Below are positions 1 through 64,000 of a DNA stretch of 64,000 bases, in pieces. The notes below the pieces were generated by a model. The model saw only the letters and a program-made list of their open reading frames with translations. It did not search any database and was not told the origin of the DNA. The translations under genes were made by a program, and so were the position numbers. The DNA lies in contig SVEY01000007.1 in the NCBI GenBank assembly GCA_015057165.1, positions 51,537 through 115,536 of the forward strand, read 5' to 3'. The stretch comes from Lachnospiraceae bacterium. GTDB taxonomy: Bacteria; Bacillota; Clostridia; Lachnospirales; Lachnospiraceae. Position 1 is the stretch's first letter, and every line of letters begins with the position of its first letter.

Positions 1-85
1 CTCCTACACCTACTACTGATGCTGTAATAATACTTGCTAGTTTATGTGTACCTATAAATCCTTTAATTACATTTAATATATTCAT
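1..85 (-). CDS. Partial small protein, N-terminus only (MNILNVIKGFIGTHKLASIITASVVGVG...), hydrophobic
   Basis: ATG at 83-85 (minus) preceded by GGAGGAAACAA RBS; runs off the window edge. Confidence 0.55.
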   Translation of the reverse strand, partial: MNILNVIKGFIGTHKLASIITASVVGVG

Positions 86-405
86 AACATTTGTTTCCTC
101 CTCGTATGTGGTTAATACCTCTAAAGTAATATCTTATATTATCAACTTTTCTGCCCATTGTCAATGGATTTACTCTCCGCAAAGTTTCTTTTCGTTTGCA
201 AACTTTTTCATTGTCTTTGCTTTCTATATATGATTATAGTCACTTTATTGAAAAAATACATATATTTATTTTAAAAAAATCAAGAAAAAAGGAACTATTT
301 TACTCATTGCCATTATTGAGAAAATGCTAATAGTTCTTCTTATTGTTGATTAATAATCTCTGATTTGCTAAAATCTTAAATATCAAATTTTATAGGAGTA
401 TAACA

Positions 406-1203
406 ATGGGCAGACAACTTGATAAAGAACTTGTAATAAAGAATAAAAAAGAAGCAATTCAAGAGATTAATAAGACTCTTGAAAGATTGATAAATAGCGG
501 TTCTGATAAATATTTGAAAAAGGCAGATGTGATTTCTTTTTGGTTGAAAGAATACAGTCGTTACATTCAGAATGAGGAAAATTTCAATTATAAACGAGTA
601 ATGCACTACAAACGAGGCGATGTTGTTCAATTAAATTTTGGATTCAATATTGGAAGTGAACATGGTGGACTTCATTATGCCATAGTTCTTGATAACAATA
701 ATATTCAATCTTCCCCAGTAATTACAGTAATTCCTCTTTCGTCGGGGACAAAAGAGACTACTTATGAACGTGATATTTATCTTGGCAACGAATTGTATGA
801 TAAATTGAAAATAAAGTATGATCGTTGTTTGGAACTGCTAAAAAACGACAAAAAAGAACATCATATTCTTACTATGATGGCTGCTCAACTAGAAACAAGC
901 AATTCAGGGCAAGAATTAAATGACGAAAATAATGAAGAATTGAAATTGTTACTCAAAAACAAAGCTACTGATATAGAACAAAGAGAAAGACAATTAAACA
1001 GATTTACTAAAGAAATAGAACGCTTGAAAAATGGAAGTGTAGCCTTGATGGAGCAAATAACAACCGTTAGTAAAATGCGAATCTATAAACCTAAAAGTTC
1101 AAAAGATTTATTATATAATGTTAAATTTTCTGACGGAGCAATGGAAAAAATAAATGAACGCCTAATAGAATTATTCGTACATTCCGATAAATATAATGGA
1201 TAG
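406..1203 (+). CDS. PemK/MazF-like toxin-domain protein with C-terminal coiled-coil region
   Basis: RGDVVQLNFGFNIGSEHGGLHYAIVLDN...SSPVITVIPLSS matches the PemK/MazF-type core; helical, charged C-terminus. Confidence 0.7.
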   Translation: MGRQLDKELVIKNKKEAIQEINKTLERLINSGSDKYLKKADVISFWLKEYSRYIQNEENFNYKRVMHYKRGDVVQLNFGFNIGSEHGGLHYAIVLDNNNIQSSPVITVIPLSSGTKETTYERDIYLGNELYDKLKIKYDRCLELLKNDKKEHHILTMMAAQLETSNSGQELNDENNEELKLLLKNKATDIEQRERQLNRFTKEIERLKNGSVALMEQITTVSKMRIYKPKSSKDLLYNVKFSDGAMEKINERLIELFVHSDKYNG

Positions 1204-1235
1204 AATTATATAGTAATAATATTTACAAATTTTTC

Positions 1236-1264
1236 TTGACACAATGTATTTAATAATGTAGTAT
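1236..1264 (+). promoter_or_regulatory. Sigma-A-type promoter TTGACA-N17-TAGTAT
   Basis: Read directly; lies upstream of a GC-rich hairpin region without an ORF. Confidence 0.55.
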
Positions 1265-1270
1265 AGAAGT

Positions 1271-1362
1271 GCAAAAAAAACAGTGCCTATAGGGCATTAA
1301 ATAAGACAGTTTTTAAACTGGGAGGGCCTCGCCATCTGGCGAGGCTCTGTACGTTATTTTCA
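1271..1362 (+). ncRNA. Candidate small RNA ending near a GC-rich hairpin (GCCTCGCC-ATCT-GGCGAGGC)
   Basis: Promoter at 1236-1264; hairpins TGCC/GGCA, CAGTTT/AAACTG and GCCTCGCC/GGCGAGGC; no ORF. Confidence 0.4.
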
Positions 1363-1365
1363 ATA

Positions 1366-1605
1366 TCAACTGTTTTTCCAATCTCTCATGATTTTCCTCC
1401 TTGAAAAAATTCGTTTACAATTACTTTTTATATAAGTAAAAAGAAGAGTTGCAGCCATAACAAGGAATTCACTCATAACGTCTAAGTTTGCTTCCTTCAT
1501 GGCTCTTATATATTCCATATATTGAGCAGTTATCTCAACAATAGGAATATCGAATATATCCATCTTATTCTTATCAATAAGATGAAGTAGTTTTAGTGGT
1601 TTGGT
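1366..1605 (-). pseudogene. scpA: Decayed 5' fragment of scpA (segregation and condensation protein A)
   Basis: In-frame PLKLLHLIDKNKMDIFDIPIVEITAQYMEYIRAMKEANLDVMSEFLVMAATLL matches ScpA N-terminal signature, then diverges and stops. Confidence 0.8.
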
Positions 1606-1709
1606 ATAATTTTTTATTAAATATATAGTATTTTTTCGTTTTTACACATAAAAACACACCGCTAATATATTATAAAAGCATGTAAATTATTTCAAAGTGA
1701 GGAGATTAA

Positions 1710-2360
1710 ATGATATTTACAAAAGAAACTCAACATTTATTAAAATTATATAACAATAGTGATTTTAATTTAGAACCGAATGATATATTAGAAATTCCGA
1801 CATTTTCACATAATAACTGTCGTATTACCGTAACATTTCAACCAACAGATTATGAAAGTTTATTAGGCATTATGGCTGTTAAAATCAGAACATCAGAAAA
1901 TGTTATTTTTACACCATTTTATTTAAAAGAAGAAGACAACGAAGTTAAATTTATCCCATTTTTTGATAAACCTGAGTATAGAGCAATCAAAAAAGACATA
2001 GTTTTAAAAGACAATAACAAGATGGATTCGTTATTCGGCGATATTTCTAAACATATTTTAAATTGTAATATGTCTGATGTTGTACATAATGATACGCATA
2101 CATGGGAAAGATATAGCAACGAAAGAACTGTATTACCCTCTAAAACTAATGATAATGTACTTCCTATGACTATAAAAAGCGTTAGAATAGGCGAACAATC
2201 TAAAAAAAGGATATACAGAATGTTTCCTAACGATGAGGCCAGAATAATAATAAATGCATTATGGCGAAATAATAAAACGATTGTTTTTACATCTAATCCC
2301 TCTTTAAAAAGAAATATTTACGCAATTTTTAATGATAACAATATAAAAATCGAAAATTAA
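1710..2360 (+). CDS. Hypothetical protein
   Basis: Long ORF with RBS GTGAGGAG; no family recognised. Confidence 0.6.
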   Translation: MIFTKETQHLLKLYNNSDFNLEPNDILEIPTFSHNNCRITVTFQPTDYESLLGIMAVKIRTSENVIFTPFYLKEEDNEVKFIPFFDKPEYRAIKKDIVLKDNNKMDSLFGDISKHILNCNMSDVVHNDTHTWERYSNERTVLPSKTNDNVLPMTIKSVRIGEQSKKRIYRMFPNDEARIIINALWRNNKTIVFTSNPSLKRNIYAIFNDNNIKIEN

Positions 2361-2647
2361 CTTATATATTTATCAATCGCTGCTTTATTATCAAACTCAA
2401 TGCTGATTCCTAAATGCGATATATATACATCGCAAGAATAGTCTAATGGATTTTCAGAAATGATGGTACTATATACAACATAATTCCCATCATTTCCATA
2501 AATCCACATTTGGTTTTCAATCAGCCAATCTACTTTATCTTGAACACTATTTAATTCTTTTAACCAACAATTTATTAGTTCTTTTATCATTTTAGTATCC
2601 ATATTTATACCTTTAAACATATAATTAAAGAGTTTCCCTAAAATCAA
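2357..2647 (-). CDS. Hypothetical protein
   Basis: 96-aa ORF convergent with the preceding gene. Confidence 0.4.
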   Translation of the reverse strand: MILGKLFNYMFKGINMDTKMIKELINCWLKELNSVQDKVDWLIENQMWIYGNDGNYVVYSTIISENPLDYSCDVYISHLGISIEFDNKAAIDKYIS

Positions 2648-2733
2648 TTCCTAGCGTATAACATACAATAGGAGAGGTAAGGTCTCTCTTTAAGAATTTG
2701 GTGAAAGTTTTTGGTAACTTGTTGCAGAATAGC

Positions 2734-3324
2734 TTACACCACCGCTTTTAGAGTTGTATCTTCTTTAGCTAAGTTCGTGTTTAGATCATACGGAGTGTTA
2801 TCTGTTACATTTCCTTTCTCATCACACACTACCCAGCCCTTTACATTCTCTATCTCTGGTGCTTCAATCTTCGTATCCATTATTACTCTTTGTCTTCTTA
2901 TTGGACTATTCTTCTCGTCTAAGAAGCTTACTATTACATAGTCCCTTGTTGGTGAGTCATCAAAATACTTGATGGTTGAGTATTCCGCTGTTCTTGTACT
3001 TCCTATTGGTGTTTTATATTCTTCCTCTACGGTCATTGCTATAAAGCCCTTTTCGTAGTCTACATTTCTTACTTTGATTGTTATTGTTCCATCATTCTCT
3101 ACCGCTTTGTCTAGCCTCTGCATTACGTCTTGTACAAATTCTTCGTTATCATTTACTGTATATGTCTTTTTTTCCATACAGTTATCTATGGCACTATCTA
3201 CTGCTAAGGCTAGTGAGTCATCTATCTCTACCTGCCTATTCATTATTCCTGTTGCTGTTATAATGGTTAGGGTTATTAATACTCCCAACACTAATATAAT
3301 TATTCCATACATTATGTTCTTCAT
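2734..3324 (-). CDS. Membrane-anchored pseudopilin-like protein with C-terminal InlB-B-repeat-like segment
   Basis: N-terminal hydrophobic helix; C-terminal VKGWVVCDEKGNVTDNTPYDLNTNLAKEDTTLKAVV resembles a Listeria-Bacteroides repeat. Confidence 0.5.
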   Translation of the reverse strand: MKNIMYGIIILVLGVLITLTIITATGIMNRQVEIDDSLALAVDSAIDNCMEKKTYTVNDNEEFVQDVMQRLDKAVENDGTITIKVRNVDYEKGFIAMTVEEEYKTPIGSTRTAEYSTIKYFDDSPTRDYVIVSFLDEKNSPIRRQRVIMDTKIEAPEIENVKGWVVCDEKGNVTDNTPYDLNTNLAKEDTTLKAVV

Positions 3325-3330
3325 ATAACA

Positions 3331-3780
3331 CTATTCTCCTATTACTCTTACAGTATAATTCATCGTACTAGTTTTATTATTCTCCGTTACTCTCGTTTTT
3401 AGCTTATACAAACCTGCTTCCTTAAATGTTATTAACGTATTTGTATGCTCTGTTAGGTCTTCCTTGTCTACTTCGTTTATACTTATTATTGTTCCATCAT
3501 TATATTCAAACAGATCATATACCGTTATTGGCTTATTTATCTCAGGGTTTGTTTTTACATAAACATTTGGCATGTCTTTTTCTTCCTGCTTTGTTAACAG
3601 TTTTGATGCTGTACTCTCCTGCATCTCTCCGTCCTTTGTTAGCTCTGCAGTGCCATACCCTGCTACGCCTACCAATCCCGTTACTCCAAAAATTGATATG
3701 CCTGTTAATATGCCTATTATTATTACTGTTACTACCGTTGCGGTTACGCTTGAACCAAATTGTTCTATTACTTCTCTCAT
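3331..3780 (-). CDS. Pilin-like membrane protein
   Basis: MREVIEQFGSSVTATVVTVIIIGILTGI: short charged N-terminus then hydrophobic helix; same operon as neighbours. Confidence 0.5.
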   Translation of the reverse strand: MREVIEQFGSSVTATVVTVIIIGILTGISIFGVTGLVGVAGYGTAELTKDGEMQESTASKLLTKQEEKDMPNVYVKTNPEINKPITVYDLFEYNDGTIISINEVDKEDLTEHTNTLITFKEAGLYKLKTRVTENNKTSTMNYTVRVIGE

Positions 3781-3789
3781 TTTTCACCT

Positions 3790-3933
3790 CTAAATCGCTT
3801 TATTCGCTAGCTCTGAAAAGAACGAGTCTACTACTCCACCACCTGTGAATAGTAGTACACCCACTCCTATTATTATTATCGCTGCGATTGTTCCTACTAC
3901 CGCTTCTCCGTACTCGCTTATTATATATCGCAT
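3790..3933 (-). CDS. 47-aa Flp/pilin-like small protein (not in ORF track)
   Basis: MRYIISEYGEAVVGTIAAIIIIGVGVLLFTGGGVVDSFFSELANKAI; RBS GGGGGAAAG upstream; adjacent to 3331-3780. Confidence 0.65.
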   Translation of the reverse strand: MRYIISEYGEAVVGTIAAIIIIGVGVLLFTGGGVVDSFFSELANKAI

Positions 3934-3955
3934 ACTCTTTCCCCCTTTTACTGCA

Positions 3956-3982
3956 TTGACAGGGGGACGGTCTTTTTGTCAA
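3956..3982 (-). repeat. REP-like palindrome, copy 1
   Basis: TTGACAGGGGGACGGTCTTTTTGTCAA; inverted relative to copies 2 and 3. Confidence 0.8.
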
Positions 3983-4212
3983 CTTTTCAATATGCATAAA
4001 GCATTATGCAATAATAAAAACATATAAAAAACGACATTTAATAAAAAATTAATAAAATGTTAATAATTTTTTAACAAAATGTGTGTTATAATGTCTCTAA
4101 CACATTTTCTGTGTTGTACTTTATTATTTATATTTCAAGGTTATCTATATTTTCACATCAACGATTCCCACAATAGCTATGCAAACATACAATTAATATT
4201 ATAAGGAGGGCA

Positions 4213-4971
4213 ATGTACATGGGGAGAAAAGCAAGAATAAGAAGTTCAACAGGTATTTACCATATAATAACTAGAGGGATTAGCAAGCAAGTATTATTCG
4301 AGGATACTAACGATTATTACTATTACTTGCACATTTTAAGTAAATACAAGGCAGAACACGACAGCAAACTATATTGCTACTGTTTAATGAGCAATCATGT
4401 TCATTTACTCGTACATGATACTAACGGAACAATTGATTGTCTTATGAAACAAATTGGCGTCTCGTATGCAGCATATTACAACAACAAATATAATCGTATA
4501 GGAACACTATTTCAAGAAAGGTATAAGAGTGAACCAGTCGAAAATGAAAGATATTTTAAAACTGTTTTACGCTATATATTGCAAAATCCTGAGAAAGCGC
4601 AGATTTGTCCGGTTGATATTTATCCATGGAGTTCATACAAAGAATATGCAGATAATATTTTCAGAATAACAGATATGGCGTTTGCTCTATCTCTTTTTCC
4701 AAGTCGTCGGCAACTAATAGAATTTGTAAAAACAACTGCTGACGATATATGCTTAGAACATAACACCAGAAGAATAACTGATGAAGAAGCCACATCCATC
4801 ATAAAGAGAGAGTTACAAATTAGATCCGGCACTATCATTCAATCATATAACAGGCTTGAAAGAGACGCCGCATTATATAAACTAAAGTCTTTAGGATTAA
4901 CTGTACGTCAAATTGAATGGTTGACCGGTATTAATAGAGGTGTTGTAGCCAAAGCGGGCAAAAAAAGTTGA
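4213..4971 (+). CDS. REP-associated tyrosine transposase (RAYT, IS200-like Y1 family)
   Basis: GIYHIITRGISKQVLF, YCLMSNHVHLLV (HUH motif), GTLFQERYKSEPV, YILQNPEKA, YPWSSYKEY. Confidence 0.9.
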   Translation: MYMGRKARIRSSTGIYHIITRGISKQVLFEDTNDYYYYLHILSKYKAEHDSKLYCYCLMSNHVHLLVHDTNGTIDCLMKQIGVSYAAYYNNKYNRIGTLFQERYKSEPVENERYFKTVLRYILQNPEKAQICPVDIYPWSSYKEYADNIFRITDMAFALSLFPSRRQLIEFVKTTADDICLEHNTRRITDEEATSIIKRELQIRSGTIIQSYNRLERDAALYKLKSLGLTVRQIEWLTGINRGVVAKAGKKS

Positions 4972-4995
4972 CAAAAGGACCGTCCCCTTGTCAAC
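4967..4995 (+). repeat. REP-like palindrome, copy 2, overlapping the RAYT stop codon
   Basis: GTTGACAAAAGGACCGTCCCCTTGTCAAC. Confidence 0.85.
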
Positions 4996-5034
4996 CTGAC
5001 AGGACAAATTATAGGAATTGACGGCGGACTATAA

Positions 5035-6237
5035 TCATTCTCGAACAATAATTCTTCTAAGCAATAGTTTCACGTCTTCCTCATCCCATATTACAGGAAC
5101 AGGATATGATGGATTAGCTTCTGTTAGGGCTCGTGAAACAATTGTATCAAAATCTTCTTCCTTTAATTCCTTGACTTTATCTGGAATTTCCATCCTCTTG
5201 TTCATTTGCTTTATTGCATCAATGAACTTCTCAGCTTTTTCCTTATTAGATTCTCCTTCTATACCAACAACCTCTGCAAGTTCTGCAAGAGACTTGTATG
5301 CACTTTGTCCATATTGATCCATTACAACAGGAAGCAGTATAGCATTAGCATATCCATGAGGAAGACCGTATAGTGCTCCTAATGCATGGGCAACTGCATG
5401 TACATATCCAACAAAGTTATTAGTAAATGCTACTCCAGCATAATAAGATGCCATTAACATTCTTCCTCTTGCTTTTATATCATTGCCATTGTTATATGCG
5501 TTTTCAAGATTATCAAATATCATCTTTACAGACTTTCTTGCAAGCATCTTAACCATAGGAGAAGCATAGAGATTAGTATATGTCTCCACAGCATGAGTCA
5601 GCGCATCCATTCCTGTTGCCGCCGTAATATGCTTAGGAAGGCTTAAGGTAATTTCTGGATACATAACAGCATATTTGGGAACAAGGCCGAAATCTGTGAT
5701 TGCATATTTATAATGAGTTCCATCAACTTCATCTGTTATAACTGCCGCAACTGTTGCCTCTGATCCTGTTCCAGCAGTAGTAGGAACAACATACAAATCA
5801 GGTATTGGATTCTTAATCTTGAACATTCCACGCATATCCCTAACCTGCAATGTTGGATTAGTTGCTCTTGCGCCAATTATCTTAGAAGCATCCATAACAC
5901 TACCACCACCAACGGCGATAATACATTGACAACTATTTTCATTATATATTGTAAGGGCTTCCTCGATACATGTAATTGTAGGGTCCGGCATTATACCGCT
6001 GTAAATACTGTATTCAATGCCCTTTTTCTTCAATTCTTCGAACAACGGCTCTATGGAACCTCTTTTAATAAATCCCGCAGTTGTAACGACAAGCACCCTG
6101 TTATTGCCGTCGCTTTTTACAATATCAGGCAGCTTAAGTAAGCTTTCCTTTCCCTTAATCAGATTCGGCCTTCTAATCTTTGCGAATCTTATATATGTGC
6201 TTACAAATCTTTGTCTTAACCTGATTATTTTCTCCAT
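5035..6237 (-). CDS. Iron-containing alcohol dehydrogenase
   Basis: AVGGGSVMDASK, PTTAGTGSEAT, GMDALTHAVETY, HAVAHALGALYGLPHG. Confidence 0.9.
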   Translation of the reverse strand: MEKIIRLRQRFVSTYIRFAKIRRPNLIKGKESLLKLPDIVKSDGNNRVLVVTTAGFIKRGSIEPLFEELKKKGIEYSIYSGIMPDPTITCIEEALTIYNENSCQCIIAVGGGSVMDASKIIGARATNPTLQVRDMRGMFKIKNPIPDLYVVPTTAGTGSEATVAAVITDEVDGTHYKYAITDFGLVPKYAVMYPEITLSLPKHITAATGMDALTHAVETYTNLYASPMVKMLARKSVKMIFDNLENAYNNGNDIKARGRMLMASYYAGVAFTNNFVGYVHAVAHALGALYGLPHGYANAILLPVVMDQYGQSAYKSLAELAEVVGIEGESNKEKAEKFIDAIKQMNKRMEIPDKVKELKEEDFDTIVSRALTEANPSYPVPVIWDEEDVKLLLRRIIVRE

Positions 6238-6269
6238 ATTAAGTCTCCCTTGCTTTTATCTGTATAAAA

Positions 6270-6298
6270 GTTGACAAAAGGACCGTCCCCCTGTCAAC
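6270..6298 (+). repeat. REP-like palindrome, copy 3
   Basis: GTTGACAAAAGGACCGTCCCCCTGTCAAC. Confidence 0.85.
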
Positions 6299-6305
6299 AT
6301 GTCAT

Positions 6306-7562
6306 CTATTTTGATTTAAAATTAATTTTCAAATCAACAACCTCTGCCTCTGTTCCAACTCTTACTCCTGGTCCATAAAAGCCGACACCAGATGTTACTA
6401 CACTTGTCATATCACCTTTTTTAAGTAAGCCTCTTGAATTCTCCCATATTATTTTACTAGTAAGATTAAGCGGGAATAATTGTCCATCATGAGTATGTCC
6501 AGACAAATCCACATCCACTCCAGCATCTGCTAATTCCTGCAACTCTCTTGGCTCGTGATCAATTACAAGAATTGGTCTCTTCTTATCAAGATTTGATGTA
6601 AGAGATGCCGGTGTCTTTCTTCCATCTATGCCACGTCCTTCTTTGGAATAATCTGGCCTGCCATATAGATAGAAAGAATCATCAATCAATACATATTCAT
6701 CTCTAAGATTAACAACATTTGCCTTCTCTAGGAATTCATCCATTCTATTGTCAGCAACAAGCTTTTCATCTGATGGAAATGTGAATCCAGCTATGATAAT
6801 TTCATCAATATCATGATTACCATATACTGCATAGACACCATATTTCGAATGAATATTTCTATAAATCTCTATCAATTTCTCAGGTTCTGCTAAAGCATCA
6901 TAATTATTGTCGAATATGTCTCCAGCCATAATCACAATATCAGGATTATATGCATTTATCTTATTAACCATATCCTCCATCATACCTGTTCCCACAGAAT
7001 ATCCCATATGCTGGTCTGCAACAAGTACAACATTAAGTGAATCTAAGCTTCCTGCATCCTTATCTACTTCTATCTCATACTCGGCAGTATTAATAGTTCT
7101 AGCCTGAATACCACCCCAGATTGCTATAGTAGCAATTATGGTCACTACTACAAAACCAATGCATATAAATTGCGGTCTGGTAATTGTAGTCTCTGTCTTA
7201 GGAATCTTCTTAACTTTTCTAATAATTATTCTGGTCAAGTCTAATATTCCCACAATAAGAAGTATGTATATAACAACACCATACCAATAAGTTCCAGCCA
7301 CATTAAAGACCCTTCGAGCCATACCTTCCGGTAATAACGCAGCAATATACATTCCCATGCAAAGCGCCCAATATATAATGTTAATAACAACTCGAACACC
7401 TATCTTAAGCTTTCCTTTACATATAGTATCAAGCCATTTCATAAACCATCTACATACGTAATAATTTCCAAGGATATATATTGGCAAAATAAAAATTGCT
7501 ATCATAGTATTTCTCCTATAAGTACTCGCAAAATTCATTATATAATTACTATCATAATTCAA
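6306..7562 (-). CDS. Membrane-anchored metallophosphoesterase
   Basis: VLVADQHMG, IMAGDIFDN, YGNHD, VDLSGHTHDGQ; N-terminal TM helices. Confidence 0.9.
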   Translation of the reverse strand: MNYDSNYIMNFASTYRRNTMIAIFILPIYILGNYYVCRWFMKWLDTICKGKLKIGVRVVINIIYWALCMGMYIAALLPEGMARRVFNVAGTYWYGVVIYILLIVGILDLTRIIIRKVKKIPKTETTITRPQFICIGFVVVTIIATIAIWGGIQARTINTAEYEIEVDKDAGSLDSLNVVLVADQHMGYSVGTGMMEDMVNKINAYNPDIVIMAGDIFDNNYDALAEPEKLIEIYRNIHSKYGVYAVYGNHDIDEIIIAGFTFPSDEKLVADNRMDEFLEKANVVNLRDEYVLIDDSFYLYGRPDYSKEGRGIDGRKTPASLTSNLDKKRPILVIDHEPRELQELADAGVDVDLSGHTHDGQLFPLNLTSKIIWENSRGLLKKGDMTSVVTSGVGFYGPGVRVGTEAEVVDLKINFKSK

Positions 7563-7631
7563 CTCACATTATACCACTAATCTTTATTTTATGGTATAAT
7601 ATGCAAGATTTTAGATGAAAGGGCACTACAT

Positions 7632-9575
7632 ATGAAAATTAATAGAAAAGAGATTAAAACAAAGGCAAAAAGTTCTGTCAAAAACCACTACTTTATATTT
7701 GTTATTAGTTTACTTCTATGCGCTGTTATTGGTGTAATGTACACTTCCTCTACATATATATTTACCATACTCAAAGGAGGTAATGAAGAAACCTATAATG
7801 AAATCACCTCTAAAATTGCTGAAAATGCTCATTTCAACGAAGACGGCGAACTGGTTATTAACAACAGTATCTACGACTCAAGTAATGATATAGCCGAAGA
7901 AATAACCGATTACATTTACGGGAAAAAAGACGAGGCATTAAATATTGAAAATCAAGTTAATACAATTAACGAGAACCAGCCTGACGAACAAGTTGGAATC
8001 ATAACACTAGGATATAAAAATGGTGTACTTGCTTCCCTCGTTAACAGCTTTAAATCAGGTTCTATTTTACTTACTCTTTATAAATCAGTTTCTAAAGTAG
8101 TATCTGATCCGTCTGTATCAACTATAATTGTTCTAATCCTAGGTGTATTGATATACACAGGTTATAGAGCATTTATTAAAAATGCCTTGTGGCTTACAAC
8201 CAAAAGGCAATTTGTTGTGGGGCAGACTTATGAGAAAATCACTGCCAGAAGTTACCTTTTCCTATTTGGGAAAAAGGCATTTTTTAGAGCATGTTTTACT
8301 TTTATAATAAAGGACATACTTGTACTTCTATGGTCTCTTACCATTGTTGGAGGTATAATCAAACACTTCTCATATTTCATGACATCATATATATTAGCAG
8401 AGAATCCCAGACTTAATTCAAAGCAGGCAATCACTTTGTCTCGCAAAATGATGAATGGACACAAATGGGAATTATTTGTTCTGTGTCTCACTTTCGCAGG
8501 CTGGGAAATTCTCAACATTTTAACATCAGGACTTCTTGGATTATTCTTTTTAAATCCATATTTGGAAGCAACATATGCGCAATTCTATCTCAAGTTAAGG
8601 AAACAGGCAATTGATAATAAAATAGAAGGATACGAACTTCTAAATGATAGATTTATCTGCAAAAAGCCAACTATCGAAGAAATTAATGTTGCATACGCAG
8701 ACCTTAAAGAAATCTATGATTCTTCACCATCAGAGCCTGAGAAATATACAGGAATTAAGGGATTCTTTGCGAATGTACTTGGAATAGTACTTTACTACAA
8801 CGCCAAGGTAAAAAGAATTAACAAACAAGAAGAGATACTTCTTCTTGCCAAGATGTATTCAGGCATCGCCAAAGGCAAGCTATATCCAGAGAGGCTGCAT
8901 CCTCTCTTCAAAGATAACAATAACAACAAAAAAGTTCAGCTGAAAACACTTCACTACTTAAGAAGATATTCAGTACTTAGCATTATCTCTATATTCTTTA
9001 TAGGATGTTTAATTGGCTGGTTATGGGAAGTTGCTATTCATCTGGTTGAAGATGGTGTCTTTGTAAACAGAGGCGTACTACACGGACCATGGCTTCCTAT
9101 ATATGGAACAGGCGCAATAATGATTCTTGTAGTCCTCTACAAGTTCAGAAAAAATCCATGGCTTGAATTTTTGACAGCAGTTATACTTTGCGGTATTGTA
9201 GAATATTTTACGTCATGGTTTTTGGAGGTCACTCATAATGGCCAGAAATGGTGGGATTATACAGGCTATTTCCTCAACATTAATGGCAGAGTATGTGCTG
9301 AAGGCTTGTTAGTATTTGGAATTGCGGGAATAGCATGCGTATACGTACTTGCTCCCCTTATTGATAACTTCATACAGAAAATCAACACCAAAATACTACT
9401 TCCGGTTGTTGTTGCGCTTTTACTTTTATTTACAGCTGACAACATCTATTCCCACTTCTATCCTAATACAGGAAAAGGTATTACTGATTATGACAAGAAA
9501 CAAACATCGCAAATAAAAGAAATGCATACTCCTAATGGTGTACACATTCCTTCATATAACAAAATGATATCATAA
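7632..9575 (+). CDS. DUF975 domain fused to CmpB-type (type IV ABC permease-like) membrane domain
   Basis: N-half DUF975-like (AENPRLNSKQAITLSRKMMNGHKWELFVL); C-half LWEVAIHLVEDGVFVNRGVLHGPWLPIYGTGA...VEYFTSWFLE. Confidence 0.75.
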   Translation: MKINRKEIKTKAKSSVKNHYFIFVISLLLCAVIGVMYTSSTYIFTILKGGNEETYNEITSKIAENAHFNEDGELVINNSIYDSSNDIAEEITDYIYGKKDEALNIENQVNTINENQPDEQVGIITLGYKNGVLASLVNSFKSGSILLTLYKSVSKVVSDPSVSTIIVLILGVLIYTGYRAFIKNALWLTTKRQFVVGQTYEKITARSYLFLFGKKAFFRACFTFIIKDILVLLWSLTIVGGIIKHFSYFMTSYILAENPRLNSKQAITLSRKMMNGHKWELFVLCLTFAGWEILNILTSGLLGLFFLNPYLEATYAQFYLKLRKQAIDNKIEGYELLNDRFICKKPTIEEINVAYADLKEIYDSSPSEPEKYTGIKGFFANVLGIVLYYNAKVKRINKQEEILLLAKMYSGIAKGKLYPERLHPLFKDNNNNKKVQLKTLHYLRRYSVLSIISIFFIGCLIGWLWEVAIHLVEDGVFVNRGVLHGPWLPIYGTGAIMILVVLYKFRKNPWLEFLTAVILCGIVEYFTSWFLEVTHNGQKWWDYTGYFLNINGRVCAEGLLVFGIAGIACVYVLAPLIDNFIQKINTKILLPVVVALLLLFTADNIYSHFYPNTGKGITDYDKKQTSQIKEMHTPNGVHIPSYNKMIS

Positions 9576-9580
9576 TCATT

Positions 9581-11965
9581 CTACTCTTTATATTTTTGTA
9601 GTATATAATCTGGCTGATGAGTATCAAGATACTTGTCAGCCATCTTTTTATTCTTAACAAAGACACCCTGATATGATTTAGCTAATAATTCTTTATGCAT
9701 TTTAAGATTATCAGGTGAATCGTCAATGACTAGAACAATCGGCTTATTACTACCTTCTCTCAATACTTCTTCTATCTCTTCATCATTAAGTAACTTATTC
9801 TTTGGCAAATACTTTATTAACGCATCTTCACACTTACTATAACTAATTGGTTTTGTAAGATAGTCATCAAAGCCCAAACTAATATACAAATCCTCAGCCC
9901 CTGCCGTTGCATCAGCAGTTAAAGCTATTATTGGGACATCACCTTTTATATTTTTTTCTTTTATCCGCTTAAGAGTTTCAACACCATTTAATTCTGGCAT
10001 CATTATATCAAGAAGAACACAGTCATAATGATTATCTCCCATCTTCTCAATACATTCTTTTCCTGAGCTTGCTGTATCAATGCTAATTCTTGTTATTTTA
10101 AGAAGACCTAATAGAACCTTAAGATTCAATTCATTGTCATCAACAACAAGAATCCTAGCAGACGGCGCCATAAGTTTTATATGCTCATTATCATTCCTTT
10201 TATTATTAACTGCTCTATTATCTATATTGCCAATAGTTTCAGGGTCCGTTACTTCTTGAATGATGTGTATTGAAAATGTAGTACCTTCTCCATAGATGCT
10301 ATCAACATCAATATAACCATCCATCATCGTCACAAAACTCTTAGCAATGCTAAGTCCCAGTCCTGTACCTTCCACGTTCTTATTCCTGATTTCATCAAGT
10401 CTCTGAAATTTAGTAAACAACTTGTTTTTCTCGTCTTCTTTAATACCTATTCCTGTATCACTTACATCAATAACTAACTCTATATTCTTTTCACGGTTCT
10501 CAACTTTAAGATATGAAATGTTTATATTCACGCTCCCTTCCTTCGTATACTTAATAGCATTATTGATTATATTAATCATAACCTGCTTAATACGAAGCTC
10601 ATCGCCATATAGATTCTCAGGTATATCTTCATCAACTTCGATACTGAAAGATAAGCCTTTATCCTTCGCCTTCTTTTCAGTCATATTCTTAACATCAATG
10701 ATAACCTGACTAAGCTTATATTCTCCGTTTATTAGAGATAATGCACCTGATTCAATTTTAGAAATATCTAAAATATCATTTATTATACCAAGAAGTGTAT
10801 GGCTTGCAGACTTTATATCTATAGCATAATCCTTAATAATATCACTCGCTGTTTCTCGAAGGATCATCTCATCCATTCCAATAATTGCATTTATTGGTGT
10901 TCTTATTTCATGACTCATATTAGCAAGGAAAATACTCTTAGTTTCATTAGATTTGTTAGCTATTTCTGTCATCCTCTCTAGCTCATCCATCTTATTATGA
11001 AGTCTTGTAACATCACTTACAACAAACTGATGTCCAACAAGATAATCAGCTTCTCTTATTTCATCAACATGGATCGTATATGTACTATTCTCATTCTCAT
11101 AATCTCCTCCACCATCTTTATAAATCCTTTCTAACATCTTATCTTCATCAATACGATGGAATGATTCTATATTAGGAATCATTTTTCTAGCTGAGGCGTT
11201 ATGAAAAATAATATTATCATCCTGGTCTGCCACAATTATTCCTAAAGGTCCACTAAACATTACATTAACAATAGCCGCCTGAATGGAATCAAAAAAGTCG
11301 AATTTCACAAGAAGAATTGCAAGACAAAGTACAATAGCAAATATAAAGTAAATACTTATGTCTACCCCCACAAAATCAGAAGCATAATAAGATATTGTAG
11401 ATAAGACAAATAATAGAGCAACAACAAGTATAAAAACAATTCTTATCTTAGTAATACCTTTATATCGCTTTATTGCCTTAACGCATATGGCTGAACATGC
11501 CGTAAAAATAACAAAAAGGTCTATTGGGAAAATTACATTTAAAACGATAAACTCAACAGAAGATAATGAATTAATTCGACCAGAAACAGTTTCCCAATCA
11601 GTGAGGGCATAGTTTTCATAGTCCATATGAAGAAGTAGCGCAACGATTGCTATTACGACTATAGCCTGAATCACATATACAAAACTAGGTATCTTAGAAC
11701 CACAAATAACCTCTACGAAGCGAAGTAGTATAAGGGATGCGGCCGCCATACCTATGTATTTTGTCTTAAATGAAATTACTAATTCAGGAAGTGAATCACT
11801 TCTGAATTCAAAAAGAAGGCCTATCTCTATAACAATAAGTGCTGCAAAAAACATAACAGCAACTGCCTGAACAACCGATGGTTTAGACAAAAGAATCTTA
11901 ATAAGTATAGAAACTGTTAGAACAAGTGTTATTATACAAACTGCAATATAAAAATAAGAATACAT
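9581..11965 (-). CDS. Hybrid sensor histidine kinase/response regulator with truncated C-terminal receiver
   Basis: Multi-TM N-terminus, PAS-like segment, FLANMSHEIRTPINAI, GTGLGLSIAKSFV, full REC (ILVVDDNELN...LLDIMMPELNG), then partial REC (VLVIDDSPDN). Confidence 0.9.
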   Translation of the reverse strand: MYSYFYIAVCIITLVLTVSILIKILLSKPSVVQAVAVMFFAALIVIEIGLLFEFRSDSLPELVISFKTKYIGMAAASLILLRFVEVICGSKIPSFVYVIQAIVVIAIVALLLHMDYENYALTDWETVSGRINSLSSVEFIVLNVIFPIDLFVIFTACSAICVKAIKRYKGITKIRIVFILVVALLFVLSTISYYASDFVGVDISIYFIFAIVLCLAILLVKFDFFDSIQAAIVNVMFSGPLGIIVADQDDNIIFHNASARKMIPNIESFHRIDEDKMLERIYKDGGGDYENENSTYTIHVDEIREADYLVGHQFVVSDVTRLHNKMDELERMTEIANKSNETKSIFLANMSHEIRTPINAIIGMDEMILRETASDIIKDYAIDIKSASHTLLGIINDILDISKIESGALSLINGEYKLSQVIIDVKNMTEKKAKDKGLSFSIEVDEDIPENLYGDELRIKQVMINIINNAIKYTKEGSVNINISYLKVENREKNIELVIDVSDTGIGIKEDEKNKLFTKFQRLDEIRNKNVEGTGLGLSIAKSFVTMMDGYIDVDSIYGEGTTFSIHIIQEVTDPETIGNIDNRAVNNKRNDNEHIKLMAPSARILVVDDNELNLKVLLGLLKITRISIDTASSGKECIEKMGDNHYDCVLLDIMMPELNGVETLKRIKEKNIKGDVPIIALTADATAGAEDLYISLGFDDYLTKPISYSKCEDALIKYLPKNKLLNDEEIEEVLREGSNKPIVLVIDDSPDNLKMHKELLAKSYQGVFVKNKKMADKYLDTHQPDYILQKYKE

Positions 11966-11991
11966 ATAATACCCCCTGTAGGAAATACTAT

Positions 11992-12624
11992 TTATACATC
12001 AATATTCTTCCTAGCTTCCTTCGCTTCAGAAATTGCTTCTTCATATTCGAACTCTTCTATGTATCTCTTAGCAAGGTCTATATGATTCTTTGCAATAAGC
12101 TCTATTCTGTATTTATATATCTCTTTCAGATCTGCTCTCGCTCTATCGTCATCAAAGTCCTCACATCTACTAATAAAATCATCTAGAAGTGACACCACTC
12201 TACTATTATTAATTTCCTTATCTTCTGATGAATTATCATCCTCATCAGCCAACTGTTCATTAATAAAATCCACCACTTCTTTATACTCCTGTAGGAGTAT
12301 CTGATTGATCTTCTCGAACTCTGCTTCTTCCCTTGCATTAGGAGTTTCTTCGGAATATTTCTTAGCAAGAGCTTCACATTTCTCAGCTGTCTTAGATAGC
12401 TTTTCTAAGCCAATAGTTCTAAGATTACTCTTTAACGAATGAACATTCGTAACATAATGAATATACATTCCCATCTCGAAATTCGCAGTTATATCTAAGC
12501 GATTTTTTTCATAGCATTTTGCAAATGTCTTAAGGGCAATTTCTAATTCTTCTCCGCCACCTGTAAACTCTTCTGCTTTCTTCAAATCAAATCCAAAATT
12601 TCTAAACTCTTTTTCATCTATCAT
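11992..12624 (-). CDS. Hpt (histidine phosphotransfer) domain protein
   Basis: HYVTNVHSLKSNLRTIGLEKLSKTAEKCEALAK; located between REC and hybrid HK genes. Confidence 0.75.
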   Translation of the reverse strand: MIDEKEFRNFGFDLKKAEEFTGGGEELEIALKTFAKCYEKNRLDITANFEMGMYIHYVTNVHSLKSNLRTIGLEKLSKTAEKCEALAKKYSEETPNAREEAEFEKINQILLQEYKEVVDFINEQLADEDDNSSEDKEINNSRVVSLLDDFISRCEDFDDDRARADLKEIYKYRIELIAKNHIDLAKRYIEEFEYEEAISEAKEARKNIDV

Positions 12625-12633
12625 AACTTTCCT

Positions 12634-13017
12634 CTATCTCAATACCGAAATAATCTTTTCAACCAAATCTTGCTTACTTGCTGGTTTAATTATATAACCC
12701 TCTGGTTTTAATTCAGTTAAAGTCTTAATAACTACCTTCTTCTCATTTAATCCCGTCAGAAAAACAACTGGTATATCCTTCGTCTTCGGATTAGCCTTTA
12801 ATTTATAATAGACTTGCGCTCCTGATTCCTCAGGCATAATAAAATCTAAAAATATCAAGTCACATTCATGTCCCTCTAGAAATTTAAGCGCCGACTTACC
12901 AGAGTTAACAGCTGTCACGTCGTAATTTTCTCTCAAATAATTCTTCATCATATTAAGTTGCATTACATCGTCATCTACGACTAGTATTCTTCTTCTCTTA
13001 ACATCCATACAAATCAC
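12634..13017 (-). CDS. Single-domain response regulator (REC)
   Basis: ILVVDDDVMQ...LIFLDFIMPEESG...VVFLTG...KPAS. Confidence 0.9.
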   Translation of the reverse strand: MICMDVKRRRILVVDDDVMQLNMMKNYLRENYDVTAVNSGKSALKFLEGHECDLIFLDFIMPEESGAQVYYKLKANPKTKDIPVVFLTGLNEKKVVIKTLTELKPEGYIIKPASKQDLVEKIISVLR

Positions 13018-13038
13018 CTATAATCGTATTATATCATA

Positions 13039-13773
13039 TTATTTGTATTCTATCCCAATTAAAGTCAGACCACGGGCAGGAGCTGTTGGACCAGCATTCC
13101 CTCTATCCTTTGACTTAATAATATCTGATATCTCTTCAGGCATAACTCTTCCCTGACCAACTGCAATAAGTGTTCCTGCCATAATACGAACCATATTGTA
13201 CAAGAAACCATTTCCGCTACACCTAATAATAATCTCATCTTCTTTTTTTATTACATTGACAGAATATAATGTTCTCTCAAAAGTCTTTACTTGTGCTTTA
13301 ACAGAACAGAAAGCAGAGAAGTCATGTGTTCCCTCAAAATACTTTGCAGCTTTTTCCATAGCGCTAACGTCCAGCTTATGATGATAATGATAAGTATTAA
13401 GGCGTCTTAATGGATCTTGAAATGTTCTATTAAGTATTCTATATTCATAAGTCTTAACAGAAGAAACAAAATGTGGATGCCAATCATCATCTACTCTACA
13501 AGAATCAAGTACAGTAATATCCTCAGGTATCCTTGTGTTAAGCGCATAACTAATCCTGGTAGGCTCCATCTTGGAATCTACATCAAATATTGCTACATTT
13601 CCAAGTGCATGAACACCTGCATCTGTTCTGCTTGCTCCAAGAACTTTGATATCACTCTCAAACAAATCTGATAAAGCTTTATTTAATACCTCTTCAATTG
13701 TAATTCCATTAGGTTGAACTTGCCAACCATGATAATTAGTTCCATCGTATGCAACTATAAGTTTAATTCTCAA
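13039..13773 (-). CDS. truA: tRNA pseudouridine(38-40) synthase TruA
   Basis: LIVAYDGTNYHGWQVQP, GASRTDAGVHALGN, YRILN, FLYNMVRIMAGTLI; likely TTG start inside the 13839 ORF. Confidence 0.9.
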   Translation of the reverse strand: MRIKLIVAYDGTNYHGWQVQPNGITIEEVLNKALSDLFESDIKVLGASRTDAGVHALGNVAIFDVDSKMEPTRISYALNTRIPEDITVLDSCRVDDDWHPHFVSSVKTYEYRILNRTFQDPLRRLNTYHYHHKLDVSAMEKAAKYFEGTHDFSAFCSVKAQVKTFERTLYSVNVIKKEDEIIIRCSGNGFLYNMVRIMAGTLIAVGQGRVMPEEISDIIKSKDRGNAGPTAPARGLTLIGIEYK

Positions 13774-13842
13774 TTCTTTATACCATCTCTTACTATCAAA
13801 TATTTTCCTAAAAAAATATGTGACGCATAAAAGCGCCACATC

Positions 13843-14685
13843 TTACATTCCTAACATGTTCGCAAATAAGCCACTAACATAACGATTATATAACACATTT
13901 GCAACAATTGTTAAAATAACAAAACACACTTCCATAGCATATGCCTTCTTATCACTTTGATTGTATTGTAATGGTTTCATCTTCGTTCTACCATCACCAC
14001 CATTATAACATCTAGCTTCCATGGCAAGCGCTAAATCATTAGCTCTTCTAAATGCTGATACGAATAGGGGCACGAGAATTGGCACCATACTTTTTGCTCG
14101 TTTAAAAACACCACCAGATTCGAAATCAGCTCCTCTTGCCATCTGCGCCTTCATTATCTTGTCTGTCTCTTCCACAAGAATAGGTGTAAAGCGAAGAGCA
14201 ATAGACATCATCATTGCTATTTCATGTACTGGTATCTTTATCTTATTAAGAAATCCAAGGGATTTCTCTAGCCCATCAGTAAGCCCGTTAGGAGTTGTGG
14301 TTAAAGTCATAACTGATGTTCCTACAATTAAATATGTCATTCTTATTATCATAAAAATACAGTTCTTAATTCCCACATCTGTTATATGTAGAAACCAAAA
14401 CTGAACAAGTACTGTTCCTGGAGTTAAAAACAAATTAAAAATACCTGCTATTACAAGAAGAAGTACAATGGACTTAAGACCTTTTAACATAAATGACAAA
14501 GGCACCTTACATAGCACAATTATCATAACCAAAAATGCTGTTACAACAAGTATAGAAAATATATTACTTGCCAAGAAAACACTGACAATAAATAAAAGTG
14601 CACCCATTAGTTTAACTCTAGGATCAAGACGGTGTATTACTGATTCACCTGGGTAATATTGACCTATAGTAAGTTCTCTAAACAT
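13843..14685 (-). CDS. ecfT: Energy-coupling factor transporter transmembrane protein EcfT
   Basis: RLDPRVKLMG, AMEARCYNGG; next to two ECF ATPases. Confidence 0.9.
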   Translation of the reverse strand: MFRELTIGQYYPGESVIHRLDPRVKLMGALLFIVSVFLASNIFSILVVTAFLVMIIVLCKVPLSFMLKGLKSIVLLLVIAGIFNLFLTPGTVLVQFWFLHITDVGIKNCIFMIIRMTYLIVGTSVMTLTTTPNGLTDGLEKSLGFLNKIKIPVHEIAMMMSIALRFTPILVEETDKIMKAQMARGADFESGGVFKRAKSMVPILVPLFVSAFRRANDLALAMEARCYNGGDGRTKMKPLQYNQSDKKAYAMEVCFVILTIVANVLYNRYVSGLFANMLGM

Positions 14686-14697
14686 TATTATTATCCT

Positions 14698-15549
14698 TTA
14701 CTTTATGCCATAAAGTCTAAGTATCTCCTCTTTAGCTTCATCAACGGTTGTAGCATCAGAAGATACATCAAATCCAAAACGCTTCATATCATTCATAAGA
14801 TATGTTATTTCTGGAGCTTTTAGCCCCATTTTTTCCAATTCATTATAATTCTTATAAACCTCTTTAGGCGTATTGTCATATTCTATTTTCCCATGATTCA
14901 TAACAATAATCCTATCAACAAATCTTGCTATATCTTCCATGCTATGAGATACAAGCACAATAGTATTGCCTGTTGACTTATGCATATTGTTAATCATTCC
15001 CAGAATATCGTCTCTTCCCTTCGGATCAAGACCTGCTGTAGGTTCATCAAGTATTAATATATCAGGTTTCATAGCAAGAACACCTGCTATTGCTACTCTC
15101 CTTTTCTGACCACCTGACAAATCAAATGGAGAAGCAGATATTAAATCTTCAGGAAATTCTACAAGCTTTAATGCTTCATATACCCTGTCATCTATCTCTT
15201 CTTTAGACAAGCCAAGATTCTTAGGTCCAAAACATACATCTTCAAAAACAGTTGTTTCAAACAATTGATGCTCTGGATATTGAAAAACCATTCCAACCTT
15301 ACTTCTAAGTTCTTTCTTAGGAAAATTCTTATCAGAAGTATCTTTTCCGTTGTAATAAATTGTTCCAGAAGTTGGTTTAAGAAGTCCATTCATATGTTGA
15401 ATCAAAGTAGACTTACCAGAGCCTGTGTGACCAATTATTCCAAGGAATTCATTATCTTCAATTTTAAGTGACACATTTGAAAGTGCTGTTGTCTCGTAAG
15501 CATTTCCTGGTGAATACACATGAGACACTTTATCTAATATAATCGACAT
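14698..15549 (-). CDS. ecfA2: ECF transporter ATPase EcfA2
   Basis: Walker A GHTGSGKST, signature LSGGQKRRVAIAG, Walker B LILDEPTAGLDP. Confidence 0.9.
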   Translation of the reverse strand: MSIILDKVSHVYSPGNAYETTALSNVSLKIEDNEFLGIIGHTGSGKSTLIQHMNGLLKPTSGTIYYNGKDTSDKNFPKKELRSKVGMVFQYPEHQLFETTVFEDVCFGPKNLGLSKEEIDDRVYEALKLVEFPEDLISASPFDLSGGQKRRVAIAGVLAMKPDILILDEPTAGLDPKGRDDILGMINNMHKSTGNTIVLVSHSMEDIARFVDRIIVMNHGKIEYDNTPKEVYKNYNELEKMGLKAPEITYLMNDMKRFGFDVSSDATTVDEAKEEILRLYGIK

Positions 15550-15564
15550 GATTTCCCCAATCTT

Positions 15565-16410
15565 CTACCTTGGTAAAGAATCTATTAATTCTTGTCTGGT
15601 AAGTATACCATCTTTAATATCTAATCCAGCCTTCTTTAGTTCATAAGCAAGAAGTGTAACCTGTGGCACATCCAGGCTTAATTCTTTTAATCTATCCACT
15701 TGAGAAAACACTTCTCTAGGAGTTCCCTGGAGTGACACTTTCCCATTATGCATCACAAATACCTTATCAGCATTTACAACTTCTTCCATATAATGTGTAA
15801 TAAGAATTACTGTAACATGTTTCTCTCTATTAAGCTGATGCAAAGCCTCAATAACTTCTTGTCTTCCTACTGGATCAAGCATAGCCGTTGGCTCATCAGC
15901 AACAATACACTCCGGTTCCATAGCCATAACCCCTGCTATAGCTACCCTCTGTTTCTGACCTCCTGAGAGCTTATTAGGCGAGTGATCTCTATATTGCCAC
16001 ATATCCACTGCCTTCAGGCTTCTAATCACTCGTTCCCATATTTCATCAGTTGGAACTCCCATATTCTCTGGACCAAATCCAACATCTTCCTCGACAATAC
16101 TTGCTATTATCTGATTATCAGGGTTTTGAAACACCATACCTGCTTTTTGTCTAACTTCCATAACATGGTCTTCTTCTGAAGTATCAATTCCATCTACCCA
16201 GAGAGTTCCCTCACTTGGAGTTAGAAGTGCATTAATATGCTTTGCAAAAGTAGATTTACCTGAACCATTATGTCCTAGTATACAGATAAACTGTCCCTTT
16301 TCAACATCTATATTCACTTTATCGAGAGCTACATTAATATCTTCAATGTTATCATCTTCGTCTCTTCTAATATATTGATAGGATACATCCTTCGCTTTAA
16401 TTATTCCCAT
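15565..16410 (-). CDS. ecfA1: ECF transporter ATPase EcfA1
   Basis: GHNGSGKST, LSGGQKQRVAIAGVMAM, DEPTAMLDP. Confidence 0.9.
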   Translation of the reverse strand: MGIIKAKDVSYQYIRRDEDDNIEDINVALDKVNIDVEKGQFICILGHNGSGKSTFAKHINALLTPSEGTLWVDGIDTSEEDHVMEVRQKAGMVFQNPDNQIIASIVEEDVGFGPENMGVPTDEIWERVIRSLKAVDMWQYRDHSPNKLSGGQKQRVAIAGVMAMEPECIVADEPTAMLDPVGRQEVIEALHQLNREKHVTVILITHYMEEVVNADKVFVMHNGKVSLQGTPREVFSQVDRLKELSLDVPQVTLLAYELKKAGLDIKDGILTRQELIDSLPR

Positions 16411-16898
16411 GACAGTCTATGTAATTCTCCCATTGTGTTAAGCGTACCAAAATTCTGTTGACGTAACGCTTCGTATAATACAACAGCAACTGAATTGGAT
16501 AAATTCAAAGAGCGAATGTCTGACTCCATAGGAATTCTCACACATTTATCAGGATTCTCTACTAGAATCTCCTCTGGAATACCCCCACTCTCCTTGCCAA
16601 ACATTATATAGTCACCATCATTATAACTTACATCAGAATATACATTCCTTGCTTTTGTAGTAGCCATATAAATATTAGCCTCAGGATTCTTAGACAAGAA
16701 ATCCTGATAATCATCATAGATAGTTACATCCAAATCATTCCAATAATCCATGCCGGCACGTTTTATCATTTTATCATTAATAACAAATCCAAGAGGTTCA
16801 ATAAGATGAAGCCTTGTCCCTGTTGCCACACAGGTTCTTCCTATGTTTCCTGTATTAGCAGGAATCTCCGGCTCAAATAATACAATATTAAGAGACAT
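16401..16898 (-). CDS. trmL: tRNA (cytidine(34)-2'-O)-methyltransferase TrmL (SPOUT)
   Basis: NIVLFEPEIPANTGNIGRTC, FGKESGGIPEEIL, RSLNLSNSVAVVLYEALRQ. Confidence 0.9.
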   Translation of the reverse strand: MSLNIVLFEPEIPANTGNIGRTCVATGTRLHLIEPLGFVINDKMIKRAGMDYWNDLDVTIYDDYQDFLSKNPEANIYMATTKARNVYSDVSYNDGDYIMFGKESGGIPEEILVENPDKCVRIPMESDIRSLNLSNSVAVVLYEALRQQNFGTLNTMGELHRLSWE

Positions 16899-18066
16899 GC
16901 TGTTCCTCTCTTAATTCATTAACAAATTCTTCTATTCTGTCTAATGCTTTTTTCAAATTACTTAGAGAATATGCATATGAGATTCTAAGAAAACCTTCAC
17001 CACAAGCTCCAAAAGCATTGCCAGGCACAACTGCAACCTTCTTTGATTTGAGAAGTCTTGTTGCAAATTCATCGGAAGTCATGTTAAATTCCTTAATTGA
17101 TGGAAACATGTAGAAAGCGCCAAATGGTTCAAAGCATTTTAGTCCCATTTCTTCAAATCTATGAAGCAAATATCTTCTTCTGGCATTATACTCTTCCCTC
17201 ATATCTGCCACTTCTTTATCACAATCTCTAATGGCTGTAACTGCTGCATACTGGCTTGTTGTAGGTGCACACATAATTGCGAACTGATGAATTTTCAGCA
17301 TTTGTTCAATAATTTCCTTAGGTGCACAAGCATATCCCAGTCTCCATCCTGTCATTGCGTGAGACTTTGAGAAACCATTTATAAGAACAGTTCTCTCTCT
17401 CATTCCAGGAATATTAACTATACTCACGTGTTTTTCAAGATATGTAAGCTCAGAATAAATCTCGTCAGAAAGTACAAACAAATCATGTTTTTCTACAACC
17501 TTTGCTATCTGTTCAAGGTCTTTTCTTTCAAGAATAGCTCCCGTTGGATTATTAGGAAATGGTAGTACTAATACCTTTGTCTTATCAGTAATAGCATTTT
17601 CTAACTCTTCAGCTGTAAGCCTAAAATCATTTTCTTCTTTTAATTCTATAATAACAGGTGTTCCATTTGCCAGAATTGCACAAGGCACATAAGATACATA
17701 ACTAGGCTGAGGAATCAATACTTCATCTCCTGGATCAAGCATTGCACGAAGAGCAATATCAATAGCTTCCGATCCTCCAACTGTAATAAGCATTTCTTCA
17801 TATGGATTGTATTTCAAATCATATCTTCTATCTAGAAAATTTGCTATTTCTTCTTTTAATTCTTTAAGTCCTGCATTACTTGTGTAGAAAGTTCTTCCCT
17901 GTTCTAATGAATAAATCGCCTCGTCTCTTACTCTCCATGGTGTATCAAAATCCGGTTCACCAACACCAAGGGATATTGCATCCTTCATCTCACTTACAAT
18001 ATCAAAGAACTTTCTTATTCCTGATGGTTCAATTTCTACTACTGTTTTATTAAGTGGGTTTCTCAT
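16888..18066 (-). CDS. PLP-dependent class I/II aminotransferase
   Basis: SLGVGEPDFDTP, PFPNNPTGA, LSDEIYSELTY, FSKSHAMTGWRLGY. Confidence 0.9.
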   Translation of the reverse strand: MRNPLNKTVVEIEPSGIRKFFDIVSEMKDAISLGVGEPDFDTPWRVRDEAIYSLEQGRTFYTSNAGLKELKEEIANFLDRRYDLKYNPYEEMLITVGGSEAIDIALRAMLDPGDEVLIPQPSYVSYVPCAILANGTPVIIELKEENDFRLTAEELENAITDKTKVLVLPFPNNPTGAILERKDLEQIAKVVEKHDLFVLSDEIYSELTYLEKHVSIVNIPGMRERTVLINGFSKSHAMTGWRLGYACAPKEIIEQMLKIHQFAIMCAPTTSQYAAVTAIRDCDKEVADMREEYNARRRYLLHRFEEMGLKCFEPFGAFYMFPSIKEFNMTSDEFATRLLKSKKVAVVPGNAFGACGEGFLRISYAYSLSNLKKALDRIEEFVNELREEQHVS

Positions 18067-18545
18067 GGTAAAATCAATTCCCTTTCATCCTTATGACCTG
18101 CCTGCATTACTGTTCCGTGATCCTTATACTTTTTAAGAATAAAATTAGTCTTAGTACTTAGAATAGACTCTAGTGGAGAAAGCTTTGCTGATACAAATTC
18201 AGATACTTCTCTAAGAGTTTTTCCTTCAATAATAACCATAAAGTCAAAGCCACCAGATATAAGATACAAAGCGTTTACTTCAGGATAATGATAAATATGT
18301 TCTGCCACCTTATCAAATCCCATTCCTCTTTGAGGAGTTACTCTTACTTCAATAAGAGCCGTAACTTTCTCAACTCCTACCTTATCCCAATTAATAAGAG
18401 TATGATAGCCACATATTATATGTTCATTTTCCATTTCTTCAAGACAATTAAGCACGCTTGCCTCATCTGCATCCACAAGTACAGCCAGGTCATGTATATC
18501 TATTCGGCTATTCTTTTCGATGTAATTAAGTATCTTTTCCCTCAT
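18063..18545 (-). CDS. Lrp/AsnC family transcriptional regulator
   Basis: N-terminal HTH plus RAM-like domain (VTALIEVRVTPQRGMGFDKVAEHI...YLISGGFDFMVIIEG). Confidence 0.85.
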   Translation of the reverse strand: MREKILNYIEKNSRIDIHDLAVLVDADEASVLNCLEEMENEHIICGYHTLINWDKVGVEKVTALIEVRVTPQRGMGFDKVAEHIYHYPEVNALYLISGGFDFMVIIEGKTLREVSEFVSAKLSPLESILSTKTNFILKKYKDHGTVMQAGHKDERELILP

Positions 18546-19537
18546 TAGTCTCTTCCTCCAATCACCTGATACAATTCATCCTTCTGTGGTGTCTCTAAAA
18601 ACCTTATTTCATCGTTATTGATCAATCTTCTATCGTTAGAATCAGTTGCTTTTCCTATAATGGTAGCATCAATTCCCTGCTCTGATAATGCATTTACAAT
18701 ATCCTTACCATCTTTACCTGCTACTAAAAGGGAACCAGATGATATTAATTTATATGGATTAATTCCATAGAATTCACATATCTCTATTGTTTCCTGTCTA
18801 ACCTTAATCTTCTTAAGGTCAATATCAAGGCCAACATTAGAAGCTTCTGCTATCTCCCATAGGGCTCCGAATATTCCACCTTCAGTAACATCATGCATAG
18901 ATGATGCTAATTCCTTTACAGCTCTAGCATCCTCTACTATTAATATTTCTTTATCAAAATTTACTGCCTTATCTATCATTTCTTTATTGAAATGATTAAC
19001 TAACTCAGAATATTTCTCTTTTGCAATAATACTAGTTCCTTCAAGTCCAATTGCCTTAGTCATTACAATATCCATACCTGGCTTAATGGCACCAGTATTA
19101 AGCAGCTTATTCTCTTTTACTTTTCCAACACCTGTTATGGAAATAAGCGGCTGATTAACAACTCTTGTAACCTCTGTATGCCCTCCCATAACCTGAATGT
19201 TCAATTCATGACACACGTCATATACATCAGACATTATTTCTCTTAATTCTTCTTCAAGAGATTTGTCTGGAAGAAGTATGGTAAGCATTATCCCAAAGGG
19301 CTCAGCTCCAGAACAAGCAATATCATTAACAGTAATATATACAGATAATTTGCCAATATCCTTTGCTGTTCCTGTAATAGGATCAGTTGAAATAACTAGC
19401 GCTTCATCTTCTGCTAATTTAAGCGCAGCACAGTCTTCACCAACTCCCGCTCCTATTAATACTTCTTTTCTAACATTATTAGTTTTTTTCAGAACTGCAC
19501 GTTTAAGTACATTTTCTGGTAATTTTCCCACTTTCAT
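18545..19537 (-). CDS. AIR synthase-related protein (HypE/ThiL-like)
   Basis: GAGVGEDCAALKL, STDPITGTAKDIGKLSVYITVNDIACSGAEP, MGGHTEVT, HDVTEGGIFGALWE. Confidence 0.85.
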   Translation of the reverse strand: MKVGKLPENVLKRAVLKKTNNVRKEVLIGAGVGEDCAALKLAEDEALVISTDPITGTAKDIGKLSVYITVNDIACSGAEPFGIMLTILLPDKSLEEELREIMSDVYDVCHELNIQVMGGHTEVTRVVNQPLISITGVGKVKENKLLNTGAIKPGMDIVMTKAIGLEGTSIIAKEKYSELVNHFNKEMIDKAVNFDKEILIVEDARAVKELASSMHDVTEGGIFGALWEIAEASNVGLDIDLKKIKVRQETIEICEFYGINPYKLISSGSLLVAGKDGKDIVNALSEQGIDATIIGKATDSNDRRLINNDEIRFLETPQKDELYQVIGGRD

Positions 19538-19551
19538 ATTATATCATACCA

Positions 19552-19581
19552 TAAAAGACTGCTCAAATTACGAGCAGTCTT
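19552..19581 (-). terminator. Hairpin terminator downstream of the VanW-family gene
   Basis: AAGACTGCTC-N7-GAGCAGTCTT followed by T-rich tract on minus strand. Confidence 0.75.
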
Positions 19582-19611
19582 ATCCTTTTAATATTATAAT
19601 CTCTTTATCGA

Positions 19612-21210
19612 CTATTGTGCCGGAGTAGCTGCCTCAGGCTGTGCTGCTTCAGGTTGTGCTGGGTCAGCAGCGGGAGTAGCCGCAGGTTGTGGTGCACCAG
19701 ACACTGCTGCTTTAACTGTTGCTTCATCATTTGTTGCTATGGCCGAATCAATTGCTGCTTTTCCTTCAGGTGATAGCCCGGCTGTTCCAATTGAATATAT
19801 GGTATTACCTGGCTTGTATGTACTATTATTAAATACATTTCTGCTCTGTTCTTGTCCATTTACAGTAACAACCTTCCAAAGTCTCGCTGTGTATCCAGTA
19901 TGAGCACTTTGTTCTTTCTTAATTGTTCCAGCCGGTAATTCAGGCGAATACTTAAATGACACTCCTGCATCGGTCTGAGATGTTACTTCACTGACAAAGT
20001 CAATTTTTCTATTAGAATCTCTAGTCTCTTTACCATATACATTGAAATAAATCTTGCCACCTTCACAATATCCTTCAATGTAGATTGGTGTGCTTTGATT
20101 GTTCTTGAACTTAAAATCAAGTATTCCTTCAGCAATAGCTGCATCTGCAGATGGCGGAACATAAGTAACTATCATGGAGTGATTATTACGCTGTACAATC
20201 TCAAGCTCAGCTCTAATAACTGCATTATATAGAGTTGATGACACCTGACATATTCCTCCACCGTATGACTCAACAGTCGTTCCATTTTCATAAGAACCTG
20301 CAAGTTCATATCCATTTTCTGCTGTAAAAGGAACTACAGCATCAGTAACAGAGAATGTCTCTCCAGGATAAAGAATTGAACCATTTATCTTAGAACATCC
20401 ATTTTTAACATTTTTAGATCTTCCAGCTGCCGAAGAAGAAAAATCAGTATTGAAACTTCCTAAGCAATCTTTTACAGAAGATAGTTCTTCCTGACTTCCA
20501 ATAGGATCCTTGGTCTCTACAACTAAGTCAATCTGACTACTATTACCATTCCATCCCTTACTAATATAATCTGCAATTCTATCCGCAGATTGATTAACAT
20601 CAACTATCTTCCCCTGAGTTCCTGGCACATATTGAAATGTTCCATTCTCTCTTTTCAAACCATTATTAACAACTTTCGTATCTAGGTATACCTTATTCTT
20701 CTCAAGATACTTAGCTACAGAAGCATTCTTTGCAGTAAGAGATACTTTGAAATCCTTACCCTTGCCGGACTCCAAATCCTTAGAGGCTTTATATCTGTAT
20801 AAAGGATTACCCTCATTTCCATAATTAGCAGCTCTTTCTGCTACATCAGAATTCTTAACACACAGATCCAAGTCTTTACCTGTTGCATCTACAGACTTAT
20901 CTCCAGCCACAAGTTTAAATACTGTGCTTTTTGAGTCACCTAAAGAAGCATCTACTGTCTTTGTAGCTTTTGTAACACTTTGTCCTGATACATCTTTTCC
21001 TTCAATTGTTATACCCTTAGGGATTGTTTTCTCATCGTTAGTTGAATTCTCTGTATTAGATTTGCCTGTTGAATTAGATGTTGTATCACTTGTAGTATTA
21101 GTTGCATTAGCCGCTGACGCTTCAAAGCTCACAAAAACTGCCATAGAAAGTGCCACAACGGATATTGCCAATACTATACTCTTACTAATCTTATTCATAA
21201 GTACCCTCAT
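19612..21210 (-). CDS. VanW family exported protein with Pro/Ala-rich C-terminus
   Basis: FSFTDAV-like GETFSVTDAVVPFTAENGYELAGSY, GGGICQVSSTLYNAVIRAELEIVQRNNHS; signal peptide. Confidence 0.9.
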   Translation of the reverse strand: MRVLMNKISKSIVLAISVVALSMAVFVSFEASAANATNTTSDTTSNSTGKSNTENSTNDEKTIPKGITIEGKDVSGQSVTKATKTVDASLGDSKSTVFKLVAGDKSVDATGKDLDLCVKNSDVAERAANYGNEGNPLYRYKASKDLESGKGKDFKVSLTAKNASVAKYLEKNKVYLDTKVVNNGLKRENGTFQYVPGTQGKIVDVNQSADRIADYISKGWNGNSSQIDLVVETKDPIGSQEELSSVKDCLGSFNTDFSSSAAGRSKNVKNGCSKINGSILYPGETFSVTDAVVPFTAENGYELAGSYENGTTVESYGGGICQVSSTLYNAVIRAELEIVQRNNHSMIVTYVPPSADAAIAEGILDFKFKNNQSTPIYIEGYCEGGKIYFNVYGKETRDSNRKIDFVSEVTSQTDAGVSFKYSPELPAGTIKKEQSAHTGYTARLWKVVTVNGQEQSRNVFNNSTYKPGNTIYSIGTAGLSPEGKAAIDSAIATNDEATVKAAVSGAPQPAATPAADPAQPEAAQPEAATPAQ

Positions 21211-21348
21211 AATCTCTACTTACATATCTCAAAATATGTTATAATAATTTCACTTGTATTTTACACCTTAATTATTATATCAGATTCATTACACATTTTT
21301 TGACTTTTTTTATATAAAATATACGTAGTTTATGGAAAGGATGCACAA

Positions 21349-21984
21349 ATGTTATTTCCTATTTTAGGCATAGTATTAGTCGGCATGATAGCCCTGGCTT
21401 TAAGATATAGATATCTTAATAAAAAAATCGACAACGATAATGATGATTTTTACGAGAGAGAAAGAAGAGCAAATTCTACTCCCACAAAAGACATTTCCAA
21501 TTTGAAGTTTCTAGAAATACCATTAGATAAATTTCCTATTGGTGAAATTGATGATCCAGAAGTTATAGAAATTGAAAATAGGCTCTCGGACCTTTCTTCT
21601 AAAGAAATTCTCAATCTCACAGGAAAGACAAATACTGATTTAAAAGAAGAATATGGTGTGACGAATTTCGAAAAAATGCAACAATATGGCGAAAACTTCA
21701 ACGACCTTACAATTGCACTAGTAGATTATGGCAACGAATTAATGCTAAGGAACAGATACGATGACGCAATTAAAGTCTTAGAATATGGAATAGCAATAAA
21801 AACTGACGTAAGCAAAAATTACACATTGTTAGGCGATTGTTACAGCACAAAAGGTCAGATTAGGAAAATCCAATTCCTTCGTGAACAGGCAGAGCATTTT
21901 GAAGGTATTATGAAAGATAGCATATTAAGACATTTAGATAAATTACTAGCTTCATCTGAAAGCTTAGAAGATTTCGAAGAATAA
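21349..21984 (+). CDS. Membrane-anchored TPR-like hypothetical protein
   Basis: N-terminal TM helix; DAIKVLEYGIAIKTDVSKNYTLLGDCYSTKGQ TPR-like. Confidence 0.55.
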   Translation: MLFPILGIVLVGMIALALRYRYLNKKIDNDNDDFYERERRANSTPTKDISNLKFLEIPLDKFPIGEIDDPEVIEIENRLSDLSSKEILNLTGKTNTDLKEEYGVTNFEKMQQYGENFNDLTIALVDYGNELMLRNRYDDAIKVLEYGIAIKTDVSKNYTLLGDCYSTKGQIRKIQFLREQAEHFEGIMKDSILRHLDKLLASSESLEDFEE

Positions 21985-21988
21985 AAAG

Positions 21989-22025
21989 AGCGTAAGCTTG
22001 CAAATTACAAGCTTACGCTTTATTT
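21989..22025. terminator. Bidirectional terminator between convergent genes
   Basis: AGCGTAAGCTTG-N7-CAAGCTTACGCT flanked by A- and T-rich runs. Confidence 0.8.
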
Positions 22026-23005
22026 TAGTATTTTTTAAGAATAGCTTTTATATAATCTTTGTATTCATCTCTTACATCTTTAGGACCTTCAATATAAGCT
22101 TTATCCCCTAATCCTGATAGCCATCCAAAGAATTGAGGACTAACTTCTAATTCTATTGTTACCCTGGCTTCATTTCCTTTTTCTATTATATCTATATCAT
22201 ATCCAAATCTGTCAATAAAGACTCCTACAATAGAATTATCACATACAATTTTTACATTTCTAGTCTCACCTTGATACATACCAAAAGAATTTCTAGCAAT
22301 TGCTGCTATTTTTTTACGATCAATGCCAGCAATCCCTTCTCTTTCCTCATCAATTTCTTCAACCGAATCCATCTTGTCTACTCTGTAATATCTAATATCT
22401 TCTCTTTTATCAGAATATGCCACTAGGTAATAATTTTCGTCAAACCACATAAGACAAGCCGGACTTACAATAATATGCTCCCCATCATATCTATATTCTT
22501 TTTCCTTCTTCGCATTCCATCTATAATACCTAAAGGATATTTTACTATTATTATCAATACATCTATAAATTGTATCAATAGCATAGAATGTTTTCTCTCC
22601 TCGTCCCTGATTTCTATTAGGCACTACAACCTGTCTTGAAAGTTCACGGGCATCATATACATTTCCAAGACCTGCTATTCTGTCTACCAAATCCTTCGCC
22701 TTCTTCTCACTAATAAAACGCGATGAAGAAATAGCATCAACGAGTAATTTAAGCTCCGCAAGTTCAAAGCTTTTATCAGCAATATAATATCCGCCCTTAT
22801 ACTCTTCAGACTTCTCTATATCTAATCCATACTCAAGAAGAATACTGATATCCGAATAAATACTTTTTCTCTCTGCTTCTATACCCATATCGCTTAATCT
22901 ATCTATTATCTCATTAGCATTAAGCGGATGATTCTCATCTGTCTCATTTAAAAGAATATTCATAACATATAGAAGTTTTAGCTTTTGACCTGATTTATTA
23001 GCCAT
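22025..23005 (-). CDS. WYL domain transcriptional regulator (HTH_11-type)
   Basis: N-terminal winged helix, FRYYRWNAKKEKEYR...PACLMWFDENYYLVAYSD...YRVDKM. Confidence 0.85.
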   Translation of the reverse strand: MANKSGQKLKLLYVMNILLNETDENHPLNANEIIDRLSDMGIEAERKSIYSDISILLEYGLDIEKSEEYKGGYYIADKSFELAELKLLVDAISSSRFISEKKAKDLVDRIAGLGNVYDARELSRQVVVPNRNQGRGEKTFYAIDTIYRCIDNNSKISFRYYRWNAKKEKEYRYDGEHIIVSPACLMWFDENYYLVAYSDKREDIRYYRVDKMDSVEEIDEEREGIAGIDRKKIAAIARNSFGMYQGETRNVKIVCDNSIVGVFIDRFGYDIDIIEKGNEARVTIELEVSPQFFGWLSGLGDKAYIEGPKDVRDEYKDYIKAILKKY

Positions 23006-23028
23006 AACTTTCCCCCTTTGTCAATAAT

Positions 23029-23880
23029 TTAATCTTCAGCAATGAATAATACTCCCAGTGTTCCGTATCCACAGTGACTAGCTACAGTTGCCCCTGCATG
23101 TGTTATACATATTTCATCAAATTTATTAAGACTTTCAATATATCCTCTTACAGCGTCTTCTATTTCCTTTGCTACACCTGTAAAAGTGATAAATACTCTT
23201 GTAGAATCAGCTTTAAGAATTGCCTCTTCCATGTCTTTTGCATATTCTAGTACTACTCTGTTATATTTTCCTCTATACTTCTTTCCAACCTGCATTGCTC
23301 CATCTACTACTTCTATTCTAGGATGAAGCTTAAGGGCAGATCCTGCAAAGGCTGCTGCTCCAGAACATCTTCCTCCACGATGAAGATAAGTAAGGGTGTC
23401 AACTACGAAGCTTGCTCTTACTTTAGGTATTAATTCATCAATGCCCTTTAATATATCTTCTCTTGACATATTCTTTTGTGCCATCTCTGCAGCTTTACAT
23501 ACAAGAAGTCCTATTCCTGTTGATAAATTCTTTGAATCCACTACACTTATTTTATCTTCTGCTTCTATTTCCTCGGCCGCAATTCTCATTACATTTCCAG
23601 AAGTTGACATTGATTGTGATATTGAAAATGCAATTATCTCATCACCAGCATTTATTACAGGCTGAAATAAAGATGTAGCATCTTCTACAGAAGGTGCAGA
23701 AGTCTTGGGTGTAGTTTTATTGTCATCTGACCATTTGAATAATTCATCTAAAGTAATATCCACTCCATCTTTATATTCTTTTTCACCTAATAATACATGA
23801 AGCGGAAGAATTAATACATTAAATCTTTTCACAAGCTCAGGTGATAAATCACATGTACTGTCTGCTACTATTCTAACCAT
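23029..23880 (-). CDS. DegV family fatty-acid-binding protein
   Basis: IVADSTCDLSPEL, PKTSAPSVED, DSKNLSTGIGLLV, DTLTYLHRGGRCS. Confidence 0.92.
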   Translation of the reverse strand: MVRIVADSTCDLSPELVKRFNVLILPLHVLLGEKEYKDGVDITLDELFKWSDDNKTTPKTSAPSVEDATSLFQPVINAGDEIIAFSISQSMSTSGNVMRIAAEEIEAEDKISVVDSKNLSTGIGLLVCKAAEMAQKNMSREDILKGIDELIPKVRASFVVDTLTYLHRGGRCSGAAAFAGSALKLHPRIEVVDGAMQVGKKYRGKYNRVVLEYAKDMEEAILKADSTRVFITFTGVAKEIEDAVRGYIESLNKFDEICITHAGATVASHCGYGTLGVLFIAED

Positions 23881-23889
23881 CTTGTCCTC

Positions 23890-24522
23890 CTAGCTTTTTC
23901 GACGCCTTTTGTATTTTCGTTTACGTCTTGCGTTCTTGCCATTATTTTTTCTATACTCATTTATCCTATCAGCAATTGTATCGTAATCTCTCTCAAAAAG
24001 TTCCACTAAGAACTGCTTCTGAAGTATATCATGAGATACATTCTTAACTATCTTATCTCCCACAAACTTCTTTGATTTCTGTTTATAGGCCGGCATATCA
24101 TTAATCTCTAGAATATGCGAAAGTTCAAATCTCCATAGAATTTCTATTTTACGATTCCAATCCACATTAGGATTAGTCTGTGGTTCTCTTAAGAAATAAA
24201 AATCCAAACCATCTTGATTCTCTTCTACAGTTATAATTCCCCAATAGTCTGGCACATGTTCTCTGATGTGATTTCCATGGCTGCTACCTACAACAACATA
24301 ATTATAATCATAGTAATAATCGTAGTATTTTACTTGTCTAGATAACCTTGCATAAGTATCAGCGTCGCTCTTAATCTCTATACCATAAATAGCTTCTTCT
24401 GTAATCATAACAGCATCAGCTCTAGCGCCACCTATTATTTTTTCTTCAAATATACGAGACTTTCCATACTTTTCTTCTAAAAGTTCAAATAATGGCTCTC
24501 TTATATCTTTGTCATATAACAT
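23890..24522 (-). CDS. Sce7726 family protein (putative nuclease-like)
   Basis: DIREPLFELLEEKYG...GARADAVMITEEAIYGIEIKSDADTYARLSRQVKYYDYYYDYNYVVVGSSH. Confidence 0.75.
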   Translation of the reverse strand: MLYDKDIREPLFELLEEKYGKSRIFEEKIIGGARADAVMITEEAIYGIEIKSDADTYARLSRQVKYYDYYYDYNYVVVGSSHGNHIREHVPDYWGIITVEENQDGLDFYFLREPQTNPNVDWNRKIEILWRFELSHILEINDMPAYKQKSKKFVGDKIVKNVSHDILQKQFLVELFERDYDTIADRINEYRKNNGKNARRKRKYKRRRKS

Positions 24523-24523
24523 T

Positions 24524-25615
24524 TTATGACTCTGTATTATCTGACTTAACATCAGAAGAATCGTTATCTATCTGTTGCTCTGGCATTGGCTGTTCTGGCA
24601 TTGGCTGTTCTGACATTGGCTGTTCTGGCATTGGCTGTTCTGTCGTTGGCTGTTGGTTAAGCGTAGGATTACTTGATACAAATCCTGTACTTCCACCCAT
24701 CTTAATTGCACGATACAAATTAGCATCAGTAGCAAAATAATATGGATTAACGTAGAATAATCCAAGTATTCCGCATGTAAGTGAATTAAGAATAAACCAT
24801 CCAATAAATGATAGGTCTAAGACAAAAGCATCCCACTTATTACCCATCATCATTTCTTTACTCTTCTTAAAAGCTTCCTGGTGTGTCATACTAGGATTCT
24901 CTGCAATAAGATATGGCATCATTCTATATTCGTACAATTTGATAATTCCCGGAATAATAAACAATAATGACCATAGGAAAACAAATAAGTCTCTTAAGAA
25001 TAATGTTCCAACATTCTTAATATACTGATTCTTAAATCCATTACCAAGATCTTTCAAATCAGCTGGTCTTTCGTAAGCATTTAAGAATAACGACTGACAA
25101 CCAAGAATTATAGGATTAATCAAAAATGCCTTGAATACAAACCCAATGGCTAAGGAAATAATTGATACAATAAGAACTACAATAACAATCATAACAATAG
25201 ACATGCCCATGAATCCATAAGCTGCTTTATTGTTATTCCATGTACCATAATCACCATTAAGGTCCTTATTCATTCCTTTTTCTATCTCTTTTTCGATTTT
25301 GTCTTCTAAATCATCAGCATCATTAATACCATTTATATAAACTGTAGAAATATCTCCATCTTCATCAGTTACCTTCAGATAATCACTCTTATCATTAACT
25401 GTTGCGACAGTCTGATATTCATAATGTCTGTGCTTATTGGAATTCTTACCGCCTAAAAATCCACTAAATCCACCTACAAATCCAGAAATAGTTCCTCCTA
25501 AGCCACCTGATACTATAATAATAATCAAGCCTGCAAGTACCATTTTCCAGTAATTCTCTGAACTAAATGTAAATACTTTCCTTGCCTCTTCTTTTAATTT
25601 TGGTCTACTCCACAT
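24524..25615 (-). CDS. DUF975 family membrane protein with C-terminal EQPMP repeats
   Basis: AENPSMTHQEAFKKSKEMMMGNKWDAFVL; (EQPM[PS])n tail. Confidence 0.8.
   Translation of the reverse strand: MWSRPKLKEEARKVFTFSSENYWKMVLAGLIIIIVSGGLGGTISGFVGGFSGFLGGKNSNKHRHYEYQTVATVNDKSDYLKVTDEDGDISTVYINGINDADDLEDKIEKEIEKGMNKDLNGDYGTWNNNKAAYGFMGMSIVMIVIVVLIVSIISLAIGFVFKAFLINPIILGCQSLFLNAYERPADLKDLGNGFKNQYIKNVGTLFLRDLFVFLWSLLFIIPGIIKLYEYRMMPYLIAENPSMTHQEAFKKSKEMMMGNKWDAFVLDLSFIGWFILNSLTCGILGLFYVNPYYFATDANLYRAIKMGGSTGFVSSNPTLNQQPTTEQPMPEQPMSEQPMPEQPMPEQQIDNDSSDVKSDNTES
24572..24652 (-). repeat. 15-bp in-frame tandem repeat (GAACAGCCAATGCCA), ~5 units
   Basis: Imperfect TGGCTGTTCTGGCAT units on the plus strand, encoding EQPMP/EQPMS. 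Confidence 0.9.
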
Positions 25616-25638
25616 TCAAATCACTCCTTTTTACCATT

Positions 25639-26841
25639 TTAAACAGTAGCCTCTTTTTCAGATTTATCTTTAAATGCTATCTTAAGTAATATTGGTGTTA
25701 TTAAAGTTGTAACAATAACCATGATAACTATAGGGGCAAATAAATCGCCTTCTATAAGTCCAACTTGTTGCCCCTTAGATGCAACAATAAGAGCAACTTC
25801 ACCTCGGCTAACCATTCCTACACCAATCTGTGTGGCTTCTTTCCAACTGAATTTGCTTGCTTTTGCTCCAAGTCCGCATCCAATCAGTTTTGAAATAATA
25901 GCAACAAGAGTCAGAACAATTGCAAATATCCACATATTGACATCCATTCCGGAGAATGTTGCTTTAATACCTATACTTGCAAAGAAAATCATACTGAAGA
26001 AATGATTATTAATTGTCTCAACTCTATGGTCAAGATAATCACTTATCTTAGAATTACAAAGCATAAGACCTGCGAAGTAAGCACCTGTTATATCTGCTAT
26101 TCCAAACAGTTCTTCTGAGCCAAAGGCAAGTATGAAGCAAAATGCCATTCCAAATATTGATGCTCTTCTCTTACCATCTCGTGTAACAAGAAATCCCTCT
26201 GAGAATTTCACAATGATATATAATACAACAAGCGCAACTGCATATATACCAATTTTTATAAATACAGTTCCTATTTCTACGCTTGGATCTGCCATACTCG
26301 TTACTATAGTAAGAACTATAATACCAAGAATATCATCTATTACTGCTGCTCCCAGTATCGTTGTTCCAACAGCTCCTTTCAACTTACCCATTTCACGAAG
26401 CGTCTGAACTGTAATACTAACCGATGTTGCTGTAAGAACAACTCCGACAAATATACACTTAAGAAGTTCTGTATGTTCCATTATATTCTCATGGAAAAAT
26501 AGAGCATAAGATCCGGCGCCAAGACCAAGTGGTACTATAACACCTATTGCAGCAACTATAAATGATGCAAGAGCATTGCTCTTAAGTTCTTTAATATCGG
26601 TTTCAAGTCCCGCACCATACATAAGAAGTACTACACCTACTTCTGCTGCGTACTCTAAGAAAACTCCTCCATCACCTTCAAAACTGACTATTCCTATTAG
26701 TGAGGGGCCAATAATTATACCGGCAATTAATGCTCCCACAACTTCTGGCAAATGTATTTTCTTACATATAATACCTAGTAGTTTTGTAGCAACAAATATT
26801 AATGCTATTTCAAGCAAAAAATAATAATCCATTTTTCTCAC
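25639..26841 (-). CDS. Cation:proton antiporter (CPA2/Kef-type)
   Basis: LPEVVGALIAGIIIGPSLIG, ISITVQTLREMG, VSRGEVALIVASKG. Confidence 0.88.
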   Translation of the reverse strand: MRKMDYYFLLEIALIFVATKLLGIICKKIHLPEVVGALIAGIIIGPSLIGIVSFEGDGGVFLEYAAEVGVVLLMYGAGLETDIKELKSNALASFIVAAIGVIVPLGLGAGSYALFFHENIMEHTELLKCIFVGVVLTATSVSITVQTLREMGKLKGAVGTTILGAAVIDDILGIIVLTIVTSMADPSVEIGTVFIKIGIYAVALVVLYIIVKFSEGFLVTRDGKRRASIFGMAFCFILAFGSEELFGIADITGAYFAGLMLCNSKISDYLDHRVETINNHFFSMIFFASIGIKATFSGMDVNMWIFAIVLTLVAIISKLIGCGLGAKASKFSWKEATQIGVGMVSRGEVALIVASKGQQVGLIEGDLFAPIVIMVIVTTLITPILLKIAFKDKSEKEATV

Positions 26842-26888
26842 TCTCTTTCTTTTATTCCACTTTTTTCATACAACATATAATATATAAC

Positions 26889-26918
26889 AAAAGAGTATAT
26901 TTTTCAATATACTCTTTT
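26889..26918 (-). terminator. Terminator hairpin downstream of murI
   Basis: AAAAGAGTATAT-TTTTCA-ATATACTCTTTT. Confidence 0.7.
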
Positions 26919-26945
26919 CTATATATGTGTCATTATTAGTACATA

Positions 26946-27812
26946 TTATTCCATATTCAACAGCTTATAACACAAATCTATTTTATCCGGGGATTCTATA
27001 CTATTTTGAAATTCAACTTTGCCTTTATCAGTACTATCTGTAAGTATTCCAGCTTCCTCAATACGTCTTTTCATTTCTCTAGCAGTACCTTCGCTTCCAT
27101 CGAAGATCCTGACCCCCGGTCCCAGGATTTGTCTGATTACATCCTGCACAAAAGGATAATGGGTACATCCTAGAACAACTGAATCAATGGTGCCATTCCT
27201 ATAAGGCAATAACAGTTCTTCTAAGAATTTTCTTACCTCAGGTGTCTTTGCTTTACCCTGTTCCACATATTCCATTAGGCCAGGACAGGGAAGTCCATAA
27301 ATAGTTGCCTTATCTTCATACTTCTCAAAGAGTATCCTAAACTTTTCTTCCTTGATCGTCATAGGCGTTGCAAGAACAAGAACTCTAGGATGCCTCTTAT
27401 ATAATGATGCAGGTTTTAGAGCCGGTTCTATTCCAACTAATGGAAGATAAGGGTATTTTTCTCTCAAACACCTTACAGCTGCTGAAGTTGCAGAATTACA
27501 TGCAATAGCACAGGCCTTTACAGGATAAGCCATAAATTCTTCGACTTTATTTATAGTTAGTCTCCTTACTTCTTCTGTACTCTTTGTACCATATGGAGCA
27601 TTCTTAGAGTCACCAAAGTATAAACAGTTCTCATTTGGCATTATTTTAACCATTTCTCTTAGAACGCTTATTCCGCCAACGCCAGAATCAAATACAGCAA
27701 TAGGCTTATGTTTGAGATCAAATTCTTCTTTGTGATTTACTACAAATTCGTATTTCTTCTCAATATCATTTATTTGATTGTACTCATCTAATATCACTTT
27801 ATCAACATCCAT
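26946..27812 (-). CDS. murI: Glutamate racemase
   Basis: IAVFDSGVGGISVLRE, YFGDSKNAPYGTK, CNSATSAA, VLGCTHYPF. Confidence 0.92.
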   Translation of the reverse strand: MDVDKVILDEYNQINDIEKKYEFVVNHKEEFDLKHKPIAVFDSGVGGISVLREMVKIMPNENCLYFGDSKNAPYGTKSTEEVRRLTINKVEEFMAYPVKACAIACNSATSAAVRCLREKYPYLPLVGIEPALKPASLYKRHPRVLVLATPMTIKEEKFRILFEKYEDKATIYGLPCPGLMEYVEQGKAKTPEVRKFLEELLLPYRNGTIDSVVLGCTHYPFVQDVIRQILGPGVRIFDGSEGTAREMKRRIEEAGILTDSTDKGKVEFQNSIESPDKIDLCYKLLNME

Positions 27813-27844
27813 GCTTATAATCCTTCTAATATTAGTTGGATATT

Positions 27845-27874
27845 CAAAAAAGCAAGACCCTTAAGGTCTTGCTT
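27845..27874 (-). terminator. Terminator of the alpha operon (after rplQ)
   Basis: AAGCAAGACC/GGTCTTGCTT hairpin followed by TTTTTT on minus strand. Confidence 0.9.
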
Positions 27875-27884
27875 ACATTATTGA

Positions 27885-28403
27885 TTAAACAAGCTCAAGA
27901 ACTACTTCTAATGCTCCATCACCTTTACGTTGTCCAATCTTGATGATTCTTGTATATCCACCATTGCGGTCAGCATATTTTGGTGCAATCTCATCAAATA
28001 ACTTATTAGGCATATCTACCTTCTTCATCTTCTTTCCTTCACCTTCTTGTACAGGATAAAGAACCTTTAACATCTCTCTACGAGCATGTAATCTGGAAGG
28101 TTGATCCTTCTTAATAGTCTTGTCTACTGTATCATATACAGTTACTTTTTTACCATCTACAACTTCTTTAACACGTCTGCCAGTCTTGTCTTTACGAGCA
28201 ACCTTAGCCTGAACTGTTACTTCTTCGAAGTTATCCTTCTCTTTAACTGCAAGTGCGATTAAACCATCTGCAATCTTAGATACTTCCTTAGCCTTAGCCT
28301 CTGTTGTAACAATTCTTCCATGATATAGAAGTTGTGTTACCTGACCACGAAGTAAAGCCTTTCTTTGTGATGATGTTCTACTTAATTTTCTATACTTTGC
28401 CAT
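27885..28403 (-). CDS. rplQ: 50S ribosomal protein L17
   Basis: [37 protein letters not shown]; 172 aa. Confidence 0.95.
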
Positions 28404-28616
28404 TTTCTATTCCTCCTTAAATGCCAATACAAGTAAAAAATGCGTCTTGCGTCTTACTCCTTGCTACCTGTGCAAAGCACCTTGTAGCACCGCCTGCCTT
28501 TATAAGTTCAACTTACTATTAGGCTGGCGTCCTTGTTTACACCTAAGAATCTAGAAGACTACGCCTGCGGTCTTACTAGTCTCCCAGTTTCCTATTATGT
28601 TCTTTACAAAAGTATC

Positions 28617-29570
28617 CTAGTCGTTCTCTCTTGCTAGTGATACTCCAAGTTCACGTAGTTTATCTACGATTTCATCAAGAGATTTTCTTCCAAGATTTCT
28701 AACCTTAGATAGCTCTGAATATGTCTTATTAGTAAGTTCAGCAACAGTATTGATGTTTGCTCTCTTAAGACAATTGTATGAACGAACTGTAAGCTCTAAG
28801 TCGTCAATGCTCTTATCGTTTGCAACAGGAGATTCAACGTCTTCTTGAACATTCATTACTTCAGCATTTGCTGCAACCTCTGAAATATCAATAAATAATT
28901 TCAAATGTTCTGACATAACTTTTGCTGCCAGACTAATAGCATCATCAGGAGCCATTGTTCCATTTGTATACACTTCTAATGTAAGTTTATCGAAATCTGT
29001 AACGTTTCCGACACGAGTGTTCTCAACCTTAATATTAACTCTTTCAATTGGAGTGTAGATAGAATCTACAGCTATTACACCAATTGGAGTATCTTCTGTC
29101 TTGTTCTTCTCTGCAGGCACATATCCACGTCCCTTAGTAATTGTAAGTTCCATAAAGAACTTTGCACCAGGTCCGCATGTTGCAATAACAAGATCAGGGT
29201 TAATAACTTCTATATCTCCGCCAAATACGATGTCAGAAGCTCTTACAACTCCTTCGCCCTGATACTCTACATATGCAAGTACAGGTTCATCTGAATCACC
29301 ATTGTCGCGAAGCTCAAGTTCCTTTACGTTCATAACGATTTCAGTAACGTCTTCTTTAACACCTTCAATTGTGCTTAACTCATGAAGGACATTATCCATC
29401 TTGATCTGGCTTACTGCCGTACCAGGAAGAGTGGAAAGCATAATTCTTCTAAGGGAATTACCAAGTGTTGTACCATAACCTCTCTCTAATGGCTCAACAA
29501 CAAATTTTCCATACTTCTTATCTTCTGAAATCTCTGCGATTTCAATGTTAGGTTTATTAAAATTAAACAT
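28617..29570 (-). CDS. rpoA: RNA polymerase alpha subunit
   Basis: FVVEPLERGYGTTLGNSLRRIMLSTLPG; C-terminal LTVRSYNCLKRANINTVAEL. Confidence 0.97.
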   Translation of the reverse strand: MFNFNKPNIEIAEISEDKKYGKFVVEPLERGYGTTLGNSLRRIMLSTLPGTAVSQIKMDNVLHELSTIEGVKEDVTEIVMNVKELELRDNGDSDEPVLAYVEYQGEGVVRASDIVFGGDIEVINPDLVIATCGPGAKFFMELTITKGRGYVPAEKNKTEDTPIGVIAVDSIYTPIERVNIKVENTRVGNVTDFDKLTLEVYTNGTMAPDDAISLAAKVMSEHLKLFIDISEVAANAEVMNVQEDVESPVANDKSIDDLELTVRSYNCLKRANINTVAELTNKTYSELSKVRNLGRKSLDEIVDKLRELGVSLAREND

Positions 29571-29600
29571 TTAAAATCCTCCATTTCCCCGAAACACTTA

Positions 29601-30194
29601 TTATTTAGAATATAACTCGACGATAAGCATTTCATCAACTGGTACATCGATTTGATCTCTTGTAGGCATTTCCTTTACAGTACCCTGTAAATTATCTGCA
29701 TCTACATCAAGCCAATCTGGAACGATTCTTCCACCTGTAACTTCAGTGATTTCTTTAAATCTTTGAATATTCTTGCTCTTCTCACGAACTTCAATAACAT
29801 CTCCAGCCTTAACAAGATAAGATGGAATGTTAACGCTCTTACCATTAACTAAGAACATCTTGTGGTCAACAACTTGTCTTGCTTCCTTACGAGTTCTAGC
29901 AAATCCCATACGGAATACAACATTATCAAGACGAGACTCAAGGATAATCATAAGGTTTTCACCAGTCATACCCTTCTTCTTGTCAGCCTTCTCATAATAG
30001 TTTCTAAAAGGCTTCTCCATTACTCCATAGATGAACTTAGCCTTTTGCTTTTCTCTAAGTTGAAGTCCATACTCAGACTTTTTACGTCCTGTTCTATTTG
30101 ACTTTCTTCTTGATTTCTTATCATATCCTAGATATACAGGATCAAGGTCTAATGATCTGCATCTCTTAAGGACAGGTGTTTTATTAACTGCCAT
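29601..30194 (-). CDS. rpsD: 30S ribosomal protein S4
   Basis: [13 protein letters not shown]-like motif, [28 protein letters not shown]. Confidence 0.96.
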
Positions 30195-30212
30195 ATTAGA
30201 TAATCCCTCCTA

Positions 30213-30605
30213 TTAAACTCTTCTACGCTTTGGTGGACGACATCCGTTATGTGGAACAGGTGTAACGTCAGTAATTGATGTTACGTCAATGCCACATGCA
30301 TTAAGAGCACGAATTGCTGCTTCTCTTCCTGAACCAGGTCCCTTTACGAATACGTCTACTGTCTTTAATCCATGAACGAGTGCAGCATTTGCTGCTGTCT
30401 CAGCTGCCATCTGTGCAGCATATGGAGTAGATTTCTTTGAACCTCTAAATCCTAGACCTCCAGCACTTGCCCATGATAGAGCATTTCCCTGTGCATCTGT
30501 TAGTGTAACAATTGTATTATTAAAAGATGCCTGGATATGTGCCTGTCCGCGTTCAACGTTTTTCTTTACACGCTTTTTTGTTGATTTCTTTGCAACTTTA
30601 GCCAT
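30213..30605 (-). CDS. rpsK: 30S ribosomal protein S11
   Basis: [43 protein letters not shown]. Confidence 0.97.
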
Positions 30606-30719
30606 ATCTAAACTAACCTACTTTCTTTAATTCTTTACAAACTCTACATACAACATTACTATGTAATGTATCTTCGTCATAATAATCTATCCCACCTTCA
30701 TAGGGATTATAATCATGAC

Positions 30720-31088
30720 TTATTTCTTCTTACCAGCAACAGTTCTCTTTGGACCCTTGCGAGTTCTAGCATTAGTCTTAGTCTTCTGTCCACGAACAGG
30801 AAGTCCCTTTCTATGACGAATGCCTCGATAACATCCAATTTCCTGAAGTCTCTTAATATTAAGTGCAATTTCTCTTCTCAAATCACCTTCAACTGTCATT
30901 GTTTCATCAACAACTGCACTTATTCTCTTAACTTCATCATCTGTTAAATCTTTTACACGTGTATCAGGACTAACCTTAGCAGCCTCAAGAATCTTATTAG
31001 AGCTTACTCTTCCGATTCCATAGATGTATGTTAAGCCAATCTCAACACGTTTTTCTCTTGGTAAATCTACACCTGCAATACGAGCCAT
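30720..31088 (-). CDS. rpsM: 30S ribosomal protein S13
   Basis: [25 protein letters not shown]...[23 protein letters not shown]. Confidence 0.97.
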
Positions 31089-31335
31089 GTGTGTTTACAC
31101 CTCCATTTTTCTACTACTTTAACTACACTACCATTTTCTTCCTAAATCAAGTGGAAGAAGCCTTATATGCAATCACCGACCAAATCGATGACTGCAACGC
31201 AAACCCAACATCATATAGTTGGTAAGCGATATTACAAGACTAACCGTCCCGGTATGTAAGACGATCCCGCCGAATATATTATGAAATGCAATTGTTGCAT
31301 TAGCCGCGCATAAATATACGACACGAGTATAATAA

Positions 31336-31449
31336 CTAGCCTTGTCTTTGTTTGTGTTTAGGGTTTTCGCAAATAATCATTACTCTACCCTTTCTTTTGA
31401 TAACCTTGCACTTCTCGCACATAGGCTTCACTGATGATCTTACCTTCAT
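31336..31449 (-). CDS. rpmJ: 50S ribosomal protein L36 (not in ORF track)
   Basis: [37 protein letters not shown], 37 aa, GGGAGG RBS. Confidence 0.97.
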
Positions 31450-31533
31450 GGGGTTTCCTCCCTTCTCATCATAATACTACGTTTCCACAAACTTCTTGCA
31501 AATGGGCGCAATGTGCCCATAGACGCATCTAAC

Positions 31534-31563
31534 AGTATAACAAAAAGCCCTTGAACAAGTCAA
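31534..31563 (-). promoter_or_regulatory. Candidate internal promoter for the rpmJ-rplQ segment (TTGACT-N18-TATACT)
   Basis: -35 at 31558-31563 and -10 at 31534-31539, minus strand; overlaps the terminator hairpin. Confidence 0.5.
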
Positions 31564-31573
31564 GGACTTTTTT
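31542..31573 (-). terminator. Terminator after infA
   Basis: AAAAAGTCCTTGA-N5-TCAAGGGCTTTTT on minus strand. Confidence 0.75.
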
Positions 31574-31588
31574 ATCAATTTTAATAAT

Positions 31589-31807
31589 TTATTTGTCTCT
31601 CCAAATAATACGTCCCTTAGACAAATCATAAGGGCTCATTTCGATTGTTACTTTGTCACCAGGCAATATTCTAATATAGTTCATACGAAGCTTTCCACTA
31701 ATATGAGCTAATATCTGGTGTCCGTTTTCTAATTCAACTTGAAACATTGCATTTGGTAATTTTTCAAGAACTTTTCCCTCTACTTCAATTACATCCGCTT
31801 TTGACAT
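31589..31807 (-). CDS. infA: Translation initiation factor IF-1
   Basis: [53 protein letters not shown]; start corrected from 31852. Confidence 0.96.
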
Positions 31808-31835
31808 ATAAATCTCCTTTTTTATTAAACATTTC

Positions 31836-32105
31836 CTATTGCTTAGAATCAAGATAGCTATTATAACAAGCTATAACTTCTTCAATCAAATTATCGTCTA
31901 AATCATCTATATCTTTAATCTTTGATTTTACATCCTCTGGCAAATTCTTTATAAGCTGAACATGTTTCTTATTCTTCACCTTCGGACTATTAATGGTCTT
32001 CGTTGTACCATTTACTAAATCAAAAGAATTATCTTCTTCTTTATAAACTACATAAATATGATTTTTGTCATGTCCTGCCAAGGACCTTCCTAGATAAATA
32101 TTCAT
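31836..32105 (-). CDS. KOW-domain-like small RNA-binding protein (L14e-like)
   Basis: [22 protein letters not shown]; position between adk and infA. Confidence 0.65.
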
Positions 32106-32129
32106 TTCGATATTCCATTTTACAAAACA

Positions 32130-32159
32130 GCTAAGAGGAAAGACATCTTTCCTCTTAGC
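32130..32159 (-). terminator. Hairpin downstream of adk
   Basis: GCTAAGAGGAAAGA-N2-TCTTTCCTCTTAGC, followed by TGTTTTGT on minus strand. Confidence 0.75.
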
Positions 32160-32167
32160 GAATTTTA

Positions 32168-32809
32168 TTAACCTAAAATCTTAACGATTTCTGCAAACAC
32201 ATCTTCCATAGGCTGTGTTCCGTCAACTGACTTTAAGATACCAGCCTCCTTATAATAGTCAATAAGCGGTTGTGTCTGCTCATGATATACATCAAGTCTC
32301 TTCTGTACTGTCTCAGGTTTATCATCATCTCTTAGTACCAGCTTACTTCCACATGCATCACATATTCCTTCCTTCTTAGGTGGAATACTTACTACATGAT
32401 ATGTAGCTCCACAATCAAGGCAAGCACGACGACCAGACATACGCTTCACAATGTTCTCATCTGGAACATCTACATCAATAGCATAGTCCATCTTCTCACC
32501 AAGCTTATTAAGAGCATCAGTAAGTGCTTCTGCCTGAGGAATTGTTCTTGGAAATCCATCAAGCACAAAACCATTCTTGCAGTCGTCCTGACCAATTCTG
32601 TCAACAACCAAATCACATGTTAACTCATCTGGAACTAAAAGTCCCTGATCCATATATTCTTTTGCTTTCTTACCAAGCTCAGTTCCATTCTTTATATTAG
32701 CACGGAAGATATCTCCTGTTGAGATATGTGGTATAGAATACTTTCCTGCAATTTGCTTTGCCTGTGTTCCTTTTCCAGCACCAGGCGCGCCTAACATAAT
32801 AATTTTCAT
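32168..32809 (-). CDS. adk: Adenylate kinase (with Cys4 zinc LID)
   Basis: [34 protein letters not shown]...CDACGSKL. Confidence 0.96.
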
Positions 32810-32829
32810 ATAAAAACCTCCTCAAAGCC

Positions 32830-34140
32830 CTACTCCAAGAATCCCTTGTAGTTACGAACCATCATCTGGGATTCAACTTGCTTTAATGTCTCGATTACTA
32901 CACCAACAACGATAATAATTGATGTACCACCAAATGATACATTTGCACCAAACAAACCATTAAACACGATAGGCATAATTGCGACTATAGATAATCCAAT
33001 TGCTCCAATGAAAATGATATGATTAAGTACTTCCTGAAGATAATTACTTGTTGGTTCACCAGGTCTTATTCCCGGGATAGAACCGCCTTGTCTCTTCATA
33101 TTGTTGGCAATCTCTAATGGGTTAAATGTAATTGATGTGTAGAAGTACGCAAATGCAATAATAAGCAAAATATATACTACTGCACCAATTGTATATACAA
33201 ACTGATCTGTCTTGAACCAGTTAGATTGCGATAATCCTTTAAGCACATGACCCCAGAAGCCTTCAACATTATTCTTTCCAAGCAAACTGCATATAATAAC
33301 AGGAGTTTGCATAAGTGATTGAGCAAAGATAACAGGCATAACACCAGCGGTGTTTACCTTAAGTGGAATATATGTAGAATTTCCACCAATCTGCTTCCTT
33401 CCCTGTACTTTCTTGGAATACTGTACCGGTATTTTTCTCTCTGCATTTTGTAAATACACTACAAGAATTACAGTACCAACAATTACAGCAGCAATAATAA
33501 GACCACTTAAGATTCCTTTCGCAACAATCTTTCCACTAATGAACTGCTCATATAGAGATGTTAAATCACTAGGAATACGTGAGATAATGTTGATAATAAG
33601 CACAATTGATATACCATTACCAATACCATGCTCAGTAATCTGCTCACCTATCCACATTAGAACAGTAGAACCACCAGTAAGTACTGCTACTACAAGAATT
33701 ACGTATAATGCGTTGAACTCAGTAAGATAACCACTTCTACCAAAACCTATAGCCATTGCTGTTGACTCTAAAACAGCGAGTCCAACAGTAACAAGTCTTG
33801 TTATCTGCGTCATTTTCTTACGACCTTGTTCACCATCACGCTGCATTTCTTCAAGCTTTGGAATAGCTATTGTAAGAAGCTGCATAATAATTGATGATGT
33901 AATATATGGTGTAATACTAAGTGCAAATATAGACATCTTCTCGAAAGAACCACCAGTAATAGCATCAAAGAAACTCATAGAGTCTCCAGCGCTATTAAAC
34001 AGGTTCTTAAATACATCAGGATCTACACCTGCAACAGGGATACCTGAACCAAGTCTTACTACAACTAGCATCAAGAATACAAACAATATACGTCTTCTAA
34101 GGTCTTTTATCTTGAATACATTAATAAAAGATTCAAACAT
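32830..34140 (-). CDS. secY: Preprotein translocase subunit SecY
   Basis: SGIPVAGVDP, SIFALSITPYITSSIIMQLL, PGIRPGEPTSNYL. Confidence 0.97.
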   Translation of the reverse strand: MFESFINVFKIKDLRRRILFVFLMLVVVRLGSGIPVAGVDPDVFKNLFNSAGDSMSFFDAITGGSFEKMSIFALSITPYITSSIIMQLLTIAIPKLEEMQRDGEQGRKKMTQITRLVTVGLAVLESTAMAIGFGRSGYLTEFNALYVILVVAVLTGGSTVLMWIGEQITEHGIGNGISIVLIINIISRIPSDLTSLYEQFISGKIVAKGILSGLIIAAVIVGTVILVVYLQNAERKIPVQYSKKVQGRKQIGGNSTYIPLKVNTAGVMPVIFAQSLMQTPVIICSLLGKNNVEGFWGHVLKGLSQSNWFKTDQFVYTIGAVVYILLIIAFAYFYTSITFNPLEIANNMKRQGGSIPGIRPGEPTSNYLQEVLNHIIFIGAIGLSIVAIMPIVFNGLFGANVSFGGTSIIIVVGVVIETLKQVESQMMVRNYKGFLE

Positions 34141-34580
34141 TAGATCACCTCTGCTTTACCACCTAAAGCTTCTATCTTTTCCTTTGCACTCTCGCTGTAT
34201 GCGTTTACAGCAACATTTAACTTCTTAGTAAGCTCACCGCCACCAAGAATTTTAACACCGTCGCGTGGATTCTTAACGATTCCTTTTTCGATTAATGTAT
34301 CAACTGTTACATCTGCACCATTGTCGAATACTTCAAGTGCTGACATGTTAATTCCAACTATGTTCTTAGAATTTCTGCACTTAAAACCTCTCTTAGGAAT
34401 ACGTCTATATAAAGGCATCTGACCACCTTCGAAACCAGGCCTTGGAGCTCCTGAACGAGCTTTCTGTCCCTTGTGTCCCTTACCAGCTGTCTTACCATTT
34501 CCTGAACCGTGTCCACGACCGCGTCTGAAATTATCACTATGCTTTGAGCCTTCTGCTGGCTGTAAGTTAGATAAATCCAT
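34140..34580 (-). CDS. rplO: 50S ribosomal protein L15
   Basis: MDLSNLQPAEGSKHSDNFRRGRGHGSGNGKTAGKGHKGQKARSG; start corrected. Confidence 0.96.
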   Translation of the reverse strand: MDLSNLQPAEGSKHSDNFRRGRGHGSGNGKTAGKGHKGQKARSGAPRPGFEGGQMPLYRRIPKRGFKCRNSKNIVGINMSALEVFDNGADVTVDTLIEKGIVKNPRDGVKILGGGELTKKLNVAVNAYSESAKEKIEALGGKAEVI

Positions 34581-34596
34581 TATGACACCTCCCTTT

Positions 34597-34782
34597 TTAT
34601 TCTTCAACTTCAACTAAGTGATTTACGTGTCTGATCATACCACGTGTGGCATCATTATCAGGCAACTCCACTGTTTGATGGAGTTTTCTTAATCCCATAG
34701 CTTCAACAGTTTTCTTATTCTTAGGTACTGCTCCAATTGGAGACTTTACAAGTGTTACTTTTAAAGTTTTTTTCTTAGCCAT
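34597..34782 (-). CDS. rpmD: 50S ribosomal protein L30
   Basis: LKVTLVKSPIGAVPKNKKTVEAMGLRKLHQTV. Confidence 0.96.
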   Translation of the reverse strand: MAKKKTLKVTLVKSPIGAVPKNKKTVEAMGLRKLHQTVELPDNDATRGMIRHVNHLVEVEE

Positions 34783-34795
34783 TTATTTTTCCTCC

Positions 34796-35305
34796 TTAAC
34801 CGAGAATCTCTTCTACAGTCTTACCACGAAGTCTAGCAACTTCTTCTGGAGATTTTAACTGAGCTAGCGCATCGATAGTTGCAAGAACTACGTTCTGCTT
34901 ATTAGATGATCCAAGAGATTTTGTACGGATATTCTGGATACCTGCAAGTTCACAAACTGAACGAGCTGGACCACCAGCGATAATACCTGTACCTTCTGGA
35001 GCTCTCTTTAAAAGGACTGATGCACCAGTATGTTTTCCAGTGATATCATGTGTAATACTGTGGTTCTTATCTAATTTTACTGTAATAAGCTTCTTAATTG
35101 CATCTTCCTTACCCTTACGGATAGCTTCAGGAATTTCAGTAGCCTTACCTAGACCTGCACCAACATGACCATTGCCGTCACCAACAACAACTAGAGCTGT
35201 AAAACGCATATTACGTCCACCTTTAACAACCTTAGTTACACGCTTGATCGATACCACGTTTTCATTTAATTCTAATTGACTAGCATCAATAATTTCACGT
35301 TTCAT
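34796..35305 (-). CDS. rpsE: 30S ribosomal protein S5
   Basis: [39 protein letters not shown]. Confidence 0.97.
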
Positions 35306-35319
35306 GTACGCTAACCTCC

Positions 35320-35688
35320 TTAAAATTCTAATCCAGCTTCTCTAGCTGCATCAGCTAATGCTTTGATCTTACCTGCATATATAAAGCCGCCTCTATCAAA
35401 GACAACAGTCTTAATACCCTGATCTAGAGCTTTCTTAGCAACAACTTCGCCAAGCTTTGATGCTGCTTCCACATTATTTGTCTTCTCTAAACCATTTTTC
35501 ACTTCTTTATCAAGTGTTGACGCAGAAGTTAGTGTATGACCAACTGTATCATCAATAATTTGAGCATACATATGATTATTACTTCTAAATACAGCAAGTC
35601 TTGGCTTAGATGCTGTACCAGAAATGTTATTACGGATTCTTTTATGTTTATCGTTACGAACAACCGCTCTTGATTTCTTATTAACCAT
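35320..35688 (-). CDS. rplR: 50S ribosomal protein L18
   Basis: [31 protein letters not shown]. Confidence 0.96.
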
Positions 35689-35707
35689 TTCTATATCACT
35701 CCTTTAA

Positions 35708-36244
35708 TTATTTACCAGTCTTACCAACTTTACGTCTAATAACTTCATCAGCATACTTGATTCCCTTACCCTTATATGGTTCAGGTCTTCTCTTATCTCT
35801 GATTTCAGCTGCGTATTGGCCAACTTTTTCTTTATCTATACCTTTGATGATAATTCTATTACCATCTACACTAGATTCTAGTCCTTCAGGGTCTTCCATC
35901 TCCACTGGATGTGAAAAACCAAGGTTAAGTGTTAATTTCTTTCCTGATTTCTGTGCTCTATATCCAACACCATTAACTTCAAGAACTTTCTCATAACCTT
36001 CTGTTACACCAATAACCATGTTATTAATAAGAGTTCTTGTCAAACCATGAAGAGATTTCATCTTCTTTAGGTCATTAGGTCTTGTTACTGTAACTTGTTC
36101 GCCCTCAACCTTGACTTCCATTTCTACAGGAAGCGATCTCTCAAGAGTTCCCTTAGGACCTTTTACAGTCACACGATTATTTTCTGCTACGCTTACAGTT
36201 ACACCTGCAGGAATAGCGATTGGCATTCTTCCTATACGTGACAT
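35708..36244 (-). CDS. rplF: 50S ribosomal protein L6
   Basis: [17 protein letters not shown]...[13 protein letters not shown]. Confidence 0.97.
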
Positions 36245-36304
36245 GCCCGTACCTCCTTATAAAATTAAACTTATCAACGAATTTCAAATAGCATTTTAAA
36301 AAAT

Positions 36305-36339
36305 GCATCCCACAACATTTTGCCTTCGGCAAAATGTCG
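36305..36339 (-). repeat. 35-bp direct repeat copy with perfect 10-bp stem hairpin
   Basis: GCATCCCACAACATTTTGCCTTCGGCAAAATGTCG (plus strand). Confidence 0.9.
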
Positions 36340-36365
36340 AAATGAGTCTTGCGCTATTACATTTA

Positions 36366-36400
36366 GCATCCCACAACATTTTGCCTTCGGCAAAATGTCG
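36366..36400 (-). repeat. Second identical 35-bp copy
   Basis: Exact match to 36305-36339, 61 bp away. Confidence 0.9.
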
Positions 36401-36404
36401 CCTT

Positions 36405-36445
36405 GTCATAAGGCATCCTCCCGCAAGCGGGCCCCTCCTTATGAC
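36405..36445 (-). repeat. Long two-part hairpin abutting the rpsH stop codon
   Basis: GTCATAAGG/CCTTATGAC outer stem, CCCGC-AA-GCGGG inner stem. Confidence 0.85.
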
Positions 36446-36847
36446 CTACCAAACAAACGCTAAAACCTCACCACCAACAGCAAGCCTCTTAGCTTCTTTA
36501 TCTGTTACGATTCCTTTGTTTGTTGAAAGGATAGCTACTCCAAGTCCTCCAAGAACTGATGGAATCTCATCCTTACCAGCATAAACACGAAGACCTGGCT
36601 TAGAGATTCTCTTAATACCAGAGATAATCTTCTCATTCTTATCACTACCATATTTCATAGTAATGCGAATTGTCTTAAATGCTCCATCTTCTACGATGTC
36701 ATATTTCTCAATATATCCTTCATCTACTAAGATACCTGCAATAGCAACCTTCATCTTAGATGCAGGAATATCAACTGTATCATGTTTTGCAGTATTTGCA
36801 TTACGTATTCTTGTAAGCATATCTGCAATTGGATCACTCATTGTCAT
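36446..36847 (-). CDS. rpsH: 30S ribosomal protein S8
   Basis: [16 protein letters not shown]...[21 protein letters not shown]. Confidence 0.97.
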
Positions 36848-36869
36848 GATTTTATTCCTCCTTGTATAC

Positions 36870-37055
36870 TTACCATGAAGCTTTCTTTACGCCTGGGATT
36901 TGACCCTTGTAAGCAAGCTCTCTAAAACATACTCTGCAAATACCATATTTTCTTAAATATGCATGTGGACGACCACAAATTCTGCAACGGCTGTATTCTC
37001 TAGTCGAGAATTTTTGCTTACGTTGCTGCTTTACTTTCATTGATTTCTTAGCCAT
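36870..37055 (-). CDS. rpsN: 30S ribosomal protein S14 type Z (zinc-binding)
   Basis: [25 protein letters not shown]; start corrected. Confidence 0.96.
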
Positions 37056-37074
37056 TAATAAATTCCCTCCTAAA

Positions 37075-37614
37075 TTAATCAGCAAATGGCATGTTGAATT
37101 GACGAAGTAACTCTCTTGCTTCTTCATCAGTCTTTGCTGTAGTAACAAAGATTACATCCATACCTCTAACTTTATCAACCTTATCATATTCAATCTCTGG
37201 GAAGATGATTTGCTCTTTAATACCAAGTGCATAGTTACCTCTTCCATCAAAAGAATTAGGATTTACACCTCTAAAATCACGTACACGAGGAAGTGCAAGA
37301 TTGATTAGACGATCAGCAAATTCATACATCTTCTCGCCACGAAGTGTTGTCTTACATCCGATAGGCATTCCTTCACGTAACTTAAAGTTAGCGATTGAGT
37401 TCTTTGCCTTAGTAACAACAGCTTTTTGACCTGTAATTGCTTCCATGTCTTTTACAGCTGAATCAAGAATTTTAGCATTCTCTTTTGCTTCACCAACGCC
37501 CATGTTTACAACGATTTTCTCGAGCTTTGGTACTTCCATTTTATTTTTATAACCAAACTTCTTAGTCATAGCTTCGACTATTTCGTTTTGGTATGTATCT
37601 TTTAGTCTACTCAC
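37075..37614 (-). CDS. rplE: 50S ribosomal protein L5
   Basis: [37 protein letters not shown]. Confidence 0.97.
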
Positions 37615-37633
37615 CTTTTATCCTCCTTCCTAA

Positions 37634-37945
37634 TTAGTCAATTATCTCGCCAGTTTTCTTAGCGAAGCGGACTTTCTTATCCTTGTCCATCTTAAAACCA
37701 ACTCTTGTTGGCTCACCCTTGTGAAGGAGCATAACATTTGAAATGTCAATAGGACCTTCTGACTCAATTCTACCGCCAGCCTGATTAGCCATGCTTGGCT
37801 TCTGGTGCTTTGTAATAATGTTAACACCTTCAACTGTAACTGTATTATTCTTAGGGTTTACGGCAATAACTTTGCCTTCCTTATGAATATCTTTTCCAGC
37901 GATCACTCTTACTTCGTCGCCTTTTTTTATTTTCATTGTTGCCAT
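37634..37945 (-). CDS. rplX: 50S ribosomal protein L24
   Basis: [22 protein letters not shown]. Confidence 0.96.
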
Positions 37946-37956
37946 CGATCGTCCTC

Positions 37957-38325
37957 CTATAATACTTCTGGAGCAAGTGATACAATCTTCATAAATGACT
38001 TATCACGAAGCTCTCTAGCTACAGGTCCGAAGATACGTGTTCCTCTTGGAGTATTATCCTCTTTAATAATAACTGCAGCATTCTCATCAAACTTAATATA
38101 AGAACCATCTTTACGACGGGCACCCTTCTTGGTACGTACAACTACTGCTTTAACGACATCTCCCTTTTTAACTTGTCCACCAGGGATTGCTTCTTTAACA
38201 GTAGCAGTTACTACATCACCAATATTGGCATATCTTCTTGTAGAACCACCCATAACACGGATAACTAATATTTCCTTAGCTCCAGTATTATCGGCTACTT
38301 TTAATCTACTTTCTTGTTGAACCAT
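37957..38325 (-). CDS. rplN: 50S ribosomal protein L14
   Basis: [28 protein letters not shown]. Confidence 0.97.
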
Positions 38326-38343
38326 GGTTGTAGCCTCCTTCTA

Positions 38344-38601
38344 TTATTTTGCACGCTCAACTACTTCAACAAGTCTCCATCTCTTATCCTTAGATAGAGG
38401 TCTTGTCTCCATAACACGAACAGTATCACCCTTATTGGCTGTATTCTCTTCGTCATGAGCCTTTAATTTATATGTTCTTTTAACGATTTTGTTGTAAAGT
38501 GGATGCTTAACGTTATCCTTAACAGCAACAACGATTGTCTTATCCATCTTATCACTTACAACAACACCTTGACGTGTCTTTCTAAGATTTCTTTCTTCCA
38601 C
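38344..38601 (-). CDS. rpsQ: 30S ribosomal protein S17
   Basis: [21 protein letters not shown]. Confidence 0.96.
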
Positions 38602-38619
38602 GCTAATTCTCCTTTCCCA

Positions 38620-38823
38620 CTACTTAGATGCTGTCTCTGTCATTACAGTCTGAATACGAGCAATATCTTTTCTTACTTCCTTAATTCTTCCTGTATTATC
38701 CAACTGATTAGTAGCGTTTTGGAATCTCAAATTGAAAAGCTCTTTCTTAGCTTCTACTAATTTAGCATTTAGCTCTTCTGGAGCTAATGTTCTTAAATCT
38801 TTTAAATAATCTTTAGTTTTCAT
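38620..38823 (-). CDS. rpmC: 50S ribosomal protein L29
   Basis: [26 protein letters not shown]. Confidence 0.96.
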
Positions 38824-39241
38824 TTGCTCCTCCTTCTAAATCTTCTCGAGAAACGATCTTACACTTACAAGGAAGCTTATGTGTTGCAAGACGAAGAGCT
38901 TCTCTTGCTATCTCTTCTTCTATGCCAGCAATTTCAAATAATACTCTTCCTGGCTTTACAACTGCAACCCAATACTCTAAAGCACCTTTACCTTTACCCA
39001 TACGAGTTTCAGCAGGTGTCTTTGTAACAGGCTTGTCAGGAAAGATCTTAATCCAAACCTTACCACCACGCTTTACGTAACGAGTCATAGCTACACGGGC
39101 AGCTTCTATCTGATTAGATTTAATCCAGCAAGGTTCTGTTGCAACAATACCATACTCACCATAAGTGATCTTGTTACCTCTTGTAGCTTTACCAGCCATA
39201 GAACCTCTGAACTGCTTTCTATGTTTAACTCTTTTTGGCAT
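38813..39241 (-). CDS. rplP: 50S ribosomal protein L16
   Basis: [23 protein letters not shown]...[24 protein letters not shown]. Confidence 0.97.
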
Positions 39242-39246
39242 TAACA

Positions 39247-39906
39247 TTACTGGTTTCCTCCTTCCTTATTTCCCTTTGTAGGAAGTACTTCACCTTTGTA
39301 AATCCAAACCTTAACACCAACTTTACCATAAGTTGTGTCAGCCTCTGCGAATCCATAATCAATGTCAGCACGAAGTGTCTGAAGTGGAATTGTTCCTTCA
39401 TTGTAGAATTCTGTACGTGCCATATCTGCACCACCAAGACGTCCTGATACAGATGTCTTAATACCCTGTACACCAGCCTTCATAGCTCTTGACATGCAAG
39501 ACTTCATAGCACGACGGAAAGACACACGATTCTCTAATTGTGCAGCAATATTTTCTGCTACAAGTTGTGCATCTTTGTCAGGTCTCTTTACTTCTTTGAT
39601 GTCAACAACAAGCTTCTTGTCTGTTAACTTCTGAAGTTCAGATTTAACCTTTTCAATCTCAGCTCCACCTTTACCAATTACGATACCAGGCTTTGCTGTG
39701 TAAACTATTACTTTAACCCTATCAGAGTATCTCTCAATATTGATCTTAGATACACCTGCTATATATAATTTCTTCTTAAGAAACTTTCTGATATTATTGT
39801 CTTCAACTAAGTTGTCTGCGAATTCACCTTTCTCTGCATACCACTTAGAATCCCAATCCTTAATAATACCGACTCTTAAGCCATGAGGATTAACTTTTTG
39901 TCCCAT
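39247..39906 (-). CDS. rpsC: 30S ribosomal protein S3
   Basis: [24 protein letters not shown]...GKGG KH core. Confidence 0.97.
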
Positions 39907-39920
39907 GTTTGCCCTCCTTC

Positions 39921-40316
39921 TTACTTCTCATCAAGCACAATTGTGATATGGCTCATTCTCTTCTCGATTCTATAAGCTCTACCCTGTGCTCTTGGTCTGA
40001 TTCTCTTCATTGTAGGTCCCTTGTTAGCATAGCACTCTGCTACAACAAGGTTCTCCATACTATAATTCTTATCTGGATAGTTATTCTCTGCATTTGCGAT
40101 AGCAGATTTTAATAGCTTCTCTATAACGCCTGAAGCATATCTTGGGCTGTACGATACGATTGCAAGTGCAGTCTGTACATCCTTACCACGAATGGCATCT
40201 AATACGAAACAAGCTTTTTGAACTGACATTCTTGCATATGATAACTTAGCAGAAGGTCTAGTATCTTTGTTTGCATTTCTCTCTTGCTTTATCTGACTTC
40301 TATGTCCCTTAGCCAT
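39921..40316 (-). CDS. rplV: 50S ribosomal protein L22
   Basis: [29 protein letters not shown]. Confidence 0.97.
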
Positions 40317-40344
40317 GAGAAAGCCTCCTTTCTGTTACTGTTTA

Positions 40345-40626
40345 TTATTTAACTTTAGATTTCTTCTCATCTTTGCCATGACCTCTGTAAGTTCTTGTTG
40401 CAACGAACTCACCAAGCTTATGACCTACCATATCTTCTGTGATATATACAGGCACATGCTTTCTTCCATCATGTACAGCAATTGTATGTCCAACCATTTG
40501 TGGGAAGATTGTTGAACGACGAGACCAAGTTTGGATTACACTCTTGTCTCCTGAAGCGTTCATAGCGTCAACCTTCTTTAATAAGCTTTTATCAGCAAAT
40601 GGTCCTTTCTTTAACGAACGTGCCAT
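40345..40626 (-). CDS. rpsS: 30S ribosomal protein S19
   Basis: [19 protein letters not shown]; start corrected from the 40797 ORF. Confidence 0.97.
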
Positions 40627-40636
40627 AATAACCTCC

Positions 40637-41479
40637 TTACTTAATTGCTCTACCGTCGCGTCTACGAACGATAAGCTTGTTAGACTTTTTGTTCTTCTTA
40701 CGTGTCTTAAGACCGAGTGCAGGTTTACCCCAAGGAGTACATGGACCCGGACGTCCGATTGGAGCTTTACCTTCACCACCACCATGTGGATGGTCATTAG
40801 GGTTCATAACAGAACCACGAACTGTAGGACGAATACCCATGTGACGTTTACGTCCAGCCTTACCAATCTTTACAAGGTTATGATCAGCATTTCCAATTGT
40901 TCCAATAGTAGCTCTACAATTAAGAGGAACCATTCTCATTTCACCAGAAGGAAGACGAAGTGTAGCATACTTTCCTTCTTTAGCCATAAGCTGTGCAGCA
41001 TTACCAGCAGAACGAACAAGTTGTCCACCCTTTCCTGGATAAAGCTCAATGTTGTGAATCATAGTACCAACAGGGATATTAGCAAGTGGTAGGCAATTTC
41101 CAACACTCACTTCTGCCTCAGAACCATTCATGATTGTTGTTCCAACCTTAAGTCCTTCTGGAGCAATAATGTATGCCTTCTCACCATCTGCATAACAGAT
41201 AAGTGCAATATTAGCTGTTCTGTTAGGATCATATTCAATTCCTAATACCTTAGCTGGCACATTGTCTTTCTTTCTCTTGAAATCAATAATTCTATATTTC
41301 TGTCTGTTACCACCACCATGGTGTCTGACTGTTATTTTACCTTGGTTGTTACGACCAGCGTTCTTTTTCTTAGAAGTTACTAATGACTTCTCAGGAGTCT
41401 TCTTTGTTACTTCAGAAAAATCAGAACCTGTCATATTTCTTCTTGAAGGTGTATATGGGTTGTATGTTTTAATTCCCAT
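40637..41479 (-). CDS. rplB: 50S ribosomal protein L2
   Basis: [17 protein letters not shown]...[18 protein letters not shown]. Confidence 0.97.
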
Positions 41480-41545
41480 TATAATTCTCCTTTCTCAATC
41501 GATTTATTATCGTACTTTACTGTACTTAATGTTGTTAATTACATT

Positions 41546-41845
41546 TTAGAGTCCAGAGAAAATCTCGATTTCCTTGCTATCCTCTGTTAATGTAACGATT
41601 GCCTTCTTTGTCTTAGCAGTCTTTCCATAAGTCATTCCACGTCTCTTTGTCTTGCCTTCGCAATTCATTGTGTTAACAGACTTAACCTTTGTTCCTTCGA
41701 ACATCTTCTCAACTGCTTCTTTAATCATTGTCTTGTTAGCCTCAGGATGTACTAAGAATGTATACTTCTTATCGGCCATGCCATTCATACTCTTCTCAGT
41801 TACAAGTGGCTTTAGAATTACGTCATAATATTGTACGTTTGCCAT
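41546..41845 (-). CDS. rplW: 50S ribosomal protein L23
   Basis: [14 protein letters not shown]...[13 protein letters not shown]. Confidence 0.96.
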
Positions 41846-42465
41846 TATGCATACACCTCCTGAATATTCTTTACTGCGTCCTTAGTAAGAACGAGTGTAT
41901 TATACTTTAAGATGTCATATACATTAATTGTCTCTGTTGAAGCAGTTTTAATAGAAGGAATGTTCTTTGCTGATGCAACTACATTCTTATCATTATCTGC
42001 TAGAACAACTAATGCCTTATCAACATTAAGATTATTCATAACATTTGCAAATGTCTTTGTCTTAATCTCATCCATCTTAAGTTCATCTACAACAACTATC
42101 TTGTTCTCTAAAACTCTTGATGTAAGCGCACTCTTAAGTGCAGCCCTCTTCTCTTTCTTATTTAACTTGAAAGAATAATCTCTAGGTGTTGGAGCAAATA
42201 CAACTCCACCGCCTGTCCACTGTGGAGCTCTGATAGAACCTTGTCTTGCATGACCTGTTCCCTTCTGTCTCCATGGTTTTCTACCACCACCACGAACTTC
42301 AGAACGTGTCTTAGCCTTCTGTGTTCCCTGGCGATTATTAGCAAGCTGTTGAACAACTGCCATGTGTACTAAGTGTTCGTTTACTTCTACACCAAATACG
42401 GCATCATCCAAATTGATTGATTCAACTTCTTTGCCGTCCATATTGTATACGGATACTTTAGCCAT
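41845..42465 (-). CDS. rplD: 50S ribosomal protein L4
   Basis: [35 protein letters not shown]. Confidence 0.97.
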
Positions 42466-42493
42466 CGTAAAGTTCCTCCTTTCATAATCTCAA

Positions 42494-43165
42494 TTATTTA
42501 GCTGCTTTTACTGATTCTTTAATTGTTACTAAAGACTTCTTAGGTCCTGGAACAGCACCCTTAACTAAAAGCAAGTTGTTCTCTGCGTCAACACGTACAA
42601 CTTCAAGATTCTGAATTGTAACCTTAACGCTACCCATATGACCAGGCATTCCCTTGCCCTTGAATACCTTACTAGGTGAAGAACAAGCACCATTGGAACC
42701 TTGATGACGATGGAACTTAGAACCGTGAGCCATAGGTCCTCTATGTTGACCAAGTCTCTTAATAGCACCCTGGAATCCTTTTCCCTTTGAGATTGCTGTT
42801 GCATCAACTTTATCGCCTTCTGCAAAAATATCAGCCTTAATCTCATCAGCAAGATTATACTCAGCGCTATTTTCAAACTTGAATTCTCTTACATATCTCT
42901 TTGCGCTTACGCCAGCCTTCTCGAAATGACCCATCTCTGGCTTATTAACACCATGTCTGTGCCATACCTTGTTGTCTGAACTTACACTTTTCTCTTTCTT
43001 GTCTACAAAACCAACTTGAACAGCTTCATATCCATCGTTCTCTACTGTCTTAACCTGTGTTACTACACAAGGACCAGCTTGAAGAACTGTTACAGGGATT
43101 AAAGCACCTTCTGAATCAAATACTTGAGTCATTCCAAGCTTTGTAGCTAAAATCGCTTTCTTCAT
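42494..43165 (-). CDS. rplC: 50S ribosomal protein L3
   Basis: [13 protein letters not shown]...[26 protein letters not shown]. Confidence 0.97.
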
Positions 43166-43300
43166 TATTATTTCCTCCTAATTAATCTACAGCGGAACGC
43201 ATATAATGCATTCATACTAGTTACAAGGTGTCTCGCTCTATTTTCGTGCTCTGCACGAATTCGCTCGACCAGCAATATCTCGACTTTGTCGAAACACAGC

Positions 43301-43618
43301 TTATTTCTCTTTCATCTTAATGTTGATATCAACACCAGCAGGCATTTCAAGAGTTGATAGAGCATCTACCGTCTTTTGTGTAGGTGTGATGATATCAATA
43401 AGTCTCTTATGAGTTCTCTGCTCAAACTGCTCTCTAGAATCCTTATACTTATGAGTAGCTCTAAGAATTGTAACAACTTCCTTCTTAGTAGGAAGAGGTA
43501 CTGGTCCACTCACCTGTGATCCGTTCTTCTTTACAGTTTCGATGATTTTCTTAGCAGATGAATCAACTAATTCGTGATCATATGCCTTAAGTGTGATTCT
43601 CATAAATTGAGTTGCCAT
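43301..43618 (-). CDS. rpsJ: 30S ribosomal protein S10
   Basis: [42 protein letters not shown]. Confidence 0.97.
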
Positions 43619-43878
43619 AAAAAAAGTCGCCTCCTTTTCGCACTTTAATAGTGAGACAAGCGGTGACTGTACACTTTACCGTGTGTGTCCTATAATTATT
43701 AGGAACAATCCTCACGGACAGTTTCTGTATTAACAAGACTACATTAGCAGTCTTTACAGACTTATTATTTGTACAGTGACTTGTCGCCAGTTTTAGTAAC
43801 TTGACATTCGCTCCACGGAAAACCTGCCAATTTACTTGGCAGCAACCTCACGCTTCATAGCTATCGATGTCACAGCAC
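43619..43878 (-). promoter_or_regulatory. ~260-nt structured 5' leader of the S10 operon
   Basis: Helices TGCCAA/TTGGCA, CTGTACA/TGTACAG (43667-43673/43770-43776) and CTTGTC/GACAAG (43655-43660/43780-43785). Confidence 0.6.
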
Positions 43879-43883
43879 GTACT

Positions 43884-43912
43884 AATATACAATAGATTTA
43901 AAGGGTTTGCAA
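43884..43912 (-). promoter_or_regulatory. Candidate S10 operon promoter TTGCAA-N17-TATATT
   Basis: Minus-strand -35 at 43907-43912, -10 at 43884-43889. Confidence 0.5.
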
Positions 43913-44076
43913 GGATTATTTGAGAAAGATTGTATTTTTTTAAGAACATTTTCTAAAGTTGTGGTTTTATTAAGAAGAATACACTAAATATAGGGTCCAG
44001 TACAGATTTTCAAAAAAATGGAGCATGGTAAAAATCACCACACTCCATTAATTATACGTAACTTATAATGTAATAA

Positions 44077-44541
44077 TTATTCAGTCACTTGCATTTGATC
44101 AACAATTTTACCTAATGATTCAATCATTGTTACCATAGAATCATTCATCTTCTTGTAATCATCCTGAGACTTGAAATCGCTCTCCTGAAGTTGTCCCATC
44201 TCTTCGATTACCTTCTTAGCTTCACCCATAAGATTTTCAACCTGGTCATCCTGCTTAATCTGCTTGTTCATGTATAAGCTCTCTACCTGATTGTAGCACT
44301 CTACTAAGATTGCGTAATTAGTCTGCAAATCAGCAAATGTTATATCACCTTCTGGTTTTACAGGTGTCTTGGCTGTTGTCGTTGTTGTAGTTGTTGTTGT
44401 TCCATTTGCGTCAGTCTTTTGAGTAGTTGTAGTTGTTGTTCCATCATCATTTGTAGTTGTCTTAGTTGAACATGAACAACCTGCTAAAAGTGATGTAGCC
44501 ATTACTCCCGCTACAAACAATACCAATAACTTCTTTCTCAT
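44077..44541 (-). CDS. Thr-rich lipoprotein, hypothetical
   Basis: Lipobox LLAGC; poly-Thr linker; terminator hairpin at ~44018-44048. Confidence 0.7.
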   Translation of the reverse strand: MRKKLLVLFVAGVMATSLLAGCSCSTKTTTNDDGTTTTTTQKTDANGTTTTTTTTTAKTPVKPEGDITFADLQTNYAILVECYNQVESLYMNKQIKQDDQVENLMGEAKKVIEEMGQLQESDFKSQDDYKKMNDSMVTMIESLGKIVDQMQVTE

Positions 44542-44737
44542 TTTTTACTCCCCTCTTTTTATAACAAGATAAATTTAACTTCTATATGGCAAAGTCATTC
44601 TCATTGCCACATTCAAAATTTTAACATATAGATTTTAGGCTGTAAAGACTTTTGTTCACACTTTAAACACATTTTATCAACTATAAAGTATGTATCAAAT
44701 AACCACTTCACGTAGCGCTATGGTTGCAATGTAAAAC

Positions 44738-44848
44738 TCATCTTAACAATACAGCTTTTTTGCGTGAATACATTTCACCCATATATTGGTCTTTACCCTT
44801 TTTCTTCGCTTTGTATAGTATATCATCAGCCTGACGAATCATAAGTAG
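44738..44848 (-). pseudogene. Remnant of a GGDEF (diguanylate cyclase) domain C-terminus
   Basis: LLMIRQADDILYKAKKKGKDQYMG matches GGDEF C-terminal xADxALYxAKxxGKxxY; no upstream domain. Confidence 0.7.
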
Positions 44849-44894
44849 TGGCCTAGTCTACGAAGTAAATCAGACATGATTTACGCCTCCTGAC

Positions 44895-45518
44895 TTAATC
44901 AGTTTTCTTTTTTCTTTTAACGAAGAAGTACCACACAATGAGACATCCTATAAGTCCGGCAATGATACCGATAATCATACCGCAAAGTACGTCGCTTGGA
45001 TAATGAACACAGCGTATTATTCTTGAGATTCCCACAATGAGAGGGATAATGAATAGAGCCCATGCCCATCTTCTCTTTTCCGTAATAAGTACAGAAGCAA
45101 GAGCTGTAATAGCCGCAAAGGTCATAGATGTATGACCGGACGGGAATGATAAATCATCCTCAAGATGTGAGCCTGCATTTGTCCAGTGAATATAATAAGT
45201 CTCCCAGAATGGAGTATTCTGCAATGTCACGTAAGGTCTTAACCTTCCTATCCCCGGCTTAATAAGAACATTTACCAAAAGTAAAGCTACTATAAAGGCA
45301 ATTACCATTGCCACTCCGTATTTTCTGGTCTTCTTCGGAAAGCAAAGAATCACCGAAATCGCAAAAACAATGATGTAAGCGATAGCATCTCCCATGTGCT
45401 GACAAATATCAGCTATACCAATAGTAAATGCGTTCTGGAATTGCCAAAAAAAAGTATACAGTGCAGTATCAAATCCGTAGAAGAACTGATCTACCACTGA
45501 GCCTAGTTGTCCAAACAT
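44895..45518 (-). CDS. Phosphatase PAP2 family membrane protein
   Basis: KPGIGRLRPY, FPSGHTSMTFA, RIIRCVHYPSDVLCG. Confidence 0.9.
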   Translation of the reverse strand: MFGQLGSVVDQFFYGFDTALYTFFWQFQNAFTIGIADICQHMGDAIAYIIVFAISVILCFPKKTRKYGVAMVIAFIVALLLVNVLIKPGIGRLRPYVTLQNTPFWETYYIHWTNAGSHLEDDLSFPSGHTSMTFAAITALASVLITEKRRWAWALFIIPLIVGISRIIRCVHYPSDVLCGMIIGIIAGLIGCLIVWYFFVKRKKKTD

Positions 45519-45605
45519 TTTATTATCTTCCTTTACTATTAGATTTCCAATCCGATAAGGATTGGATGTAAGATGAAATTATACCATAATATCTGCATTT
45601 TGTCA

Positions 45606-46388
45606 TCACATACGCTCTACCATATATTTTATTATCTTTGTAGCGTCATGTGCCGCTTCTTTCTTAAAGGTCTCAAACTCAACAGCCTGAGAAGCATCTG
45701 ACTTATCAGAGATAGCACGAATAACTACAAATGGTGTATTGTTAAGATAACAAGCCTGGGCAATTGCTGCACCTTCCATCTCTGCGCACATACCCCCGAA
45801 ATCAGCTTTAATCTTTTCTTTCTGCTCATTGGTAGATATGAACTGATCTCCCGAACATACTCTACCCTCATAGACATGTGCGTTAGGAACAACAGCTTTT
45901 GCTGCCTCTACAGCCAGATTTTTCACTGTCTCGTCAGCCGGGAATGCATATAATCCGGTGTAGGGGATTTCCCCTTTTGCAAATCCTATTGTCTCTACGT
46001 TAAAATCATGTTGTACTGCATCAGTTGATACCACTATATCACCTATATTCAACTGATTATCCAAAGAGCCGGCAACGCCGGTGTTAATAATACCTATACA
46101 TCCGTAATCATTAATAAGTGTATGGGCGCATATTCCGGCATTTACCTTGCCCATTCCACATTTTACAACAACTACATCTTTACCGCTAAGCTTACCCTCA
46201 TAGAATTCCATACCTGCAATCTTATTGGTCTTCGTGCCTTCCAATGCATCCTTAAGGGGATTAACCTCTTCATCCATAGCTCCTATTATGCCAATTCTAT
46301 CTATTTTCTTATTATCACTATTAGTACATCCACCAATTAGAACCGTTACAATCATAACCATTAACATGATTAAAAATTTTTTCTTCAT
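45606..46388 (-). CDS. MTA/SAH nucleosidase-like lipoprotein
   Basis: IGIIGAMDEEVNPLKDAL, GMGKVNAGICAHTLI, GVAGSLD, SGDQF, MEGAAIAQACY; lipobox LIGGC. Confidence 0.88.
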   Translation of the reverse strand: MKKKFLIMLMVMIVTVLIGGCTNSDNKKIDRIGIIGAMDEEVNPLKDALEGTKTNKIAGMEFYEGKLSGKDVVVVKCGMGKVNAGICAHTLINDYGCIGIINTGVAGSLDNQLNIGDIVVSTDAVQHDFNVETIGFAKGEIPYTGLYAFPADETVKNLAVEAAKAVVPNAHVYEGRVCSGDQFISTNEQKEKIKADFGGMCAEMEGAAIAQACYLNNTPFVVIRAISDKSDASQAVEFETFKKEAAHDATKIIKYMVERM

Positions 46389-46447
46389 TAATTATTAACT
46401 CCTTCTATCTTTAAAATTCATCTGAGAACCTGCTATTCTCTCACCTA

Positions 46448-46487
46448 ACAAAAGGCTTCAGGAACCACTTATTCCCCGAAGCCCTTT
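46448..46487 (-). terminator. Hairpin downstream of the EEP-family gene
   Basis: AAAGGCTTCaGGAA...TTCCcCGAAGCCcTTT. Confidence 0.7.
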
Positions 46488-46519
46488 AATGTTATGCGTT
46501 TTACACTAACATATTACAG

Positions 46520-47578
46520 TTACTGTTGTATAGTAAAACTCATCTTAACAGGGTTATGATCTGTGTAAGCGAATTTCTTATCAAGGTTAGATACCTGATT
46601 AACAGTTATATTATTAGATACTATAAAACCATCTATTATATATAACTGAGTTGTCTCATCTAGTGCATGATCATCCAATCTACATGTAGCCACATTATCT
46701 GCTACTGCAAATGAGAATCCTTCTGCAAGATCAGAATTATTAATTATACCTGGTGCCCATTTATTATTTTTCTTCGTATCCTCTGTTAATGGGAAGGAAT
46801 TCGCAACAGGTTCAAATGTCTGATTAAAGTCACCACCTGCTATAACATAATTGCCTTTCTTATACTCCTCAGAGAGTAGATCCATAAGCTGCTTAGTCTG
46901 CGCAATCTTTCCTTCACCGGAATCATACGCCTCCAGGTGTAGATTAACAAGTACCAATTCCTTGTCACTTCCCTGAATTGGTATGCGAGTCTCTAACAAG
47001 CATCTCTTAAGATTTACCATAGATATTGGCCAGCTAAATGATATAGGAAGCTGGTAACGGGTAGCAGATGTTACTCCATAGCCTGTCATAGTTACTATTC
47101 CTGCTTTAACTTTACCCATGCCTTTGTTAAATGGTACATAGAACACGTCAAAGTTAGGAGCAAACATAGAAGACTGCCCCGTAGCTTTCTGGAATATAGG
47201 AAGTTCATCAATATAATAACTTCTCTTTGCATCACGATCCACTTCCTGCAAGAAGTTAATATCAGCCTTTTCTTCAGAAAGAATCGCTGCCATACCATCG
47301 AGATTCTTCTTAACCAAATCTTCGCTCTCAGGAATAACAGTATTGCCTCCGTCGAAATAACAATCCTGATCAGAAGACAATGCGCCATATCCCACATTAA
47401 ATGTTAATATTGATGCTGGCGTTCCTGCCTGCAATACTCCCTTTTGAGGATTCTCTACCTCAACATCTTCCACATCCTTAGGCTTATACTCGTTAATTGC
47501 AAATACCCCAAGAAATATTGCAACTGCTAGTACAAGAACTCCTATTATACTAGCTAATACAATTAAAAACTTCTTCAT
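46520..47578 (-). CDS. Membrane-anchored endonuclease/exonuclease/phosphatase family protein
   Basis: ILTFNVGYG, INFLQEVD, LVLVNLHLEAYDSGE, VIAGGDFNQ, TDHNPV. Confidence 0.88.
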   Translation of the reverse strand: MKKFLIVLASIIGVLVLAVAIFLGVFAINEYKPKDVEDVEVENPQKGVLQAGTPASILTFNVGYGALSSDQDCYFDGGNTVIPESEDLVKKNLDGMAAILSEEKADINFLQEVDRDAKRSYYIDELPIFQKATGQSSMFAPNFDVFYVPFNKGMGKVKAGIVTMTGYGVTSATRYQLPISFSWPISMVNLKRCLLETRIPIQGSDKELVLVNLHLEAYDSGEGKIAQTKQLMDLLSEEYKKGNYVIAGGDFNQTFEPVANSFPLTEDTKKNNKWAPGIINNSDLAEGFSFAVADNVATCRLDDHALDETTQLYIIDGFIVSNNITVNQVSNLDKKFAYTDHNPVKMSFTIQQ

Positions 47579-47612
47579 TAAATACCCCCTTTTTTAAGCA
47601 AAAACAAACTAG

Positions 47613-49121
47613 TTACTCTTCAACAACATCTTTTGTCTTTTTTAATTCAAGTTCATCACATATTCTCTTATACTCATCTTCATCAAGCTTATAGAACTTA
47701 TGATATATAAACCATGATACAATCATAAATACACAAGGTATAAGAGTAAGTGCAATCAGAAGTCCTACGTTCTGTGTATGACCAACTGATGCTATAACCT
47801 GACTAATCTGAGCAGACTTCTCTTCAGCACTAATTGCTCCTGCATTAGCAAGCTGTTCTAAATCTTGAATCTCATTAGTATAATCTGTAACTCTACATAT
47901 AATATATGTTACTGTTGTAATTACAACTACAAGTGATGTTGCAAGCTTAGTCAAAAATGGTCTCATAGATGTAATAATACCTTCGTCACGAGTACCAAAC
48001 ATCAGTTCATTATACTCTACCGTATTAATAATAGAAATCATCATTACAAGATATAATCCATATTGTCCAAGATTCGCTAGCATAAATCCTACTGTAAATA
48101 CCCAGAACTTAATAGTATCTCCTGTGGGCATTAATAATCCAGAAGCAAATTGAATTATATATCCAATAACAGCTACCACCATCATCATCTTAAGAAATGG
48201 CTTACGATTGATCTTCCTTGAAATCATCGGATAGAATAGCATCATTAGTCCCGTAACAGCCATTCCTATCGTTGTAAATGTGGAATAAAGACCACCTTCG
48301 TATCCAAATTCAAAATAGATATAGTTAGCACCAACGCCTCCTACAGCAATATTATTACCTATTTCCTGTATCAAAAAGCACACGCACATTACAAGCAGCT
48401 GCTTGTTACCACCGATTGTCTTAACAATCTTCTTGAAGCTAACTTTTGTAGCCGGCTTTGCCATATCATCTCTGTTCTCTTTAACACCAAGGATTGTAAA
48501 CAGACCAAAGGCTGGCGCCAATACACCAATTATTAGAGCTATTCTTCCATATGCCGTCTGTGCATTTCCACCAAGGGCATATGCTCCCGTGGTAAAGAGC
48601 GGAATTGCCACTGATGCAGCAACATTTCCAATTCCAGCAAAAAGCGTTGCTCTTGATGTAAATTGATTCCTTGAATTATTATCTTTCGACAATGCAGGTA
48701 TCATTCCCCAATATGCTATATCATTCATTGTATAGGTAATAGAATACAGGAAATATACTATTCCAAATACCCAGATAAAAGGCCATCCTTGAAGTGTAGT
48801 ATTGAATGTAACGTACACAACAACACTAGTACTGATAAGACCAATTACAAGCCATGGCTTGAACTTACCAAATTTACTTCGAGTTCTCTCAATAATATTA
48901 CCCATTAGCGGGTCATTGATTGCATCAAATACTCTTGCAGCAACCATAATTGCAGTAATAGCAACAAGCTGTGCGTTAGTCAAATCCCTAGTGTAAAGTA
49001 CATATAGATATACAAAATTCGTAAAGAGAACGTATATCATATCACGCCCAACTGTACCTAGTGGATAGAACCAGAGATTTTTCTTCTTGTTCTTTACCTC
49101 TATTGATTGTTTCTCCTCCAT
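47613..49121 (-). CDS. MFS/GPH-type glycoside-cation symporter
   Basis: FDAINDPLMGNIIERTRSKFGKFKPWLVIG; 12 TM pattern. Confidence 0.85.
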   Translation of the reverse strand: MEEKQSIEVKNKKKNLWFYPLGTVGRDMIYVLFTNFVYLYVLYTRDLTNAQLVAITAIMVAARVFDAINDPLMGNIIERTRSKFGKFKPWLVIGLISTSVVVYVTFNTTLQGWPFIWVFGIVYFLYSITYTMNDIAYWGMIPALSKDNNSRNQFTSRATLFAGIGNVAASVAIPLFTTGAYALGGNAQTAYGRIALIIGVLAPAFGLFTILGVKENRDDMAKPATKVSFKKIVKTIGGNKQLLVMCVCFLIQEIGNNIAVGGVGANYIYFEFGYEGGLYSTFTTIGMAVTGLMMLFYPMISRKINRKPFLKMMMVVAVIGYIIQFASGLLMPTGDTIKFWVFTVGFMLANLGQYGLYLVMMISIINTVEYNELMFGTRDEGIITSMRPFLTKLATSLVVVITTVTYIICRVTDYTNEIQDLEQLANAGAISAEEKSAQISQVIASVGHTQNVGLLIALTLIPCVFMIVSWFIYHKFYKLDEDEYKRICDELELKKTKDVVEE

Positions 49122-49209
49122 TATACCCCCCTTTTATAACACATTTACAACACACCTATTATTATGAAGAAATTATAGCACCACTTGTTAGTGGCTTCAA
49201 GTGTATTAA

Positions 49210-51210
49210 CTACATCTCCCTCAGCGAATTCTTAAGCTCAATAACCTGATCTCTGTAGTCTGCTGCAAGCTCGAAGTTAAGGTCGGCTGCAGCTTTACCC
49301 ATCTTGTCAGTCAGCTTCTTAATTAATGCTTCAAGTTCTTCTTTATCCATTGCATCAATGCCAGTAAGCATCTCGTTATCTTCTGCAGCTATTTCCTTGT
49401 AAATGCTAATTTGATCCTGGACAGCTTTCTTAATAGTAGTAGGTGTTATATTATTTTCTTCATTATACTGCTTCTGAATATCACGACGTCTGTTAGTCTC
49501 ATCAATAGCCGACTTCATTGAATCAGTAATATTATCCGCATACATAATAACGCGACCTTCTGTATTACGTGCAGCCCTACCAATTGTCTGAATAAGGGAT
49601 GTTTCTGAACGAAGAAATCCCTCCTTATCAGCATCTAGAATTGCCACAAGAGCAATCTCTGGTATATCAAGTCCTTCACGAAGAAGATTAATTCCAACAA
49701 GTACATCGAATACTCCCAATCTCAAATCCCTAATTATCTCTGTTCTCTCTAGAGTATCAATATCAGAATGAAGATACTTAACTTTGATTCCCAGTTCCTG
49801 CATATAGGTTGTAAGATCTTCTGCCATCCTTTTTGTAAGAGTTGTAACTAATGTCTTAAACCCTGCATCAGTTGTACTTCTAATCTCTCCAATAAGATCA
49901 TCGATCTGTCCCTCAATTGGATGAATTGAAACCTCCGGATCAAGAAGTCCTGTTGGCCTAATTATCTGCTCTGCATAAAGAAGCTCGTGCTCTCTCTCAT
50001 AATCTCCTGGAGTAGCAGACACAAATAACATCTGATCAATCTTACTTTCAAATTCTTCGAAGTTAAGAGGTCTGTTCTCTCTCGAAGAAGGAAGTCTGAA
50101 TCCATAATCTATTAAGGAATTCTTCCTAGAGAGATTTCCTGCATACATTCCCCTAACTTGCGGAAGGGTAATGTGTGATTCATCTACTATAATAAGGAAG
50201 TCATCCCCAAAATAATCTATTAGAGTCTCTGGCATTCCCTTCATTCTCTGACTAGTTAAATACCAGGAATAATTCTCGATACCACTACAAAAGCCAGTCT
50301 CTCTTAGCATCTCAATATCATAATTAGTTCTCTCACTTATTCGTTGAGCTTCAATTAATTTATCTTCTGATTTGAAATATTTAACCCGCTCATCTAACTC
50401 AACTTCAATCTCCTTACATGCTGCCTCAATCTTCTCTTTCGGAACAACATAATGAGATGCAGGGAATATTGCCACATGATTCATTTCTTTTTTTACAGCA
50501 TGAGTTATTGTATCAATAACAACTATTCTATCTATCTCATCCCCAAAAAATTCTACCCTATATGCATACTCTGATATATTAGCAGGGTAAATCTCAAGCA
50601 CATCACCTCTAACTCTGAAGGTACCTCTTGCAAAATCCATATCATTTCTTACGTACTGCATATCAATAAGCTCTCTAATAACCTGGTCTCTATCTTTCAA
50701 GTCTCCCGGTCTAAGAGATACCATCAGATTCTCGTAATCTTCTGGTGATCCAATTCCATATATACATGACACAGATGATACTACTATTACATCTCTTCGT
50801 TCAGCCAGGGATGCTGTGGCAGAGAGTCTAAGTTTATCTATTTCATCATTAATAGAAGAATCCTTGGCAATATATGTATCAGTGGATGCCACATAAGCTT
50901 CCGGCTGATAGTAGTCATAATAGGACACGAAATACTCCACAGCATTTTCTGGAAAAAACTCTTTCATCTCAGAATAAAGCTGTGCAGCTAATGTCTTATT
51001 ATGAGATAGTATCAACGTAGGCTTTCCAAGTGCTGCTATAACATTTGCCATGGTAAATGTCTTACCAGATCCAGTAACACCTAGAAGAGTCTCCATCTGA
51101 TTTCCTTCTTTGAAACCTTTCACAAGTTTTTCTATGGCTTGAGGCTGATCCCCTGTGGCCTTATATGGTGCATGTAATTTGAATTCTGATTTCATAATAA
51201 ATCCTTTCAT
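49210..51210 (-). CDS. uvrB: Excinuclease ABC subunit B
   Basis: [44 protein letters not shown] motif at C-terminus. Confidence 0.97.
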
Positions 51211-51316
51211 GAAACAACTACTATACTATTATATAGTATTATGTTAGCATTATCATTAATATGTTATAATATCTTTATTATTAATTCGATAATGATTCAA
51301 TTAGGAGGAATATATT

Positions 51317-51541
51317 ATGGGTAATTCATTTGAGAAAGTAAAAGAAATGATAAGCAATCCTGAGATGAAGGAAACATTAGTTAAGGTTATGAATGCGAAG
51401 TCGCCAGAAGAAATTATGGAGATTGCCAAAAATGACAATATCGCCTTGACTATGGAACAAGCCAAGACGATATTTGATGGTAAAAATAGTAACCAAGAAA
51501 TTGATCAAGAGGATCTTGATGTCATCAAAGATTTACTTTGA
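51317..51541 (+). CDS. 74-aa hypothetical protein, weakly Nif11-leader-like
   Basis: FEKVKEMISNPEMKETLVKVMNAKSPEEIMEIAKNDNIALTMEQAKTIF; AGGAGG RBS; extended -10 TGTTATAAT upstream. Confidence 0.5.
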   Translation: MGNSFEKVKEMISNPEMKETLVKVMNAKSPEEIMEIAKNDNIALTMEQAKTIFDGKNSNQEIDQEDLDVIKDLL

Positions 51542-53788
51542 TTTATTCTTATATCTTATAGTGGCAAATGTGCCAGAAGCTATTATTAAAGCAATTAATG
51601 CAATAAACAGCCCTAGATTATCGCCAGTCTTTGGTGGAGAGACTAGGGTTGTTACATTTTGTGGAGTCTCATCTGCTGGAACCTCAGCTACTACAAATGT
51701 CGAGAAGTGATTCGTTCCAATTAAGATGTAATCTCCGTCTACTATTACATCACATGCGATAAGTCTATCTCCATCCACTCTATACGCTACGTACTTATAT
51801 CCATCTATTAGTGGGAATGGACTTCTAATCTTCGCATATACTTTCCCATTTAATTGATGAAGCTGTGTGTTAGATGCATCGAATAAATCGATTTCATATA
51901 CAGCCATATTAAGTACTTTCGAAAATGCAGCTTTAATCAATGCTGCTACGTTGTCATACACTTCTCCAGAAGTGATACGCTGAATAGTAATAAATACCTG
52001 TGCTGGTAGCACTCCATAAGGATCAATTATTGTAACTGCTCCATCAGGTGAGCTATAACTTGACTCATTTGTCATATCGAACAATCTCTTCATATTAGAA
52101 GTATGTCTAAAATATGATCCAAGAGCGTAATATGATTGATATGTTGCATAGTCATTTACATCATCATTATCAGTCCATCCAAATCCTCCTCCATCTACTG
52201 AGAAAGAACATAAAGCATCTACTGCAGATACACCATTTTTTACAAATCTTGAATCTGTACTCGCATCAAGTCCAAGTTCAGATAGTCCAAGAACAACCAT
52301 TGCTGTCGTATTAGAGTTCTCATTCGTTCCAGATGTATATGTACCATCCGCTCCTTGAACTCTAGATAAGTATTCTAATGCTCTATCAACCGCTTCTCTG
52401 ACAGAATCATTACTATTATAATAAGGCGCCAACGCTGCTAGAACCATTCCTGTAGTATCAACATCTACATTGGTTCCATCCCAACCCCATGCACCATTCT
52501 CAAATTGTGCATCAAGAAGATTAGCAATATATGTTTCTCTTGCAAACGAACCATACCCCTTAGTATCAAGAGCTATTAAAGCATAGGCATAGCCATATAC
52601 GCTGTCGACTTCACTTATCGCACTTAATTGATCTGTAATACCAACTCCATCTATATTAGTTGGATCATAACCAATAGCATTAAGTGCAACCACAACCTTT
52701 GCACATTCTGTTACACTCGAAAATCTATTATTATGTGTTGCAAGATAATTCCTAACACTATCATAATATCCAGCGTACAAGCCTCCACTAACTGGATAAC
52801 CTGCTCTACCTAGTCCAATAAGATGTCCTTCTTTATAATCACCATAAGCAATACTTGGATTAGTATCTGATAGATACTTACCAGCACCTGCATATATCGC
52901 ACGCCTCTCATCCATACTCTTTGGCGATGTTGTAACTTTAGGAGATGTAGGATAATCTATGCAAAGAGTTCTAATAAGTGGTATATTGTTAGTCGCCCCA
53001 TCAAGTTCTGTCAAAAGATAGTTGCCTGACACTTCAGGTACTGCAAATTGAAAAACTCCTTCATCATTTGTTTTTACCACTTCATTTGCATATGGATTTG
53101 CATCTGCTGATACAGCCGGTACAATTTCTAATGTGTCTAAATTGAGCCAGCCAAGATCAATATTAGCCAAAGGAAACACAACAGGACTATAGTTTTCATC
53201 AAAACCATATTTAACAAGTTTTCCTGATAAATAACCACCTTCACTTACAACATCCTCAAAGGATGTATATAAATCAGACCAACCTACCTGATAATACCAA
53301 GCTTCTACAACATTACCATCATCAACTTTGTCACTTAATCCACCACACATAGCATGGTTTATATAATAAGAACAAGCACTCTCACCTTTGGCAAATGCAT
53401 TAGTAATGCTCCAACTATGATAATAATTATTATATTCTGTTTTGAAATATTGTTCCTTATTTGCTTGAGTACTATCCGCAGTAAACTCAGGGAATATGTC
53501 CTTATGCATCTGTACCAAAACATCCAGAACAGACACTCCCTGATTCTGTGCCAAGGTATCTGTATATCCAAAGCTCTCCGCCGTATCGGATGACACCGGC
53601 ACATTAACCTTAACATCCTTAAAGCTTCCATCAAATTGAGCAGTATAAGTAATCGTTGCCGTAACTACTCCATCAGCCTTTGCATTAATAGTATCAAAAT
53701 CAATACCTGCTGCAAGCAAGGACAATGTCATTACTAATGCAATAGCACCTGCTCCTATTCTTTTTAATAATTTCTTTGAATTAAACAT
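51533..53788 (-). CDS. Surface-anchored alpha/alpha-barrel (prenyltransferase/terpene-cyclase-like repeat) protein, putative cobalamin-binding
   Basis: Signal peptide; repeats WGWDGTNVDVDTTGMVLAAL, GTYTSGTNENSNTTAMVVLGL; C-terminal SPPKTGD + TM + RYKNKSK sorting signal; start corrected. Confidence 0.7.
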   Translation of the reverse strand: MFNSKKLLKRIGAGAIALVMTLSLLAAGIDFDTINAKADGVVTATITYTAQFDGSFKDVKVNVPVSSDTAESFGYTDTLAQNQGVSVLDVLVQMHKDIFPEFTADSTQANKEQYFKTEYNNYYHSWSITNAFAKGESACSYYINHAMCGGLSDKVDDGNVVEAWYYQVGWSDLYTSFEDVVSEGGYLSGKLVKYGFDENYSPVVFPLANIDLGWLNLDTLEIVPAVSADANPYANEVVKTNDEGVFQFAVPEVSGNYLLTELDGATNNIPLIRTLCIDYPTSPKVTTSPKSMDERRAIYAGAGKYLSDTNPSIAYGDYKEGHLIGLGRAGYPVSGGLYAGYYDSVRNYLATHNNRFSSVTECAKVVVALNAIGYDPTNIDGVGITDQLSAISEVDSVYGYAYALIALDTKGYGSFARETYIANLLDAQFENGAWGWDGTNVDVDTTGMVLAALAPYYNSNDSVREAVDRALEYLSRVQGADGTYTSGTNENSNTTAMVVLGLSELGLDASTDSRFVKNGVSAVDALCSFSVDGGGFGWTDNDDVNDYATYQSYYALGSYFRHTSNMKRLFDMTNESSYSSPDGAVTIIDPYGVLPAQVFITIQRITSGEVYDNVAALIKAAFSKVLNMAVYEIDLFDASNTQLHQLNGKVYAKIRSPFPLIDGYKYVAYRVDGDRLIACDVIVDGDYILIGTNHFSTFVVAEVPADETPQNVTTLVSPPKTGDNLGLFIALIALIIASGTFATIRYKNKSK

Positions 53789-53848
53789 TTCGCTTCCTCC
53801 CATCAATTACTAAAATATATTTAATTCATTCTTATAACATACCAATAA

Positions 53849-54619
53849 TCACGCACGTCGCACGCGATAGAATCCATATTTAATCTTCACTCTTTCAAGC
53901 TTTCTTAAGATAGCATTTCCAAATATAAATACAAACACTGCTGCTCTAAATGCATGCCATAAATCAAATGGTGCGCCCGTTACATAAAGTGCAAGCAAAG
54001 CATCCAGTGATAAATCTGCGGCACTCATTGAACTCATGAACATCGTTCCAATATTCATAATGCCACCATACAATATGAACACCACAAAGAAGGTAAACAC
54101 CGCAAGCGTAATATCATCTGCCGGCATTCGTTTTCGCTGAATTATTGCTCCAATTATTAAGCCTACTAATCCAAATGCATATAGTCTCCAGCCCAAGAAA
54201 GTGGTCTCCCCGTTAGGCCAGATTAGATATGATAGGTAAGCAATTACTTCCACTACAAGTACTGCAGTAACTGGACCAACTAGCACCTTAAAATCTCTTG
54301 AACGAGGTGCCTCAATATCCACTTTAGAAAACACTAGACCAGCTATAGCACCAAGAAGTCCCCAACAACACATTTGCCAGATAGTCCACACTCCCTGTCC
54401 AGTGAAGAAATTAACAATAAGTCTCGACAGCATTCCTATTATTGCACCAACTATAGGTCCGAATGCAATGCCCGATATTATCACCATACCAGTTCCTGCC
54501 TGTATGGGAAGTATAGGAAATGATAATAGATTGCCAAGAACCGTTATCGCCGACATAACCGCAATCATTACAACTTCTCTTGCCTTGACTTTACGGCTTC
54601 TTACATTTCGTCTCTGCAA
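53849..54619 (-). CDS. ECF transporter S component (putative cobalamin specificity subunit)
   Basis: REVVMIAVMSAITVLGNLLSFP...GPIVGAIIGMLSRLIVNFFTGQG; directly precedes ECF ATPase in the operon. Confidence 0.8.
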   Translation of the reverse strand: MQRRNVRSRKVKAREVVMIAVMSAITVLGNLLSFPILPIQAGTGMVIISGIAFGPIVGAIIGMLSRLIVNFFTGQGVWTIWQMCCWGLLGAIAGLVFSKVDIEAPRSRDFKVLVGPVTAVLVVEVIAYLSYLIWPNGETTFLGWRLYAFGLVGLIIGAIIQRKRMPADDITLAVFTFFVVFILYGGIMNIGTMFMSSMSAADLSLDALLALYVTGAPFDLWHAFRAAVFVFIFGNAILRKLERVKIKYGFYRVRRA

Positions 54620-56301
54620 AATGCAATCACCTCCTCAGGTAGTATCGCTTCTGGAGCGTGTCGTCTTGCAATTCTATTAGATGCAGTTGTAAAGAATTTG
54701 TTACCAGCAAAGAATTCTCTTCGTGGCAATGTTGATACTACTCTTCCATCATGAAGCATGGCACAGCGACTAGCAAACCTTGCACAAAATTCTATATCAT
54801 GGCTTACCATAAGAATTGTCACGCCCGCTTCGGTTAGCTTATTAAGCATATTTCCTAATTCAATTTTTCTATCATAATCTAAGCCTTTAGTGGGCTCATC
54901 CATTAGTATTATTCGAGGTTCTAATAATAATAGTTTTGCAAATGCTAATACTTGCTGCTGACCAAAACTTAAATCATAGGGATGGAACTTCTCATATCCA
55001 TCTAATCCAACACCAGATAACATCTTGACTGTTCTGTCCTTTTTATCGGACACCGATATATCTAGGCCATGTAATGCTTCTTCTAATTCTTCAATAACAG
55101 TTACCTCTGTAAATAGTGCCATAGGATCTTGGGGAAGATAAACCATACCTTCATATCCTAATGGTGCATCCTTAACAGATTTTACCTTCTTTCCAAAAAC
55201 CTCTATCGTGCCGTAAGCTTGCTTTAAAGTCTGACATAGCACTGATAGTAAAGTACTCTTACCTGTTCCATTGCCACCCATAAGGGCAAATATCTCCCCT
55301 TCGTATACATCTAGGTTACAATCATTAAGCACTGCCTTAGACTCATCATATGCAAAGCCTATTTCTTTCATTCGAAGAACGATATTGCGCTTCGACTCTT
55401 CCTTATTTTCATCATGTAGCGTTCTCTTCTTATCAGAAAATGCGAATCTTTTCGCCATCCACCGTTGACCTTCTGCAACAGTTAGAGGCAAGCTAGTCTC
55501 ATCATCAGCCGAACCAAAACTACAGCTATCCGAATTTGCATCGCCCAGACCTTCAACATTCCTTGCAATAATCAGTGAAGTGGGAAGCCCACTTTTGAAG
55601 TTCAACTTAGCTGCAACATCACGAGGATTGCCAACATAATCAATACGAGCCTTGCTCATAGCCACAACCTTAGTAGCCATTCCATACACATCTTCTAGGT
55701 GATGCTCAACTACAATTATAGTAGTACCAAGTTCTGTATTAATCCTATTTAACATATCAAGGAAATTCCTTGCCGCTAGAGGATCAAGTTGCGCAATCGG
55801 CTCATCTAATATAAGAACTCTCGGTTCCATTACCATAACAGCAGCAAGATGAACCATCTGCATTTCGCCGCCTGACAGGGAATCCACGCTTCTATTAATC
55901 CAACTTTGCATTCCGAAGAATTCACATATTTCAGCTATCCTTCGTTGCATTGTTTCGTTGCTAAGTCCAAGATTCTCCATTCCAAATGCCAGCTCATGCC
56001 ACACCTTATCTGTAATCATTTGACTACTTGGATTTTGCCCTACATAGCCTATCTCTCTTGCAAGGATACGATCCTCATATTCCTCCACATCTTTATCGCA
56101 GAAATTAATCACACCTTCCCTTGTTCCATAAGGCGCAATGCTTGGAATAAGCTGCTTAATAAATGTTGTCTTACCACAACCTGAAGGTCCACAAATAAGC
56201 ACAAACTCCCCTTCATCTATAGTAAGATTAATATCATTTAGAGTAGGCTTATCATCGCCAGGATAGCTAAATATTAAGTTTTGTATATCTATTAATCTCA
56301 C
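54601..56301 (-). CDS. Fused double ECF transporter ATPase
   Basis: Two ABC domains: CGPSGCGKTT/LSGGEMQMVHLA and GGNGTGKST/LSFGQQQVLAFAKLL. Confidence 0.92.
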   Translation of the reverse strand: MRLIDIQNLIFSYPGDDKPTLNDINLTIDEGEFVLICGPSGCGKTTFIKQLIPSIAPYGTREGVINFCDKDVEEYEDRILAREIGYVGQNPSSQMITDKVWHELAFGMENLGLSNETMQRRIAEICEFFGMQSWINRSVDSLSGGEMQMVHLAAVMVMEPRVLILDEPIAQLDPLAARNFLDMLNRINTELGTTIIVVEHHLEDVYGMATKVVAMSKARIDYVGNPRDVAAKLNFKSGLPTSLIIARNVEGLGDANSDSCSFGSADDETSLPLTVAEGQRWMAKRFAFSDKKRTLHDENKEESKRNIVLRMKEIGFAYDESKAVLNDCNLDVYEGEIFALMGGNGTGKSTLLSVLCQTLKQAYGTIEVFGKKVKSVKDAPLGYEGMVYLPQDPMALFTEVTVIEELEEALHGLDISVSDKKDRTVKMLSGVGLDGYEKFHPYDLSFGQQQVLAFAKLLLLEPRIILMDEPTKGLDYDRKIELGNMLNKLTEAGVTILMVSHDIEFCARFASRCAMLHDGRVVSTLPRREFFAGNKFFTTASNRIARRHAPEAILPEEVIAFCRDEM

Positions 56302-57186
56302 TTATTTCCACCCTAGAATTCTACTAGCCAACACTGGCACCAACATATATGCAAGATAGAAGATACTTAGAATTAGCATTTCATATATATCACCCATCAT
56401 GCCAAATGTCGGATAATAATAAACCTTGTATCCGCTAAATACTGTTACGATAAACGCCGGCACCAAAAGCCCAACAATTATTATCAAAAAGATTGCATCC
56501 GAAGTCTTAATTCTATAATTAGAACAATTACTTCTTCGTCCCACGCCATATCCCATGGCTGTCATTGTCTGGGAAGTGTCAATTGCATTTTCAAGAGTCC
56601 AGGAAATCACAATGGAAAATTCCTTGCCCCACTGCCTTGCTCTCTTAAATGGACCTTTTGTTACATTTCTTCCCATGCCAGCTTGAGCATTATGTACGGT
56701 GTTCATTCTTCTTCGAAGCATAGGTATATAATGAAGCGTCATTGCTATAACAAGACCAAGACTTGGAGCGAAGCTTCCGAACATAAATGTCAGCTTCTCA
56801 CCTGTAATAATACGCTGCATTATGTCGCACCACAGAAATGCTGCTGCAAACATCAGTCCAAATACCGCGCCATACATTCCTGCTTCAACTGTAATTCTAT
56901 TATCATTTATTAGAAATAGGACATGCATCCCATTATGAGATATAAGCATATTTCCTATTGTGGTTATAACAATAATTAGAAGTAGCCAGGGTATATATCT
57001 AAGATATTTCTTTCCCCCTTGTAAATGAATCTCATACAAGGAAGCTCCAAACAATGATAGCAATATCAATAATGGATTGACGCTACACATTGTAAGTACA
57101 AGCGCCATAACTAGATATATAAATGCAAACCAAGGATGAATTAACCCTAATCCTCTATTATCTAATAGCTTATTACGTAGTACCAT
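56302..57186 (-). CDS. ECF transporter T component
   Basis: Polytopic; QAGMGRNVTKGPFKRARQWG, AMGYGVGRRSNCS. Confidence 0.8.
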   Translation of the reverse strand: MVLRNKLLDNRGLGLIHPWFAFIYLVMALVLTMCSVNPLLILLSLFGASLYEIHLQGGKKYLRYIPWLLLIIVITTIGNMLISHNGMHVLFLINDNRITVEAGMYGAVFGLMFAAAFLWCDIMQRIITGEKLTFMFGSFAPSLGLVIAMTLHYIPMLRRRMNTVHNAQAGMGRNVTKGPFKRARQWGKEFSIVISWTLENAIDTSQTMTAMGYGVGRRSNCSNYRIKTSDAIFLIIIVGLLVPAFIVTVFSGYKVYYYPTFGMMGDIYEMLILSIFYLAYMLVPVLASRILGWK

Positions 57187-58013
57187 AATATATCCTCGCC
57201 GCCTTTAAGATAATAAGAATTACAACCCCTGTTAGGTGCTCTTCCATTCACATTATACATCCAACCACTATCATGTCCCGCATCAAATTCCTTTAGATGA
57301 TTAATCGCACTCACATATGAAGAACCCTTGAATGCATACTGAATGCCATTAGCATCACAAGCTTGCTTTAACGCCTCATCAACGCCAACTCTTCCATCAC
57401 CATTGGTATCAGATATGGTCATAGTTCGTGTCGATAAAATACTTGGATTAGCTGCGTAAGGTTCTAACTGAGGGTTACCATTTGCAGTCAATACGCCATT
57501 ACCACTTATAGAAGAACAATCAATAGCTATTGTACAGTCAACTGATGCACGTGGTTGCTCTTCGCCTGATCCTGACCAATCACCAGAGCCTCCATCAGAA
57601 CTATAAGTTGTCCCCCAGGAATTAGCTGTAGACGCATCATTAGAAGCCCCACCAACTCCAGCCATGCCAGCTCCACCAACACCAGCCGAAGAACCATCGC
57701 CTGTAATCATTCCAGTGCTTCCATCGTAACTTGTTCCATTTCCACCAGCCTTAGTAGCATTTAATTTTGCCAAGTCTTCTTCTGTTACATTAGCATTAAA
57801 CAGATTGGTATCATCCGTTGTTGAATTAGTTGTATTTGCTTTGGCTGTTAGTTCCGTGTTCGAAGAACCATCACTAGACCTATCAGCTGATGATATAGTA
57901 ACGCCAAGTCCAATACCGGCCGCAGTCAGTACAACTATCGCAATAACAATTACAATCTTAATATTCTTTTTTTCTTTAAAAAAGTCAATGGATTTTTCCT
58001 TAAAGCTTCTCAT
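57162..58013 (-). CDS. Membrane-anchored DUF4430 (transcobalamin-like beta domain) protein
   Basis: VDCTIAIDCSS..., GHDSGWMYNVNGRAPNRGCNSYYLKGGEDILWYYV; N-terminal TM and Gly/Ser linker. Confidence 0.82.
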   Translation of the reverse strand: MRSFKEKSIDFFKEKKNIKIVIVIAIVVLTAAGIGLGVTISSADRSSDGSSNTELTAKANTTNSTTDDTNLFNANVTEEDLAKLNATKAGGNGTSYDGSTGMITGDGSSAGVGGAGMAGVGGASNDASTANSWGTTYSSDGGSGDWSGSGEEQPRASVDCTIAIDCSSISGNGVLTANGNPQLEPYAANPSILSTRTMTISDTNGDGRVGVDEALKQACDANGIQYAFKGSSYVSAINHLKEFDAGHDSGWMYNVNGRAPNRGCNSYYLKGGEDILWYYVISY

Positions 58014-58080
58014 TATTTCTTCCTAATACAAGTCGCATTTCCTATAATTAACCACCCTGCTTACAAGTCACATTTCCAAT

Positions 58081-58112
58081 AAAAAAATCTGCCCTGCCAT
58101 AAGGCAAAGCAG
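58081..58112 (-). terminator. Riboswitch-associated intrinsic terminator upstream of the DUF4430 gene
   Basis: TCTGC..TGCC-TTAT-GGCA..GCAGA followed by TTTTTTT on minus strand. Confidence 0.85.
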
Positions 58113-58285
58113 AATTAATAATTATACGCATAGTAATACAAAGTCTCCGCCATCACATATATCGTGAGATTACATGTATTATGAAAGCACGCATAATGCG
58201 AAATCACACATAATGCAATTACTAAGACTCGTAGTTAATACGCGGCACTTTCTGCTCCATTGCCCAAGCAAAACAATCCTCTCTT

Positions 58286-58447
58286 ATGACAGGTCTCCTG
58301 GCTTGTAGATTGTACACATAGTGTACGTAGTGATAAACCTTCTCAAACTCATCCATTCACAAATGGTGTCCGTTCAATGGTGCACATATCACCTAGTCTC
58401 TTACAGTAATGGCTGTTGCTTCGGCTTCTAACCGAATTCCCTATTAA
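58286..58447 (-). promoter_or_regulatory. Cobalamin (AdoCbl/B12) riboswitch aptamer
   Basis: Minus strand TTAATAGGGAATTCGGTTAGAAGCCGAAGCAACAGCC...ACTGTAA...AAGCCAGGAGACCTGTC (B12 box). Confidence 0.92.
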
Positions 58448-58535
58448 GTATTGCTACATCATAAGATATGTATGTATATTATATTTTCAATCTGTAAAAT
58501 GTTATATTATTTATACAGTATTATTCGTAATGATA

Positions 58536-61100
58536 TTACGGACGTCCGTGGCAGAACTTATATTTCTTACCAGAACCGCAAGGACATGGACTATTAGGTC
58601 GAATCTTCTCTTCCTTTCTACGCATAGGTCCTCTAACACTTTCTTCCTTGTTGGTTCCAGTTTCTTTCGCGACTTCTTCACGTTCCATCTTCTTCTCAAT
58701 ACGAACACGATAAAGCATCTGAACAGTCTCTGTACGAATCGCTTCGTTCATAGCATCTACCATATCGTAGCTTGCCATCTTGTATTCATCAACAGGATTA
58801 CGCTGACCATAAGCCTGAAGTCCAATTCCCTGGCGAAGCTGATCCATATCATCGATTTCTTCCATCCACTTCTTATCAATAACACGAAGCAAGACAATTC
58901 TCTCTATCTCTCTAAATGCATCAGGATCATCGAATTCCGCTTCTTTCGCCTCATACATCTCGTATGCTTTCTTAAGGAGTTTCTCCTTAAGATCATCCAC
59001 ACAATTTATATCATCAAGTGTACTTGCATCGAACTTCTCAAAAGGAATAATCTCTCGTATAACTGAATTCATCTCTGACAAATCCCAGTTATCAACGGCG
59101 ATTTCATCAGAACAGCACATATCAATTGCGTTATATAAATCAGTCTCAACCATGTTAAGAATCTGTTCTTTCATGTTTTCACCAGCAAGAACTCTTCTTC
59201 TCTGTTCGTAGATTAATTCACGCTGGTCATTCATAACCTGATCATACTCGAGAAGATTCTTTCTTATTGCAAAGTTGTTACTCTCTATCTTCTTCTGAGC
59301 ATTCTCAAGAGCATTACTTAACATCTTATGCTGAATCTCATCAGTCTCAGCAACTCCGAGAGAATTAAATACAGTCATAAGTCTCTCAGAACCGAATAGC
59401 CTCATAAGGTCATCTTCAAGTGATACGTAGAATTTAGATTCTCCCACGTCACCTTGTCGACCTGAACGACCACGAAGCTGATTGTCAATACGGCGAGACT
59501 CGTGACGCTCTGTACCTATAATCTTAAGTCCGCCTGCTGCCTTTGCTTCTTCATCAAGCTTAATATCAGTACCACGACCAGCCATATTAGTAGCAATTGT
59601 AACAGCGCCGTGTTTGCCTGCTTCTGCTATAATCTCAGCTTCTTTCTCGTGGAATTTCGCATTTAACACATTATGAGGTATTCCTTCTTTGCGAAGACGT
59701 CTTGATATCTCCTCTGATACATCAATTGTGATTGTACCAACAAGAACTGGCTGTCCCTTTGCATGCGACCTCTTAACTTCCTCAATAACGGAAATGTACT
59801 TTCCATTCTTAGTCTTATATACAGCATCGTCATGGTCAACTCTTATCATTGGCTTATTAGTTGGAATCTCAATAACATCCATTCCATAGATATCTCTGAA
59901 TTCCTGTTCCTCTGTAAGACCTGTACCAGTCATACCAGCTTTCTTATCATATTTATTAAAGAAGTTCTGGAATGTAATATTAGCAAGAGTCATGGACTCT
60001 CTCTTAACCTTAACATGCTCTTTTGCTTCAATAGCCTGATGAAGACCATCTGAATAGCGACGCCCAGGCATAATACGACCTGTAAAGGAATCTACTATCA
60101 ATATCTGATCGTCTTGAACTACATAATCCTGATCTCTATGCATTAAGTTATGCGCACGAAGAGCAAGAATTACATTATGCTGAATCTCAAGGTTCTCTGC
60201 ATCAGCCAGGTTATCAATATGGAAGAATTCCTCTGTCTTCTTAACACCCTGAGCCGTAAGGTTAACTACCTTGTCTTTCTCATTAACAATAAAGTCTCCT
60301 GTCTCCTCTTGAACAACTCCCATTATGGCATCCATTTTAGAGAATTCAGGAAGATCCTCACCTCTCTGCAACTGACGAGCCAACACATCACACATCTCGT
60401 ATAACTTAGTTGACTTACCAGACTGACCAGAAATAATGAGTGGTGTTCTAGCCTCATCAATAAGTACTGAATCCACCTCATCAATAATGGCATAATGAAG
60501 ACCACGCTGTACAAGCTGGTTCTCGTATACAACCATATTGTCACGAAGATAATCAAAACCATCTTCATTATTAGTTATATAAGTAATATCAGCATTGTAT
60601 GCTTCTCTTCTCTCATCCCTGTCCATATCACTAAGTACAGCCTTACAGGTTAATCCAAGGAATTCATGTAATTTACCCATCTCTGTAGCATCACGCTTAG
60701 CAAGGTAATCGTTAACTGTAACAATATGAACGCCTTTGCCTTCTAAGGCATTAAGATATGCTGGAGCTGTTGCAGCTAATGTCTTACCTTCACCAGTCTT
60801 CATCTCAGCAATACGACCCTGATGAAGGATTATACCACCAATAAGCTGTACTCTAAAATGCTCCATACCAAGAACTCTTCTTGAAGCCTCTCGAACTACT
60901 GCAAATGCTTCTACAAGAAGATCGTCTAATGTCTCTCCTTCACTAAGTCTTTTCTTGAAGTAATCTGTCTTAGCCTGCAATTCTTCATCAGAAAGTGACA
61001 TCATCTCTGAGCGAAGTGCTTCAATCTCATCAACAGTCTTCTCTACAAGTTTAATTTCTCTCTCACTATGAGTTCCGAAAATCTTATCTAGTAAACTCAT
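58536..61100 (-). CDS. secA: Preprotein translocase ATPase SecA
   Basis: [33 protein letters not shown]-terminal [18 protein letters not shown]. Confidence 0.97.
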
Positions 61101-61347
61101 CTACTCACTCCTTAATATCATTTATTCCAAAACAAGTGTATTTCTATTAATTTCACACTTTGTAATTATATCAGAAAATAGCTTTATATTAAATATGTAT
61201 TTCTATCCAAGGCTGTTAAAACCTTTGCATTAATAAAAAAATATGCTTGACAAAAGCGTTCTTTGTATAAATTATCTGATAACTCCAGCAAGTTTTTTGA
61301 CAATTTGCGACAATTTAAGTTATTTGACTAAATTTTCTAATTTTTTA

Positions 61348-61376
61348 TTGACAAAATTCTAAATGAGTAGTATTAT
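61348..61376 (+). promoter_or_regulatory. Strong promoter TTGACA-N17-TATTAT for the ncRNA
   Basis: Perfect -35; two more TTGACA hexamers at 61247 and 61297, ~50 bp apart. Confidence 0.75.
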
Positions 61377-61382
61377 TCTATT

Positions 61383-62045
61383 ATCAACAAACCAAGACAA
61401 ACTAAATCACTTAATTAAGTGATTAAGGTTGATAGATAGGATGTAAAAGTATTGTGGAAGGTTTATACCAGCGATGAAGTAAAGATATCGTGGACAATAC
61501 TTTTAGATTAATAAAATGACTGGTAGTTGACCTAGAATTAAAAGATATAAACTTAATATAGTAGTAAATGTAGTATAGTAAAAAAGCGGTTATCAATTAG
61601 TGAGGATTAGATGAATCGCAATAAACTTTAAATTCTAGGTTAACAGGTCATTTAAAAGAAGCCTATCGAATAACCAATCCATAAGGAGAGGTTATATAAT
61701 GAGATTCTTAAGAAAAGGAGGTACGGACCACCAGCATAAGTAATTGGTAAAACGGAACCAGGCTCAACTGGTATATGTTGAGATCTTATTCGACGAAGAT
61801 GCAAATCCAACTTTTAGATAGAAGCTATTTAAGCTGTGCCGTAGGGCGAGAGAGTGAAGTTAAAAGGAATGAAGCAAAGGGAATTGAGTAAGAAGAAAAG
61901 ATTTGATTTAATATAGATTAATCGAACTTAATAAAAATTTTATAGAAAGGTGGTACAGTCCATTGGACAGTATTGAGAACTCAAAATAAGAAGGGGTATC
62001 CTGATTGGTGACGAGAAAGCCAGCAAGATATCCCTTCTTTATGTT
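61383..62045 (+). ncRNA. Large (~660 nt) structured noncoding RNA candidate
   Basis: No ORF >60 aa; helices 61445-61455/61494-61504 (11 bp perfect), 61527-61539/61631-61643 (13 bp, one G-U), 61514-61520/61647-61653, 61586-61591/61614-61619, 61670-61675/61690-61695; terminator-like hairpin at end. Confidence 0.8.
61988..62043 (+). terminator. Terminator-like hairpin ending the ncRNA (possibly bidirectional with map)
   Basis: AAGAAGGGGTATC / GATATCCCTTCTT, 13 bp with one G-U. Confidence 0.75.
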
Positions 62046-62066
62046 GTGACATTATTCCTTATTTCA

Positions 62067-62936
62067 TTACCACGAAATCAATTCATACCCATCTTCTGTT
62101 ACAAGAATCTGGTATTCCCATTGCGCAGATGGTTTGCCATCTAAAGTCGACACTTCCCATCCGTTAATAGGATCAGTCTTAATAGTATGTTTGCCCATAT
62201 TAACCATAGGCTCAATAGTGAACATCATACCAGGAACCATTATCATTCCTTCTCCTCTGTTAGACACATAACTAACCCAAGGATCTTCATGGAATTCAAG
62301 TCCCACACCATGTCCGCCTATTTCTCTAACTATTGTATAACCATTATCATGTGCATATTCTTTAATTGCAGCACCAACATTTCCAATAGGTTCCCAAGGC
62401 TTAACTTCTTTAAGTCCAATATCGCAGCATTCTTTTGCCACCTTAACAAGCCTTTTCTTCTCCTCAGACACATCTCCTATCAAAAACATTCTTGATGAAT
62501 CTGAAAAGTATCCATCTAGAATTGTAGAACAATCTACATTAATGATATCTCCAGACTTAAGGACCACATCCTCTCCGGGAATACCATGACAGACCTGCTC
62601 ATTAACCGATGTACATACACTCTTAGGAAATCCATCATAATTAAGAGGAGCACATATGCCCCCCATCTTAGTCGTAACATCACTTACAATGTCATCTATC
62701 TCTTGAGTTGTCATTCCTTCACATATTTTCTCAGCAACGGCATCAAGGGCAGCCATATTAATCTTGGCACTCTTCTTGATACTCTCTACTTCTACAGGAA
62801 CCTTAATCAAATCATGATCTGGAACTTCATAACCCTGGTTGTATAGAGAATTAAGCTTATTATCGAAAGCTTCATGACACTGTTTATACTTCTTACCGCT
62901 AAGACACCAACATGGTGAATTTCTTCCTATCTTCAT
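62067..62936 (-). CDS. map: Methionine aminopeptidase type I with N-terminal SEC-C zinc motif
   Basis: CWCLSGKKYKQCH; VNEQVCHGIPG, VDCSTILDGYFSDSSRMF, GHGVGLEFHE, FTIEPMVN. Confidence 0.94.
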   Translation of the reverse strand: MKIGRNSPCWCLSGKKYKQCHEAFDNKLNSLYNQGYEVPDHDLIKVPVEVESIKKSAKINMAALDAVAEKICEGMTTQEIDDIVSDVTTKMGGICAPLNYDGFPKSVCTSVNEQVCHGIPGEDVVLKSGDIINVDCSTILDGYFSDSSRMFLIGDVSEEKKRLVKVAKECCDIGLKEVKPWEPIGNVGAAIKEYAHDNGYTIVREIGGHGVGLEFHEDPWVSYVSNRGEGMIMVPGMMFTIEPMVNMGKHTIKTDPINGWEVSTLDGKPSAQWEYQILVTEDGYELISW

Positions 62937-62956
62937 TACTTTTCCCTTTAAAATGT

Positions 62957-63697
62957 TTATTTATCTTTCTTTACTTCATCTGGTCCGTTAACACCATTTA
63001 TATAATTAACCTTATCATGATGAATTGTAATCTCGCCAAACTCTAACTTCTGATAATTGTCATCAATTTCAATCTTATAATCATTCTTAATCATGTTGTT
63101 ATATTCATAACCATCATAATTATATTCGAAATAATTAACACCCTTTTCTGCAACAAGCTTTCCCTGGTACTTCTCCCCTAATGCAATTTGCTCAATGGTC
63201 TCATTAATGAAATCTCTTGATACAGGCATATTATTCTTCTGCTCATCTAACAGATCTTCCCAGAAATCATTCTGACTATTAGCAAGCTTTGTCTTCTCTT
63301 CTTCATTTAATGTAATGTTGTTTTCTTTGGCAAGGTCATACATTATCCTATCATGTATCGCCATATTCATGGCTGTATTTCTAGCAGAAACAGAGACAAA
63401 TTCTCCATTAAGATATGTATTCCACCAGTCCTTAGTTGACTCAGGATTGTAAATCTGCGCTTCCTTCTCAACCTTCTCTTCTTCATAAAGCACATAAAAA
63501 GAGAGATCCTTGTAATAAAGTTTCTCTCCATTAATTGTCGCAGCAACATCATCAAGATGCTCAGAGAATATAAAAGCCTCCTTAGACTTAAATCCTCTGT
63601 AGCATACAAAGACAATTATCGCCACGACTACTATTGCAATCGGAATAAATATAAATAATTTTTTCTTAGAACTAGTTTTATTCGATTTGTGGTCCAT
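62957..63697 (-). CDS. Membrane-anchored SurA_N-like hypothetical protein
   Basis: N-terminal TM; VAATINGEKLYYKDLSFYVLYEEEK resembles extracytoplasmic foldase N-domains. Confidence 0.45.
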   Translation of the reverse strand: MDHKSNKTSSKKKLFIFIPIAIVVVAIIVFVCYRGFKSKEAFIFSEHLDDVAATINGEKLYYKDLSFYVLYEEEKVEKEAQIYNPESTKDWWNTYLNGEFVSVSARNTAMNMAIHDRIMYDLAKENNITLNEEEKTKLANSQNDFWEDLLDEQKNNMPVSRDFINETIEQIALGEKYQGKLVAEKGVNYFEYNYDGYEYNNMIKNDYKIEIDDNYQKLEFGEITIHHDKVNYINGVNGPDEVKKDK

Positions 63698-63715
63698 ATA
63701 CTATTTCTTATACAA

Positions 63716-64000
63716 TTAGATTAAACGTCTTATAGCAATTATAGGTTTGCAGTTAACTGCTCTTCCACTAGTTATTCCAGCTCTTGAACTCTGAGCTTCA
63801 ACAATTCCTCCACTTCCATCATATATTCCCACATGACCAGAATATACAACAACGTCACCAGCTTGCATATTCTCATAGCTTACTTCCTGACCTACTGTAG
63901 CAAATCCATCAGATGTTAATCTTCCATAATCAACACCGAAATGCTGGAATACTCTATATACAAATCCAGAACAATCACATCCTTCTGTTAGTGAAGTTCC
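63716..64000 (-). CDS. NlpC/P60 family peptidoglycan hydrolase, C-terminal part (truncated by window)
   Basis: GTSLTEGCDCSGFVYRVFQHFG...MQAGDVVVYSGHVGIYDGSGGIVEAQSS. Confidence 0.88.
   Translation of the reverse strand, partial: GTSLTEGCDCSGFVYRVFQHFGVDYGRLTSDGFATVGQEVSYENMQAGDVVVYSGHVGIYDGSGGIVEAQSSRAGITSGRAVNCKPIIAIRRLI

What the first reader, a model, noticed from the sequence alone, without database searches (positions are those of the whole stretch)
51533..58447. B12-riboswitch-controlled ECF importer with split transcobalamin-like exported proteins
Seen: a cobalamin riboswitch (B12 box on minus strand) and an intrinsic terminator precede a five-gene operon of DUF4430 protein, EcfT, fused double EcfA, ECF S component, and a 752-aa sortase-type surface protein with prenyltransferase/terpene-cyclase-like repeats. 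Established: mammalian intrinsic factor/transcobalamin consist of an alpha/alpha barrel plus a beta domain related to DUF4430. Inference: the two halves are on separate exported polypeptides that capture cobalamin or cobinamide and hand it to a dedicated ECF transporter.
Basis: partly seen in the sequence, partly recalled or inferred. Interest (0 to 1): 0.8.

Follow-up and report, generated by a model that had tools for sequence, protein, structure and literature searches.

The report
Riboswitch-controlled B12 importer with transcobalamin-like proteins
A gut/rumen-type Firmicute carries a vitamin-B12-switched operon that pairs a membrane B12 importer with exported proteins folded like the parts of human transcobalamin/intrinsic factor; this kind of system was predicted from genomes in 2007 but appears never to have been tested, and here it looks like the organism's only way to obtain B12.

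Summary
A cobalamin riboswitch (RF00174, 79.7 bits), the only one in the genome, and an intrinsic terminator lead a five-gene minus-strand operon: membrane-anchored DUF4430 protein, EcfT, fused EcfA-EcfA, S component, and a wall-anchored alpha/alpha-toroid protein. The DUF4430 domain models confidently; 17 of its 19 significant PDB matches are transcobalamin, intrinsic factor or haptocorrin, the other two a gut-bacterial protein (3u7z). The S family matches the B12 S component CbrT (6fnp, E 2e-20) far better than any other. The genome lacks CbiD, CobS, BtuF-type proteins, PduO and MetE but has MetH, so this is its best candidate cobamide importer. The gene set recurs in 50 of 57 named Firmicute loci, with an upstream cobalamin riboswitch in 37 of 47. 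Corrections: the toroid fold is not specific to transcobalamin; in most relatives the toroid chain also carries a DUF4430 domain, so 'split' is at best partial; cobinamide is an unlikely useful substrate without CobS. Prior art: Burroughs et al. 2007 predicted SLBB/toroid surface proteins with CbiO/CbiQ operons for B12 scavenging. So it is a well-supported new member of a predicted, untested kind.

The parts
58271..58478 (-). Cobalamin riboswitch aptamer (RF00174)
   Evidence: 79.7 bits, cut-off 31.5, model 1-189; only one in the genome
58088..58113 (-). Intrinsic terminator between aptamer and first gene (putative expression platform)
   Evidence: 11-bp stem, T-run, 0.2 expected by chance; similar hairpin in same position in L057, L058, L059, L032
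57162..58013 (-). Gene 1: 283-aa protein, N-terminal TM anchor, flexible linker, C-terminal DUF4430/SLBB domain
57171..57545 (-). SLBB (transcobalamin beta-domain-like) domain, residues 157-281
   Evidence: AlphaFold pLDDT mostly >90; 17 of 19 PDB matches with E<=0.001 are transcobalamin, intrinsic factor or haptocorrin, the other two are 3u7z
56302..57186 (-). Gene 2: EcfT
   Evidence: family profile A7 vs PDB EcfT 5d3m E 3.1e-15; CbiQ in 6 of 12 members
54601..56301 (-). Gene 3: fused EcfA-EcfA ATPase
   Evidence: two ABC_tran stretches; TIGR04520/04521 best NCBIfam hits, both below cut-off
53849..54619 (-). Gene 4: S component, CbrT-like
   Evidence: ECF_trnsprt; best PDB match 6fnp E 3e-5 alone, 2.2e-20 as family profile, next RibU 6.4e-7
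51533..53788 (-). Gene 5: 751-aa exported surface protein (N-domain, beta domain, alpha/alpha toroid, beta domain, sortase-type C-terminus)
52064..52921 (-). alpha/alpha toroid domain, residues 290-575
   Evidence: AlphaFold pLDDT about 75-98; profile matches squalene-hopene cyclase E 9e-11; Foldseek toroids incl. transcobalamin
53144..53674 (-). N-terminal beta domain of toroid protein, possibly a divergent SLBB
   Evidence: pattern only: helix then GY-N...D-V-DG...A-YQ; not found by DUF4430 or SLBB profiles
51620..51637 (-). PPKTGD sortase-type motif followed by TM helix and basic tail
   Evidence: sequence; similar xTGD tails in many relatives; sortases present

Best explanation
This is a B12-repressed cobamide uptake operon. 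When intracellular cobalamin is scarce the riboswitch lets transcription pass the terminator (inferred). EcfT, the double ATPase and a CbrT-like S component form an ECF importer for intact cobamides (family assignment shown; substrate inferred). Two exported proteins collect the vitamin at the surface: a wall-anchored alpha/alpha-toroid protein and a membrane-tethered protein with a transcobalamin beta-type SLBB domain. They most likely bind B12 and pass it to the S component, as transcobalamin/intrinsic factor hold B12 between toroid and beta domain (inferred). The imported cobamide serves MetH, the only methionine synthase type found.
For: Riboswitch and terminator. S component closest to the biochemically proven B12 transporter CbrT (PMC5997447). 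SLBB model matches transcobalamin/IF/haptocorrin. Own genome: no CbiD (55), CobS (52), Peripla_BP_2/BtuF (54), PduO (90), MetE (74); MetH present. Gene set conserved: 15 of 20 family loci, 50 of 57 named loci of 15 kb or more; 57 of 64 toroid matches have DUF4430 within 10 kb against about 1.5% by chance; cobalamin riboswitch upstream on the same strand in 37 of 47 loci.
Against: No ligand-binding or transport data. The S component CbrT binds B12 by itself with nM affinity, so the surface proteins need not hand over anything. The toroid fold is shared by terpene cyclases, prenyltransferases and complement proteins and is not specific. Residues contacting B12 in transcobalamin were not mapped. 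BtuR- and EutT-type adenosyltransferases and other corrinoid transporters were not searched.
Confidence: 0.8

Rival explanations
1. The ECF complex alone imports B12; the two exported proteins are co-regulated but do something else, such as adhesion, matrix or polysaccharide binding.
For: CbrT needs no extracellular binder (PMC5997447); toroid chains in relatives are often giant multidomain surface proteins up to about 3400 aa and sometimes lie away from ECF genes (L033, L035, L036, L049, L050).
Against: The only solved structures the SLBB domain resembles significantly are B12 carriers and one gut-bacterial protein, 3u7z; toroid genes without ECF neighbours still have cobalamin riboswitch matches in L033 and L050.
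Confidence: 0.15
2. The system imports cobinamide or another corrinoid precursor rather than intact cobamides.
For: CbrT transports cobinamide too.
Against: No CobS and no CbiD in the genome, so cobinamide could not be completed by the usual route; only MetH and radical-SAM users found.
Confidence: 0.06
3. It is a cobalt importer of the CbiMNQO type regulated by B12.
For: EcfT relatives match CbiQ; the S component has a weak CbiM match.
Against: No corrin-ring synthesis marker (CbiD) to use cobalt; S profile matches CbrT at 2.2e-20; the CbiM match is just below its cut-off.
Confidence: 0.03
4. The toroid is an exported enzyme (terpene-cyclase or lyase-like) rather than a ligand carrier.
For: Sequence profiles match squalene-hopene cyclase.
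Against: Operon, riboswitch and linked SLBB domains point to B12; Pfam match scores fall below family cut-offs; cyclases of this fold act on isoprenoids in membrane or cytosol (general knowledge).
Confidence: 0.05

Closest known systems
SLBB transcobalamin-like clade of Gram-positive surface proteins (Burroughs et al. 2007, PMC1796856)
   Same: Exported SLBB and alpha/alpha toroid proteins, a second paralogous SLBB protein, CbiO- and CbiQ-like genes in the operon, hosts lacking B12 synthesis; predicted B12 scavenging.
   Different: The paper's text mentions neither riboswitch nor S component; in the window clade the toroid chain lacks a recognisable DUF4430, and the stand-alone SLBB has an EF-hand-like insert.
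ECF-CbrT, vitamin B12 transporter of Lactobacillus delbrueckii (6fnp, PMC5997447)
   Same: S component family, EcfT family, ECF mechanism expected.
   Different: No extracellular binding proteins are described for CbrT; here a dedicated module with fused EcfA and two exported proteins. The window S component has an insert of about 60 residues.
Animal transcobalamin, intrinsic factor, haptocorrin
   Same: Beta-grasp SLBB domain and alpha/alpha toroid fold.
   Different: Animals have toroid then SLBB on one soluble chain; here separate membrane- and wall-anchored chains, and the toroid match is not specific.
BtuG/BtuH surface B12-binding lipoproteins of Bacteroides (PMC6143338, PMC8941943)
   Same: Surface-exposed B12 capture feeding a transporter (analogy).
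   Different: They belong to Bacteroidetes B12 transport loci; no relationship of fold or sequence was tested here.

Membership tests
Cobalamin riboswitch RF00174 | Score over the curated cut-off, full model | tested here: met
   79.7 against 31.5 bits, positions 1-189
ECF transporter with dedicated module | EcfT, two EcfA ATPase domains and an S component together | tested here: met
CbrT-type B12 S component | Closest to CbrT among solved S components | tested here: met
   6fnp 2.2e-20, RibU 6.4e-7, 4hzu 6.3e-5
CbrT-type B12 S component | Binds and transports cobalamin | not testable with these tools
   needs binding and transport assay
SLBB / DUF4430 transcobalamin beta-like domain | Sequence profile and beta-grasp fold | tested here: met
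   Pfam 64.2 bits; Foldseek TM 0.71 to 5no0 by target length
Transcobalamin/intrinsic factor family | Toroid specifically like the transcobalamin alpha domain | tested here: inconclusive
   transcobalamin 2v3n at rank 17 among generic toroids
Transcobalamin/intrinsic factor family | Toroid and SLBB on one chain | tested here: inconclusive
   common in relatives, not detected in the window toroid chain
Transcobalamin/intrinsic factor family | Binds B12 | not testable with these tools
   no ligand docking or assay available
Burroughs 2007 SLBB-CbiOQ operons | Host lacks key B12 synthesis genes | tested here: met
   no CbiD, CobS

The most novel reading that the evidence does not exclude
An ECF transporter, a class whose S component normally does the binding itself, is fed by a surface relay made from the two folds of transcobalamin, physically separated here into a wall-anchored toroid and a membrane-tethered SLBB domain that close around B12 and dock on the S component; such bacterial systems would be the likely source of animal B12 carriers.
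Probability: 0.35. Interest if true: 0.75.

Novelty: new member of a known kind. Interest (0 to 1): 0.5.

Why it matters
How Firmicutes of gut and rumen acquire B12 is poorly known; [quoted passage not shown] A widespread riboswitch-controlled operon with transcobalamin-type binding domains gives concrete proteins to test, bears on competition for B12, and would test the proposed bacterial origin of animal intrinsic factor and transcobalamin.

Tried and rejected
Profile-profile comparison of the toroid protein's N-domain with DUF4430 gave the expected register but no support (prob 2.3%, E 0.021), and SLBB profiles from relatives did not find it, nor did Pfam; left open. The N-domain model is low confidence, so it was not used. 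Foldseek of the full toroid model gave mixed toroids and was not taken as evidence for transcobalamin specifically. Lists of riboswitch and DUF4430 matches in 250 genomes were cut by the tool, so I did not compute genome-wide riboswitch linkage from them, only toroid-DUF4430 linkage (from listed rows; the DUF4430 match may lie in the toroid ORF itself). Riboswitch positions in named loci were mapped by contig coordinates and checked for a B12-box pattern (chance 6% per 80 nt). An earlier count said 16 of 20 loci have the ECF set; the count is 15.

Full report
Observation. Every element in the finding is present. A full-length cobalamin riboswitch lies at 58478-58271 on the minus strand (79.7 bits, cut-off 31.5), just after secA and before a five-gene minus-strand operon. 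It is the only cobalamin riboswitch in the genome. An intrinsic terminator sits at 58113-58088, between aptamer and first gene, and four relatives keep a hairpin plus T-rich tail at that place although the sequences differ. The expression platform is therefore probably transcriptional; this is inferred.

Gene identities. Gene 1 has an N-terminal TM helix, a low-complexity linker and a DUF4430 domain (model). Gene 2 has no Pfam match alone, but its family profile finds EcfT of solved ECF complexes (E 3e-15), and six of 12 members match CbiQ. Gene 3 has two ABC ATPase domains. Gene 4 is an S component whose family profile matches CbrT of the L. delbrueckii B12 transporter at 2e-20, against 6e-7 for RibU and 6e-5 for 4hzu. 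Gene 5 is an exported 751-residue protein with a confidently modelled alpha/alpha toroid at residues 290-575 and a PPKTGD, TM helix and basic tail; the genome has five sortases.

Structure. The SLBB model (mostly pLDDT over 90) gives 19 PDB matches with E at most 0.001: seventeen are transcobalamin, intrinsic factor or haptocorrin and two are chains of 3u7z, a gut-bacterial protein annotated only as putative metal binding. The toroid model matches many toroids (complement, farnesyltransferase, squalene cyclase), with transcobalamin first at rank 17; sequence profiles favour squalene-hopene cyclase. So the beta half is specific evidence and the toroid half is only compatible.

Is it split? In most relatives the toroid ORF itself has a DUF4430 match, and a second short protein carries a stronger one. 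The window clade (window, L032/L056, L057-L059) differs: its N-domain has a helix followed by a GY-N...DG...YQ pattern like SLBB but no profile recognises it. Either it is a divergent SLBB or this clade is genuinely split.

Conservation. Fifteen of 20 family loci hold toroid, DUF4430, EcfT and EcfAA together; thirteen of the 20 carry a cobalamin riboswitch match. In 250 genomes of the family, 57 of 64 toroid matches have DUF4430 within 10 kb, where chance gives about 1.5%. In a second set of named genomes including Paenibacillus, Cohnella, Ruminococcus bromii, Clostridium tagluense and Fusibacter, 50 of 57 loci of at least 15 kb have DUF4430, EcfT and EcfAA, and 37 of 47 have a same-strand cobalamin riboswitch upstream. 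The two sets overlap in a few genomes (for example L056 is L032).

Physiology. The genome (100% complete by the tool's estimate) has no match to CbiD, CobS, BtuF-type Peripla_BP_2, PduO or MetE, while controls ring. It has MetH and a B12-binding radical SAM protein. So it is predicted to need external, complete cobamide for methionine synthesis, and this operon is the only B12-regulated locus and the only importer candidate found. BtuR- and EutT-type adenosyltransferases were not searched.

Mechanism. Shown by sequence: riboswitch, terminator, ECF module, CbrT-like S, exported SLBB and toroid proteins. Inferred: repression by cobalamin, cobamide as substrate, B12 binding by the exported proteins, and hand-over to S. 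CbrT itself binds B12 at nM affinity without helpers, so the surface proteins may only raise local concentration.

Prior art. Burroughs et al. 2007 described SLBB plus toroid surface proteins in low-GC Gram-positives, their paralogous SLBB partners, operons with CbiO- and CbiQ-like genes, the missing B12 synthesis, and proposed B12 scavenging and transfer to animals (PMC1796856). CbrT was predicted by Rodionov et al. 2009 and proved in 2018 (PMC5997447). I found no experimental paper on the combined system in the open library, which lacks most subscription journals.

Noticed in passing
57375-57410 (-): EF-hand-like loop DTNGDGRVGVDE inserted in the SLBB domain, shared only with the close relative L032 among the 16 aligned; a similar loop occurs in N-domains of L033 and L036 surface proteins. 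Suggests calcium-dependent folding.
   Followed up: partly
57516-57536 (-), residues 160 and 166 of the DUF4430 protein: Two cysteines (CTIAIDC) invariant in all 16 aligned stand-alone SLBB proteins; role unknown, could be disulfide or ligand.
   Followed up: no
54146-54325 (-), S component: Insert of about 60 residues in the S component of this clade relative to other family members.
   Followed up: no
43781-43866 (-): S10-Clostridia ribosomal protein leader, 87.9 bits.
   Followed up: no
51317-51541 (+): Small ORF (74 aa) convergent with the toroid gene; only a sub-threshold DUF2624 match.
   Followed up: partly
L053 66-2772: Elsewhere in the same genome: a radical SAM protein followed by a B12-binding radical SAM protein, a second possible B12 user.
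   Followed up: partly
L071 1312-3565 and 12996-13241: Four cobalamin riboswitches on one strand around one toroid/ECF cluster; three stand in tandem about 1 kb apart, next to short DUF4430 ORFs.
   Followed up: no
L033 915-11063, L037 2884-11037, L039 3063-10880: Giant exported toroid proteins of about 2600-3400 aa in relatives.
   Followed up: no
L034, L037, L039, L042-L045, L047: In many relatives EcfA-EcfA and the S component are one polypeptide.
   Followed up: partly

Follow-up and report, generated by a model that had tools for sequence, protein, structure and literature searches.

The bar minigenes of lambda are regulatory minigenes that carry a short open reading frame (ORF). A two-codon minigene of axe-txe acts in cis, possibly by mRNA stabilisation (PMC8708949), while STAB-SD sites bind 30S subunits without a start codon and block RNase J1 (PMC4113751, PMC3997798). 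Among the large ornate RNAs of bacteria, GOLLD reportedly binds ribosomes in pull-down experiments (PMC12286853). Here we describe a predicted RNA gene from a Lachnospiraceae bacterium whose combination of features is not shared by ornate RNAs, STAB-SD sites, minigenes or sponge RNAs, each of which has a single feature in common with it.

The window referred to throughout is the whole stretch of 64,000 nucleotides that was analysed (contig SVEY01000007.1). Within it, secA (58536-61100, reverse strand) and map (encoding a methionine aminopeptidase with a SEC-C motif; 62067-62936, reverse strand) are separated by 966 bases (61101-62066) containing no ORF above 57 aa, in agreement with the ORF-poor gap of ~960 bp described in an earlier, sequence-only reading of this DNA. 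The predicted structured RNA, of ~660 nt (61383-62045), lies on the forward strand, divergent from secA and convergent with map, and is preceded by a sigma-A type promoter on the same strand (TTGACA-N17-TATTAT, 61348-61376, with TTGACA at 61348-61353 and TATTAT at 61371-61376; 11 of 12 matches), which would place the RNA start near 61383. A second promoter-like site, TTGACA-N17-AATTAT, is found ~100 bases further upstream (61247-61275).

Folding of the region 61383-62045 gives a minimum free energy of -165.8 kcal/mol, whereas 20 dinucleotide shuffles give -122.3 +/- 5.6 (z = -7.7). A DNA search detected the RNA, at 79-99% identity, in six further species of the genus, a motif-A model recovered it from seven of the eight genus genomes, and the secA/map synteny is kept in all six of the other genus loci examined. 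In an alignment (A5) of six species, comprising that of the window and five relatives at 79-92% identity, there are 164 consensus pairs, 96.7% of pair cells are kept, and compensatory changes occur at 26 pairs, a result matched by none of 500 shuffles; sliding the helix partners as a control lowers pairing to 35-45%. Covariation is best in the long-range helices, where 9 of the 21 pairs that make up helices 5 and 6 covary, and helices 5, 6 and 8 (61514-61653) contain ten pairs with double-sided change.

Individual helices, all on the forward strand, are preserved to differing degrees. The two-part long-range helix (61514-61520 and 61527-61539, pairing with 61631-61643 and 61647-61653) closes an inner GCGGTT/AATCGC hairpin (61586-61591 with 61614-61619), and the 11-bp helix 3, AAAAGTATTGT/ACAATACTTTT (61445-61455 with 61494-61504), is nearly invariant in the genus. 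The RNA ends in a terminator-like hairpin, GAAGGGGTATCC...GATATCCCTTC, followed by a T-rich tail (61990-62041; helix 22, six double-sided pairs), which a simple terminator scan misses because its loop is 11 nt. At the other end, the 5' hairpin (61382-61434) contains a palindrome (61405-61424) within TATCAAC (61382-61388) and GTTGATA (61428-61434). The sequence-only reading had described the promoter, the helices, the terminal hairpin and this palindrome, and all are found with the sequence and position that it gave. It had also presented the palindrome as enclosed by the outer pairing, and here the comparison divides the claim: other species have different but still complementary palindrome stems, whereas the outermost TATCAAC/GTTGATA pairing is weakly conserved and drops out of the consensus fold. 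Its contention that so dense a pairing is hard to explain by chance agrees with both the z score and the covariation, and the check by homologs and covariation that it had proposed came out in favour of the fold, above all of the long-range helices.

Taken together, covariation, presence in seven of eight genus genomes, synteny, an own promoter and a terminal hairpin strongly support a large structured RNA gene at this locus, as the sequence-only reading had suspected. A decayed protein gene can be rejected as the source of the region, given that no long frame is conserved and that the fold persists although lengths (653-710 nt) change by amounts not divisible by three. Separately, a 14-codon frame, MRFLRKGGTDHQHK plus stop, at 61700-61744 at first seemed a conserved ORF, but is broken in two species.

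Comparison with described RNA families was negative. The cmscan search against Rfam 15 that had been suggested for this region gave no match at the gathering threshold and chance-level matches at relaxed thresholds, and 20 relatives were likewise without a match at gathering. No match to the window RNA or its relatives was obtained with the covariance models of ROOL, GOLLD and OLE, the conserved 3' half of GOLLD was likewise not detected, and the Rfam models for raiA, T-box, RNase P, tmRNA, 6S and HEARO were unmatched in the region. Rfam matches in the window as a whole are limited to an S10-Clostridia ribosomal protein leader (RF03136; 43781-43866, reverse strand, 87.9 bits) and a cobalamin riboswitch (RF00174; 58271-58478, reverse strand, 79.7 bits), the latter lying ahead of clustered ORFs for membrane proteins and ABC transporters that are likely to serve vitamin B12 uptake. 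Phage, plasmid and viral contigs contain no match to the class, and the phage or prophage setting, often near tRNA islands, that is typical of ROOL is not seen here, where the window contains no tRNA and the neighbours are the housekeeping genes secA and map. Consequently, given the Rfam negatives and the lack of phage, plasmid or viral matches, we do not file the RNA under ROOL, GOLLD, OLE or raiA. It resembles ROOL, GOLLD and OLE in being a large, highly structured bacterial RNA, yet differs in lacking sequence or CM similarity and phage linkage, in a modular core that can be as short as ~130 nt, and in its apparently translated mini-ORFs. The sequence-only reading had leaned towards a ROOL member or relative, a view left unsupported by the Rfam negatives, the lack of phage or plasmid association and the different conserved sequences; the new class that it named as an alternative is supported. 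Word and exact-sequence searches of the text of openly accessible papers returned no description of such a class.

The RNA is widespread within Lachnospiraceae. When no more than one mismatch is allowed, a 19-nt core, AAAGGAGGTACGGACCACC (61714-61732), recurs in 55 of the 299 genomes of the family, compared with 2 for a reversed control pattern, and a public genome scan for this core returned at least 119 contigs; among the 80 contigs listed, nearly all are labelled as Lachnospiraceae or its genera, which include Enterocloster, Lacrimispora, Blautia, Mediterraneibacter, Dorea, Roseburia and others. A covariance model (R1; 58 positions, built from 101 copies of the element around this core, element A) matches at least 120 of the 299 genomes, and this is a lower bound because a second model, R2, built on the hairpin discussed below, also finds members without a canonical element A. 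When R1 was applied to 390 genomes sampled at the level of the class Clostridia, seven matches resulted, all within Lachnospiraceae, so that no member outside the family was found in this sample. A TTGACA/TATAAT-like promoter lies upstream of 119 of 134 element-A sites, and a terminator-like hairpin typically follows 3' of element-A copies. Predicted lengths range from ~130 nt (L054) to ~700 nt in the genus of the window, with other members at ~130-250 nt. Flanking genes vary from genus to genus and, over 86 loci, the neighbour strand is no more biased downstream (55:31) than upstream (54:32); the copies therefore look like stand-alone RNA genes, and the equal bias on the two sides leaves no cis target gene evident. 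These observations support placing the locus, from its shared modules, in a previously undescribed Lachnospiraceae RNA class. One locus (L330, in genome G028) carries two entire copies of the RNA gene in tandem, ~500 bases apart, with terminal ORFs beginning GTG AAA CTT (MKLRFNS plus stop, and a close variant).

Two short modules recur across the class. Element A (61698-61755, forward strand; R1 match of 50.8 bits) is conserved family-wide and consists in the window of a Shine-Dalgarno (SD)-like AAAGGAGG, then GGUACGGACC, then CCA at the position of a start codon, then GCA UAA. Its consensus is an SD-like site, GGUACRGWCC, CCR (occasionally AAR) in place of the start codon, and an in-frame stop, arranged with the same geometry as element B; weaker R1 members keep the spacer and CC, with a looser or partial SD. 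Among such "dead" CCN modules, 133 of 177 have an in-frame stop within four codons, compared with 28 and 21 in the other frames. Median pairing energies to the anti-SD are -13.9 kcal/mol for dead and -10.6 kcal/mol for live modules, against -4.3 kcal/mol for controls, although selection of many loci by the AAAGGAGG pattern inflates these energies as well as the conservation of element A. Beyond the SD, no convincing extra complementarity of either module to 16S rRNA was found in two complete relatives, whose sequences were used because the assembly of the source genome yielded no 16S rRNA. We also observe that codon 3 of dead units is mostly ACN with the third base free (A, T or G, rarely C), a coding-like periodicity in units without a start codon. 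As in STAB-SD sites, known from cry3A and Gram-positive bacteria and proposed to hold 30S subunits, element A combines a strong SD-like sequence with the lack of a start codon (61714-61739). However, it resides in a stand-alone RNA gene, is followed by a fixed conserved sequence and an in-frame stop, and occurs in tandem and paired with live mini-ORFs. Moreover, the window's copy is ~330 nt from the presumed 5' end, away from the 5' position of STAB-SD sites; in many other members element A sits near the 5' end.

Element B (61945-61989, forward strand) comprises an SD (GAAAGGUGG), a spacer (UACAGUCCA) and a mini-ORF at 61963-61989, TTG GAC AGT ATT GAG AAC TCA AAA TAA, predicted to encode MDSIENSK. 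Immediately before the terminator, nearly all loci carry an SD-like site and, after a spacer that mostly ends in UCCA, a start codon opening a tiny ORF, whose stop abuts the terminator. Loci were selected without reference to the stop codon, and of the 132 left after dereplication 131 reach an in-frame stop within 15 codons; the ORF is five codons long in 70 and six in 36, starts with ATG (86), TTG (42) or GTG (4), and stops with TAA (59), TAG (43) or TGA (29). Of the codon differences that involve a single base, 55.6% are synonymous in frame, compared with 17.9% and 21.4% in the shifted frames, and typical peptides are MDEIV, MDSIV, MDNEM and LDSEH. These are clear signs that the terminal mini-ORF is translated, a case that rests on the wider family: within the window's genus the pattern is not decisive, second codon positions being as variable as third and one species (G007) having lost the stop. 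The features of a minigene (SD, start, 2-8 codons, stop, signs of translation) are found in element B family-wide, so that the "protein-free, non-coding" label originally given to the RNA needs correcting. Like element B, regulatory minigenes such as axe-txe and lambda bar pair an SD with an ORF of 2-5 codons; those are single and found in mRNAs or phage DNA, whereas the class described here carries arrays in a structured RNA. In many members a near-palindrome, GUCCAWUGGAC, spans the start codon of the terminal mini-ORF, and could fold into a small hairpin or mediate contact between molecules.

The class has, as a third module, a hairpin whose 11-nt loop, UGACGAGAAAG, is invariant; in the window this hairpin is located at 62001-62027 (forward strand; loop at 62009-62019) and is matched by R2. 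It occurs in 42 of 146 loci and is absent from 568 kb of flanks, and its stem covaries strongly (0.844 versus 0.240 when shuffled, 0 of 500). Members differ in where they carry it: ahead of A, in the stretch from A to B, or, as in the window, in the terminator. One further copy, with an 8-bp CCTTAAGG stem (L328, around 1508), is placed in the gap separating two protein genes, a short way upstream of an ileS-like ORF, where this module may be serving in an mRNA leader. Some members carry their modules in tandem arrays with units ~50-65 nt apart: the array of L265 runs from a dead unit through MK, MR, MK and MDR, each with its stop; the eight units of L274 mix CCA, AAG, AAA, CCG and ATG at the start position; and L253 has more than eight units.

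We favour the explanation that the RNA is a stand-alone structured scaffold carrying ribosome-docking modules, which protect the RNA in cis or titrate ribosomes, and give it a probability of roughly 45%, because the modules resemble blocked initiation sites and each half of the proposal has a published precedent. Each module consists of an SD-like site, a ~9-nt spacer (UACRGWCCA) and a codon in the place of a start, and is closed 2-8 codons on by an in-frame stop. Where that codon is AUG, UUG or GUG the module would be live and yield a tiny peptide; where it is CCR or AAR, the 30S subunit could dock but, for want of a start codon, could not start. In nearly every case the final module, the one at the terminator, is of the live kind. 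The sequence comparisons show the class, its covarying fold, the grammar of its modules and the translation signature of the terminal mini-ORF; we infer that the RNA is expressed and that its modules are occupied by 30S subunits and by 70S ribosomes that initiate briefly. In the first instance the effect would most likely be in cis, with ribosomes shielding the RNA from RNases as at STAB-SD sites and minigenes, while the purpose, of which we are less certain, would most likely lie in trans, with free ribosomes being held or sensed by an abundant RNA. Extended to the family as a whole, the idea that tandem start-less and minimal-ORF sites hold, meter or store ribosomes is a rather doubtful one.

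Ribosome docking accounts neither for the conserved GGUACRGWCC spacer nor for the UGACGAGAAAG loop, and for this reason the main rival is a sponge or scaffold for an RNA-binding protein, titrated by the GGUACRGWCC repeats and the UGACGAGAAAG hairpin in the manner of CsrB/RsmZ, with the mini-ORFs secondary. We regard this as possible, if on the unlikely side. Invariant loops in covarying stems at variable positions are what a sponge might display, as is an element copy number of 1 to 8 or more; spacer conservation exceeds the needs of an SD, and the L328 hairpin between protein genes also fits. Yet start- and stop-codon turnover and the synonymous bias of the terminal ORF would go unexplained, and the obvious partners fail: Hfq (PF17209) was detected in 0 of 299 Lachnospiraceae genomes, with control genomes positive, which also argues against an Hfq-dependent sRNA, and CsrA, the best known candidate, is uncorrelated with the RNA (60/60 vs 94/85, p=0.72). 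This last result also counts against the specific proposal of a CsrA-sequestering sponge of the Gram-positive kind acting through ANGGA motifs in A and B. ACGGA, AAGGA and AUGGA do occur in the elements, and CsrB and RsmX/Y/Z resemble the class in having a variable number of short GGA elements with an own promoter and terminator; however, half of the RNA-positive genomes are without CsrA, GGA is lost in many elements, and the elements themselves are SD-, start- and stop-like, so that we reject this variant as scarcely credible.

Other readings fare less well than a general sponge. An RNA-only assembly of the ROOL/GOLLD/OLE kind, in which the fold, perhaps as a multimer with GUCCAWUGGAC pairing between copies, is itself the function, would suit the size and the density of long-range pairing in the window's genus, and GOLLD's reported association with ribosomes (PMC12286853) adds to its appeal; we nonetheless consider it improbable, as there is neither an Rfam match nor a phage link, and as the ornate domains are confined to particular lineages, the rest of the class measuring only ~130-250 nt. 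Little credence is due to the view that the RNA is simply the mRNA of a short peptide such as MDEIV or MDSIV, for although the translation signature is clear and the Met-Asp start conserved, residues 3-5 vary widely (MDSIV, MDNEM, MIEVQ, LETDF), lengths run from 5 to 8 or more, and a pentapeptide needs no long structured RNA. Finally, the abutting of stop and terminator means that a ribosome on the terminal mini-ORF would overlap the 5' arm of the terminator, as in an attenuator leader controlling read-through to a downstream gene. This is very unlikely and was rejected: map, the next gene in the window, is on the opposite strand, neighbours differ, and the 86 loci show no downstream-specific orientation bias.

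The covarying hairpin with its invariant 11-nt loop offers a handle for finding a partner. Conserved "dead" minigenes alongside apparently translated pentapeptide ORFs form an architecture that we have not found described for a stand-alone structured RNA, and the class occurs, with no Rfam match, in at least 40% of the sampled genomes of Lachnospiraceae, a dominant gut family in which Hfq was not detected. Its existence raises the question of whether an RNA can evolve to dock ribosomes without making protein, and what the cell would gain from this. If the family-wide reading, in which such RNAs hold, meter or store ribosomes, is true, they would stand to the ribosome, in concept, as 6S RNA stands to RNA polymerase.
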